A stretch of DNA of 64,000 nt from Syncephalastrum monosporum B8922 (Eukaryota > Mucoromycota > Mucoromycetes > Mucorales > Syncephalastraceae), in assembly GCA_000697355.1 (NCBI GenBank), contig JNEN01001227.1:310001-374000 (forward strand), in the 5' to 3' direction. The notes under the pieces are model-generated. The model ran no database searches. It was not told the DNA's origin and saw nothing but the letters and a program-made list of their open reading frames with translations. Shown in pieces: positions 1 through 64,000 of the stretch. The first letter of the stretch is position 1, and every line of letters begins with the position of its first letter. A program made the translations under genes and the position numbers.

Positions 1-1138
1 TGAGTTTGTTCAATTTGTCTTGTATCGCTTCGAGTGTTGCGCTGTGTGCACCTGCTTGCTTCTCTTGTGCTTCCATTCGCTTCTTGATATCCTCAAAGCC
101 AACCGCGAGCGTCGGCACCATGCTAAACAATGAAAACGAGAGAGAGAACACAGTGAGTACGACGAGAGCAGAGCAATAAAAGTAGAAAGTAGAAAGTAGA
201 ATAGCAAACTACCATGACGGGTCTGGGTTCTTCTTTTGGGCGTCATTCCATGCTTTCTGGTCGTGGTTGGCTGGTTTCTGATAGAGGTGCACTTCCTGGG
301 GAGGAACGACGTTGTAGAAGTAGTGTTTGAAGCGACAATAAGGCGATTGTGGGTCCCACCATGCTTTGACGAGCGCAAGCGACTGCCAGATATGCTTGAC
401 TTTGTAGTTGGCTTCGCCCACCGGGTTGATCTGCTGCTGTCGCTGGCGTGCGTCCTCGTCGACCTGCAAGAGGAGCTGCCAGATCTGATGGTCGCGCTGT
501 TTCCGCTGCTGCTCCTGCTGCTGCTGTGTCATGGATAAACCGCCGCCGAAAGCCGTTGTGCTCGTGCCGCCACCCGCTCCACCAAAGCCTGTACCGGGTT
601 TGTTCAATCCGCCAAAGCTGCCAAAGCTGGTCTGGAACGCCGGCTTGGCGGCTGTGCTGCCAAAGTTGAATCCGCTCGTGCTGGCCGTGCCTGGCTGCGA
701 GGTGCCGAAACCACTGCCTCCGAAGCCGGTCAGCGGAGCAGCGGCTGAGGTCGACGTCGCAGGTGCGATGCTCGTGCCCGATCCGAAGCCGCCAAAGCCA
801 GAGCCAGTGGAGGCAGGTGCGCCGGACCCAAATGCACCGGCGCCACCGCCTGCTGCCGGCGTTGTTCCGAAGCCACCGAAGCCAGTGGACGGTTGCGATG
901 TGCTTGTGCTTGTGCTTGTGGCTGCGTTCGTGGTGGTGGAGCCGAATGCGGGAAGAGTGGAGGACGGGGCCGGCGCGGATTGGCCAAAGGATGGAGTCGA
1001 GGTATTATTGCCGCCAAAGCTGAAGCCGCCAGCGCCGCTGCCTGTGGCAGGAGCTGTGCTGGTAGAACCAAAGGAGAATGGTGTACTCGAGGCGGGCTGG
1101 GGATTCTGGGCAGTAGTGCCTCCAAATGTAAACGACAT
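1..1138 (-). CDS. NUP54: Nucleoporin NUP54/Nup57-like (FG nucleoporin), 3' end outside window
   Basis: Exons 213..1138 and 1..122, minus strand; the gene runs off the left edge. The ATG at 1138 starts MSFTFGG, and the first ~230 residues are dense in GFG and FG dipeptides with Ser/Thr/Ala spacers, the disordered barrier segment of the nuclear pore channel. A Gln-rich stretch (QQQQEQQRKQRD) then leads into the conserved NUP54 region, with SPYCRFKHYFYNVV and YQKPANHD as landmarks. Splicing TCATG to C restores the codon run PDPSCMVPTLAVGFEDI, typical of the family. The last visible residues are a coiled-coil start (KKRMEAQEKQ) expected to join the NUP62-NUP58-NUP54 trimer. An upstream in-frame Met exists, but the chosen ATG gives the classical FG-nucleoporin start. 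The opposite strand has long open frames that are GC-rich shadows. Confidence 0.93.
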
Positions 1139-1335
1139 TGCTATGCGAAGGAGGATTAAAGGGAAAGATAAAGAAAGGAAACGGGGTCTATACAAGAAAG
1201 AATAGGCACGCGTACCAGAGGTGTACGATTGAATTGAATGAACCTGTGCTCCACAATCACTCCGCTGACCATAAGCCACCATTCACACCTATTCCTTCCC
1301 CTCCAATCCCCCTCCTTTCTCATTTCGACAACATA
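1139..1335. promoter_or_regulatory. Shared divergent promoter between NUP54 and COA3
   Basis: The two start codons point away from each other across 197 bp, so both promoters must lie here or overlap the 5' ends. The half next to COA3 is a C/T-rich tract (about 1280-1330), a common feature of fungal core promoters and 5' leaders. No clear TATA box was seen. Confidence 0.5.
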
Positions 1336-1681
1336 ATGACCACACGCGAGAAACTCTACACCACCTCCAAAGGCTACGGCTTCTCTCCTGCCTTGCAGAG
1401 AACACGACAGCCCTTCCGTATGCGCAACATGTTCACCCTCTTTGGCCTGCTTGCTTTCACCGGCGGTGTCTGTAAGTCAATCCCACCCACTCACTCTCCC
1501 TCTCCCTCTCCCTCTCCCTCTCCATTCAGGACCTAATGTCTCTCTCTTGCTCTCTCTCTTTCAAGACACCTACTCGTTTATGGCCGTGAAGCAGGACGAC
1601 TTTAGCGATGTGCCTCTTCCGAGCACGCTGCCCGGTGTCCACGATGTGACCAAGGAAGAAAGAGAAAAGCAGCAGCAATAA
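1336..1681 (+). CDS. COA3: Cytochrome c oxidase assembly factor 3 (COA3/CCDC56 family)
   Basis: Two exons, 1336..1471 and 1566..1681, giving an 83-residue protein. The N-terminal matrix segment is basic, followed by one membrane span (about residues 33-48, MFTLFGLLAFTGGVY) and then the family signature VYTYSFMAVKQDDFSDV. The splice joins GTC T to AC and recreates that signature exactly. COA3 proteins sit in the inner mitochondrial membrane and hold newly made Cox1 in its assembly complex. The intron contains a pure CTCTCC hexamer run (about 1493-1523) that doubles as the polypyrimidine tract. The gene converges on its right neighbour with only 56 bp between stop codons. Confidence 0.88.
1493..1523. 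repeat. CTCTCC microsatellite inside the COA3 intron
   Basis: About five perfect CTCTCC units upstream of the 3' splice site; likely to vary in length between strains. Confidence 0.8.
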
Positions 1682-1737
1682 TCACGCCCCATTTGTAAAT
1701 AGAAATCTATGGATAACAATAATGTATAGTTTATATA

Positions 1738-3765
1738 TCAGTTACCGGGGTATTTGTTCTTGAATCGCCACTCAGGCTGGGCAGTGGCTGCTGGAGGTGC
1801 AAGAGGACGCATTCGACGGAAACTTGGCGGTTTCTTGGGCCGTCCCTTGGTGGGCTACATGAAAGAAGACGGTATTCGATGAATTTATATATGCATAGCA
1901 CTGCTATTTAATAGGGAGCTTCTCCTTACGTGATGGAGAGGCGGAGACGGCGGAGACCATGTCTGCGCTGACGGTGCTCCATCTTCTACTCCATTTACTG
2001 TCGACTGCTGCTGTCGTTGCTGTTGCTCTCGGGGCTCTTTGCTTGTCGTCATCCAGAACCGCGTCTTATCAAGCCATTTGCTACTGCGCCGCGGTGGCGA
2101 CGCTTGAGCCGACTGAGGCAGATACCGACTCGGTGGATCCCGATTGTCTTTCATTTCTGCGTTGAAAGCATCCCAAAAACCGCGCGTCGACAGCTTACGC
2201 TGATGCTGCTCCTGCCACCGTGATAAAATGGCCGATGACGTGGAAGGACTGACAGGCGAATCCTCTTCGTCGGTCCTGTATACGGGGATAGTGGTGATTT
2301 TGTTGGAGAACGATACTTTCTTTCTGATCCGCTGCTGTGGCTGCTTCTGCTGCTGTGGAGGCTGCAGAGCGGTGAGCTGGGGTTGGTATACAGGTAGGGG
2401 ATTGGGGTGCTCCTCTTCCTTCTGTGGCGCGGTAAAGTCGTTTTCTGGCGCGGAGGGAAGCGGTTTTGAGGTACGTGGCTGTTTCTTTTGAGGCGCGGTT
2501 GACCTGGCTGATGCTGCGGGTGCTGCTGCTGCAGCTGCCAACTGAACGGCCGACTCGTTGCGATCACTAAAGATGTCAGTGACTTCCCGCTCTTTCCCGG
2601 GTGTCGTCTGCGGCTGTGGTTGTGTTTGCAGTGCTTTGCGGGGCACGGCGTGCTTGCGCGCCACCAAAGAGGACTCGTTAGACAGTTGGGTAGGTCTACT
2701 GAACTTCAGAGGTGACTTTGGTGGCTGCTGTTGCTGTTGCTGAAGGCTCCTTTCGCGGGCTGGCTTCAGCTCGCTGGTTTTTGGAAATATGGGTGTCGAA
2801 AGTTGTTTCCTTGGGCTGCCTAAAGGGATCTATATAGGTATCGAAGTGAGTAAAACGAGAAAAGAACTGCAAAAGGTCCTCTATGTACCTTTTCATTGAC
2901 GCTCGTGGCTTCAGCGAGATCAGCGGGGGTAAGTGAGTTGAACTTCTGCGCAAGTCCTTTAACCCCAATAAATCCGTCTTTATTGCGTCGCGCCCTGGCT
3001 GGCGACGATGTGGATGAGTCTAACTTGCTGGGTGAAGCACCAGAAGCTTGAGGTGTGCTTCTGGAGGAGACGGGGAGGGGAGACGACGGTTTTAATGAGG
3101 AAGTGATAATAGGCGTCGGTTTCGGGCGGGTCTGTGTAGATGATTCACGCTGGATCGCAGCAGGCTGGGTGGGTGTTTTGGGTTCCACGGGTACTTTCTG
3201 GGTTGCTGAAAGTGGAGGCGAAGGGGACGACGGTGGCGTTACCATCGCCTTAGGTAGCTCTTCATATGGCTCTCGCCTTTTGTTCAGAGCCGATATTGCT
3301 GGTGTTTTCGGCAGGGGACTTTTCTCAGGACTAGGCGGAGAGGGTGGCGGTGCCGGTTTTCTTCCTTCTTGACCTTCGGTGGTATTCGATCTCTCTGACA
3401 AGGGAGGTGAGGAACGCCTTCGTGGTGGCGGTTTTAGAGCCTGGCCTACTACGGCTGTTGATACACTTCGCGGCCGGGGTACACAAGGAGATGATAATGA
3501 TGGTAGGTCGGGCGACGCATTAGGCACCACTGTTGCTGGTTTTGCTGTCATTGGGCATGCCATAAAAGACAGCCGGCGCGCCTCCCGAATCCTTCGCAGT
3601 TCATCGAGCTCCTATTTTGAAGCTTTGTCAGTCCCTGTGTATATATAGCATTTAAAGTAGTTGTACTTTTTCGAGGATTTTAAGGCCGACGGCGCTGGTG
3701 TAGCTTAAGAGCTTCGTATCTAGACGAAAGAATTCAGTTTGGCAACTTAGCTTGCCTTGGTCCAT
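1738..3765 (-). CDS. Proline/serine-rich low-complexity protein with a PP1-docking-like RVxF motif
   Basis: Exons on the minus strand 3667..3765, 2889..3611, 1930..2829 and 1738..1854; all three introns are phase 0 and the model encodes 612 residues. I do not recognise the family. The short conserved-looking N-terminus (MDQGKLSCQTEFFRLDTKLL, then a charged helix ELDELRRIREARRLSF) precedes ~350 residues of Pro/Ser/Thr-rich sequence with many SP and PP steps. Near residue ~470 stands KKVSFSNKITTIPVY, matching the [RK]-x(0,1)-[VI]-x-[FW] docking site for protein phosphatase 1 and resembling the C-terminal boxes of fungal PP1 adaptors such as Bni4 (inference). The last exon encodes KGRPKKPPSFRR, an AT-hook-like basic patch. 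Exon 1 and the last exon rest on frame and splice consensus only. Confidence 0.6.
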
Positions 3766-5260
3766 CACAGCAAGTACCTGTAGCTATTGCATTCTCGGTT
3801 TGCATCTTTGATATAAAGAGAGAAGATATGAAGAGAGTATAAAAGCTCAAAACAAGAATTAATGGCAAACATTTATCTTTTGGGATAAACAACAATTGCC
3901 AAATTAAGAAGCCCGGTGGCATCATACAGTATGCCACATCAAGGACAGCTTCACAACATGCATCTTTCCTATACAGTCTGTATTCTAGGACATACAGTTA
4001 GATATCACAGAAGCAAATTAGCTTATTTACTTTTGGTAGTGTCACAAGCTGCTTACGCTCAACAATAAGGTGATGAATACTGGAGCTAAGTATAGACAAC
4101 AATAGCGATGGCCAATGCACAAAGAGCAATATAATTCGTACTGATCCAGCATTTAACGTCTACGGTCTTGTGGTAGAACGAGTTTCGTTCTCGTAAAGAA
4201 ACCCGTTTGCTCAAATAAGGTGATGTTTTAACAACTGCTTCTTTGTGCACGACATGGATTTCGTCAAATTGTTTCTATGAGGCAGTATAATGCCATCCGA
4301 ATCCACAAGCAGGCCGTCGTGTCCATACCAGGTGAGTCGGAAGGATGCGCATGAATTTGTACACATGGCACTCTTTCATGTATATATTTAACTCACAATA
4401 GTGTATCTATAGACTGGAACAAACTACTGTATGTATACGCATTTGCACAAATCACCTCACGGGCTTGGCACTGGCATTGTTTATCTGAGTCCTGGATTAT
4501 ACCTTTGCTCCTTGTGAAACTGTGACTATACCACGCTATAAGACCGTAGTTGGGTCAGTCTACGGTTTCGGTTGCGGTTGCGGTCTCGGTTGTTCACTTC
4601 AATATCGCTGAACTCATTTTTTATGGGTGTCATTCGCAGTCTGGGCATGGCTTCAACCATTGATAGAATATTTTACTCAGCATATGCGGGCTCGTCCAGG
4701 GGTTCGTGACAGATCGAACCATATCATAACTGGGACTGCCCACCAAGACCAAGACAGCACCACCAATGTTCTAATGTAGCGATGACATCCAGGGAGACAG
4801 ACCTTCTATGCTATCTATAATTATTCCAGACACACAGTAGTTCACCATAGATGACGAAAACAAGTTTGGATCAATTTCCTTTTTATTTATCGGCCAAACA
4901 GCTCCTGTAAGAATGCTACAGACTTGATGTATTACCCTGTAAGAAAAAAAAAGCATAAATAAGTATGCTGCATAATATAGGCACAGCTATAATTCGCTTC
5001 CAATCAATCAGATACAAAGTTTTCTCCATAATACACGTCAGAGAATGTAGATAAGGAAATTTTTTGTAGGATATCATCATGGAAAGGAAGCAGGACCCTT
5101 TAGAGTGACTTACTTTCTAATACACCTGGACCTCATGTCGCCATGCCATTAGAGACCAGTCGTAATCAGCATCGTGCGCGCACCACCCTGTTCCTATTGC
5201 ATAGCATCCATATATACATCTATTCCATGATACATGGTACCCACAGGACAGATGGTAAAG

Positions 5261-5284
5261 ATGGATGAATGGATGGATGGATGG
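5261..5284. repeat. GGAT tetranucleotide microsatellite
   Basis: Five to six ATGG/GGAT units with one interruption. Confidence 0.7.
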
Positions 5285-5637
5285 TTTGCGCACTTGAGAT
5301 TAAGAAGGTTAAAGTAGTGCTCCTGAATCAAGGCGATACCAGAGACTATATATAGGAAAAACGTTTAACCCCGATTCACCCAACGACAAAGACGGATAAG
5401 CCCGCAGACCCCACGTACCGAGGTGGACGTATCAGTAGTTGGTAATGTAGACTGAATGACTGAGGTAAAACCGCAGCAAGCATGGAGAGCTTCATAGTTT
5501 ATATGAGATGTAAGAAGGCGTCAGATTGATACATATGAGCTTATTACCAAGTCGAGGATTAATCTTACACTGTTATCCATATATGCGTGTGTCGTTGTCC
5601 CAATAATATGAGTACTAAGGGGGGCTATATACATATA

Positions 5638-5664
5638 GATATATATACAGATATATATATATAT
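5638..5664. repeat. AT-dinucleotide microsatellite
   Basis: Interrupted TA runs separated by GATA and CAGA steps; no associated gene. Confidence 0.6.
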
Positions 5665-5944
5665 GTACCTGATCAAACGAAGCTTAGAGGTTCCATTCCG
5701 AAGGGCTGGTGGCTTACCGCTTACATGGCATCTGGGCCAGTTATCCACAACACCCAGGTGGGCAGCTGTACATATGATTTAGGCTTAAAAATAAAGGTCT
5801 GATTTATCGTAAAGCTGCAAAAGAAGCGTGTAAGAAATATATGGAAAGCATAAAAAGACGACAGAGGACATGCTGTTATACTAAACGTGATTATACTTGG
5901 AAGGGTATGAAAAGGCTCACGGACACGAATTTTTGGATAAGTTT

Positions 5945-7480
5945 TCAAAGTGTCTGTATTCTATCGCTTTCAGTAGGACAGCGTACATGCATGTTGGGGT
6001 CTGCAAGCGGTAAACGAGACTTAAGATAGCTTGGCAAAAACAAGTTGTTCCAAATGTACTACAGGACATGAATTGAGTAAGTATCAGGGTCTTATTGGTA
6101 CATGTCTGTTTTGGTATACCTTGGCTAGAAATTTGTGCCCAAGCGCGCTTGGATGATATCCATCGACATTGCTATACGATCCATATTATTGATTAGCTGT
6201 CGTGTTGCCTTTTGTACGATGATTAGCTGTTACATGCCTTATACAGGACGTGTCGAATGGCGCAGGAATCATGCCAATCGGCTGGTGTGTCACAGTAAAA
6301 GTGGCATCCCCACGCGTGTCTGTGAACTCTTTGGCAAGCTTTCGAAGCGCGGCGTTGAAAAGGAAGCCGCTGGCCAATGCTACCACATTCCCCTCAATGC
6401 CTTTGTGACAGCAATAGCATTCATAGTCATGGATATCGAATGATGCGTTGGCGAATTTTTTTTGATATCCAGGTGTGAGTAGCAGGCTGATTTTTTGTGG
6501 TACATAGCTTTTCAAATTGTACACATCGAGCAGGTTGACGTGCAGCTTTTTAAAGTTGGACTTGAGCATTTGTAGACCTTCGCGCATCCGCCGCGTGAAG
6601 TCCGCCAGACCGTAGCCATCAAAGCAAGAGACCACCACATCGTTGGTGCCGAGTTCGATTGAGAGCATCTTCCACTCGTCCTCGAGCGGCGTGCCCGCTC
6701 CCATACGCTCGATCAGATACTTGATTTGCTCGGTAAAATTGTAACTTCCAGACCCGCCTAAAGCTGCATTAAGATGATCCTGTTCAGGACTGCAGACGCG
6801 TATAAATAACCATCAATATAGACCGTGTAGACCACATTTTAGCTTGCTAGTGCTTACACGTGAGGGCTGTCAAGGCAGAAAAATGTCTCTGAAATAAAAT
6901 AGCAGTAGAAGTCAGTAAATAAGGATCGCACAATGTTGTCAGGTAAAGAGACCGTTTCATACCCGGGCAGAAACGCATCAATCGTTCTCCTTTCGAAGCC
7001 CCTTCAAGACGATCCCCCGTATAATGCCGTAATAGATTGGGAAGAGTAACAGCGCCCGGGTCCTATCGACGTCAAAGTATCGGGTCAGATTCTGCTCCGA
7101 GAGTTGTTCTCTTTATAAAAAAAACTAGTCGTGTAATACCCCACCGCCTAGAAAGCTCAGTCCTCGGCTTTCGTAGAAGTCTTTTTCAGTGATGCGCTGT
7201 CTGTCTGAGTTGCGCGCACATACACCGGAGGATACACTTGAAGGAAGGCAAGATTAAACGTTTACTTTATTGACACGAGTCTTCAGTTTGCCCGTATGTA
7301 CCTATCTCCAATGGTTGCTATGGCCCTAAAGTCATCTGGTCGAAGATCATGGACACCGTAAGGCTGCTGTTGCCGGGGTCGGAGAGGTGGGCACTGCTCG
7401 ATGCTGGGCGCGAATGTCTGTGCTGCCGCCCGATAGAATATACAGCTCGCGCAAAATATTATGGCGAGGAGCAGCTTCAT
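5945..7480 (-). CDS. Secreted GDSL/SGNH phospholipase B-like lipase
   Basis: Seven exons (minus): 7302..7480, 7140..7236, 6963..7062, 6858..6888, 6250..6789, 6120..6171, 5945..6058; 370 residues. A signal peptide (MKLLLAIIFCASC...AAAQ) is followed by CPPLRP and VHDLRPDDFRAIATIGD, typical of animal and fungal phospholipase B1 relatives. All SGNH blocks are present once spliced: GDSVSSG (nucleophile Ser), GGGDPGAVTLPNLL (Gly), IELGTNDVV (Asn) and NVDGYHPSALGH (Asp/His). It should hydrolyse phospholipid acyl esters outside the cell or at the membrane. Exon 4 is only 31 nt. The donor at 6249 is weak (GTCC), so the junction before NVDG is the least certain; a neighbouring donor would not keep frame. 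The start was moved to the first real ATG, which opens the signal peptide. Confidence 0.87.
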
Positions 7481-8913
7481 ATTGTCCGGCGAGTATAACA
7501 AACGGAAAAGACAAAGAACAAGGTCCGTTTCTCCGTCGTTAAATACTTTTTGTTTGTTGGTGCGGCTGACAAAAGAAAAAATTCAGGAGATGTCGTGCAC
7601 CCGTCCTTAAGTCTGAACATCATACTTGCTGTGATTTGCTGCTATAAGGGGGTACATATCATGTACGCTCTCATCCGTGAGGGCTCGCTCGCTCTTACGT
7701 TTTGATGGGTCGCTCCAAAAATAGGCATTCGATCTTTTTCCCCTGTGAACGTGAACCCCTTAGAAAATCAGCACAGATACCTTCAATATCGCAGCTCTTC
7801 GTCAAGAAACAGCTTGATGGAATTATACTCGACGTGTGTCAGAGCCGTATGTGCTGATGCCCTCACATAGACACTATGTTCACATATGTAGGTAAATCAT
7901 CAATATGACAAGGGGAAGCGTCCATGGACATATAATTTATTCATACATATCTCAAAGCGCTTGACAACGTACATGCAGTTTAGAAGCTTCCAGTGTAGTT
8001 CATTCTTGAAATCATTTGGTCAAGCACAATTTTTTCAAGCAAAGAATATGTGTGTTAAATCTGCGCTATGATGAAGAGAATAATTTCAATGCCGCACATT
8101 TACCTTTTATCTTGGCTGAGCACTTGCGCCCAAGTATGAAAGCGATGTTTGGAGCTGCTACACACACTCGTACATATCTTTTGAATACCTCATAGAATGT
8201 TGTTGTGGCTTGTCAGCTGCCGATGGTCCAAAAGCTTGATACATTTCAGAATAAATGAAATGCCTATCGATAGCGAAGCATAATATTGTCGATACCAGCG
8301 CTCAGAGTAAAGTAGTGATATAAACATTTTCGCACAGTTGGACATGCATGAACCCTGTGGTGTGACCTGAAGTAAGCACTCTGTCGGATTCTGAGCTCGT
8401 TCTTTTCCATCAAACTCGTCTGGAATTTTGTTGTAGCATTATAGGAGACTTTCAATGAATCTATAGATGTATGACAAAAACATAGCCCTGCGAAGAAGCA
8501 GAACGATCGCCTTGCGGGGTTTTATTTTGAGATTTTAGTAGCAGGACGTTTTGTGAACTTACGATGCACAGTTGAGCTGGCACGTGTGCCTCATGAACAG
8601 CACAGACTGTCGTATGTGAAATAAAGAAATATGTGAATAATCATTGGTCTGATACCAAAAGATGCGATAGTATGAATGTACATTACGAACCTGGATCTTT
8701 CTATCTCGGAGTCTATCAAAGGTGTCACAAATTTGCGCATAGTCAACACGATTGCGCCATCACACCTAAGCTTGTGTGCGCACCCAGGACCCACAGACCC
8801 CACTCAGAATTATGAGTCGGCCTAAATGTCATTCCACCCTCCAGGTTCCGGACATCCCTTTGTTCTCTTCTTCTTCTTTTTTTCTTTTATCGCTCTTTGA
8901 GCTAACTCTCAAC
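7481..8913. other. Divergent intergenic region
   Basis: Separates the phospholipase B and MFS start codons. Nothing coding is seen. A T/C-rich tract at about 8863-8890 lies just upstream of the MFS ATG and is probably part of its core promoter or leader. Confidence 0.55.
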
Positions 8914-11150
8914 ATGCACGAAGGAGACAACCATCAGCGGCAAGGCTTGCTGTCAGAAGAGGATTCCTTTGACTACGGTGCCACAGACAATGCAAGCTCA
9001 GAAACCGTGGATGCTGTCTCAGTTCAAGTTCACTCGGGCCAAGGAAATGATCAAGACGAAAATGATCAAAAGCACCCATATGCTTTCCTTGAGGAACACA
9101 TTAGTTTGACACTTATCACAATCTGGTATGTAGATAGATGAAGGAGATCACACAAACAAGAGGGCTAACATTGATATCAGTCTGTGCACGGGTTCTGTGC
9201 TGTCTGCCATCGACAACTCAATTGTTACGACCATTTTCACAGAGATTGGTACAGAGTTCCAAAGGTAAGTGAGAGGACAAAAGAAAAGCCGATGGACGTT
9301 GTACATCATGCAATAAGATGCAAGGAGCTGCATGGCGTCTTGAAAGAAATATCAGTTCGATCCTAAATTGTGGCTTTATGATTTGTATAGCTCAAACCTT
9401 TCTTCTTGGATTTTCACTTCTTATCTTCTGAGCTCGTCTGCTGTGCAGCCCCTTTGTAAGTTCGGGCCCCTTTTCTCATATCTCATTTGCCTTTATCAAT
9501 TAACCGTGACTGGATTGGTTCGATTATAACCCCTTGCAGATGCCAAGATTTCCGATGTCTTTGGGCGAAAGACCATGCTCGTCTGTGTCATCTCATTTTT
9601 CTTTGTCGGTTCGTGGCTCTGTGCTCTTGCTCGAAGTATGGTGCAGCTCGCTGTGGCTCGGGCCATTGCAGGTCTAGGTGGAGGTGGTCTTATGTGCATG
9701 GCCAGGTATGTGAATAAAATAGAAACGGACCGATGTAACGGAAGTAGGCTGATTGTTTACCTGTAGTGTGGTTATCCACGATTTGGTGCCCATCCGGAAG
9801 CGCGGCCAATATCAATCCTATGTCAACATGGGCATGACAGTGAGTTTGATAAAGATGACAAAAGAAAATGGAAAGCTAATGCGTACCTTTGATAGGTAGG
9901 TACAGCCATCGGAGCCCCACTGGGTGGCCTCTTGGCCACATGGTTCGGGTGGCGATCCTGTTTTTACATCAACTTGCCTCCTTGCGCCCTTGTATTCTAC
10001 GTTTACACCCGGCGTCTGCCTAACTACAATAAGCTGGTGAAGCAGAATCTGCCCAAGCGCAAGATTGACATTTTAGGCGCCTGTTTATTGTGTATTGCCA
10101 ACACGTCTTTCGTCACTGGCACTTCACTGGGCGGTAATACACGTGAATGGTCGGATCCGCTCATTACCACCATGCTCGCAGCAGCTGCCATCTTCTTCTC
10201 CTCCTTTGTGATCTACGAGCTAAACTGGGCAGCAGACCCGATTTTGTCTCCTCGTATGATAAAAAACCGCAACGTCCTTGGTGCTTGTGCGAGCAATTTC
10301 TGGCTGTGGGGCAGCATGATGGCGCTGTCCTATTTGGTACCCCAGTTTTTCATGGTAAGCACTTAAAAAAAGGAGTTATCAATATGCATGTGGGATCACG
10401 GTACCAATTCCTCTCCGCAGGGCGTGCGTGGCTATGGAGCATCTTCAACCGGTCTGTGGGTTTTCCCGCGCACGGTAGTAAACGCTTTTGGCTGCTGGTT
10501 CGTCGGCCGGCATATCCGCGTTACAGGCCGGTACAAGCACTATATGCTTACTGTCACATTCATCACAATGCTAGCTGTGCTGGGCATAGCAACATTGTGG
10601 GTCCCATACAGTGACCGCACGCCGCTCGCGCTCCTATGCATGATGATTGAAGGTTTTGGCGTCGGCACCGTTATCGTTGGAACCATGGTAGCGCTGGTGG
10701 CGGACGTCGCACATGAAGGTAACCATAAGGGACAAACACAGAGAATTGAAATCTCACTATTTCTGCCTTCTCCCAGATGTGGGGTCAGCTACTTCCATGA
10801 TCTTTTTGTTCCGTTCCACAGGTTTTGTCTGTGGTAGCACAATTTCGGGTGCCATAGTCCAAGTCAGTTTTAAAAAATTGCTTACGGAGCGTATTCAAGG
10901 CCCCGAGGCACAGCAGGTATGCAAAAGTGCGATACAACATGTGATATGTTAACGAGAAGACCCGTAGATTATTGAGTTTATCCGCACATCCATCAACAAG
11001 ATTGCTCTGCTACCCCAGGAGCAACAGGTCCTTGTAAGGCATACATTGTTCGAGGCCCTGCAGCGAGCATTTTACTACGCGGCATTTTGTACCGCAGCAT
11101 CATTCATATCTGTAGCCATCATGAAAAATTATCTCCTTAAGACGAACTAG
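8914..11150 (+). CDS. Major facilitator superfamily transporter, DHA2 (14-TM) type
   Basis: Nine exons: 8914..9125, 9181..9264, 9391..9455, 9540..9705, 9767..9839, 9896..10354, 10421..10718, 10777..10916, 10968..11150; 559 residues. After an acidic 65-residue cytosolic N-terminus the chain is almost all membrane. Diagnostic motifs are LSAIDNSIVTT in TM1, the loop 2-3 motif KISDVFGRKTML, the RAIAGLGGGGL segment in TM4, and GAPLGGLLATWFGWRSCFYI, the antiporter/DHA2 motif C region. Relatives include fungal multidrug exporters and the vacuolar basic-amino-acid carriers (VBA/Fnx). I cannot assign the substrate. The first five exons are small, one per helix or two. Nothing in the adjacent genes suggests a biosynthetic cluster. 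Confidence 0.9.
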
Positions 11151-12209
11151 TTTTCTTCAACTGAGTTGACCTCAAATAGATGTACACACTATGCATTCGA
11201 AAAATTCCGCATGACGGCTACATATTGCCAGTTTGTGCTTCCAGTGGCTCATATGTGTGTTATACATTCTTTCTTGGCGAACTAGTAAAGGCAGCTGTGA
11301 CCAAATTAGAAAAGAAAAGCGAGTCGGTGATGTTACGCGAAGTAAAACGCGAGGGCGCCTTCATTCGATTTCTGGACCACTGTCTTTGATAAATGCTGTT
11401 CTGTCGCGGCGTCGTGACGCGTTATAATAAAAGAAACGCGCAGCTGAAAACAGGTGTATGAGTGTCACTGCGGAGCTTTCAAGTATTCTGGAGCCGCATG
11501 AACGAGGAGGGGTCGTTTCATGCTGTACTTTCAGTTGAGGAATATGAGATGAGAAGGAAAAGAGAGGTCGTTTTTCATAAGTTAAAGACGAAATACGTAG
11601 GATATCGACGCAATATGGTTAAACTGTTTAGTGTAAAACTACATTGAAACTACTGCGTCCACGCCTTCCACAGTTTCTGGTATGGTCCGCTTTTCCCGGC
11701 CCCATCATCGTGTCCGGCTCGGGCGATTGCACTGTCCTGATATGGGGAATGATCGAAGGTAACTGCATGCATTGTTAACTGAAGGCAACAAAAGAAAGTG
11801 CAGCTACAGGGTCCAGCTTTCCGTTTAGGTTGAAACGACATGTGAATCTGCCGACATTGGTGGATAAAATAATGGCACGAATTATACGCGGCGCTGTATA
11901 TCGGGTAAACAGATACATGCCAAGAAAAGCGTGGTTAAACGTTCCTTAGGAAATACTGCGCAGCTGGGCAAGACCGCCCAGAGACAAAAGAAAAAAAAAA
12001 AAAGAATTGGAGATGATGAGCTCACACGGTACAAAGCGCACTCCGCAAAACAGACCAAATGGGGGTGTTTCTGAGGCGGCATGACACCACGATGAGCACA
12101 AAATTTGTTTGCATAATGAACACGGCACTTCTCCGTCATGACTTGGCTCAACGTTCCATCATGATCTACTTCGCTTCTCTTTTCCTCAACCCACACAAGA
12201 CATTATAGC
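11151..12209. other. Intergenic region holding a possible orphan WD40 exon
   Basis: Apart from the candidate exon at 11680-11758 nothing coding is seen. A poly-A run at about 11991-12003 lies downstream of it. Confidence 0.5.
11680..11758 (+). pseudogene. Orphan WD40-repeat-like exon (relic)
   Basis: A short GC-richer island in AT-rich DNA reads FLVWSAFPGPIIVSGSGDCT followed by VLIWGMIE in one frame. It is bounded by a usable acceptor (CCACAG) and a donor (G|GTAACT). SGSGDCTVLIW is a normal WD40 strand-turn with the terminal IW dipeptide. No flanking exon continues the propeller, so I read it as a fragment left by a decayed or duplicated WD40 gene. The G-beta gene elsewhere in the window is not an obvious source. 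Confidence 0.3.
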
Positions 12210-14820
12210 ATGTTGTGGAAAACATTAACACTCCTCCTGTTTTTTACCGTTACGGTCTGCAGCCGTAGCGTTCTTGATGTGCTCGAGAATGATAAGCGCT
12301 TTGAGACATTTGTTGGTTATCTGAAGAAAAATGACATGGTCCGCGACATCGAGGATATGGAAACAGCCACCGTCTTTGCGCCTATCAATGAAGCCTTTGG
12401 AGAGCGACGCGAGGAGGATGAGCTGACCTACACACTGTTTGGCCGCCGGGTGACGCGCGGCCAGCTTCTGTATCATATCTTACCCAACGCGGTCAAGACG
12501 AAGGAGCTTCACGAGAATGAACTGTTTGAAACTCGTTACGAACAAGCCTTGACCCCGCAGCGTATCAAGATTGGGCGCGACAACGACAAGATCACTGTCA
12601 ACGATGCCCAAATTGTGGAAGGCGACATCGACGCCGAAAAAGCGGTTATCCATGCCATTGACGATCTCTTGACCCCTCCCAAAGATTTGGGTAAGCTTCG
12701 GTGTATGACTAGTCTGTTTATAATTTAACACGCATGAATTATTTTAGCCAAAACCCTGAAACAGGATGATGATCTCCACGACTTTAGCCAACTCTCGAGC
12801 AAGGCCGATATTGAACTTGAGCTCCAGCGTGCGAATGGTTACACCATTTTTGCGACCAAGGACGTACTTGATGGCCTAAATGATTTTCAGAAGAGCTACC
12901 TCAATCACACTGAAGCCAAGGATGATCTGGCTGAGATCTTGAAACACCAGATCTACGACGACGCAGTGTACGCTGCCGACTTTCCCAGCGGTGAAAAACT
13001 GTACAAGTCTATCCAAGGAGAACACCTGAAAGTAGTGGTCGACAAAGACGGCAAGATCACTGTGAACGGTGCCAAAGTTGTCCGACAGGATATTCTGGCC
13101 TCCAATGGTAAGCCACGCATGAAACCTGCATCGTTGTGTAACACTTGCTTTTGTGATTTATACAGGTGTCATTCATCTTTTGGAGGAGCCCATCCTGCCT
13201 GAAAACAAGGACTTCCTCAAGCTCGACGTGCGCAAGGCGCTCATTGGTTTGAATGCTACCAAGTTTACCGGACTGCTGGAGAATAATGGCTTGGGCGGCT
13301 ATTTGGATGCAAACGAGGCTTACACCGTGTTGGCTCCGCCGAACGAAGCGCTTGACGAGAACACGGTGCCCAAAAACCAGATTGAATCCTGGCTCAAGTA
13401 CCATATTGTGCGTGGCCGCTATACACCTGACGACCTGGCCGATGGCCAACTTCTCCGAAGTGAATCGTCCGACCATTTGGGCAGCACCGCCAAGCAGCGC
13501 GTGTACGTTCATGTGACCGACCAAGATCGTGCCATCCAATCTCCCATTCACGTCAATAAGCGCTCCATCCAATTTGACCAGGCCAGCATGACTGCCGATC
13601 CAGGTAAGAAAAGACAGTTTTGGGAATTCGAAACTCACCCATGTCTTCTTGTTCGTGTCATTTTTATAGTCGATGCGGACAAGAGTATTGTATATCCTGT
13701 CTCGCGGCCTTTGATGCTGCCACGTGACCCTCTCAGCCAACTTCCAGTGCACCTTGACCTGTCGACGTACGTGGCTGCGCTGTACGCCTCTGGTACGGCC
13801 GACGAGGTGCGCAGGGAAGAGGGTATCTCTCTTCTCGCACCAACCAACAAAGCATTTGAGCGTCTTGGTATCCTGACCAAACATCTGCTGCAACCCGACG
13901 CGCAAGATAAGCTCGCCGAGGTCGTGCGCTTCCATGTGTTACGTGATGTTTACTACGCGAATGAGACCGAGACGGGCGAGCATCGTGTCAAGACCTTGTC
14001 AGGAGAGGAAATCAACCTCAACAAGACTGAAGATGGCACGTTGTACGTACGTGGTGCGGGTGCGGGTGACGGTTGCGACCGCTCTGTCATTGGCAAGGTT
14101 GTGCATCCTGATTTGCTCACGGCCAATGGTGTGGTCCACACCATCGACCGCATACAGCTGCCTGTCAACCTGGATGTGACCAACCGGGACCTCCTTTCGG
14201 CGGGTAACACCAACACCTTGCTCAATTTGCTCGGCAAGACCAATCTTACGGACCTGGTACTTGATAAGCTCGACAAGCCTTACACCATCCTGGCCCCGAG
14301 TGACCGTGCCTTTGCCAAATTGAACGTGTCCAAACTTCTACACGATCCCGAACAGCTGCTGCGTGTGGCGCGTCTTCATGTCCTGCCTGTCTCGCTACCA
14401 CGTATGGTTCCCGACACGGGTGTGAACGAACAAAACAAGAAGCATGATGACGAGGAACCAGACCCTAACGATCACAAAGAGATTCCGTCGGGTGGTCTGG
14501 ATCTGCCCTCAATGCTCGCTGATCATGGTGTGACCATCCGTTCTGTCTCGGGTGGCTATGTGGTCGAAGTCAAGGACGGCGGCAACTCGGCGGATGTGGT
14601 CACGCTCGGTCGGGCTAGCCATGGTGGCGGCGTAGTGGAAATCGATCGCGTGCTTCTGCCACCCGATCAAACCACGGGCGGTGGTCTTCGCTGGTGGGTC
14701 ATTGTGCTTATTGTGCTGGGTGTTCTTTTGGGCGCTGCACTTTTGGCCCTGATCGCCTACTATGGATGGCGCTGGTACCAGTCGCGCCGCGAAGGCTACA
14801 TTTCGCTGGACAACCACTAA
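12210..14820 (+). CDS. Multi-fasciclin-domain type I membrane protein
   Basis: Exons 12210..12690, 12748..13107, 13166..13603, 13670..14820; 809 residues. A signal peptide (MLWKTLTLLLFFTVTVCSR) leads into a series of FAS1 domains. Each shows the pattern of a TVFAP/TVLAP/SLLAPTNKAF/TILAPSDRAF H1-like box followed by a YHILP/YHIVRG/FHVLRD/LHVLPV box and a closing VIHAIDDLL/VHTIDRIQLP strand. At least five can be counted, the second and the last being more diverged. A hydrophobic span (about residues 763-786, VIVLIVLGVLLGAALLALIA) and a 20-residue cytosolic tail ending YISLDNH close the protein. FAS1 proteins act in cell adhesion, and fungal examples localise to vacuole or surface membranes. YISL fits a Yxx-phi sorting signal (inference). 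Confidence 0.9.
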
Positions 14821-14979
14821 ACGATAATGGTGGATTTTCATTGTAATGTCTCTCTCTCTTTCTGCTTGTACTGGATCACAACAAACACGTAGTACTTGTT
14901 GCAAATTTTCAGTCTGACATGGGGATTTGGAGGTGGGGGGTTATTAAAGTGCGGGCATACATGGGGTAGAAAGATGACC

Positions 14980-15000
14980 ACCAGGGGTGGCACCCCTGGT
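14980..15000. repeat. Perfect 9-bp inverted repeat with 3-nt loop
   Basis: ACCAGGGGT, loop GGC, ACCCCTGGT. It lies between the fasciclin stop and the next start codon, about 160 bp after the former and 70 bp before the latter. It may be a transcript hairpin or a protein-binding palindrome. Confidence 0.6.
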
Positions 15001-15069
15001 AAATACGTAGTGAAGGGGACTAGGTGTAGACAACTTTCAGATGTAACTCACCTTTCTCTCAACCTCTTC

Positions 15070-16637
15070 ATGAAACTCTACAACTATATGGAGCGAATAG
15101 AGGGCTGCTTTGCTCGTATTCCAGCACGCATTTATGCCCTTTTAGCGGAGACAACGCTAGTGGTACGAATCCTACGTCTGCGGCATCTTGTACTATGTGT
15201 GCTGATATGTGACTTATGGTTAGCTAATGGGTGGAGCGTTGATGGGCATCGATCTCGGCTATGTCCCAGGTGATATGAAAACGACGTCCGTCACATATAT
15301 CAGATGATTAACTCGTTCACATACAGCCGAGGTGTATCGTACGCGCTTCGGTGATTTTTACTTATACCTGGCACTGGGGGGTCTCATCAGCGTATGGAGC
15401 ATCTTCGGTCTCGCGGTCACTGTCATGGTAAGGCAATAAAATCATGTCAAAAAAACAATTAAAAAGTCTTGCTTTAGCGCAACGAACGAGGAGTCAGGCT
15501 GTATCTATGGGGCCTTTCTGCGCTGGGTGTGACTCAGATAATTGTGGGCGTAATCCACATCGTGCTTCTGTTCAGTCTGTATCGACCAGCGTTGCTAGAC
15601 ACATGTCTCGACCAACATCCAAATCAGCATTTCTGGTGGTCGCTTGGTTACCAGCAAAGCAGTGAAGACCAGCAGATCTATCAAGAGTGCAGCTCCAAAT
15701 GGAGAACGTTTGTGCTTGAACGCACGTTTACCTGGGCGGTCTACAGTCTGCTAATGGTATGCTGGGGAGTTTCGCCGCGTTGCATCCTATCTCACCAATA
15801 CGTTAGGTGGCCATGTCAGTGCTTATTCGACGATACAAAAAACAGCTAAAGAAGGCGCATACACGACAAGCCGATGCAGCGACGATGGATGCCGAGGAAT
15901 GGATGGACGAGAAACCAATCACGACGCGCCATCATCGCCGTCATCACCGGCGTCGTCCATCATCGTTCAACGAGACACCCGAGCCACCCCCGCCGGCGTA
16001 CCATGAGATTCCCGAGATGCGCGAGCAGAGGGACAAGCTGTATGCTGAGATTGCCAAGCGACGTGAGGCTCAAAAGCAACGAATGGGCAACCGGCATTCG
16101 ACAGTATTGGCTGACAGTGGGGAGAAGGATAAAACAGAAGAGCATAAAGCAATCCATCCGCTGGACTTGACGCAGCCTGCGATGGCAGCCGCGACAGCAG
16201 GCGTAGCACCCGAACAGGAGCATGAGCGAAAAGAAGAAGAAAGAACAGATGAGGATGAATATGAGCCACCGCCTCCCCGCCCGACGAGCCAGCAGGAGGT
16301 GACGGACGGGGTCGTGGACGCACCCATGTCGGGCGTCCGGGACGACCCGATGTCTTCAGAAAAAATGGAGTACGATAGTTATCGCGCCAAACGCGATCAG
16401 CAGCGGGAACGCCGCTTCAACCACAGAAGTCGCAGTGTCAGCTCCTCGAGCACCAGCGGCCACGGCAGCGACGATGAAGACGAAAGCACGGACCACGATA
16501 GACACGATAGACAGATGAGCGTCATGTCGCATCGTCGGCACACCAAACCTGCGACATGGAATAAGGTGGCCTCGTTGGAGCAGACGTCGGCCATGGATGG
16601 CCAGGCCGACGAGGAGCGAAGACCAATGCTATCTTGA
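15070..16637 (+). CDS. Multi-pass membrane protein with long charged tail and PPxY motif
   Basis: Exons 15070..15162, 15224..15269, 15327..15427, 15478..15756, 15807..16637; 449 residues. I do not recognise the family. The first ~180 residues hold about four hydrophobic helices (for example FYLYLALGGLISVWSIFGL and LYLWGLSALGVTQIIVGV), with a Cys-containing loop (DTCLDQHP ... YQECSS) that could be disulphide-bonded. The remaining ~275 residues form a charged cytosolic tail containing EPPPPAYHEIP, a PPxY site that can bind WW domains of Rsp5/NEDD4 ubiquitin ligases. It also carries RHHRRHHRRR, EYEPPPPRP and an acidic SDDEDES stretch. A role as a ligase adaptor or regulated cargo is plausible but inferred. 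The first intron was chosen by consensus (61 nt) and is the least certain. Confidence 0.65.
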
Positions 16638-16805
16638 TAATGCACACTTTTATGATGGAAATAGTGATGCGTATGTACATAGTAGTAAAGAAAGCATAAC
16701 ATGTCTTGTTTACATAATGGAAAAAGAAAGTAGATTGATGTGCATAGTGTATATGTATATGTGCCTACTGTTGTCGTCGTGTGTGTGTTATAGTTTAGGT
16801 CGAGT

Positions 16806-16875
16806 TCAAAATAAATGACTACTGCTACCACTGGACGTGCGTGATGGAGGTAGCATAGAGTTTGGGTTGGGATGT

Positions 16876-16907
<32 letters not shown>

Positions 16908-17652
16908 AAGACTCGCCACCTCCAACCTGAGCTGGCTTATTGTTTGAGTCTGTCGCTCGACAAGTTCCATGAGCATATGGATCCGTTTCTGATACTGGTC
17001 CTGGGATTGTTTCGATTCTCTGAGCTGCCGCTCCAAATCCGCCGTGTAGGGGGTGGTTGCCTGGTGCGTGCTCTCAGCAAGTGGTATGTGTGTGGTCTGT
17101 GGCGCTTGCGAAGTAGACATCAGGGACGTTGGATCCTGCAATATATCCGGTCCGTGTCACGTTTGCGGGAAAATTTTTTCATCTTAAAATTTTGCGTACC
17201 TGGAAGAAATGATCTAAAGAAGTACTGTCAAGAGGCATGTCCATCGGTTGGTGCGCAGCCGCCGCAGCTGCTGCTGCTGCTGCCACCTGTGCTTGTGCTT
17301 GTGCTTGTGCCTGTGCTACTATTTGTTCTGCGGCCGGGTTACCGGGTATGGAAACTGATGGAGGGGGAGGAGCACCGTCCAGGGTCGGCGCATGGTGATG
17401 ATGGTGCTGATTGATAGGCATCGAGGTATTGAGAAGGTTGAGAACCTCAGGCGAGGATACGAGGATGGGCTGCTGTGACATGGGCGACGACAAGACGCCT
17501 GTCGAGCCAATCGGCACGCTCGCAGACGAGGATGAGCCATTAAGGTCAAATCCATCGGAATTGTGTCCCAAAGCCTGCGGGTGGGCACCATACGGCATGG
17601 GCGAAGAAGAATGGTGGTGGTTATGCTGAGATTGAGGGTGACGTTGATCCAT
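16806..17652 (-). CDS. His/Gln/Ala-rich protein with C-terminal coiled coil
   Basis: Two exons, 17200..17652 and 16806..17135 (phase 0), 260 residues. Family not recognised. The N-terminus is rich in His, Ser, Pro (SQHNHHHSSSPMPYG, NQHHHHHAP). The middle holds a QAQAQAQAQ run followed by ten alanines, and the C-terminus a coiled coil (about residues 187-235, LERQLRESKQSQDQYQKR) capped by eleven glutamines. The Ala and Gln runs are coded by GCn and CAG-type triplets and may vary in length. Such composition is common in fungal transcription co-regulators, but no DNA-binding domain is visible. The neighbour upstream (KIN17) is on the same strand, 540 bp away. Confidence 0.6.
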
Positions 17653-18192
17653 GAGAAAGAGAAGCGAAAGAGATGGCAGCATAGTTTGCAATATATACCC
17701 ACAGCGCGTAATTTCCATTCTGCGCTTAGCGCTGCTGACACATGTACCCAGCATTCGGCTAAATAACGATGACAGTCGGTTGTTACAAAAGCGCCCCGCT
17801 TCCTTAGCTGGGGCTTCATCTTGACACATAGGCCATCCATGAATATCAAGCGGGATAGTAAGCCCTGAGTAACTTGAAATGGGAAGGAGGTGAACGCGCC
17901 ACACTGCATTGTGTATCTTACATTTGCAGGGGATTCTATTTTTGTATCAGAACTCTAATGAGCCACGCCCCGATAATCATGCATCCACATAACGCTTGTT
18001 CGCCCTGCGCCCCATTACGACATCAAAAATGGATTTGTGTAATCATGAATGCTGCTACTGAGTTATGTACTTATATGAAGATAAAAAAAAAAGGATATGC
18101 AAAGAAGTGGGGAAAAGGGGAAAAAAACAACAACTAGAATGAGAATGTGACAGTGTGCGGGAGGATGGAGGATAGGAGAATTTCATAGAAAA
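17653..18192. other. Intergenic region, promoter side of 16806-17652 gene and 3' flank of KIN17
   Basis: No coding exon is seen. It ends in an A-rich stretch (about 18080-18135) just past the KIN17 stop codon. Confidence 0.5.
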
Positions 18193-19036
18193 TTATTTGC
18201 CATGAGCGGCGAGCATGTTCTTGGGTGGAGAGGGCTTCTTAATGCCACCACCACTACCGCTTTTCATGAGCATTTTCATTTTGTTTTTGGGCGCAGAAGA
18301 AGGCGTGCTAGTGATAGACGGCAACGCCATGGGCTTGATGCTCATGTTCAGCTTCAGCGGCTTCTGTTCGTCCCGCTTGAGCTCAGATACCTGTTGCTCC
18401 GTAACACCGCGTTCCTCTGCCTCTTTCGCCGCACGTTCCACCTGCTGCTGCAACAGTTCCTGGTCACGCTCCTCGGCATCCCGCTGGCTTCGCTCCATTT
18501 TTTGAATCGCAGCCTGAGAGTGTCAACAAAATAAATCAATACCTGCACTTTCTTTTCGCTTCTTTACGACTCCTTACCTGTTTGGCCAAGGCTTTGGGAC
18601 TGTTGTCGATCCAAGTGATGTAATAGCCACGCTCCGAGTCTTCGACGTGGACGATACCCTCGCGGCCCAAACTACGCACGAATTCGCTCAAGCTGTTCCA
18701 TCGAGTAGCGTTCATGTGAATGTGATCTCGGTCGGCAATGTACTCTTGATAGACCGAATTTGCAAACACACGCTTCGTTCCATGCGCACGCGAGAGAAGC
18801 TTGATGAAATCTTGCTTGAATTGTGCGGTATAGTTGTGTACATATCGACCGGGATTGTCCGCCACGAGCAGCATTTGCCGTTGATGCGATTCGGACATGG
18901 TGTGGCATTTGAAGCCGTTCTCATCACGACACTGCTTCTCGCAGACCTGACAGTAGAATTTGAGCTTTAGCAAGCCCTTGGACTTGATCCGATTGGCGAT
19001 CGCCTTGGGAGTCAAAAATCCACCGCTCTTTCCCAT
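18193..19036 (-). CDS. KIN17: KIN17/Rts2 DNA- and RNA-binding zinc-finger protein
   Basis: Exons 18578..19036 and 18193..18513, 259 residues. The near-invariant start MGKSGGFLTPKAIANRIKSK precedes the zinc finger (YCQVCEKQCRDENGFKCH; C-x2-C ... H-x5-H, about residues 29-53). The KIN17 winged-helix domain follows (YTAQFKQDFIKLLSRAHGTK through YYITWIDNSPKALAK, about 70-153). A coiled, Glu/Lys-rich region and a basic Ser/Gly tail close the protein. The KOW module of animal KIN17 is absent, as in the shorter fungal homologues. KIN17 acts in the nucleus in replication/repair and with spliceosomes. Confidence 0.95.
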
Positions 19037-21519
19037 GTTGAAGCAACGAAGAGATAGAGAAGAATATCAAAGGAGAGGGTCAGAGAAATGCGCAGAGCGC
19101 CCAAATGAAACCGATCGAGCGCAACGTCATATCGGCGGGGTTTAATAATGAGGCGTTTTGATTGGATAAGACAGTGTCCAGCCAAAGCGTGTATCTTTCG
19201 CAGCAAAAATCAGGCCAGGCGAGATTGCACACTGCTATTCTAACCGTGGCATATTATAGAAATCTTCAAAACGATCTTCCGGATTTCAGCCGACGCCATA
19301 GCGCAGTATACAGACGCATTTGAAACACGCAGCGTCGATGGCCGGGGCGTAACAAGGTAAGCATGGGATAAAGCAAGATTGGTGCGGACTTAGGGTCAGT
19401 AAGGAAATGCTTTGCCAGCCAAAGAATCGTCGTGGGTGGTCTCTCGCTATGCTCGCACCCAATAGAATTGGAGCGAACAGAAAAAAAAGCCGCGCGTTGA
19501 ACGAAAAGAAGTGAGGGTCCCTTATTTTTTCTTCCTCGTCACGGTGGGGATAGCTTTTTTTTATTTCTCTTTTCTCTTTCTCCTCTCTCTTTTTTTTTCT
19601 TCTTCATCACTTTCACTTCAGTTTACTAACCTGCCCCCTCCTTTATGTTCCCACTGCCACTTGTACATATGCCGCATATTTTTTAATATTCATCTCTATC
19701 CACTTACCTGGATCTGTCCTCCCCCATCTTCACCCGTATCCGCTTTCTCTTTCCTTTTCCCTCTCGTGCCCTTTCTCTGGCCTTGATGACCCGTGTCGTC
19801 TATCTTGCGTCAAGGTAAACACCGTGGCCCGAAATTTTGGCCAACTCCGGTCTGTAATACCAGGACCATAAAACGTGTACCTCTCATTATCCCGGCCTGC
19901 CTGGGGAGCTTGTTTTCGTTTCTCTTCTCCCCGACGACGGCAGCACCAGCAGATCCTCGCCGTCGTCGCCGCCGTCATCGGGTACGCTCCTAACAGGATC
20001 TGCAGGTGTGGGGTTGTCGCTGTGGTGGTGGTGGATACTACCCTCTGGTATCGTGACAAGGGTAGCTTGTTTCACGCGCGTTCTCTGCTCGTCGCGTTTC
20101 TGCGTGTTCCCGTGAGGTCCCCTACAAAGGGGCCCTGGTATTTTGTCAAGGTCGCGTCAAAAGGTGGCGGCGGTGGTAGGCAAGTACTTGCGAAAAGTGC
20201 CATCTTGTTAGACGCACGCGCTGACACTTTCCTAACCTGTAGCGAGTTACCTGCCATCCGGCCCTGGATTCTCGTCGCTGTCACCTAAGGCGCGTTTCTT
20301 GTCCCGGCTCACTGGTTTCGAGCTTCCCTCCGCCAGGGAGACGTAGTTTCTATGCTTTACTAAAGGGAAGGCTGTCAGAAAGGATGTGGATACAATTATG
20401 AATTACATGAACCCAAAGCAATAAAGCCCATTATGCTTCACTTCTACTTTACCTTGTCCCAGCAAAATCCATTGCGACCATTTCTTCCCGGACTTCTCGG
20501 GCACTAAAAAAAGCTCATCAATACACCTCGTGCTCGTCAAAGATGCGATAGGGTGGCTGATGACGCACATTCTTTTTCCTGGATCCTCTTATTTCGAAGT
20601 ACCTGTTTATTATTCAGTTGGGGGACCCTATCCGCACAGACTTTGGTCAAGTGAGCACCCCAAATTGGGGTGAAGTGACCCAGTACAGTGTCTTCGTACT
20701 CTTTGCTGTGTGTGGCTTTTTTGCCATAGCCGAGGCGGACACGGGTGCCTGGTAGATTTACTTTTCCGCGCCATTCTCTTACGATCTGTTTATGTCTCCG
20801 CGACCTCTGGAGAACGTGTGTGTGACAGAGCGGGCCCGAGAGATAATTATTACTGTCCAAAAGCTCAGAGTCGAAGTGTGCATCGATGCAGTTGAAGCAG
20901 CTGTGCAAGGAAAGAAGAGGGAAGCAAAAAGAAGAAGGAAAAGAGAGGAAGGATTTATTTCTTCAAGTTTTTGAAAGACGAAAAGAATCATATGGATATC
21001 CCCGCGAAACATATCCAATGAACATCAGTCTTCGGACCGACTGCAAAACATTCATGCCGCATGTTCTTTTTTTGTTCGTGTGCCTGGCTCACCCATCTCG
21101 TCACTAGCGGTAAAGAAGTGTGTACATTTCCCTATTGTTGACTTTTTCAGAAGCTATACACGTAGCAGTAAAGTCTTTTCAAAAATGTATTTTAAGGAAG
21201 CTAAAGGCAAAAAGACTCCTGTGAATACCTGGGAAATTACAGAGGACGATCACATCAGTATCTAGCTAGACTTAGCAAAAAAGAAGGGGTTCACCTCACT
21301 AAAATATATTACATGAGGCCTCTTTCTTTCATCCATCAATAACCATTCCCCAATCAATTCTGTGCTCCTCTTTTTTTCTTATTAAATGTAGGTAGCGATA
21401 TTTGCTTCCCATTTTTTTTTAAAATGACTCCAAATGACGCTAGAAATATGAAACATCCAAGCATATAACTTTACTCAGTCACACATACGTCGTCTCTCTA
21501 GGTATACCACATCTCAGAT
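19037..21519. other. Gene-poor region with weak coding candidates
   Basis: It contains a long C/T-rich tract (about 19545-19780) that looks like a promoter or leader for a plus-strand transcript, with the candidate gene at 19786-20288 behind it. A minus-strand frame at 20537-20908 (123 codons, with GTRVRLGYGKKATHSKEYED) has protein-like composition but no recognisable family and no clear start. I could not confirm it. Confidence 0.4.
19786..20288 (+). CDS. Possible small orphan protein
   Basis: Tentative model of 19786..19814 joined to 20006..20288, 103 residues. The ATG sits directly after a 230-bp pyrimidine-rich tract, and the donor AAG|GTAAAC and acceptor TCTGCAG|G are good and keep frame. 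The predicted product starts MTRVVYLASR, then a short Val-rich hydrophobic segment (GVVAVVVV), then basic and Gly-rich sequence. No family is recognised, the intron (191 nt) is long for this genome, and the C-terminal half is not obviously protein-like. It could equally be a non-coding transcript. Confidence 0.2.
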
Positions 21520-22888
21520 TTACAGTTCATTGTTTTGGTCGCGACCTTCTCCACAGATGACGAGGCGGTAGTGCGCCTTGCCATTCATCAACAAATTGAT
21601 ACCACGGTTGACTTCATCGAGGGAATTCCCGACTTTTTGGATCCAGGGGCGTACACCTGTCTTGCTTGCAAATGCGAGCATCTCCGCCAGGTCTTCGTGG
21701 CTACCAACAAAGCTGCCGACGACGTTAGTGTGGCGGTAGACAATGTTGGCTGGCGAGAACGCAACGGGCTGCTCGGGTAGATCAAGCATGACAAGCGTGC
21801 CTCGATTTTTAACCAAGCTCATAAAGGTGTCCCAGCTGCTTGATGTGCCGGAGCCGCAGACCAGCAGAAGATCCACCGATTTGAGATACGCGTCGGCGAT
21901 GCCTTCGTTCATGGCCACATAGTCTGTGGCGCCAAGCTCCTTTGCTTCTTGTTCCTTGGACCGCGAGCTGGAGAACGCAATGATTTTTTTGCACTTGTGC
22001 GCACGGGCCCATTGCACCTAATTGTGGCGTGAGACCTGGCTCGTCCCTGACAGCTCTGTGCTTACCGCTAGATGGCCTAGTCCTCCAATGCCCACGATGC
22101 CCACTGACTTGGTCTCATCCACCTTATGATGCTTGAAGGGCAGATACGTTGTGATACCGGCGCAAAGCCTACATTCGCGCCCTGTTGAGCTTTCTTTTGG
22201 ATGTATACTGCGATTGCAAACTCACAGTGGAGCGCCCTCTTCGTCGGCAATGTTGTCAGGGATTTTGATGGCCCACTTGGCTTGAACACAGACGCGATCG
22301 GCATAGCCCTGAACAGGACATAAGTCCCTGAGATGCATTGATATATGTGCAGTAGACATGACTTACACCGAAGGTGGTGTGGCCCTTGTAGACGCCATTG
22401 TAAGTGGTTACTTTTTTAGGGCATAGCTGGCCAAAGCCATCGGCACATTCGCCGCAATCACCGCAGCTGCGACCCACTGGACTGACGCCGACGCGATCGC
22501 CCAACTTGAGATGGGCCACCTCGTCACCCACGGCGGTGATTTTGCCAATCAGCTCGTGCCCTGGAATGAGAGGATACGTCGCACGCTTCCAACCCTGAAA
22601 AGGACGTGAGTGTACGTGATAGAAGAGGCAAGTTCCCTACGTTCGTGATCTGGTGCACGTCCGAACCGCAACTAAACAAGAGTTTCAGTATACAGTACGG
22701 TAACAACATGGTTTGCGTAGCGTAACATAGCGTTACATAGCGTACATTCCGCATGCCGACACCAAGATCTCAACTTCGTCTGGCTCGAGGGGTCGGCGCT
22801 GGAAGGTGTGAACCTTGAGGTGGGTCTCCTTGTTGTCCAACACATAAGGCTCAAAGGCAGCGTAGCCTGTAAATTTGTCGACGGTCAT
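21520..22888 (-). CDS. Zinc-dependent alcohol dehydrogenase, cinnamyl-ADH (ADH6/7) family
   Basis: Six exons (minus): 22746..22888, 22641..22671, 22367..22594, 22226..22308, 22066..22168, 21520..22017; 361 residues. Catalytic zinc ligands are seen in CGICGSD (Cys) and PGHE (His), with a third Cys in GAPLLCAG. The structural zinc site is CGDCGECADGFGQLC. The Rossmann fold carries GIGGLGHLAVQWA, followed by SSSRSKEQ. A Ser/Arg pair at that position is typical of NADPH-preferring enzymes of this family. It should reduce aliphatic or aromatic aldehydes to alcohols in the cytosol. Exon 2 is only 31 nt and encodes the CGICGSD core. The sequence ends GRDQNNEL with no sorting signal. Confidence 0.95.
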
Positions 22889-23380
22889 AGTTATAAATAA
22901 GAAGAAGGGCGTTTTGCTTTGCCATATGTACGCGAATGCTTACCATCGTCGGGATTATTCTAACGCTGATACGATCACATGCCTTATCGTTCTGATTTCT
23001 CTAAAATAGAGCCTATCTTTCTAGAAACTCAGGTACACGTCCACATTATCTCAATAAGATAGAAATCGATATGCTTTATACACATCTTTTTATATGAATA
23101 TTTCTGTTTCTCCCAAGATGCTTGGGGAGAGATGCATGCTTCTTTTTGTGCTTTGTTTTCTGCAGGTATGTGTGTGTGTGTGTGTAGGTCATGTGAGGTA
23201 TGATCAGAAATAAGAGGGAAAAAAAGAGAAAGAAAAAGGAATAACTATATGCATAGGGCATAAGTAAAACAAAAAATAAAATGTGGACACAATTAGGTGA
23301 GGATGTGGATTCGTACTAGGCAGAAAAGTATGTACAAGAAAGAAAAGAAGAAAAAATAATAATAAAATAAGGAGATGGGG
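22889..23380. other. Intergenic region
   Basis: ADH promoter side and 3' flank of the PHD-finger gene. It contains a short GT-dinucleotide run (about 23166-23186). No coding exon. Confidence 0.5.
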
Positions 23381-25529
23381 TTAATGCGAGGATGAGGAGC
23401 GAGTGTTGCGGGCACACTCAGAGACGGCGGGGGCCGGTGATGCATTGTTTTTAGGCGCGCTCATGAGCGGCAGACGCTTGCGGGGCAGCTCGACGACGAT
23501 CCGTTTCCGGCGGACATTGTCGCGGCAAAGTGGGCTGCAGAACCATGGCTCCTGACTGCCAATAAAGGCAGGGTCACTCAGATCCGCCGTCGGATTGCAC
23601 GACTGGTGGTACGCTTTGGGACAGCCTTCGCAGTACACGAGCAAGTCATCCTCGTGGTTGGAACCACGCTGTTGGCAGATCGTGCAAAACAGCTGCAGCA
23701 CAGGTCGATCGCGGTCTTCGATGGACTCGCCCACGAAGCCGGTCAGATCAAGACGTGGCAGCTTGCAAGCGAAACCATATCCTTTGTAATCACATCCGTG
23801 TTTGCTAATAAAAAAAAAAAGGAAAATGAGAAACCATGCCAAAAGAAAAATAACACCGTTCAATTTACTTACTTGCACAGGGTGCGCTTGCCCCAGGGAC
23901 CGGGGCGCCAGTTGACACCTTCAGTCGTGCCACAGTAACGACACCAGTCGATCTGTGATTTGGTCAGGCTCTGGTACACGGTGGGTTGTTGCGTACTCCG
24001 CGCTGGCAGAATCTCAACGAGACGCGCTGATTGTTCTCCTGCGTCGGTTTCTGTCAACTTGGGCTGCACCGGTTCGTTGTGCGTCGGTGTCTGGGAGGCT
24101 GTGTTTTCGATAGGAGTCGCCTGGGCAGGCTGGCCAATGTGAGGCCAGGCGCTCTTCCACCAAGAGGCGTGCGGCTCAGGCCGTGCAACGCGAGAAGATT
24201 CATAGCAACTTCCGGCATCACTAAAAAAAAAGCAAGGGGATCATTAGCCCTTGCTCGGTTGCACAAAAAAGTATGACCATCACGAAAAAGAAATTCACGT
24301 TACCTGTCGTCTGCCGGGTAGGAGCAAGCATCGTCCTCGTCCTGATCGTCGTCTTGCTCGTCGTCGTCAAAGTCGGACGACTCATCCATGAACGAGTGGG
24401 TCTCGCCAAACAGCATATCCTCGTCCTCGTCCTCATCCATCATATCCTCATACCAGTGCTTCTTTTCTTCCGATGGATCAGATAAACCCTGCCGATGATG
24501 ATGGTGGTGGTGCGGGTGGTGGTACTGATGGCTCCGCTTGAACGGAGAAAAGTCCATGGTGTTTGAGAAGGCATCCCGGCTGTTGTTGTAGTCCTGGAGG
24601 CGCTGGAGGCGCGCGAATGACAGGCCGGCATTCTCCTCTTTTTCTTCAGGCTGATCGCCGTACTCAAGGTCGAGTCCGAGGTCAAAGATTTGGTCGTCTT
24701 CTTCGAACAGCAATTCCGAGGGCGTGACGTTGGGCGACGACGCCACCTCATCAACCTGGGAAGAGCATGTGGCCTCAGAGTCGCTGTCCGAGGGCGATCC
24801 ACATGAGAGCTCGACCGAGGCGGCTCGGCTCGTCGACGAGCCACTGGCGCTGCTGATATCGTCATTGTCTTGAAGGGCGGTCACCATCGCGGGCGAGAAA
24901 AAGACGTCTTTGACGAGATCCTTTTGGAGGTTCCGCTCGGCCATGGTATCGTACGTAATGGTGGCGTTTTCCAACGTATGGTGGATGGGAGGGTGCACAA
25001 TGACGGGAGCATAGGCAATGTCACACGAAGGGTAGTTTTGCTATAGAAAAAAAAAAAGCCCACAAAAAGAAAGAAAGCGGAGATGAGAATCCATGGAATG
25101 AATTTGGGATGGTTCGACTTTTTTTTCCTTCTCCTTTTCGCAGAAGGACGGGGAAAAATAACAGCAACTTACCATGGTGGGGTGGGGTGAATGCATGGCC
25201 GACCAAGAGGCTCCAGGAGCGAAGCCAGCCATTTGGTCGGGAGAGACGCTGGTGGGTGGGCAAGCCATTGGGTGGTAGGGATAGAATACAGGGTAGTCCG
25301 CCATGGGGAACACAGGCACAGGCATAGCCGTCGAGCTGGACACGATAAGCGGGGCGGGAAGGACTTGGTCTTTGCTGGCTTTCTCGGCGCCAGTTTTGTT
25401 GGTCGCGTTGGCGTGATGCGAAGACTGATTTGCTGCTTGTTCGTGGCGACGTTCTGGTTCATGAACATACATTGATTGCTGGTGCGGGTGTGGCAGGATG
25501 TAAGGCGTGTTGCGCGTTGCGGTATCCAT
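23381..25529 (-). CDS. Nuclear regulator with GATA-like zinc finger and PHD finger
   Basis: Exons 25173..25529, 24304..25040, 23873..24220, 23381..23804; 621 residues. The N-terminal ~440 residues are disordered, with His-rich (HHPHHHHHHR) and strongly acidic (DEDEDEDM, DDDEQDDDQDEDD) tracts. Near residue 460 is a GATA-type finger, CRYCGTTEGVNWRPGPWGKR, then TLCNKHGC. Its fourth ligand would be His, or the Cys two residues later, rather than the usual Cys. A PHD finger follows directly, with Cys4-His-Cys3 ligands at CTIC, CEGC, HQSC and CSPLC. The pairing suggests a chromatin reader recruited to DNA. The tail has a basic stretch RRKRIVVELPRKR, a likely nuclear signal. The start Met was chosen because the in-frame upstream sequence looks like a T/C-rich leader. 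Confidence 0.85.
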
Positions 25530-28500
25530 GATAGTAAGAATGATCTGATTAAAGAAAAAGGGAAAGGAGAAAAGAGGAAGGATGCTAGTGTTGATAAGGA
25601 TAAAAAGACAAACGACGGTAGAAGGATGACAAGGTATTAATTCATGCAACGGGTTGAAGAGAAAAAACTCGACTTGAGATAAAGAAAGAGGGGGGAGAAA
25701 GATCTGACACGTTGAAGAGAACGAGAATTTATATCGCTTGTCGGTGAAAAGCAAGGGAACGAGGAGATGAGTACAAGGCAACCAAGGGGACACGAGGAGG
25801 ATGGGGGGTGACACCAATTTTGGGGGGCACGCAGCACTTTTTTTGTATAGAGCATTTGCAGCGCTAATCATAAGGGCGTGCGCAGAATGGAAAGACGACG
25901 ACTCTATCTTGCCCGCGCACCAAACTTTCTTTTCCTTCCTAATCCAAATATATTCCTGGATGGGATGAACAACCCATCAAAGACAAATAGGGCGTATTAT
26001 AGTAGCAGTGTAATGTGATAACACGCACGCTTTCCTCAGCCCTGTTCCTGTCTTTTGTTTGGTTGTTATACGTGGGTTGTGCCTTGTGTGCCGCACTCGA
26101 TGTAACCCACTTTTTTTTACAGTATTTGATAAAAAGAGAACGATCGATATTTTCGGTGATCCGTCTGCGGTTGAAAGGGAGTGAAGGAAACTAAAAAGCG
26201 CGTTCTGGCCCCAGGAAGCTTTCCAGAATCATCATAGAAGCGGAAAATGATGTGGATATATAAAAGCGATCGAGAAGCACGAAATCAAAGTGAGCATAGA
26301 ACAAGGAAGGTAGGGACGGGCCAGACGATTAGGGTGGCCGCGGCCGTTCCGTTTCCGCCTGTCTCTCTCTCTATCATTACAAAAATCGCTCAAATTCTGC
26401 ACGACCCTAATATTTTTGATTAAAGGCCAGCAAACTGTGTTTCATCTCAGCCGAGAGCTCTGGCTTTGCCAGGAGCACGTGCAGACCACTCTATACACGC
26501 ACGCATATAATTATGTTCCACCTTTTTACTTGGACATGTTGCGTTCCACCTTGGACGATCTTTTTTTTTTTTCGTCTGCCAGGCTTGCTTTTGCAGGTTA
26601 GGCAAAAAAAGTCCATCCTGTACGTTTCATATAGTGTAACCAAACCAGCCATTTGGTGTGTGGGTGTAAAATAAAGAGGGTAGCGCGAACGATGGTTTGA
26701 TAGTCCGCGCACAGACGCACACATGTCGCTATCATCCTTTTCCTTGGCCTAAGGTACACACATAGTATCTCCACAGATCGCAAGAACCTTCATACGTCAA
26801 AGAGATCTTGGTAAAAATACGAGAACGCAAGACAAAACTGTTGGATGGATGCACCACAGATACTGGCGTTTATTTCCAGGGGTGATATAACCAGACAGGC
26901 TACGATCGCGAGCTTGCTGTGGTTGTTAATTGCCCGGGAACCAGACCTGTCGTCTCAACGACACATACACAGGCTAGAATGACACGAGAGAATCCACAAT
27001 GGGAGATTTATTTGATTGGCTGTATTTGTAACACTTGTGTGCTGCGTAGATATATATATAAGTATATATATCTATGTGTCTGATCATATATATGCGCGTG
27101 CGTGTGTGTGGATGAAGATGGGAATCAATGCCTAATATGGGGGGACTTAACCCATTGGACGGAAGGGCAGTGTTGTGCATAGCTTCCCAATTCGGCACTG
27201 GTTAATCAACGCAGGCCCGGTAATCGTTCAAGTCACCTGCCCAATCTTCATCGTTGTCGCGCCCCCATTGGCTGTACTTTTTTCTTTGTACGCATGCCAA
27301 GGACGTTCAGGTACGAGCTTGTTTATTTAGAATAATAAAAAAAAAAGCATCTGTCACAATATGAAGGGGAAGATAATTGTTCTCCAGATGAAGCTGTCTG
27401 GGTCACTATTAGTACTGTTTATGTAGGTGGTGGCACTTTATTTTCGGATATTGATATACATAAACAAGACAGTTAGACACCTGTTTATTCCCGTAAATGA
27501 TCCACAACCCATATCTTATTGTTTTATTGCGCTGTGCTTGCGGGATCCGAACGTGATGGATGCACGCGAAAGAAAACCAACCACTGTTTTTTCCACCTGC
27601 ATCAGGAATAAAGCGAACAGCGCGTATCTCGCATCTCTGCGTCTTTTGTTCTTTGCTAAGAGCTCACCACCTACACTTTGTGAAAAGATGCCTTCAGTCG
27701 AGGTAAGGAATTAAGACGGACATGGCTAGCGCGTGCTGTCAGCTAACCAGTCGCGGTATGAAACTATTTTGGTGACTGTAATACAAGCTGTCGCTGCTTG
27801 ATAAAGTTACGAAGCGGAAAGTAGTCACCCACTCCTAGCATACACACAAAACACTCTATAGATGACCCTATCGCTTCGTCGGCAACCTGCTCACCCCCAA
27901 AGCTACTCCTCTCTATACTCCCCCCATCCCCGATTGTCCGTGGGAGTTGTGCATGATTCGTCTCTAGAAGTCTAATAGAAGCATCTGCGGCAAAGATGAG
28001 CACTCACACTACACATACAAAAAAGCATTGACGTGATATGACCCTATCTTGTTTTTATAAAAAGCTGTACTAGATGCAAAGAATAAATAGGACATGTGTG
28101 AAATAGATGATTACGCGGCATCTAAATGATCACGACATACATCTCCCTTCGTTGGTAAATAGATGATTGAAATCAGGTTCCCCTTTTTATGTCTCTGGGT
28201 CTTGCCGGTGGAGGCTAATGCGGGCTGACCACCAGATATAAGGGTGATATGTTGGATGAATGGACGTAGGTCGGCTGCCAGGTTAGGTGCGATGCAGCCG
28301 TTGCTTACCTGCATCGGATAAAGAATATATCGCCACACGCACGAAAATGCGGTCATGATTATTATGCTACTATCTTATCGGTACATACGCTTGATATTTT
28401 GTTGGAACGGTAACCTTCAGCATTCTCTGCGCTTTCACGTTTCTAGACTATTTCAAGGTATCACAGAAATTTCAAAAGACCAAACAAGACACAAAAAGAA

Positions 28501-29230
28501 ATGCGGTTTATGTTGGTTCCTTGGTGGTAAAGGAGTACGACTGCCCATTTTGCATTCTGCCCCTTTGTAAAGACCCGCAGATCAAACAAACAGAAACGCT
28601 TCTGCGGAGAAGCAATAGAAGCGAACACGCGCAGACCACACACACACATACACTCACACTCACACTCACAGAACATCACCCCTTTCTGGTGCTGTGATAA
28701 AACAAAAGTTATGCACGCATGGAAATGAGCAAAAGGATAAAGACGTAGCCCTCATGGATCCGACGTTTCGGATGAAGCGGATCGTATGGCTACACACACG
28801 CACGCACGCACGCGTGTCTAATATTAAACAACATGTCTTCAATAAAGCCTCGCTGCACGCAACCAACAACGAGCTCGTGTCTCGATAGCGTGTCAACACA
28901 AAGACAGCGTGTCGGCGCCAACGACAGCAAGTGTGTAACAGTCGCACAGACTTGCCTTTGGAGTAGCTTCAATTCAACCTTAGCGCGCCGCCTTATTTTC
29001 TTGTGTGAGCGTAAGCTGCTATCATGCTGCTGCTCTCAGCTGAGAAGGCCCTATCGCCGCGTGCACTGGCATTGTCGATCTTTCTTGAACGGGCCAGCTG
29101 ACGAGCGACACCACAGGCTTATGCGTCGGGTTGAGTTCTTCTGAATATAGCAAATCCATAGAAGGATCTTATGCAAACTAGCTTTATTTTCATTAACATG
29201 GATGTGTCTATATACCGCTGGCGTGGTATT
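25530..29230. other. 3.7-kb gene-poor region
   Basis: The first ~350 bp are a pyrimidine-rich leader/promoter (on the minus strand) of the PHD-finger gene. Beyond that I see no supportable gene. There are scattered simple repeats: TA runs (about 27046-27072), ACACTC units (about 28640-28670) and CACG units (about 28792-28812). Open frames are short and lack splice-supported continuation. Confidence 0.5.
28640..28670. repeat. CA/ACACTC-type simple repeat
   Basis: A CA-rich run merging into repeated CACTCA units, with a related CACG run about 150 bp downstream. Confidence 0.6.
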
Positions 29231-30534
29231 TCAGATTTCTTGACGTCGGAAAGAGTTCCACAAGACGAATGGCAGTTTCCAATCCTTGCGCTGCAGGGAT
29301 TTGTCAAAGATATTAAAATTGACGGATTCGAGTTTTTGCAAGTAGCGCGTACTGGGCACCTGGATAAAGTGGGTTAAATCGTCGTCTGAGTATTAGCCAA
29401 ATGTTAATAAAACTAACTGCTGCTAACAGGACGGGGAATGCGGCGGGAGGAACCGACGAAAGGAGGGAGCGGGCCGTGAGCAGGTGGTCGTACGCCGCCG
29501 TAGCGACCTCAAACACAGCATCTTCCATGCCTTCTGCATTGCCATGTCGAAATACGTCCTCTTGGGATACGTTGTGCTATCCGCCAGAGTAAGCATGACT
29601 TGTCTTGCCTTTGTATTACTTTGTGCCGCAAGCATTCTCATTCTTACCTTGGCTGTGATTTCTGCTGGCAATACTAGGCGACGCTGGCTCAGATGAAAAG
29701 GCACCGAGCGCAAAAAGGTGGCGATACCGATCATTTTACCAATGTGGCTGATGGCATGGTCAGCGTTGACATCTTTGAGACCCAAGGATTCGAGTTGCAG
29801 ATAAAGTACGCTTGAGGCTGTGTTTTCGGCATAAGACTCCATGTCCTTGATGGTCATGAATTGGTGGTCGTCCAAATTGGATGTCTAGTAGCAGTAGCAG
29901 TAGCAGTAGCAGCAGCAGCGACGATAAGACAATCCGAACGAGGAGCACAAGAAAGTTCTGGGCGACTTACTCGTTCATTGATGATGCGCTTGAACCACAT
30001 GGGTGACAGTGTGCAGTCTTTCATGGCGGCGTTTAACGCGAGTGCGATAGGTTGCTGTGGCGGGTTCCCCTTTTACAACGGAACATGTCAATCAATAGCT
30101 TCTCGGCGGATCTGGGGCGGGTACCTTGAAAATACTATCAATGGTATCCTTCCAGAATTGCATGCGCATTTTGCCAATCGTCGGGTTGGATACGCTCTCA
30201 CGAATAGACGCCAGCTCGACGTTGAATGCCCGGATCGCGTACTGTGCATTGCGCAAGTGGCCCGGGAAGAAAGGGACACAGAGGTAGCCTTCGTAATCAC
30301 GTTGTCTGCGGCGAATCATATGTTCTGTTAGAACGATCGCCTCTTGAGGAGGAGGTAAGGCGGGTGAAGGCGGATTTACCTGACTGAATCGGAGCAGTAC
30401 TTGATTGCAGTCGGCAATTTGTCACCGTTCGAAGAGGTATAATGACGGCGTATGCTGATCGCAGGAGCAGGAGCATGTCTCGAGTGGGACCGCGTGGCGC
30501 AAGTGGCTATTCGGTGTGTCAGACGATATGTCAT
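29231..30534 (-). CDS. NDUFAF6: Complex I assembly factor NDUFAF6-like (squalene/phytoene-synthase fold)
   Basis: Six exons (minus): 30380..30534, 30125..30305, 29971..30069, 29648..29884, 29418..29576, 29231..29359; 319 residues. The N-terminus (MTYRLTHRIATCATRSHSRH) is Arg/Ser/Thr-rich, as expected for mitochondrial import. The body matches the trans-isoprenyl-synthase-like family: DYEGYLCVPFFPG, YAIRAFNVELA, GKMRMQFWKDTIDSIF, then YAENTASSVLYLQLESLG and GKMIGIATFLRSVPFHLSQR, ending FNIFDKSLQRKDWKLPFVLW. The Asp-rich catalytic motifs of true synthases are not seen in the usual form, in line with an assembly role rather than catalysis. Intron 3 (29885-29970) carries an AGC/AGT triplet repeat. 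Confidence 0.93.
29886..29922. repeat. AGC/AGT triplet repeat in an NDUFAF6 intron
   Basis: About ten triplets sit just inside the 3' splice site, so length changes could affect splicing. Confidence 0.7.
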
Positions 30535-33500
30535 TTTTTGACTTGTTTGGGGAACACGAAGACACGCTTTCACCGGGTTCATTTCAGACTAACAAAATAA
30601 ATGCGCTTGCTGGATCTGAAATGCCTGATCTTAACTGACGCAACCTTATTTTGTAACTTCCTCGTCACCATAGACACTTATCATAGACATAGTTCTGTGC
30701 TGTATACAGACTTTCACTGTAGTCTGACGCATCAGTATTGCCGTCTATTCTCTGCTGCCTCTGTCAGGGATTAAGAATAGCATCATTGAGTGACTTTGTC
30801 GATATGTTGCTTTAGCGACCGATATCTGCCAGAGATATACTGTGTTGCTTGAGTGTCATTCATCTATATCGTGAATACTCCAGCATAACAAGTCTCTCTG
30901 AAAACATGTGAATCCTTTAATATGCATGGGGTAGTGTAATCTGCACAAAATACCGGGTGGTACCACCTTCCTGCTGTTTCATTATGCCCAACCTTTTCAC
31001 TGGAAAAGCATTACTAGATAGCCCAAAAATACAGCAGGAGACCCATGAAAAATCCGAGAGAAGAGTGACAACGGACGACCGTAGGGCCAGTCAACAAGAA
31101 AAGATGAGAGGAGCTAGATTGAAACTTAGGTATTAAGAGTTGTGGTGGCGGCATTTCACCAAATTAGGTAGTATATAACACGGTGCGTGATATCTATCAG
31201 GAAAGATACAAGCCGTCGTGCATATAACCAGAAAATGAGCTCAAGGGACGCCAGCTTGAGTAGTTTTACAATATCGCTTACCATATCCAGCGAGGACCAA
31301 CTAAATTATAGGTTCAACAGCAGATCTCTCGCGAAAGGAAGAAGATAGCTTTGTTTTTATTTTGTCTCCAAAGTCTTGTTACAGCTCCTTTGCTTCCCGT
31401 GCTGCCAAAGACATATCTAGACTGGTATGTTGGAATAGCTAAAATCCTTTGCTTGCTGTTTTTGTCCAGCGCTTTGGCTACACTCGAAAATATACATCGA
31501 ATGCTTATTGAGATATACACCAGCCGAAGCAAGCGCCACATATGCCCAACAAGATGATCTTCTATCCAACCACCGTGCATAGTAATACAGCGGCTACAAA
31601 TGTTCAAATTTAGCACGACATGATTCAGTCTTATAAACCCTGTAGTCTACGGATACTTTCGGTGAATACAAGGGACAACGAATTCGCAGAAAGGGCGATG
31701 ATCTGTCTGGGATTACCTCTGGCCTGTCATGTCCATCTATGTTAATATGATATGCTTTGCGCTCTTACTACGTAAAAACCGAACTATGACGAGATCTCCA
31801 CACGCTCAAGCGTGCCAGATGCGGACCAAAAGCATCATTGAAAGAAGCCGCCAGGTCACCCATCCCCGCAAACAGCCCCAACCTTCCTCTTTAGTGCGCG
31901 GCAGAAGTATAATCCGCGATCATCATCCGGCAGCTGCAAAACTGACGACGAGAAGTATTATGGCACGTTTCGGGTACAACTTATATGAATATGCACGTAT
32001 ACCCTCTAGATCACCCGAGTGACGTTAGGCACAGCGGCCGCATTTATCATGTAAACTTAGCAAATAAACGTGTACTCAAATGAGCAATAGAGTAATGTAT
32101 GGTCATTTTTGGTGATGGTGCTGCAGCAGCTCTCTAACACCAAAGTGTTTTAGCAGCCTAAAGCAGCTCAGGCGTTTCTATCACCCTTACAATGACATGC
32201 GCCCACGCCTCCATTATCAATAGAAGACATTCAACCTCCATCAGCACCCACCATGTCCTAGATACACTCCCAAAACAGCATCACGAGGCCAAGTTAGGCA
32301 AAGCAAAGATATCGCCCGCAATGTAAAAGCAACCGTCCGCAATACAATGGCCGCCCATCAGAGTAAGTATATGAACATATAATACGGAAAATCCCAAGTA
32401 AGTATAAGCTCTTGTAGCATTTGAGGCATTGACTTGTGCGCATAATGACAGTACTTGTAGCAGGTTTGACCTTCTATGCCTGTTGTAATGATAGAAATCA
32501 GGCTCTCCGGCAACTTTACTTCCCAGAGCGACTACCAATATGGTCAACGTTGATCTCTACGATCTATTGACAATGCACGCGGGTAAGATATATAGGATGA
32601 CCATGGAATGCGCATGATCTGGTATAAAAAAGAAGTTTTGCAACAATCATGAGATTGAAAAATTGCAATCCAGAATAGAAGAAAAAATAATGAACGCCAT
32701 TAGACAAGGTATAAACAAATACGATTTAGCAGCCTGATACGGCAGCGGTTACAAGCCCACTTCCCATGTTTTGCTTTGCTTTTCGCAACGCACGTCAGGA
32801 TGATAAATGAAAGTTCTCAATGTATAAGACATTTGAAACACACAAATAAGAGATAAACAAGGCCAGATAAAAGTAAAGGGATGAATGAGCAAAAGACGGC
32901 CGGAAAGCTCGTGTTTTATTTGTCACTGATTTTGATTTTCTTTATACGGCAAGCCAGGTCTTTTACCGTTTCGACTAAATCATCGGGGAGAACCATTTCC
33001 TCGTCAAAATGGTTTACTACGTGGAGCTGCAGCCTCTTTACGTCTGTCTTTAGCGCCATAACAATATGCTCGTGCAGATTTTGGACGTTTTCTTCATAGA
33101 GGCGCGCTGCAGTGACCCAACCGTGCTTGGAAAGTCTCTGACCCGAGATGTCGAGGTAAACAACTTGCGCGTATTTCTTTACAAGCTAGGGGAATCGATA
33201 TCCAGATCAAGCCTTCGATCAACTTGAGACCTGTCAAAACAATATTAAATTCAATCGAAACAAGGTATTCTGTTTTCACTTACAATATATCTGCGTAGGG
33301 ATTCATATGCACGCAGATAATGTCCCCGTCGCGGATCCCCCTTGCTTGTAGGTCATGGATTCGTCTAGCCGCTGCGCGTCGTGGTTTAGTCCCTGCAAAG
33401 GACGCATAAGTCACTGTTATTTTTCAGCTCTTGACTGGGCGCATACCCGATACAATATGGGATTCTTGGAGTCTTTCTGATCCTCAACAAGCAGTTGAAG

Positions 33501-34649
33501 AGACGAGATGGTGGTCTGATCCTCGTCGACAATAATGCCGTTATGGTTTCTTTCAAAGAATGGGTTGGCTGCTGTGTTGCCTTTCGTAAATCTAGTATGC
33601 TAATGTTTCTTTGACTTAATTAGAGGCCAGCTTACTATTAGTCCAGTGTATCACATGTGGAGGCTACATTTCCAGCTCCACTTAGCGGTAGCATTCAGGT
33701 ATGATTTTGTAGTTCACAATCGGTGAGAGTGGATATAACGCGTTTATTTTATATGAAACAGTTACAAGACTCTTTTGGACGCGCGACCATTGTAGTAGCA
33801 TCGATCCGTCAAATTTGCATTGCGTGGGATAAGGTGTGTCTACTTTCGAAAGAGTTCAGTATATATTAATGACATCGTCTCTCTCCTTTTTTTAACATCT
33901 GCTATAGTACTTTTCTTATGCTTCGTCGGCGTCTGAGTAATCTATTAGCTCATCAAAAGCTCAATAGACTATGGTAACGCGACGTCAAGGAAAAAGCCAA
34001 AGTGTTCGCTTGCCTTGTTTGCAGCGTTCACAAGAAGAACAACTACCGAGCAGATAAAAACTGTCTCTTGTTTCATTACTTGGTAAGCACTGTCACAAAC
34101 ATAGCGAATGAAAGCCATTCTTATCTCAGGAATATGGAATATAGGAAATTGCATAACCTTTTGCTTCATTGGAGTGTGATGCTTCATTGGAGCGTGAGAG
34201 TTTCTGTATTCACACATCATATTTGTGGAGTCTATGTCTTTTCTTTTTTTACCCTTTTTGCACAGAGAGACGTCGGTAGCAAAAATAAAAGATGAATATC
34301 TAATAAAACAATATGCAGCTGCGATGTCCCGAGGCGCTGTGAAAACGATTAATAGAAAGGTTACTATAAGAAGCAAGGCGCTAAAAATGGCTGTCAGGGG
34401 AACTGTTTCGCTTGGGGTATCTAAAAAGAAATAGCCCGCTTTTTTTTTCTAGCAAGATGCTCCCATATGAATGTAGGATGTAATTGAAGCTTCAGGGAGA
34501 CCTGCCTCCAAATATATGAATGTCATACGTACTTACATGACGGGGTTTGGGGAAGGGGCAAAAAACGAGAAAGGTATAAAAAGATGGGAAGGAGCACAAC
34601 AATAAAGCCATATCACTCCTTCCTTTCCTTTCTGCTTGTGAGTTGAAGC
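30535..34649. other. 4.1-kb gene-poor region with a decayed locus
   Basis: AT-rich with no intact gene recognised. The only coding-like sequence is the broken minus-strand locus at 32916-33591. A small palindrome GGTGGTACCACC lies near 30956. Confidence 0.5.
32916..33591 (-). pseudogene. Decayed multi-exon gene of unknown family
   Basis: Three coding-like blocks follow each other on the minus strand: 33447..33591 (TKGNTAANPFFERNHNG...), 33284..33392 (RRAAARRIHDLQARGIRDGD, then IICVHMNPYADI) and a C-terminal block ending at 32916 (YAQVVYLDISGQRLSKHGWV ... ACRIKKIKISDK, stop). Splice sites around them are good (CGG|GTATGC, TGCAG|GG, TT|GTAAGTG, TTGACAG|G). However, the frames do not join: the first junction is out of phase, and the last block is shifted by one base near 33187, as if one C were lost in a Ser-Leu codon pair. 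The GIRDGDIICVHMN stretch faintly resembles the N-terminal part of AMP-binding ligases, but I do not claim that family. It could also be a sequencing error in a live gene. Confidence 0.35.
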
Positions 34650-36254
34650 ATGGCTGGCCCAAATAAATCACCATCCTTCCTTCGTATACTGCTGCTTCTG
34701 TTTATGCTGTTGTGCAGCACCACCCATGCATTGCCTGATCCAAGGGGTGGCGTAATTACCCTCGACCTCCAACAACACTTGCCACAGCAGCTCTTGCACC
34801 TGTTAAAGTCAGCTACTCAGCCTATTACGGATACTGTGTCAAATCTTGTTTCCCCCGTTGCCTCCCTTCTCGACCCAAGTCACACTCAAAGCCAGCTATT
34901 ATTAAGGAGACATACACGACGGGCGTATACGAGCTCTCGCTTGAGTAACACCATATGGAGTGTATGTGTCGTATAATTATGTAACGGATGTGATTCCTTA
35001 CTAACGTTTCGAATTTTTAGTATGCCATCAAAATAGACGTGTAAGAGAGTACACGCCCGCCACGTTCAAATATAAGTACGACTAACATAACACTGTACAC
35101 AGAGGCTCGCCCAAACAGAGTTTCAAAGTCATTTTTGATACTGGTAATATATTATCGACCCTCCTTAAAACGAGCCCCTGTTTCTCATTATATTAATTGT
35201 TTATTTTCATAATATTTTTAGGCTCACCTGTCCTCTGGTTGCCGTCGGCTCAGTGTGATGATTCTGGATCCAACTGCGAGGGTGCTACCCAGACTTTTGA
35301 CGCTAGCAAATCCAAGTCGTACAAGCAAGAGAAACCTGTCAACACGATCAAAGTCCGTTATGGTTCAGGGTCACTGGAGGGTTCTGTTGGAACCGATGTG
35401 TTGTCTTTTGGAGACAACCAGGCCACCGTAAAACAGCAACCCTTCGGGCTTGCCACTCATATTGTGGCCGACCTTCTCTCAGACGGTATCAACGGCATTA
35501 TTGGTTTCGCCCCTAGTGGAGGTACGACAGACTACAATAAGAGTAAGTACGAACACTTGTACCTATCAAAAAGATGACAGTGCAAGATAACACAATAAAT
35601 ATAGAAAGCGAGCGGCTCAAGACGCCCATGGAGAACTTGAAAGAACAAGGCGCCATTGCGAAGAACATGTTTGTGGTTGACTTTCAACCGGTGCGCACAC
35701 ATGAGGATATTGGTACGGCTGGCGGCTCGCTCACACTTGGTGGGCTGCCTGGAACACTGTCAGAGGACAAAATTATGTGGACACCACTGGCGAACTCGCA
35801 GCTCAAGACGGCAAAGAACTACTGGTCACTGGCGATGGACAGTGTGCAAATTGGCGAAAAGACCGTTGATATCGCAGACAACGGTATCGTGGATACAGGC
35901 ACGACGATGATCATGCTCCACACTGACAAGGTTAAAACCTTGTTCACGGGAGTCCAAGGCATTAGTTACAATCGCACACTTGACCTGTGGACGGCGCCCT
36001 GCAAGACGGTCCAAAAATTACCCGACGTGACGTTCCACTTTGGCCAGAACGCACTCAAGCTGACTGCCGAGCAGTACACCGTGCCAGCGTGGCAACGCAA
36101 TTATTGGGGCTCAGAAGACTGCCCGCTGTACATCACTTCGGACGACGCATTGGACGAGTTTGGTTTTATCATCGGCCAAAAATTCCTCGAAAACTATATC
36201 TCTGTATATGACGGCGAGGCGCGCCGGGTAGGATTTGCCGCTAAAAATGCATAG
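34650..36254 (+). CDS. Secreted pepsin-type aspartic protease (A1 family)
   Basis: Five exons: 34650..34961, 35021..35040, 35103..35143, 35222..35542, 35605..36254; 447 residues. A signal peptide (LLLLFMLLCSTTHALP) is followed by a ~75-residue propeptide ending in basic residues (LLRRHTRR), a likely maturation site. The mature part has the first catalytic Asp in FKVIFDTGSPVLWLPSAQC and the second in NGIVDTGTTMIM. The flap Tyr is in VRYGSGSLEG, and the C-terminal IIGQKFLENYISVYD is standard. The first motif reads DTGSP instead of the commoner DTGSS. Exons 2 and 3 are 20 and 41 nt and encode the strand before the catalytic Asp. It belongs to the broad rhizopuspepsin/mucorpepsin group. Confidence 0.93.
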
Positions 36255-36318
36255 ATGTCGAATAAAAAGTTACCTTGTCTGTTTCTTTTTCCTATTTGTG
36301 TAACTCTTAGGTTGAATC

Positions 36319-37281
36319 ATGCCACCCTCAGACGAGTCTTCTAATTGTGCAGATACATTGGATGCTTCGTTATGGGAACTACTCTGCGATGCGCACTGCC
36401 ATCCGCACGATGAGAAAGACAAGCTGGACGATATTTTAAAGCTCAAAACGGGTCGCATAAACACCATGGGCGTCCGGCAAGACGATTGGGATGTCGTGGC
36501 CTTGCTCGCCAGTCGCAGCGAGAAATGTCAGCCATGCTTCGGCATCCATCCTTGGTTTACTCACAGTGTGCTTGTACGCGACGAAGAAGCCGATGGTCAT
36601 TATGAGCGCGTGTTGACAGCCAAGAATCCTGAAGATCTGGAGATTATGTTGCCACAGCTGAGACCGCCCACGCCTTTTGAGACATGGCACAACGACTTAC
36701 GGCGAAGGCTCGAAGCCCACCCGGCTGCGCTGGTCGGTGAAGTCGGGCTCGACCGGGCAGCTCGTCTGTTGCCAGGCGGCCGGATTGATTGGCACGGCGT
36801 AAAACCCACCACGGTCCAGTGCCGCATTGAGCACCAAGTGGCAATTTTTAAGACGCAGCTCGAACTCGCGCGAGAGTTCAACCGGGCAGTGAGCATCCAC
36901 TGCGTGCAGGGCCAAGGCCACTTGCTCCAGCTGCTGCAGAAGAAACCAGACACGCCAGGCGTCGTCCGCATCTGTCTCCACTCGTTCGGTGGCTCGCCTG
37001 CCACCATCCCTCAGTTTATAAGCCTCAAGAATTACAAGGTTTATGTCTCGTTCTCCACCGCCATCAACGCTCGCCTGGGTGACAAGCTCAAAAAGCTGAT
37101 TGCCTCCATCCCCGAAGACCGTCTCCTTCTCGAGACCGATCTCAACACGCCGCTCGGCCTTGACGAAGCCATGCTGGATATTGCTCGCCTTGCTGCCGAC
37201 GCCCGCGACTGGTCCCTAGAGCATACCATTCGACAGACAAATACCAATTATCAGAACTTCATCCATGGCGAATCAAAATAA
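36319..37281 (+). CDS. TatD/Scn1-like metal-dependent hydrolase
   Basis: Single exon, 320 residues. TatD-family metal ligands are in place: DAHCHPHDE (HxH) near residue 30, GEVGLDRAARL (Glu) near 140, SIHCVQG (His), LHSFGG (His) and LLLETDLNTPLG (Asp). Fungal Scn1-type TatD proteins interact with the APC/C subunit Cut9; others are DNases. Which applies here is not known. The ATG lies only 64 bp beyond the protease stop codon on the same strand, so its promoter must overlap the protease 3' end or be very short. It is the only long intronless gene besides the F-box gene. Confidence 0.92.
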   Translation: MPPSDESSNCADTLDASLWELLCDAHCHPHDEKDKLDDILKLKTGRINTMGVRQDDWDVVALLASRSEKCQPCFGIHPWFTHSVLVRDEEADGHYERVLTAKNPEDLEIMLPQLRPPTPFETWHNDLRRRLEAHPAALVGEVGLDRAARLLPGGRIDWHGVKPTTVQCRIEHQVAIFKTQLELAREFNRAVSIHCVQGQGHLLQLLQKKPDTPGVVRICLHSFGGSPATIPQFISLKNYKVYVSFSTAINARLGDKLKKLIASIPEDRLLLETDLNTPLGLDEAMLDIARLAADARDWSLEHTIRQTNTNYQNFIHGESK

Positions 37282-37366
37282 CAGTTCCATCACGACGTTC
37301 TCATTTAGGTGGTACATTATTCTTTGTAGATAATACACCCACACACAATTATATACTCTCAGACTA

Positions 37367-38061
37367 CAGTGCCCGCTCGATAACTCGATACTCGATAACT
37401 CGATATTTCCCTAAGTCGATCACCGTCGCTGCAACCGACTCACGTTAAGCAGGAAAAATTCGATAACCGATAACTCGATACTCGATCAGCCCCTCCCACA
37501 CGATCGAGTTAGAATCAACCAATAAAAATTGTCAAAAGTTGGATATTAACATGTCAGACGATAGGATTTGAACAAACAACCTGCAGCAATCTTGTTATTG
37601 ATGTATTAGATGATGAAGTCTCGCGTGAGTGACATAATGCTCTTCTCTATTTCATTGGACGAGTGCGAACAAAACGTCTTATATTTTGGGGGGCAAGGGG
37701 CTGTTATTGCGCTTTGCCTCAAGCTGCTCTTTTTCCATTTGCATGTGGTTCCTTCCCTAACCCACTGTGCGAACTGGCATTGACTGTGCGGAGGCGTCGT
37801 ACTCTTATGCTTCCGCATACAGTCTAGCTAATTTTCTTCGGTTACTAAGCTGTTGCATTTTGTGATCGAAAGCAAGCGCGGAAGATGGCAAAGATGTCTT
37901 TATCTGTAACTGTGCTACACATCACATGTATTATAGAGTCTAACAGAATAAGCATCAGCCGTCAGCCTTTGGTCGGAGATTCATTTTCATAAACTCGATC
38001 ATTCGATAAGTCGATCACCAAGGGCTGCAACGGTGGTGATCGAGTTATCGAGCGGGCACTG
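37367..38061. mobile_element. Non-autonomous pogo/Tc1-mariner-type DNA transposon
   Basis: The 695-bp element has 23-bp perfect terminal inverted repeats beginning CAGTGCCCGCTCGATAACTC, immediately flanked on both sides by TA (37365-37366 and 38062-38063), the target duplication of this superfamily. Subterminal sequence repeats the ACTCGATA unit several times (about 37376-37410 and 37460-37490, with an inverted set near 37993-38048), the usual layout of transposase-binding sites. No transposase frame is present; the longest internal frame (70 codons, minus strand) shows no DDE motif. The ends match the style of pogo/Tigger-like elements (CAGT...CTCGA), so a trans-acting transposase elsewhere in the genome would be required. 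Confidence 0.8.
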
Positions 38062-38160
38062 TATATCAATTCTGTCAATAATACATTTTTTAATAGCATG
38101 TGTAGTACAGGATCAAATAAATAAATAAATACATATGTATTGCTACAATATAACAATAAT

Positions 38161-39685
38161 CTAAGAGAACGCATTGACTTTAGCAAGCTCCTTGGGCGTA
38201 TCCGCGCGGGGTTTGCTGAGGAAGAGGTGCTCAAAGGTAGCAGACCAGGCTGTACGAGGAGTCAGATTGTCCAGATCCCAGAGCTTGGCGAGGAAGGCAG
38301 GGATGGAAGTATGCGAGTAAATACCGCTGGCATTGGGACCCTTCTTCTCAATGACGCCCTTGCCGAGCCAGGGGGACATCAGGATCGTGGGCACACGCAC
38401 ACCCAGACGTGTGAAATCAAAGGTCGACGTCTTGCCATCCGCTGCCTTCTCGGTGTAGGTCAGATTGTCGCCAGCAGGCACGTTGACGGGCGGCACCACG
38501 TGGTCAGCAAATCCACCGCCCTCATCGAAGGATAAGATGAACAAGGTCTGGTTCCACTGCGGAGACTGAGCCAGCGCTTCGTAGATGCTCTTGATGAAGG
38601 TCTCTCCCAAGCTAATGGGCGAGGGCGGATGCATCGAGTCAAAGTCACAGCACTCGGGGTTGATGTACGAGAACTGGGGCAGCGTGCCGTTCTTGGCATC
38701 ATCGAAAAAGGCCTTCAAGTTCTTGATGTTCTTCTGGAGCGCACCACTCTGGAAGGTCCACTTGTAGAAAGCCGCGTCTGGGTTGAATCCAGTTCCGGGA
38801 TGGGTCTCATCAATGTAGCCATACGCGTTGCCAGACGAGTTGGAATAGTTGATCCACGACACGTTTGCCTTCGAAAGCTGCTCAAAGATCGAAACCTGAG
38901 GCAGACCACCGTTGGAAATGACAGCGTCGTTGGAGCCGTGACCGTGGGAGGTACCCGAAGTGATCTGCAAAGTAGATTATGGGGCATGAGAAAGCTATCT
39001 TATATAATGCGCATATTCCCTTTTTTCTTCTATACTTACGTAAGCACCTGGTGTAAATTGATTGCATAATAGAAATAGCCATTTAAAACTCTGACAATAA
39101 AGAACCACCAATGCACTTACGGTTAGGGTTGGTGGGGCCAGGCACGGAGCAGAACCACTGGTCAAAGAGTACATAGTTCTTGGCCATGTCTTCAAAGACG
39201 GGGACGTGGGCTGACGTGTAGTAGTTCATGATCTCGGACGCACGCGAGGCATTGCCGTTGAAGCCATGGGCGACTTGCTGCTCGGTAAGGAAACCCTTGA
39301 GATCAGCCTTGATGGTACCATTTTTGATACCGGCCTCATCGGGGTGATAGGTGCTGTAAAGACCGAAAGAGGTACCAGTAATGCTATGGTTCGGGTCATC
39401 CTCGGTAATATCGTGAGCGGGCTCCAGCTGGTCAGCGCAAACGACCTGGCTGCTCGTATCGCTGACATTCATAGGGTTACAGAATGTACGGCCAACCATG
39501 CCGTCGATGGACTTATCATAGGTGAAGCCGCCCGCCAAGGTATCAAAAGAGCGATTCTCTTGAATAAGGACGACAACGTTCTTGATGTTATCCTTCCAGG
39601 AGTCGGACGAGGCCTTGCCCTGTTGCGGAAGCGCAGCCGCAGAGAGTGCCAGCAGCGTAACAATGGCAGTCTGAATATGCACCAT
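38161..39685 (-). CDS. Secreted phosphoesterase (phospholipase C / acid phosphatase family, PF04185 type)
   Basis: Three exons (minus): 39121..39685, an 8-nt microexon 39040..39047, and 38161..38964; 458 residues. A signal peptide (MVHIQTAIVTLLALSAAALP) leads to VVVLIQENRSFDTLAGGF, the defining ENRSFD metal/active-site box. This is followed by FDQWFCSVPGPTNPNR, GTSHGHGSNDAVISNGG and FDEGGGFADHVVPPVNVP. The 8-nt exon supplies the last two bases of Arg plus Ala and Tyr in PNRAYITSGTS; without it the conserved TNPNR-to-TSGTS linker cannot be made in frame. It likely cleaves extracellular phosphate esters. Its 3' end lies about 100 bp from the transposon at 37367-38061. Confidence 0.92.
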
Positions 39686-41493
39686 GATGAATTGTGTGGC
39701 CAGGTGAGACTATCGATCTGGAGGAAGTGGGGCCCACTGATTATTTATATTGTTAAGCGAAGAAAAAAACTTTATCCTGTGCTTATTGTGAAGATGCACG
39801 TGTGTATGGCTTGAGCCAATTACATGAGCATTCTTTGCCGCTAATTCGGGGCGAGAACTAGGGACGGCTCAAAGTATGTCAGTGAATACAAGAAAAAAAA
39901 AACAGGGTTCGAAGCATAAGCTTAGCAGTGGGACAGAGGAAAGCACGTGGACAAGAGGCTTGATTTTCCAAGTTAGGCCGTGTTTCATTTCAGCCAATGA
40001 TCGCCGCTGGGTTTGGTCATGCTTGCTACACCGTCTATGCCGTACCCTCGGATCCAGTCGCACAATAAAATGCGGATGCTGTCTTACGTCGTCCATTATT
40101 AGGTGTTACGTCCGAACTAATGGATTCATGAAGTGAGACCTTTTGCAAGGCGCGCGGACTTGCTCACCGGGTCCATCCGCTGTTTGTTCTACGTTCCATT
40201 GGATAGCCATTAACATTGATACAAAAATCTTCGGCCCATTTTTTCACAGTCCTACTTTTTTTCCTGCGTTCGATCTCGTACGCGTACCTATTTATTTTGT
40301 GTAGCTAAAGACCTGAAGAGCGGTGATCTCATATTTTTCTACCTTCCTCGTTGCAGGAGAGTCATAGGGATCTATACTTCTATAAATGAATATTATGGGA
40401 GCAGTTTGGGCGCCGTATTTCCAGGCATAGAAACATAAGGAAAAGTACACCCTCATTAGCAATAGCCTCCATATGATATAATTTGACCAAATGGTATTGA
40501 TGGTTTAAGAGAATGCAGTGGTGATACGATGAGCAATGTGCTTAATCGACAGAATCGAATATGCTTAAGCAGGTGGGAGCAATTTTGAGAGGTATACGTA
40601 TAATAGAATGGCATCGCGGCTTACGTAAGATAGGTTGTATCCAAGACGTTCAGGGTGTTTGGGGAACGGACTTACAAGAATGCGCACGATAAGGCAATAT
40701 CTACGTATTTACGCTGGCAAAAATTTTGTCTACACTGGTGCTCGAATCTTTGGAATAGAACTTGTCTTCGTTGCGCCGGGCGCGAGATCAAGGAGGAGAT
40801 ACGCAAAATGTACGTTTGTACTGAGACCTGGAAGGCTCAAATGGGTATAGACTCCTTCTGCTACCAGCCATCAGCTACGAGAACAGTCTCAAAGAAAGTG
40901 CTGGGTACTGCCGTACGCTCAGACTAAAATTTAAACTTCTTACCAGATGCAAAGAGTATGTATGGACGTTTATCATCCTGAACAAATTGCCTAATGATGC
41001 GCGGTTCGAACCTGCGCAAAACAATACACATGTAGAACACATAAATGCTTTTTCAACAAAGGCATTCCGCAGTACATATACAGACATACGCAATAACCAA
41101 AAAGTCAGCATATGTAGGTCTCCTGCGTTATAGTTATATCTGTTCGGGGGCATGTGTCATATGTATAGCATGTATGCACGTTCAGCGAGGAACGGTACGG
41201 CTTGCACCAGTTGCTCAGCTGAGATATACGACGGCACGGTAATATATACATGCATTTCTTGCACCGACTTCACACACCATCAACGTTGGTTCTTCGGTAA
41301 TTTATAAGCTCAATCTGGTATTATTTGATTTACTTGAATACAGGACTTACTTTACAATCATCAACATCAATTACTACTGTACAATATCAAACTACATATT
41401 GACCCATTAGGTATGTCTCTTACACTCAGGCGGTCTAATTAAGGTCTCCACTGCTAAGGTCTCCACTGCTGCTATCAGTATGAACCGGGACCT
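39686..41493. other. Intergenic region
   Basis: The phosphoesterase promoter side is followed by ~1.5 kb of AT-rich sequence in which I see no supportable exon. Confidence 0.5.
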
Positions 41494-42786
41494 CTAGGCT
41501 TTCATAAATGGTCCACGGTTATAGACATCTTCGATGGCCCAGTGGTCGGTGATCTTGACATCGGTGGGATTAGGAGGTGTATCACGCAGGCGCCGCATCT
41601 TGAAACCGACGACATTTTCCTTTGGGAAATCGTGCCATTCATCTGGGAAACGCATCAGCACGTCAGAGACAGTGACGGTCTCTATATTGAGAGGACTGAA
41701 ATCGAGGGAATTAAAGTGTAGAATGGTCTTCTCGGGGCGTGTTCTCCTGCCCCCAATCTCGATGTGGCGTAAACTCTTCATCTGGGTGAGTTGGATAAGG
41801 ACATCCTCGTAGTTGAACTGACGTCCCTGCAAAGCAAAGTCCTTTATGCGCGCCCAGTGGAGGTCATGCCATGCGTTCCGAATCAAGGTCCAGGCCACAT
41901 GGAAAGGCTGGTCATAATCAGTGCCTCGACAGTGGATATTGTTCAGGTCGAGATACTCCACGGCTCGGTACTTGTTGGCGAAGTATGTCATGAGCTCATA
42001 GGGCGAGAGATAGATGTTCTTGAAGGTGAGACGCTTGAGGGTCCGGTTGATTGGATATGCAAGTGAGGCGTGCGCAACGTCGTTCTCAGGGACACCGTTG
42101 AAACCCATATCGTTAAAGTTCATGGAGACGAACCAGAAGCCTTGGAGGGTGAGGCTGTGCAGATGTGGACACATGGTGTCGATGTGCTCGAACTCGTCTG
42201 CAGAAAGAAAACCAGCCTCCGAGCGGATTTTGCGAGCGGACAAGACCTCAAGACGCGGTGCATGGCTGAGCATTGCCAGGAGCGTGTCGACGCTGCATTT
42301 CACGTCGAGTTCGCGGAGTTGCGAGCTCATGCTTGGACGGGCTTGCTTGTCATCGAATGCGAACCAGGGTGGCAGCTGGTGAGGAGATAATTTGGCAGCT
42401 CGGATGGGCACACGGAGCCACCCGCTCCTCAAAAAGTAGCCCACGATCCAGAGCGTCGTCCACAGCCGGTCGTACATATCGGCCCGCTTGATTCTGGGCA
42501 GCAGTGCAGGCAAGCGATACGCGTCCTGGCACGTGATATGGAATACGTTCTTGATGGTCAGCTCGCGCACATTTAAGCCAGCGTCCCAGCCGTAGTGGGC
42601 CGATGCAGTCATGCTATTGAGGAAACGATCCAGTTGGCGTTTGGAGGTGATCCGCACCTTCCCGTAGAACTTGGGACGAAGTATGGCGCTCCACGTTCTG
42701 CCGAGGTGCATGCACGCCCATTGTGTCTTGGCGTCATCCACATGGCTTGCAATGGCTTCAATGAGCTCTGTAGGTAAAGTCACCAT
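41494..42786 (-). CDS. F-box protein with leucine-rich C-terminal region
   Basis: Single exon, 430 residues from the ATG at 42786; an in-frame ATG at 42885 would add 33 residues. The start MVTLPTELIEAIASHVDDAK fits an F-box (LPxEL...I) opening a protein. The rest contains irregular leucine-rich repeats, for example LRELDVKC, LHSLTLQGFWFVS, LKRLTFKNIYLSP, VEYLDLNNIHC and LRHIEIGGRR. Such proteins are substrate receptors of SCF ubiquitin ligases, and mucoralean genomes carry large families of them. The substrate is unknown. Confidence 0.8.
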   Translation of the reverse strand: MVTLPTELIEAIASHVDDAKTQWACMHLGRTWSAILRPKFYGKVRITSKRQLDRFLNSMTASAHYGWDAGLNVRELTIKNVFHITCQDAYRLPALLPRIKRADMYDRLWTTLWIVGYFLRSGWLRVPIRAAKLSPHQLPPWFAFDDKQARPSMSSQLRELDVKCSVDTLLAMLSHAPRLEVLSARKIRSEAGFLSADEFEHIDTMCPHLHSLTLQGFWFVSMNFNDMGFNGVPENDVAHASLAYPINRTLKRLTFKNIYLSPYELMTYFANKYRAVEYLDLNNIHCRGTDYDQPFHVAWTLIRNAWHDLHWARIKDFALQGRQFNYEDVLIQLTQMKSLRHIEIGGRRTRPEKTILHFNSLDFSPLNIETVTVSDVLMRFPDEWHDFPKENVVGFKMRRLRDTPPNPTDVKITDHWAIEDVYNRGPFMKA

Positions 42787-44322
42787 TAGTAAGAAGAAAA
42801 GTTGTGAGACTTCCCTTCGTGCCGGTCGTTCTTTTATGCCGCTTGCAGGAGTACCTGTCACACGCATACCCCTATCAAATTTCATTTCATAAATTCAGTT
42901 CTCCAATATGCAATACGTTTAATTCTATGTCGTCTCGTATAAGAATAATGCATATGAGATATATCTAGGTGCTAAGTCGAGTGACATGATGCCATTTCGT
43001 TTTCTCTTTTCGCGTATGCTACGCAAAGCCCAGGTTTTTTAAGATGATAAGATGGTGACACAAGCAGAAATTTATGGGCAATAAATTTCGATCTGCTGTG
43101 AGGAACAGTCACTCTTCATATTCGATCATCATTTTTAGTGCCTGTAATAGAGAAGAATACGACTAAATGGCAGGTGGCGTTATAACCAATATAACTATAA
43201 TATCTGCAAATGTAGCTTTTAATTTTCTCTTACAGTCAACTGTGTTTTCTAAAGCTACTTCGAACATAGCTGAATATAACATGGGAATAGAGAATAATAG
43301 AAAAAGCACTCAAAATGGATTTTTCCGTTAATATTCGAGCCCTCATGGTTTGCATAGCCAAGTGTGTGTACTGGAAATGGCGTGTGGTTGGCCAGGCTGA
43401 AGCGGCAAGCGAGCGGTGGTCCACTGAGACTATGGCTAATGCTCCTGCTAAGACTATGGCGCAGACAGAGAGCTAGTTGCCAGAGACGTCCTCATATCAT
43501 CACGCCTTGTATGTAGGCACTTGTCGTCCCAGCCCATGGGCGATTTTAACTACATTTTCGCTTATCATCGCTTGCTTTCTTTGGGTCGAGCAGCTGAGGA
43601 GTCCGAATCAGAGTGTGCACGTCTGACTCGCGCGGTGCATGTTGGTCAGATACAATGGGGTCTGCGCATATCTGTTCTAGCTGACTGCTAGTGCTAGTAT
43701 GGAGAACTGTCCTCAGTATATATGGGCATACGAAAATATTGACAGATACTATATAAGGGGTCATTGAAATGGTTGAACGGTGCGGATTATGCTAAGGCAA
43801 AGAACAGCAAAGGCAAACAATCATGCTTGGCAGACGCATACAAGCATGCACAAGTATATTTTCTAGATGGTCGTGATAGATGACAACTTCGGCTGACGAG
43901 CAAAAAGACACGTGATAGTATCGACACAATATGAAAGAGGAAAATAAACAAGGGACATTCGCTGAGGACCAGGAAGGTCCGAGCGCATGGATACATTCGT
44001 GAAGTTATGGAGTATAACCAGGGACCTTCCCTGTTTGGGAGTAGTGTATATTACGTAGTGGATATGGGTGGTCTTTGACATATTAGTATATACCGTATGA
44101 AAAGAAAAGAAAATACGAAGAAAACATAGCCAAACGGTAAAGCTGCGAAAGTAATGGATGCGTCACATCTATCGGGTCCCTTTTTATATTAAGGAGTGTA
44201 TATTATATGTGGGATAGAGTTATGTTGTCATGAAGGCAACAAAACTGCACCACCTTTTTCTTTCTCAGCACGCCCACACAGCACTTTCCCACCCGAACGA
44301 ACTACCTTTTTTTTTGCGCATC
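42787..44322. other. Divergent intergenic region
   Basis: About 1.5 kb between the start codons of the F-box gene and SGF29. No coding exon is supported; the last 60 bp before SGF29 are T/C-rich. Confidence 0.5.
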
Positions 44323-45698
44323 ATGACAGACCGAAAAGCGCCACGATCCTCGCGATCGACAGCGACTCTTGAGGAAAGTAGCGAAGAGCACAGTCTTTGG
44401 AAACAGATTTGCACCTCTTTGGCAAATCTTGAAGACACGCAAGAACGATCGGCTCTTGTGCTAGAAAAGATCAACGCCATTACACGCTCGACCGACTTCA
44501 ACCGAGGTGAGTTCTGGCCGGGAGCCCGTTTGTGTTACAGTCGACGGAGAAAGAGTACTCAAGATTGGGTGATATTCATCCCACTTGTGCCCCCCTTTGG
44601 AAGGTATCTCCGCCTCTTTGAAGCAGCAGCTCGGCACTCTCTACCAGGAAGCCATCAAACTAGCGGACAGAGAGACACTGTAAGTTAGCTCAAAGCCATC
44701 ATGCTACGGAATGCGATAGCTAATGACCTGTATATTAGCTTAAATCTGGATACGCGCGAAAAGATCTCAGTGTTACTGGCGCTCCGAGAGGCATCCGAGA
44801 GTGGTACAGCAGCATTTGCATATATCCAGAGGAAAAAGGGGAGCCTCATACTCTATTGTCGTTTTTCAGTCATAGATCCCCGACGGAAGCGCAAGCGATT
44901 GGATGACACTATCAACCACCAGACGACACGAAAAAAGAACAAAACGTAAGGCATGTTCCTGGGATCACTTGATCAATATACCAACCCGCTCAACCCAACC
45001 CTTTCGTCTCTCTATTCTTCTTCTTTGCCCACATAGCAGTAGCGGAATGCTTGTGCCCGGCACATCGGTAATCCTCCTCATCCGAGCCATGCACCTCGAG
45101 ACTAAACACCTTGCCTACCTACCTAGGTTGCTGCCAGACAGCCCAACCAGAAGGGCAAGAGCGAAGAGTGGATCCTGGCCGTTGTGCTCGGATTTCAATC
45201 GGATAAGAACAAGTAAGTTTCCGTTTCCTCTAATCTTCCCTGCTCGTTTTTCAAATTCATTTTCCTATTAGATATTTCGTGGAGGATGTGGATCAAGATG
45301 AGACAGGAAAAAAACAGCAAGTATCTCTGCTATAAAATGTTGAAAGCACAAGTACTGTTTGCTCACCCATTCCAAAAAAAAAAAGGCGCTATTTACTTCA
45401 CCCAAAGAATATCATACCCATTCCAGATCGAAAGGACGAGGCGACCGCGACGACCCATTCAGAGTTCCCCGTAGGTCAAAAGGTCTTGGCACTGTATCCT
45501 GGAACCACATGCTTCTACCGTGCCACCGTGATTGTGCCTCCTGTCAAGGTATGTGTAGAGACAATAATAATCCAACAGTGGTTAAGGAAAAGAATGCAGA
45601 ATGAGGACATCAACTTCCCTACCCATTATCGAGTGAGGTTTGACGATGACAACAACGACGCTAAATTCGTCATGCCCGAGCACGTCCTTCGGATTTGA
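44323..45698 (+). CDS. SGF29: SAGA complex subunit SGF29 (tandem Tudor, H3K4me reader)
   Basis: Nine exons: 44323..44506, 44604..44679, 44739..44803, 44870..44945, 45037..45067, 45127..45212, 45272..45320, 45408..45548, 45600..45698; 268 residues. The N-terminal half is helical (LWKQICTSLANLEDTQERSA). The C-terminal half is the SGF29 tandem Tudor domain: VPGTSVAARQ, EEWILAVVLGF, YFVEDVDQDETG, the highly conserved VLALYPGTTCFYRATVIVPP and HYRVRFDDDNNDAKFVMPEH. This domain binds di/trimethylated H3K4 and brings SAGA to promoters. The average exon is under 90 nt, the most finely split gene in the window. Confidence 0.95.
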
Positions 45699-45940
45699 CT
45701 CCATACCCGCTACGCCTTTATAATGAATACATTGTGTATATATCTTTCCTCTCTCGATCAGATCTGCAAGAGGACGCACACAAGCGCCTACCCGTAATAC
45801 CATAGACATTTACCCTTTCTAACGGAATAAAATCTCACTTGCACGCCCAAATTTGCTATAATAAAGGATTCGAGAGTGATGGATGTTGGAAGATGCATAT
45901 AGACAGATTATTTTGGTATAGATTTGGCAGATGATGACGC

Positions 45941-47203
45941 TCAAAAGCCCCAGACCTAAAAACAAAAATGATTTACGTAAGCAAGGAGTGAAAAACGCAG
46001 ATTGGGCAGGCATACCTTGAGTGAATTATCCCAACTACCGGTGCAAAGAGCCATACCGTCATTCGAGATGCCGAGGCACGAAACACGGTTCTCGTGGCCG
46101 CTCAACGTACCGACGCGTTCGTTTCGTAGAGTATCCCAGACTTGGCAATTGAAGTCATCGTAGCCACCAAAGAGCAGACGGCCGGACCGTGAAAAAGCAA
46201 CGGAAGTGACACCGCACAAAATGTTGTCATCGGAATAGACATTGAGTTCGCGGTCTGCTCGGAGATCAAATAGGCGGCAGCTCGCATCGTCTGAGCCTGT
46301 ACCAAACGCCTGACCGCTGGGGAAGAACTCCACCGAATTAATATCGGACTCGTGGCCGGTAAACGTCTGCACGCATTTCCGCCGATCTCGGATGTCCCAC
46401 ACTTTGGTCGTATTGTCGCAAGCCCCTGAGACAAACAGATCGGGATTGGCTACCGAAATTGAAAGGCTATATATACGTATGTGTTTAGTTTTTTCGTTCA
46501 AATTTCATTGTTCCTTAATTCTTCATAATTTTTGGGGTCGTACCACATGACATCGCCGGTGTGTTCCTGGAATTTATCCAACTTGACGCCCGCGTCAACG
46601 TCCCAAAGGACACACGTCGTGTCGCCACTCGAAGTAAGAATCTGGCGCTCATTCACGAACCGGCAGCAGCTCAGGTAGCCGGTGTGTCCAACGAGTTCTC
46701 TTGCTGGCCGCGTGGGACCATCACGTGCCTTGAGATTAAAGATCGAGCAGACATTGTCGAGACCGCCCGACGCTACAAAGTTCGACGAAGGCGAATGCGC
46801 GCAGGTCATGACCCACGACGATCTAAGTGGAATCGCGCAAATCTTGTGTGTCGTGTACGCTTCCCAGATAAGAAGCCGTCCGTCCTGCGAGGCCGTCACG
46901 AGCTGGGGTCGGTCGCGTGCCCAGTGCAGAGCATACACTTTCGCTAAATGACCTTTTAGGGTACGCCGTATGCGAAGGTTCACCTTGGGTAAAGGCTTGA
47001 TTTGTTTCCGTGCCAACTCGCTCACTATTATATTTAATTATTAGGGTGAACACACCGCCTGACTTATTTCATACTACATCACAAGTATTGTAATTCTACG
47101 TACGCTCGCTGTCGAAGAGTGCTTCTCGTCGTTGTTTGACCCTTTCTTTGAGTTGCTCGGCTTCTCGACGAGCAGCAGCAATGCGCTCGTTGTAGTCATC
47201 CAT
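45941..47203 (-). CDS. Heterotrimeric G-protein beta subunit
   Basis: Four exons (minus): 47104..47203, 46544..47024, 46016..46466, 45941..45955; 348 residues. An N-terminal helix ([20 protein letters not shown]), for coiled-coil pairing with G-gamma, is followed by seven WD40 blades: [11 protein letters not shown]...[35 protein letters not shown]...[57 protein letters not shown] and [12 protein letters not shown]...NSLKVW. The final exon is 15 nt and adds only VWGF plus the stop. It signals downstream of receptors, probably including pheromone/trisporoid or nutrient responses (inference). Its stop is about 240 bp from the convergent SGF29 stop. Confidence 0.96.
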
Positions 47204-49241
47204 GGGTCGTAGCGCGTGAGTAAAAAAAAGAAAGAAGAAAAGGAAAGAAAAGAAGCAATTAAAAAAATTGGAGGCAAAACAAAGCGGGGATGCGACATAT
47301 GGAAAAGGCGGGTTGATCATTGTGGAGTCTCAATCCTGCACGATATTACGTACCTATTTTCGTTCCTTCTCCTTCGTCTGTGCACATCAAATCCCGCTTG
47401 TCGCTTCATTCTATTCCATGTCGCTCAGCCATATCGATTCTCTATCAGCTATATGAATAGCAAAGACCTATTCAAAACATAAATATAAGACAGGAGAATG
47501 GTCGATTTACATGATTCATGCTGCTCAAATTGATTTATCATTAGTTCACCTTCCAGGGTTATGTAACTGTAACACATTCAACCGTGTTTAGTGAAACACT
47601 GTCTCTGCAGGATATTTCCCAAGACTTCGGCGCCCTATCTTTGTTGATCCATCATGCATAAGAAATGAATTGCGCGTGCTGATAATCATGTTAGCCAGCG
47701 GTATCTACTAATAACTGTTGTATCGGCTGAGTGCAAACTCTGTGTGGAATGATCAATTGCTGCATATACATGCATGACGACAAGCACATACTTCACGTCC
47801 GTGAATACCTGATTATTTTGCGCCCAAAAAAATTTTTTTTCAATAGACAAACCACCTCATTAACCAGGTCCTGAGTTCATCATCACGTACCCGGAGTGTA
47901 ATGTACCTGTATGTGGCCAGTCACCACCCTAGTTGTTCGCTAATATGTAGGCATCAGTAGGACGGCAATCTGACCGACGCTGATATTCTGGAAAATAGTG
48001 GCAGAAATCTATCTCTAAATTTCTTGCATGAGCTCTAATTTTATAGCAAGACTACTTCTTGATCTGATTCAAGAAACCTGGTCATTCGTGCACAGGCCTT
48101 ATACAATTTTCTTCCTTAAGTGGATCAGTAAGAGGCAAAAAGAACAAATCTCTTGCATCTCTTGCACATGCAAACGAATTCACATTACTGCGAAATGTGT
48201 GTATGGTACTTCTAGCTTTTTACGAAGCTCCATCCCATAATCTCTATATGCGCGAGCGCAGTCGACCTAACGATCTCGAGAAAATGGCTTCTCTAGGACA
48301 GAAGTTTTATTATTCACCCAATTCGACCAGAGGCAATTCGCCACACAAAGTGATGATGTTTTTTCGAAAAATTGACGGCCAATGAGACGAATATTATACA
48401 GGAGCTGATATTACACACCTCCTTTGAGTAGAAGTTGACCCTCGCTTAGCCCTTTACCTCGTACTTGTCAAGGACATAGTCCTCCTCCACGGATGATCCT
48501 CTTCTTAACCAGTCCACAAGATAGTCAGGGATAGGCCATATTTTTCCACATTGGTTTTTGACGGCAGTGCTCTCCCTTACTCGAGCGTGAGGGAATAACG
48601 AAAGCCCTTTGGGGTCATTCATCATTTATTCCTGATTCTGCCCTCTAAATGAACTTTCTATTTATATAGGAGAAAACTGCCTTCTATAGAGAGAATACTG
48701 TACATATTGAGAACACACATAGATGGAGCCTAATTAGCAGCGTCATATGGTAGGTTTCTCAATTGATAGAACATGTACAATTTCTTTCTCGCTGCGGCTA
48801 TGTATATCACCATAATCAGCTCTTGTACTCGCGGATGTCACCAGTTTTCCTGTATAACTCTAACTACCAGTTTAGTAGCAGCGTAGATAACAGTAGCGCG
48901 CAGGATATAACAGACCAGCAGGCCGATAATGCAAACGCCATTTGAACTGGATACTCGTAGTTTCAATATATCAGGCGTATCCAGTACAGTACTGTATGTA
49001 CATACTACAATACAGAACTTGCCACTGCATTTAATTTTTTTCCTCCTATTTATCCAGAATTGTTACAATGTGTATAGAGCATAATAGCGTGCTATCTGTA
49101 GATAATATCATACAAGTATACACACGTATGGTAGTCTATCGTCCAAGAGGATAGTGGCGTAGACATCAGTTTTATTCCCATTGAAGATACATATAGTAGA
49201 GAATAGAGAAAGAGAGACTGAGAAAGATACCATGACCATGT
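47204..49241. other. Intergenic region with one small candidate ORF
   Basis: The G-beta promoter lies at the left end. The remainder is AT-rich; the only frame with protein-like codon use is the 59-codon ORF at 48446-48625. Confidence 0.5.
48446..48625 (-). CDS. Small ORF of unknown function, possibly an exon or relic
   Basis: It encodes 59 residues with ordinary, non-repetitive composition and a Trp/Pro-rich core: KIWPIPDYLVDWLRRG, then EEDYVLDKYEVKG and a stop. The ATG pair at 48620-48625 gives a clean start, but the upstream flank also contains a TATATAG acceptor-like site about 40 bp away, so it could be the last exon of a longer gene. Its codon use differs from the surrounding AT-rich DNA. 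I do not recognise it. Confidence 0.3.
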   Translation of the reverse strand: MMNDPKGLSLFPHARVRESTAVKNQCGKIWPIPDYLVDWLRRGSSVEEDYVLDKYEVKG

Positions 49242-50705
49242 TTATACTGCCGCTGCTGTTGCTTTACCGGTAGAGTCATTACTGCCGTCAGAGATGGTCC
49301 TATAATGACAAAACATGCACATGCAAGCGACAGAGTGAGCCATATCCTCTTCCCTCTTGATCTTCTTCCTTAAATTCTCATACCTGCTCTTTTGGCTACC
49401 AGCTTCAATAGAAGGCGTGGCATCCTCTCCCTCGCGATGGTCGATACGACTTGAGATTGCACTATAATCTTTATGTTCTGAATAGATTTCGACTTGGCCA
49501 CCCCCTGCCTTGTGCTTGATATTGTCCTTGCTTCCGACTTTGCTCTTCGCATCATACTCCTTCACCTCATGGTAGATCTTAACATCGCCGCCTCCGGGTT
49601 TGTGTTTGATGTTGTCTTTGCTGCCAACTTTGCTCTTCGCGTTATACTCTTTCACCTCATTATAGATCTTAACATCGCCCCCGCCTGGCTTGTGCTTGAT
49701 GTTGTCTTTGCTTCCCACTTTGCTCTTGGCATCGAACACTTTGGGTTCGTGGTAGATTTTGACGTCGCCGCCACCCGGTTTGTGTTTGATATTATCTTTG
49801 CTGCCGACTTTGCTCTTGGCATTGAACACCTTCGGCTCGTGATAGATCTTGACGTCACCGCCTCCCGGCTTGTGTTTGATATTATCGAGTGAGCCTATCT
49901 TGGACTTCACGTTGGAGTAATCGCGGCGGCGAGAGGGCAGGCGCTTTGTACGGGACAGGGAGCTGTTACCTATGTAGATTTTGAGCAGCCGGTTATTCAA
50001 ACAGTTCAATTTACATAATTGTCAGATGCGCACGTACCACTGCTGCTACCGGACGCATTACTCTCCGTAGGGCTCATGATCTGCTTGTCACCACCACCGG
50101 GCTTGTGTTTGATATTATCGAGCGAACCAATCTTGCTCTTGACATGGCTGTAGTCACGACGCCGCGTTGTGAGACTTTTTGTGCGTGATAAATTGCTGCT
50201 GTTGCCTGCGGAATATTATGAGTCTGCGGTACATTGGCGAACGGGCGCACAACGTACCACTACTATCAGAAGCATGACTGGCGGTAGGGCTCATTAATGA
50301 TTTTTGCCCGCCCCCAGGCTTGTGCTTGATATTGTCCAGCGAGCCCACCTTGGATTTAATGTGACTGAAATCAGGCAGGCGTGCACCGATGCTTCTGGGA
50401 CGCGACTGGCTGCTCGTGTCTATGCATTCAAGCTGAAATTGAGTCTTGCTGCGTATGCGCCTATGCATATCGATGGTATTACCACTACTCGTATCGCTTC
50501 CGATGGCAGAAAGAGTTTTTCCACCACCTGGCGTGTGTTTGATATTGTCCAAAGAGCCTATTTTGCTCTTGATGTGGTCGAAGGAAGGCAAAGGTTGGGT
50601 CGGGATGCGTTTGGTGGCGCTAGCGGATGATCGGCTGGTGGAGCTGTGGCTTCTGCTTCGCCGCGCGGCGGAAGCGGGCCTGATGTTTTCGTCTTGTTGC
50701 GCCAT
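49242..50705 (-). CDS. Tau/MAP2/MAP4-type microtubule-binding repeat protein (8 repeats)
   Basis: Exons (minus) 50258..50705, 50038..50205, 49384..49969, 49242..49299; 419 residues. Eight copies of the tubulin-binding signature occur at about residues 44-62, 114-133, 170-188, 225-243, 255-273, 285-303, 315-333 and 345-363. Early copies read KIGSLDNIKHKPGGG, later ones KVGSKDNIKHKPGGG, and the last has KAGGG. Human tau repeats read KVGSxDNxxHxPGGG, so the match covers the whole core. The flanks are Ser/Arg/Lys-rich and disordered, as in tau's projection and proline-rich parts. The last five copies form a strict 30-residue tandem. An 84-nt intron (49300-49383) is a multiple of three without stops, so retention would add 28 Cys-containing residues. 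The predicted role is microtubule binding and stabilisation. Confidence 0.85.
49498..49911 (-). repeat. 90-bp coding tandem array, five units
   Basis: Units start roughly every 90 bp and encode repeats 4-8 of the tau-like protein. The spacer alternates between DVKIYHEPKVF and DVKIY[NH]EVKEY, so units 4-5 resemble each other and units 6-7 resemble each other, pointing to stepwise duplication. Confidence 0.9.
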
Positions 50706-51756
50706 GCTTCGATATTGAATAGCCCGCACAAAAAAATAGCTGAGGAAGAAGGAAAAAGAAAACGAAGGAACAAAGAAGAGAGGGAAGAGGAGAGGTATTA
50801 AGGGAACGGTGTTACCAATTTGCTTTAGTAGCGGAAGGCGACAATGGGGGAGAGGTCTGAATAATTCTTGTGACACCTGACCTGTTCTCGGCCCTTTTTT
50901 GTGCCTTTCTCTCCCAGCTTCCTAAGGTTATTAATATGGACGGTGTGTGTGTTTTTATTTTCCTAGGCTGACACCGACTCATCTAAACAGCCGAAAGCCA
51001 TCGCACATTCATTTGTCTTTCCACCTTTTAATCACCGCTACATTCTTTTCATACACATTAAACATACTCTTGTGTCTTGCGACGATGATCCACGTGGCCT
51101 ACCTTGCACACACAAAAGAAGCCGATTCTTATGATTTGGTCCCACCTTCAAGAAGTGTTTCGTTCGTTCGTCTGAGTGACACTGAATATTCGCTTGGCCA
51201 AACAAGGATAGGGGTGTCATTTGCGTTATTTACGGATTTCGCTGGAATATTTGGCTCCACGCCACACATACCATAATATAAACACGCGTGCCAGGGACCC
51301 TGTCTGCGTGATTAGTGGATTCTGTCCACCAAGCCAACACCCACTCATTGAGACTGGGCATCGGATTCCACATGAGGCTGACGTTAGCAAATGGCAATAC
51401 TTAGCAGTAGGGTATTACATTCTATCGGGTCAGGTTCACTCCAAACGCGTAAATGCTCGTGCCTCAGATAGTGTGGACGGGTTAGGAGATTGTGGCGTTT
51501 ATGAAATGCGTGGGGTGTCATTTTAGATAACGCACAGCATTGTAGGGAGTCATCTCCTAGCTCGGACCGAACGCAAAGCATGACAACCATGAACGTTATA
51601 ACTTTTTTTCTTGCTTCATCCACGAAAAAACAAAAATATTGGCTAAATATATATAAGGAGAGCAGAATATATAAGATTACAACAAATAAAAATAAAGACG
51701 AGGACAAGGACGAGGCATGGAGATGGAAGGGGGGGTGGATATGGTACACGGCTTAC
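50706..51756. other. Intergenic region between tau-like gene and kinesin-4
   Basis: Promoter and leader of the tau-like gene, with an A/G-rich tract on the plus strand (T/C on its sense strand) at about 50725-50800. A plus-strand frame starting at 51085 (63 codons) has no family resemblance, and I do not call it a gene. Confidence 0.45.
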
Positions 51757-54700
51757 TTAGGACTGATAAGCACTCAGGGCACTCGATGCACGCTCGAGCT
51801 CCCAAAGTTGGCGCAACTCGTCCATGCTGCCTGAGCTGTATCGTTGCTGGGCCATCTTGGCCCGTGACGCACGCGTCGGCGTCTGCGACAGTCGATCAAA
51901 CACGTTGCCAGCGCTCGGCGTGCGCTCCATCAGCGTCGAAGCGCTGGGAACAGGACCGAGCGACGGGCGCTTGGGTGCCGGCTGTCGTTGCTGCTGGTGC
52001 GACATGCTCATTATCGGTTCATATTCAGCGTTCGACATCTGCTGCGGCTGCTGCTGTTGCTGCTGCTGGTAGTGGTGCATCATGAGCTCACGGAGCGAGG
52101 CCCGACGGCGTGAGGAGCTTTGGTTAGGCAGGGGCTGCTGAAGGGAGTAAGCGCGTTTGCGAAGCGAGGCCTGGCTCTGCTGGGACGAGGTCTCGGACTG
52201 GACAGACGAGCGTCTAAAATGGCTGCTACGGATGGACGATGTGGATGACTCACGGTCGTTTGTGTAGCGTGAAAAGTCGGCTGGGTTCACGACCGTGAAT
52301 GGAATAGGCGATTCGGACCCAGGGACGCGCTGTTGCCACGACAGGCGGCGCTGGATCATGTTGAGGAACCGGTCCGGAGAGGGCGTGGCCTCGCGCGTTG
52401 TGTGCCGCGCTTTGTCGGTGAGCGAGACAGGCGGCTTCAGACCACTGCCAGGCATGGTGGGCGGCCGGGCGTGGTTAGTATAGGTCGGCGAAGCGAGCGG
52501 CGAGGGTGGTGGCAACACCGGCTCTTCGTTGCTCCCTGCACTGCCGCTGCCGACAAAGGAGACAATGGAGGAGCGCCGCGAGTCGCTGTAGTCGACGCCA
52601 GGCTCAGGCGTGTTGATCACCCCACGCAGACCGTCCTCGTAGATCTTGTCAAAAATGGTATTGCCGCTGTTGATATACTCCTCGATCTTGACATCGATCG
52701 CGCTATCCTCGTCCGTGTTTTTATGGCTCTTCTCTTCGAGGCGCCGGATGCGACGCTCGTTCTCGACCGTGGTGGTGATGGCAGCCCGCTTCATAACTAC
52801 GAGTGTGCGCCGCAGATCCATAACCGTTTTCTCGAGGTTCTGCATCGTGACCTGGCGGTTGCACTCGCTCATACGGAGGTTCATGATATCATCCACGAGC
52901 GCTTCGGCAATGCTCTTGCACTCGTCGTATTCAAGTGTCTTGAGGAGACGCAGCGTGACGTCGTAGGCTGCTTCGGGAGCCGCGGTCGGGGGCACGCTGA
53001 ACTGCTCTTCGAGCGCATCCATGTCGGCCCAGCCATCCTGGTGCTGCGCTTCGTGGACGATGTCATCCGCAAACGTCACGCGCTTTTCCACGCGCTGTTG
53101 CTGCAGCTGTGCCTGCTCGAGGGGCGCATCTTCAGCAACAATCTCGCCTGCCGCTTCTGACTGCAGTGCACGCACGCGCGCAGAAAGGTACGAGATCTCA
53201 GCCGAGATGAGCTCAATGCGCTCGTCCGTAAACTCGAGGGCCATTGTATCCATCGGCTGACCAGTCGCGTCAGCCGACTCCTTCTCGGCGAGGTAAATAT
53301 GGCGACGTTCCTCCATCAGTTCCAGCTTCTCGGCAGCGAGCTTCTCGCGACGGAATAGGAGCTGCTCCATCTCAACAACGGCTTGCTTGCCCTGAATGTA
53401 CTGGTAGAGCGCTTTATCAAGCAGCTCCTTCTTCCGCTCAGCACGGACCTGGACTGGGATCGGGTTCGGGCGTCGGCGGCGCATGGGGCGACGGCCAGCG
53501 CCCTTGCGCGCGATCAAAGCAAAGCTGCCGCCGACAATGTGGGATACCTTGCCCAACAGACGCTCGTCGAGAACGCCGCCCTCGCGAACGGCCTTTTTAA
53601 GCACGCTAATCATCTGCTTGAGCTGGTTATTGTTGACAAGCACTTCTTCGTCGCGGCGCTTCAGCATAATGCTTTGCTGCTGGTGTTCCTTTTCGAGACG
53701 GCGGCGAGCGATCTTGGCCTCAGCATTAGCGCGCTGCAGCTGCTGGATCTTGCGCTCTTTCACGGTCATTTGTTCGCGGACGCGTTCGGCCTCAACTTTC
53801 ATGCGCTTAATCATGCGCTTCTTCTCCACTTTGAGAGTCTCGACATTGACACGAAGAGAGCGCAGAAGCGTCTCGTTCTGATTACGGGTGGCTTGCATGG
53901 TCATGGTCGTGCGCGAGTACTTGCTCTTGAGCTCCTGGATCTCGGACAGCAGGCCCTTCATCTTACTCTCATAGGCCTGACGTATCTCGATCAACTGCTG
54001 CTTGTCGCGCACTTGGGTTGTCATTTCCGACTTGCTCGACATGCGCGCCTTGGTTCGACTGACGGCGGTATCCTGTTCATGCTGTAGCTCAACAAGCTGT
54101 CTTTGGAGGCGTAATATCTTTTCGTCAAACTTGCGTCGCATAAACGCATACTCGGTCTCGGATTTCTCAAGGTGCGAAACGAGCTCTTCCTTCACACGGA
54201 TATCGGATTGGATCTGATGGAGCATGCGGACCATCTGAGGGTTGTACTTTTCTTGTTGACCATGAGAAGGCGTCTCGACGCGCGCACTGCCGGATCCGTC
54301 CGAATCAATCGATTCGGCGACACGCTGCACCGTGGCCGGGTCATCCCATGAAGGCACAGCGAGTGTCTCAATTTCTTCGAGCATGTCACTGCTCATCAAG
54401 TCGTCGTTTTCGACGGGTGAACGTGCGGGTGTGAAGTTGCCTTCGTCCGAAAGTGTGCGCTGCATGTCTTCTTTGTACAGGTCCTTTTCTTGCTCCTCAA
54501 ACATCTTGAGCTGTTCTTCCCAGTCCTTGGCCGTGTCATCCAAGGGCTAGCAAAAAGAATAAGTACCCTAAAAATACAAACACAAACGATGAAGTCTGTC
54601 TTTTGTTACCTTGATTAAGTCGAGAACTTGCATACCACGCTGAATTTCTTCGCGGGCCTTGGCAATACTGCTCTTGACTTCTTCACGGACGGTCTCGTCC

Positions 54701-56854
54701 TCGACGTCAGTAAGCTGGGTCTTGAGACTGGTACTCTGAGAAATGACAGGGCGACGCGTCGTGCGCTTACTGCGTGTGGTATGCATAGAGCGCGATGTGA
54801 CGCTCGAAGTCGGGGTCATGCGGACACGGCGAGTATTACGCTTGCGGCGCGTGCTAAAAGATGTGCTTTTTTCTGAAACACCTTTAAAGGAAACCGATGC
54901 ATGGGAGCGTTGCATCGAGGAACTCGCCATCATCATGGCGTGCATGGCTGAGGGCTGTGTGCTCTCAAGGAACTGCAGCCGATCACGCGTATCCTGCAGC
55001 TCATTGTTTAGGTCCTGAATAGTCCTCTGATACTGAGAAATAATGGGATGCGTGGTCATTCGGTCCTCTCCACTGTGTCCGCTGCCATCATTCATGAACT
55101 CGCCGAGTTCACGTTCCATGAGGAGCGTGTCGCGCTCGCTTGTCACTTGGATCATGCTGGTTGACATGTCCTGGATGCGGTCACGGAGACGCGCCACTTC
55201 GGCCTTCAGCGCACGGTTCTCCTCACGAGCGAAGGGGCCGTCCCCGCCGGCCGAGCCATCAGCGCGCATCGAGGCAATCTCCATGCGCAAACGCGCTACT
55301 TGGGCGCGCAGCTGGCTGACCTCAATAGAGTTCCCTGCGAAATCTTGGTTGATCGTAACGCGGTTCTTGATGTTGCGGGCACGGTTCGCATATTTCAAGG
55401 TGTTGAGGGTCTCCATAAAATTGGAATCGGCGGGCGAGACACAGGCGAGCATGAGCGTCTGGCTGTTACCGCCCAGTGAGTCCTGCAGCAGGCGTGTCAG
55501 TTTCGAGTCGCGGTAGGGCACATGGGTCGCACGTCGTGTTTCGTCACCGAGTGCAGAGATGACGTTGCCAAGCGCAAGGAGACCGGAATTGATCGCGATA
55601 CCTTCTTTGGCACGATCGCCTTGGGCGTTTGTGCGCTTGAGCTGAAACCCAAAAAAAGTTAATTCATATGCAGATCTATATAAAAAAAGGGCGTATGCGC
55701 TCGTACCCGCTCAGAGCCAGCCAAGTCGACGAAATGGAACTTGCTCGTGATGGATTTCATCGCGCCTTCCGTATCGGGATCGCTTTTCTGCTGTTTCAGG
55801 ATGACAGAGAAGATGGCGTGTGAACGTGAGGAGACAGTATTCATGTCGGTGGAACCCGTGGTTCGACAGAGCGAGCCTTTGGCCAAAAAGCTGTGGATGT
55901 GTAAATAATGATGTGCTGCATGCAGACCGAATAGGCTGAAGATTCTACCCAATACTTTACCCTAACAGTTCTTCCGGACTAGCGCAAGGTTCTTCACGGA
56001 CTCCGCTCCAGTAGATGCCTCCCGTGATGTCCTCGCGGATGGTCACCTCCACAGCCGGAGCAGCCCCGATGGCAACGCCCTTCTTTTTCTGGGCGGTGTA
56101 AGGGTTCAAGAGATCGACAAGCTCTTCGTTGTAGAGTTCCAGAAAGGACACACACACTTCGTATTTAAACTGTTCATCTTCCGATGCTTGTCGCTGGAGC
56201 GTGTCGAAAAGCTGACGGATACACCGCGGCACAATGCCTACAAGCAAATGGGGTGATAATATTTTTGCAGTGAGTTCGAAGCCAGACTGATAGGATTGTG
56301 CATGCGCGGACCTTCATCCTCGGGGCGAGTGCCGCTGTTGCCGTTGTGCAAACTTGTGCCCATACTGTAAGTTTTGCCCGATCCTGTTTGTCTATATTTC
56401 GCAAAGACCTGATGAGTTATTTTTCTGTCTCTCGCATTGATTCAATATATCATATCCTACCCATAGGCTAAGATCGTTGCATTGAATCTGAATTAAAAAA
56501 TCATTCAGTGACACGTCCAGGAGCATTGTATAAAATAATTAAATCTGCTTCGTCGTTACCCATCGATGAACTTTTCCAGCAAGGGCGTGGCAGCAGCCCT
56601 GTAAAGGTCCTCCTGATCTTTCTTGTCATCAAATACGTAGTCGTATGTGTACGATTTGTCAGTTCCGATTAGAATCTGAGGTTCATTAGGCACATAAGAC
56701 AAGCATTCTGTGCAATTCGAAAGTTGCTCTTTCTGTGTCAGTGGTCTCACTCGAAGACCCACTCTGATGAATGAACATGATGAGCGGGCTGTAGAAGTGG
56801 TAAAGCAGAGAATAGGGAATAAGAAGACAAGTACCTCACGGCTGTGGAAGTCAT
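51757..56854 (-). CDS. Kinesin-4 family motor (chromokinesin KIF4/KIF21-like)
   Basis: Eight exons (minus): 56835..56854, 56560..56763, 56461..56487, 56312..56391, 55961..56237, 55707..55890, 54610..55641, 51757..54546; 1,537 residues. The motor starts at the N-terminus ([15 protein letters not shown]). It carries the P-loop [12 protein letters not shown] near residue 85, switch [13 protein letters not shown], switch [20 protein letters not shown] and [18 protein letters not shown]. The neck [20 protein letters not shown] is the kinesin-4 hallmark. Long coiled coils follow (to about residue 1,250), then a Ser-rich disordered tail with a poly-Gln patch. Kinesin-4 motors slow microtubule growth and move along microtubules or chromosomes. 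The first exon is 20 nt and the third 27 nt. One donor (56311) is GTCC. Confidence 0.93.
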
Positions 56855-59239
56855 GAAAGTGCACTGCAGAGAAAAGAGAAGGATGCGCCAGTTCAGGCCA
56901 AAACGTCAGGCACTTGCTTTCTCTGCAAGTTGCGTTTTCGCTGGTATTACACGGCCCAAAAAAAACAAAGTTGGCCCGGGCAGCGTAACACAAGTCGTTA
57001 CTACACAACGCAACTAAATCACGAGAATGAGGGAGGCATGAAATACAAAAAGAGAAGGGTTGACTAACGAGCACCTCATGAAACAATCGGCTTGTTCTTA
57101 TGTATGTTGTCGTAATATGACATGTCTTCCTCTTTTTTTTTCCGTCGCAGAATGGTGAAAATGTCCGTTCCCTGGGCGACCGGAACACGGCCCCGTTGGT
57201 CCCCTTTCATTTTTCGCCCTTTTGATCGGCACCAACGTCTGTTCCCCATCCCCACGTAACACCAACATCACCATGGATAACCTTACGATCCTCTCTAAAG
57301 TCGTTACTATCGTGCGTTTCTTTATTTCTGTTATTTCGTGTTTCCAATGTGAGGTTCCATCTTCCTTGTTGCTTTTTATATGGTACCCTTCAGCTGACAT
57401 TATATTAACAAAAGTACGGATCTCGCGTGGCCTGCCCCGTGGCAGATGTTCTCGATCACGATAATTTTAGGAAAATGACAGCAAAACTCAGCGTGGGCCG
57501 GCCATGCCTTATCATCCAGTACGCACGCAGAGTTTTCCCTTCCTTTTTTTTTTCATCTGCGTCGTACGAAACCATCAGATGCTAAAAATGGTTGCACCTG
57601 TCCATTATTCGCCTACTGCTCTCAGGGGTCGTGTACACACCCAAGCCGAATGTACTACAAGTGTGATATATATCCCCGTTTAAAATCGCTCTCAAAGGAG
57701 CTTTGTTGGAGGCAAGTATTCTGCTCGAGATTTGAGGACGCTGCACGTTCCGCATCCTTAAGAGGCTTGTTTGCATCATATCAGATGACGAACATAAACA
57801 AAAAGCGTTTCGCCATATGGCTCATACTTCGGCGCCACACCCCACGGGACGGGCACAATCAAGAAGACGATAATAAGGCCGATGCAGAAGAATGCCTGCT
57901 CGGACCGGAAGAAGACACCCACCATCAAATGCTTTTACCATTTCGCAAAGCGTTGTGACATTTTACTTCACCCTGTGGTGTCTAACCATGGAAAGGCACC
58001 CGAGTGCGTCGAAAATGATAGATGGATCCCAGATACGCGACTTTCCAGGTACTCACTCTCCCACAGCACACAAGGCTGTAACGGTAAAAAGTCATTTCCC
58101 TGGCATTTAAAGATGTGTCTTCCAGTAACCAATTGACCTCTACAAAAAGTATCTTGAGGCCGTTATTGTCAATCATATAACTATGTTTTAATGATGTTTG
58201 TGGCAGTACGTTTCGTTGCCGTCATCAGCGACGAACACATTTTTATCACTTCATAAGCAACAATGAGCCAAGTGCTCCTATAATATACATATCCTGAAGT
58301 CAAGTTACTCTTTAACGAAGAAACTCTGTATATATTGGGTGGGTGGATGGGTTATTACGGACTGTAATCGCACAGTCTAACGACTTTGTTTCGCATCAGC
58401 GATAGTCAAGATTCACTAAATGATCTGCGCGAACCATTGGTTTCGAAAGGTGTTGTATCGAGTAATATCTGCAGTAGGATATCTACAGTTGTACTGTATA
58501 CAGTCGAATGATCGCACGGGCATTCCAAATATGGGCAGAGACTAAGAAGCACAGATGCTGTTGTCTCCCTATTTCAGTGTCCTTAATGCTAAATTTTCTG
58601 TTGACATTGAAAATCGCGTAGAAAGTGTCTGTTGCTCCTCTCTTTCATTTTCCCCGTCTCTTCTTCTATTATTGCTCCTGATCTCTTCATTGATCACAAC
58701 TCATCACCGGATCCCCACCTTGAAGCCGCACTGTCAACTGTAGTGGCCTCAAGTCACACGCTCCTGTATACTGCATACGTACGCATTTTTTTATACATCC
58801 TTTTATTTATTGACACACAGTTCCTATGTGTTATAGAAAAGCCCTACTAGGACTCGTACAGAAATGTTCTTGTCACCAAGCGCACTACGCTCATACTATT
58901 GATCTTCAGGTACATAAATTATTTGATGCATCACATTTCAGCATATATTTTACACCTCTTGTTCAATCATTACATGAATTAACCCCTGACGGCTTTCAGC
59001 AGGTTTTTATTCGGTGTGACTATATATACGATTTTGCGGACCACACAGAATTCAAAAGTCAAGTAGAGTGGGAGTATAGAGAGAGAGAAGTAAGACAAAG
59101 ATATAGCATGTTGTAGCTAAACCTGAGAACTGATATTCAATTGTGTTGACAGATTAGCACCCGTGCTATTGAAACAAACTGCTGGTCTCCAAAACTTAGT
59201 CAGTCCGTCATCTCCAACTATTCAGTTATCCGCGAAAGC
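56855..59239. other. Gene-poor region upstream of kinesin-4
   Basis: The first few hundred bases form the kinesin promoter/leader. Further right I found only short frames. One ending near 59116 on the plus strand (EFKSQVEWEYREREVRQRY) has protein-like composition and could be an upstream exon of the 59240-59797 candidate. Confidence 0.4.
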
Positions 59240-59797
59240 TTCTCCATGATGGCCTCAAGAGAAGAAAATTGTCTTACCCCGAAACTTACTTTGGACTCCT
59301 CCAACCCACGGCGCCATGGTGTGCGAGTTTTACAACGCCACGACGAGATTGATGACTGTTCAATGGACATTCTTGAACTGCAACGGGCATTTTTTCAAGG
59401 ACACCTGCTCGACGTCCAGCGCGTTGATCAAAATGCGCGCCGTACGGTTTGGCAATAATGTCCGTGTTCACTTTATTTTAAGACCGTTGGTATGAAGAAC
59501 ATTCTCGGCATCAACACCGATTACAATGGATACCGTTTCCGAGAACTCCAGCATGGAGCCTCAGGCGATGTTACAACAAACATGTACGCCATCCACGATG
59601 ACGAGCAGGCATACTACAGTGCATATGGAGGGAAGCTGATGAGTGCATCTGCCAAAGCAGCAAAATCAGCACCAGCAGCTATATACACGTATGTAGTCGA
59701 TGACAGGCTGTATCGTCACAAGCCTGAGACGAAGATGACGCTGCAGCGGCTGACACTTGAAGATGGGGGGGTGATCCGAGACTTCCAAGGTTGTTGA
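59240..59797 (+). CDS. Hypothetical gene, start and splicing unresolved
   Basis: Two blocks with coding-like third-position bias lie in different frames. 59318 to about 59444 reads FYNATTRLMTVQWTFLNCNG, then HFFKDTCSTSSALIKMRA. About 59483 to 59797 reads MKNILGINTDYNGYRFRELQ ... YVVDDRLYRHKPETKMTLQR, then a stop. A 41-nt intron from GCC|GTACGG to TTTTAAG|ACC would join them in phase, but it is shorter than any other intron here. Alternatively a frameshift separates them. No family is recognised, and the 5' end is not found; in-frame sequence upstream of the first block meets a stop near 59248. Confidence 0.35.
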
Positions 59798-60636
59798 CAA
59801 GGCAGAAAAAGTTGCAAGATATGCTTTAATTTGTCGACCTGTGCATCCAATCAAGAAATAAAACGTTCGTTATCTATTTCAACTGTTAAAAGCATCCTCA
59901 TCAATCCATAACATAAATCAAAGAACACCCAAATGACAGCATGTTGGCAGTATAAGAGCAAGCAGTAATCCTCACAAGAATCGGCGATAGACGTGTGATT
60001 CTATGATGCTCTGAATAAAAAGTAATCAGACAGTGAGTCAAATCGTCTGCCGTCAAGCCGGATAGACATCTCGCCTTGCCTCAAACAGACGGTTTTCGTC
60101 TCGCCTTATTCTTCATTTTTTTCTTTCTACCATTTGACTAGCGTTTGATAACTATTTCGTCAGTGATAGTAAATGGAAGATCTATCCATATACAGTCCCT
60201 CTAGAGGGACACATGAGTAACGATCAGCGGTAAATGGTTTCTCGCACTCATATGAACAAGCCTTAAGCCTTATATGGACGTTTTTGGCAGAAAGCCACCG
60301 TCCCGGCCATAGGGCTGTTTCAATGAAATTGTGAATACTGGTGTGGAGAAGATCACAGCAGTACCATCCATATTGGGAGCATTGTACACAGATAGGTCGT
60401 CGCGCAGAATACCTAGGATATGTGCACTCGATAGTCCTTTGCACGTGCGTAAAAACACGGCATCATTCACCACCACAAACTGCAGGGAGTACGTCGAAGG
60501 AAAATAATGTCAGGCGCGTAGGTGTGCGTGTTTTGTGTTTTTCGTGTTTTTGTTGTTTTATCCAAAAAGCGCATGCAAGTCAAACTTTTTTGTGGTCAGG
60601 GTCGTCTAACTTTGTGGGGGATGCTGTCTCGCTAGT
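59798..60636. other. Intergenic region
   Basis: A 68-codon minus-strand frame at 60270-60476 (LSSAHILGILRDDLSVYNAP) has plausible composition but no family, no splice support and no adjoining exon. Nothing else is seen. Confidence 0.4.
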
Positions 60637-61260
60637 TTATGCCTCCGTCCGGGCCTAGAGGAAAGAGATAACAAAAGGCCGACTTAGTATGGATTGCAGA
60701 ATCATACGTCGTACTTACACCACGGGATCGGACGTCGTAATCGCGGGCACCCAGCTCCTCCTTCAGACCGTCGAAAGGATAAGTGCGCTTGGCCTAAGAA
60801 GAAAAATGAGACCGTGTTTGATACATAATCAGAATATAAACGTACAGCGGGTCTCTCGGGAAGGTTGTTGTAGACAAGGTAAGACAAGCCGGCGATGCCA
60901 ACAGCGAAGAGGGAGAGCTGACCGAGGGCCTTGTAAGGGTTGTAAGTGTGGAGATCGGGAGCCCAAACACCCATCAATTCATCTTCTTCGTGCAGCTAAA
61001 TTCAACAATTAGCGTCTCATTTCACGTTTCCTTCTTGTTTGTAGTTGACTGCATACAGGCTCGCCAAAGTTGCGCTTATCCTGAGGATCCCACCAGCCGT
61101 AGGGACCACGGGCTTGGCTGCTCCAGCGGGGCAGGTTGGGGTAGTCGCCAATCTGAGGATCCTGAGTGACCTCACCCGTGTTGAGGGTCGATTGGGCTCG
61201 TGCACCCATCGGGGCCAGACGCGCCTGGAACAAGCGCGAGGTTGCAGTGCGTAAAGCCAT
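60637..61260 (-). CDS. NDUFB8: Mitochondrial complex I subunit NDUFB8 (ASHI family)
   Basis: Four exons (minus): 61057..61260, 60846..60995, 60719..60793, 60637..60654; 148 residues. A presequence (MALRTATSRLFQARLAPMGA) leads to the family core QIGDYPNLPRWSSQ, YGWWDPQDKRNFGEP, LHEEDELMGVWAPD. One membrane span follows (about residues 88-106, LSLFAVGIAGLSYLVYNNL), then YPFDGLKEELG. It is an accessory subunit of the inner-membrane arm of NADH:ubiquinone oxidoreductase. The final exon is 18 nt and codes for ARTEA plus the stop. That exon depends on consensus alone: reading through its donor would give a longer, unconserved tail. Confidence 0.9.
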
Positions 61261-62119
61261 GGTGATGTCTGTCTGTATAGAAATGTGCAAAGGCGCCCGC
61301 TCGCTTAAAAACAACCCAAGCGAACAAGAACCCTGCTGATGTCACAAATGTTTCGCACTCCGGCACTCGACTTACTTTGTGTGACACTATCACTTCCTTC
61401 ATCCTCTACATACGCATTATCTAACAGTACAAAGCTAATATATGTAGATTGCATCAGTGACAGACATATCTATACGACGCGTATTGCATGCAGATTGATA
61501 ATTGCCCGCTTTTCTATAGATTTATTCTCTACTTACTATTTCGTGCTTTTTTTTCTTTTTTTGAAATCGAAGTAGAATAAAAAGATGATGTGGCTACAAA
61601 CAAGAGCTCCTCGAATGAGTCTTGTCATCAGTGAGCTGATATCCAAAGGGTGTGGACAGTAGTATAAAGTCTAACTAGATGCACTATCAGGTAGTTCCTT
61701 GCGGGGCCAGTTTGCATACGAATTCACCGACAGTTGTCGCTCGGCCGTCCCCATCACGCAAGCCACAGCCTACTATACACTATACCACCTTTCATATGTC
61801 CAACTTCAAAGGTATCCAAGCATACCTTAGTTTAAAAAAGATGGGCTCAATACCTGGATGGTCTCCGTAAAGACCTTCTGTTGCGCGCACTCTTTTATAG
61901 TGACTCAATGAAGAAAGTCTTGTAGTGCTGGAAGTTATTTTCAGAAGGGAAGTGTATTTTAGATTTCAAGAAAAAAGAGAAAGATTATGTACAACTGTTA
62001 TGTCCTCGTGAAGTGTGCGGTTTTGTGTGCGTCTGTCTACGTATCTATGTATACCATGGACCCCAATATCACCCGATAGTTAAAAAGAGAAATTAGAAAG
62101 AAATATACAATAAATGCTT
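61261..62119. other. Intergenic region
   Basis: NDUFB8 promoter and 3' flank of the Pumilio gene. No coding exon is seen. Confidence 0.5.
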
Positions 62120-64000
62120 CTAGGAAGCTTCCTCCTCCTCCTTGGCCTTGGAAGCGCCATCCTCCAGGTCTTGTTTAGATGGGCGATAGTCATTGGATGT
62201 GTCCGATTCCTTTGGCTTTTGCATCATTTGCCTCAGAATCTGATCAAACTGGGAAAGATCCACTGCGCTCTTGCTTGTGCCTGACTGAGGAGATCCTGGT
62301 TGCGGCTGGTTGTTCATGTTGGTCGCGGCGGCCGTCATCGCTGCTGCGTACATATTGGCCATCATGGCCACCGTTTGGGGGTTTTGCATCCACTCTTGCT
62401 GATTCATCTTATCTGCGAGGAGGGACGGCGGCGACTGAAGCCCGTCGTCTTTATTTGTCTGGGCCGTCTCGCTCTCCTCGCCGAGCTGCTCAAAGAGCTT
62501 CTTGTAGCTCTGGACGTGCTGAACGTTCAGCCGCTGGGTGAGTGCCTCCTTAACACGCTGGGATAGCTGCGGGCGTTTCTCGAGATCAGGGATATTGAGG
62601 ATCTTCTGGATCAGGGTCACTCCGTGCACTTGGTCACGCAAAATCTCATCCAGCAGGTTGGTATCGCTAAAAATGGCGTTCACTAGCAAGTTACGCGCAT
62701 CCAGTTCTTCTTCCTGCTGGATCACTTTAAGCACCGTCATAGATCCTTGTTTGTGCGTGCACAGCTTGCTAAGGTAAGGCAAGAGACGAGGCACAAGTAC
62801 CCGGTAGCGGCCAGGCAGATCGGCTGTGTCAAGGTACCAAATTAGAAGCAGCATGCCGTTTGCGTTCGTGGTCAACAGAACTGCATTCTGGACGATGGCT
62901 GCGGCTGCATAGATCTAAAGCGATGTCAGTCACCATTCTTGAACAAGAAAATCAAGTACTTTACCTGTTGTTCAGGTGCGACAATCGAGTTTTCCAGAAT
63001 AGCACGAATGGCACGTGCGCCGAACCGACCCTGGCCAATTTCCCAGCATTTCTCCACAATGGTATCGAAAATGAATTGATTCTCCTCTGCGCCCATCTGC
63101 AGACAGCACTGCACCACATAGTTGCCAAACTGGTCCAAGAGCAGCAAAGGTACATACGGAGCAATACTCGAGCGTATGAGCTCAATCTACACATAGCATG
63201 TTAATATAATGTCGGGATGGGCATTTGTTTCACTTACCTGTGAGGGTGTGGTCGCATAATCAATGATCTTTTGGGCGGCCCAGGTACCGTTCTTGTGCAC
63301 GCCAATGGAGGCCAGGTGAGGCGCGATGCGTTCCAGCAGACCCTGCTTTGTTTCATCGCTGCAGTTTTCAAATATTCTTTGCACGACTGTGTTTCCAATG
63401 TAGTCTAAATGTACAAAGAGAAAGCATGAGGTGGAGGATCGTGCCTTACGTTATCGATAATTACCACTGCAGAGCTCCACGATCTCATCAGCACATTCGG
63501 ATGCGATGGCTTCAATCTCGGGCAAGGTCATTTGACCATTATCAAGGCGCTTCCGCATCTCACGCAGCCGCAAGGGCTCCAGCTTTCTGTCAGGTCCGAG
63601 CTCCGGCACGGCTGGTATCAAGGAGCAGTAGCTAGAAGGAGGTCGATCTATGGTGACCGGTTTAATCTTCTCATTCCTGCGCCTCAACTAGAACAGACTT
63701 ACCATTCAACACGTCTTGGTCTGTTTTGTATCCCAATTGCTCCATGATGAACTTGCGCTCCATTTGGATGGCCGCAAAGAGGCTGGGCTGCTCGCCTTGG
63801 GCGTTGCCGTTGCCGCCGATCATGTTGCTCATCATCATGGCGGTCGCCCACTGGGTTGCCTGGTAGGCGTCAGGTGACACCGTTTGCTGAGGAACGCTGT
63901 TGCCAGCACTTCCGCCCGTCATTTCCTCGTGCTCCTCATTGTTGGAGGGTACCTTTGCGAAACCGATTCGCACCGCGCCTGTACCAGGTCCCAAGATCTC
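62120..64000 (-). CDS. RRM plus Pumilio-repeat RNA-binding protein (JSN1/PUF2-like), 5' end outside window
   Basis: Exons (minus) from the right edge: 64000..63703 (continuing beyond the window), 63465..63647, 63238..63404, 62965..63186, 62120..62914. The first visible residues, ILGPGTGAVRIGFAKVP, match the end of the RRM typical of yeast Jsn1/Puf1 and Puf2. Puf-type repeats follow, for example DYIGNTVVQRIFENCSDETK, VHKNGTWAAQKIIDYA, LDQFGNYVVQCCLQMG, FGARAIRAILEN and THKQGSMTVLKVIQ. The C-terminus is low-complexity, with an Ala/Met/Asn-rich part and an acidic end (KAKEEEEAS). Jsn1/Puf2 proteins bind mRNAs for membrane and mitochondrial proteins. The GTAAGT donor at 63702 joins to CCATAG at 63648, skipping a stretch that looks open in another frame. 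Confidence 0.9.

Follow-up and report, generated by a model that had tools for sequence, protein, structure and literature searches.

The gene, its introns and its repeats

The window, i.e., the whole stretch of DNA that was analysed (64,000 nucleotides), contains a tau-type gene on the minus strand, whose ATG begins at 50705 and whose stop codon ends at 49242. Its exons, introns and repeat units are given below in the order of transcription.

49242..50705, minus strand: tau-type MAP gene, from start to stop codon, four exons
50483..50705, minus strand: exon 1, with repeat 1
50520..50609, minus strand: repeat 1 unit, core GSLDNIKHTPGGG
50420..50482, minus strand: intron 1, 63 nt, phase 1, GT..AG
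50258..50419, minus strand: exon 2, with repeat 2
50307..50396, minus strand: repeat 2 unit, core GSLDNIKHKPGGG
50206..50257, minus strand: intron 2, 52 nt, phase 1, GT..AG
50038..50205, minus strand: exon 3, with repeat 3
50090..50179, minus strand: repeat 3 unit, core GSLDNIKHKPGGG
49970..50037, minus strand: intron 3, 68 nt, phase 1, GT..AG
49242..49969, minus strand: exon 4, coding for repeats 4-8 and for the C-terminal tail; 84 nt within it form an optional GT..AG stretch
49857..49946, minus strand: repeat 4 unit, core GSLDNIKHKPGGG
49767..49856, minus strand: repeat 5, 30-residue tandem unit starting with DVKIYHE, core GSKDNIKHKPGGG
49677..49766, minus strand: repeat 6, 30-residue tandem unit starting with DVKIYHE
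49587..49676, minus strand: repeat 7, 30-residue tandem unit starting with DVKIYNE
49497..49586, minus strand: repeat 8, 30-residue tandem unit, AGGG replacing PGGG at its end

Splicing over the three introns leads to a protein of 426 residues. The 84-nt GT..AG stretch of exon 4 may be a fourth intron; it is in frame and its removal leads to a protein of 398 residues. The length of 419 residues given in the preliminary description is thus not reproduced by either form. All three cysteines of the 426-residue form are encoded in this optional stretch. It should be noted that intron 1 (50420-50482, minus strand), with 63 nt, i.e., a multiple of three, is stop-free in frame: when retained, it gives a longer intact protein. 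The candidate 84-nt intron is likewise stop-free, so its retention also keeps the protein intact.

The protein carries eight repeats. Repeats 1-4 are R1-like units, the starts of their cores being spaced by 50, 55 and 55 residues, and repeats 5-8 are 30-residue units placed head to tail. Eight near-identical cores of the form K[VI]GSxDNIKHxPGGG had been announced in the preliminary description. The count of eight stands and seven of the cores match this pattern exactly, PGGG included; the eighth, KVGSKDNIKHKAGGG, does not, since it ends with AGGG. When the residues of the 426-residue protein are shuffled 20,000 times, the core pattern never occurs. Repeats 1, 2 and 3 each have a separate exon, bordered in phase 1, and this arrangement suggests that they arose by duplication of exons.

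The next gene upstream (51757-57188, minus strand, about 1.05 kb off) encodes a kinesin: it has a KIF21A-like segment and, among PDB sequences, the start of its motor is nearest to KIF4. That a kinesin gene adjoins the gene of a microtubule-associated protein may be due to chance. The tau-type gene is followed downstream, at 45956-47025 (minus strand), by an ordinary gene, seen as a pair of neighbouring open frames that strongly match the G protein beta WD40 family. An aspartyl protease is also found in the window; its best PDB match is polyporopepsin, then come animal and other enzymes, rhizopuspepsin being lower, and it is of little help for placing the source. The search of Rfam across the 64-kb window gives no match.

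Membership of the tau/MAP2/MAP4 repeat family

The profile of the tubulin-binding repeat family, named as a check in the preliminary description, is matched significantly. In Pfam, the 398-residue form matches PF00418 as sole family, in eight stretches, with 332.9 bits and E = 9.6e-102 (cut-off 27 bits). When the genome is searched in six frames with PF00418 (27,528,251 bases, 198 contigs), at least eight matches are obtained (8 candidates, 8 scored), all within the tau-type gene; each of the eight is individually above the curated cut-off (44 to 54.7 bits), and the number of second copies of the gene found by this search is zero. The same search matches none of 14 control genomes, of which the 13 named ones are prokaryotes.

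In the PDB, 51 distinct sequences are matched at E <= 0.001 and 49 of them are tau chains. The remaining matches are 5mp3 ("Microtubule-associated protein") and ELYS, one each. The best tau match is 6cvn, a chain of tau R2 copies (E = 5.7e-34), followed by a match with E = 1e-32. Of three alignments displayed, two have a match that extends upstream of tau R1. On the basis of its sequence, this fungal protein belongs to the tau/MAP2/MAP4 repeat family; the claim that a fungal protein carries repeats of this type is borne out by the Pfam and PDB matches together.

The 16-residue cores of the fungal protein have 12-16 residues in common with one another (mean 14.4), versus 10-13 for tau R1-R4 among themselves. 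The repeats are therefore more uniform than those of tau, as had been proposed. Between the fungal cores and tau R1-R4, 10-14 residues are common.

Residues 208-338, encoded in exon 4, match the 2408-residue ELYS chain 7vci_T (E = 1.2e-9) in two stretches, at ELYS residues 1855-1985 approximately. This match hints that a nucleoporin, too, may carry repeats of the tau type. The exon 4 piece has no match in NCBIfam. In prokaryote genomes, 12 pattern stretches were found for it and none was confirmed; in viral contigs, none was found. Both of these searches are negative controls, made in a poor place for a fungal gene.

As regards the literature, Sundermann et al. 2016 (PMC4815063, in the part available) list the fungus Rhizopus delemar among the non-vertebrate MAPT/MAP2/MAP4 homologues, with a distinct architecture. 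The preliminary description had presented a metazoan family as a novelty in a fungus, and this has to be abandoned in view of that phylogeny. By its repeats, the eight-repeat protein is a remarkable addition to the family, but it is not the first member outside animals because a fungal member has been in print since 2016. The open-access literature searched yielded no study devoted to a tau-type protein of a fungus, and PMC4815063 alone names a fungal member there, in one clause. In the accessible portions of the other papers, fungi are mentioned once, regarding intron retention (PMC8909800), fungal tau is absent (PMC13406575), or fungi are unmentioned (PMC6759874). The portions seen of PMC10032563 and PMC13224075 treat tubulin contacts and S262.

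Age, origin and disorder of the array

Repeats 5-8 have 25-29 of 30 residues identical. Their pooled pS is 0.81 versus a pN of 0.059; for the eight cores, the pooled values are 0.77 and 0.126, respectively. Where two of the repeats 5-8 have the same residue (158 comparisons), they also share the codon in 87 cases; shuffling the codons 2,000 times gives 68.0 such cases on average (sd 6.3). For the eight cores, the corresponding values are 187 of 403 and 161.4 (sd 11.0). Synonymous divergence among the repeats is near saturation, yet incomplete because the use of the same codon exceeds that in the shuffles. Since the synonymous sites are near saturation, the uniformity of the repeats is due to selection and not to fresh duplication or recent gene conversion, i.e., the repeats are old and their uniformity is kept by purifying selection on the protein. 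Recent tandem duplication, considered as a source of this uniformity, is ruled out by the pS value over repeats 5-8.

For the origin of the gene, one reading, to which about an even chance is given, is that the tau/MAP family already existed in the animal-fungus ancestor and disappeared from most fungi, Mucorales-type fungi having kept it as a long-selected eight-repeat form. Horizontal transfer from an animal into fungi, with a later expansion to eight repeats, would be consistent with two observations: the fungal cores are as near to human tau as the repeats of tau are to one another, and the published roadmap roots the order of the family duplications in metazoan homologues (PMC4815063, same part). 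Nevertheless, the introns of 52-68 nt, the position deep inside a fungal contig and the near-saturated synonymous divergence suggest age in the lineage, and a Rhizopus delemar homologue has already been published. Transfer is thus unlikely, a very old one being still compatible with these data. In the case of convergence, an unrelated disordered fungal protein would have gained a tau-like docking motif. Docking motifs of this kind, short and basic, may evolve several times; however, eight stretches fit a 31-position profile, and up to 14 of the 16 core residues are those of tau. The alignment also extends beyond the core, to the segment preceding tau R1 and to the linker GGGQVE[IV]xSExxD, which aligns after tau R3. 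Convergence had been left as an option in the preliminary description; in view of the eight profile matches and of the alignment outside the core, it is very unlikely indeed. As to animal DNA contaminating the assembly, its probability is practically negligible. The tau-type gene is localized deep inside a contig of 801,691 bases with other fungal-type genes, which makes contamination very unlikely, and its introns are short. CotH has 26 matches in the genome, some of them being pieces of one gene, and one match is on the contig of the tau-type gene. Mucorales and their relatives have many CotH genes; three of the 14 control genomes, each of them a prokaryote, are also matched by this search, and CotH is thus not specific to fungi. 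On the same contig, the nearest PDB sequences of a lipase segment are 6qpp and 6qpr, then 4tgl, 1tgl, 5tgl and 3tgl, all clearly non-identical. The four tgl entries are the Rhizomucor miehei lipase, and the segment, from its sequence neighbours, points to Mucorales; the source is best regarded as a fungus of the Mucorales type. Contamination is for practical purposes ruled out by this long contig with its CotH and lipase matches, which also support the fungal source of the gene that the preliminary description had assumed.

Another alternative concerns the structure of the array, which could be an ordered beta structure serving as scaffold or fibre and not a microtubule binder. With a calculated pI of 9.9-10.0, the protein is basic, and the charge-hydropathy rule places it on the disordered side. 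These two results support the basic, disordered chain proposed earlier, whereas the single-sequence model of exon 4 points the other way. Indeed, AlphaFold2 run on exon 4 without alignment predicts regular short strands over repeats 4-8, with a best mean pLDDT of 73.3. The five models disagree, however (mean pLDDT 73.3, 62.4, 58.7, 58.2 and 36.7), and near-perfect repeats are known to give rise to confident but artefactual beta stacks in modelling; the strand model of exon 4 is probably such an artefact. Moreover, the conserved residues are those touching tubulin in tau. An ordered array of this kind, which the best model would predict, is thus quite improbable.

Probable microtubule binding and comparison with known members

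The contacts of tau R1 with alpha-tubulin are described as follows in the part available of PMC6692637: (i) S258 and S262 contact E434; (ii) K259 contacts E420, E423 and D424; (iii) I260 contacts I265, V435 and Y262; (iv) K267 contacts the acidic tail. The equivalents of tau S258, K259, S262, N265, K267 and H268 are kept in all eight fungal repeats. The equivalent of I260 is Ile in three repeats and Val in five. The KxGS motif is present in the eight repeats. On the side of the partner, three alpha-tubulin genes were examined, out of twelve tubulin loci fetched from the genome, and Y262, I265, E420, E423, D424, E434 and V435 (numbering by alignment) are present in all three. The docking surface of alpha-tubulin is conserved in most eukaryotes and the protein is highly conserved generally. 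The contact residues of alpha-tubulin are thus a weak support for binding, because alpha-tubulin is conserved anyway.

Phosphorylation of S262 by MARK lowers the affinity of tau, according to the part seen of PMC13224075. Five KA1-domain matches are found in the genome. The KA1 domain occurs in MARK/Kin1 kinases.

The protein is very probably a lattice-binding microtubule stabiliser of the tau/MAP2/MAP4 family, which would be released by phosphorylation of its KxGS motifs; binding, stabilisation and control by kinases are here what we infer. In the proposed mechanism, the basic disordered chain would run lengthwise on the outer face of a microtubule protofilament. Each SK[IV]GSxDNIKH core would dock on the region of the C-terminal helix of alpha-tubulin, and PGGG plus the inter-repeat segment would lead to the next tubulin dimer. 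Units spaced by 50-55 residues (repeats 1-4) run into tight units of 30 residues (repeats 4-8). One molecule could thereby hold on to several successive dimers, and hyphal microtubules could be stabilised or bundled. KA1-type, i.e., MARK/Kin1-like, kinases may phosphorylate the eight KxGS serines and lead to release. Several features would count against a microtubule binder: the unit of 30 residues versus 31, the change at K274 in seven of eight repeats, the altered hexapeptides and the unmatched R'. With regard to the latter (the downstream pseudo-repeat), an 87-residue query from repeat 8 onward was used; among the best five of 52 alignments, those to tau end by residue 48 and none of them covers R'.

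Tau is studied mainly as a vertebrate neuronal protein. A relative with eight repeats, from a filamentous fungus, provides an outgroup for the origin of tau, and it separates microtubule function from neuronal function. The array is one where the tubulin-contact residues stayed while the synonymous sites drifted near saturation. If the ancestral reading is true, it would be a natural idealised array for defining what one tau repeat needs to bind a tubulin dimer. The hexapeptides VQIVYK and VQIINK are PHF6 and PHF6*, named for paired helical filaments (PMC6692637, same part). A natural variant without these hexapeptides and without cysteines in its repeats allows a comparison of binding versus aggregation. 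The value of the protein is tempered by the mention of a fungal member in 2016.

When compared with human tau (MAPT), the fungal protein is alike in several respects: (i) the core SKxGSxxNIxHxPGGG; (ii) an extended inter-repeat segment and a basic chain; (iii) a KxGS serine in every repeat; (iv) an R1-like unit ahead of tandem units. It differs by its number of repeats (eight versus four in human tau) and by its tandem period (30 residues versus 31). Unlike human tau, it has repeats 1-3 set 50-55 residues apart, one per exon, and its repeats are without cysteine. The tau hexapeptides VQIINK/VQIVYK are replaced by VKIYHE/VKIYNE. At the position of tau K274, Lys is found in one fungal repeat only and Asp or Gln in the seven others.

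Two other members can be considered, both from the part available of PMC4815063. According to this description, the Rhizopus delemar tau-type MAP likewise comes from a fungus and has tubulin-binding repeats resembling those of tau; its architecture is called distinct there. The MAPT of the Antarctic rockcod has 7 tubulin-binding repeats, i.e., its number of repeats is expanded, as in the fungal protein. However, the rockcod expansion consists of four tandem copies of the cysteine-bearing second repeat, whereas the fungal protein has two classes of repeats, both without cysteine.
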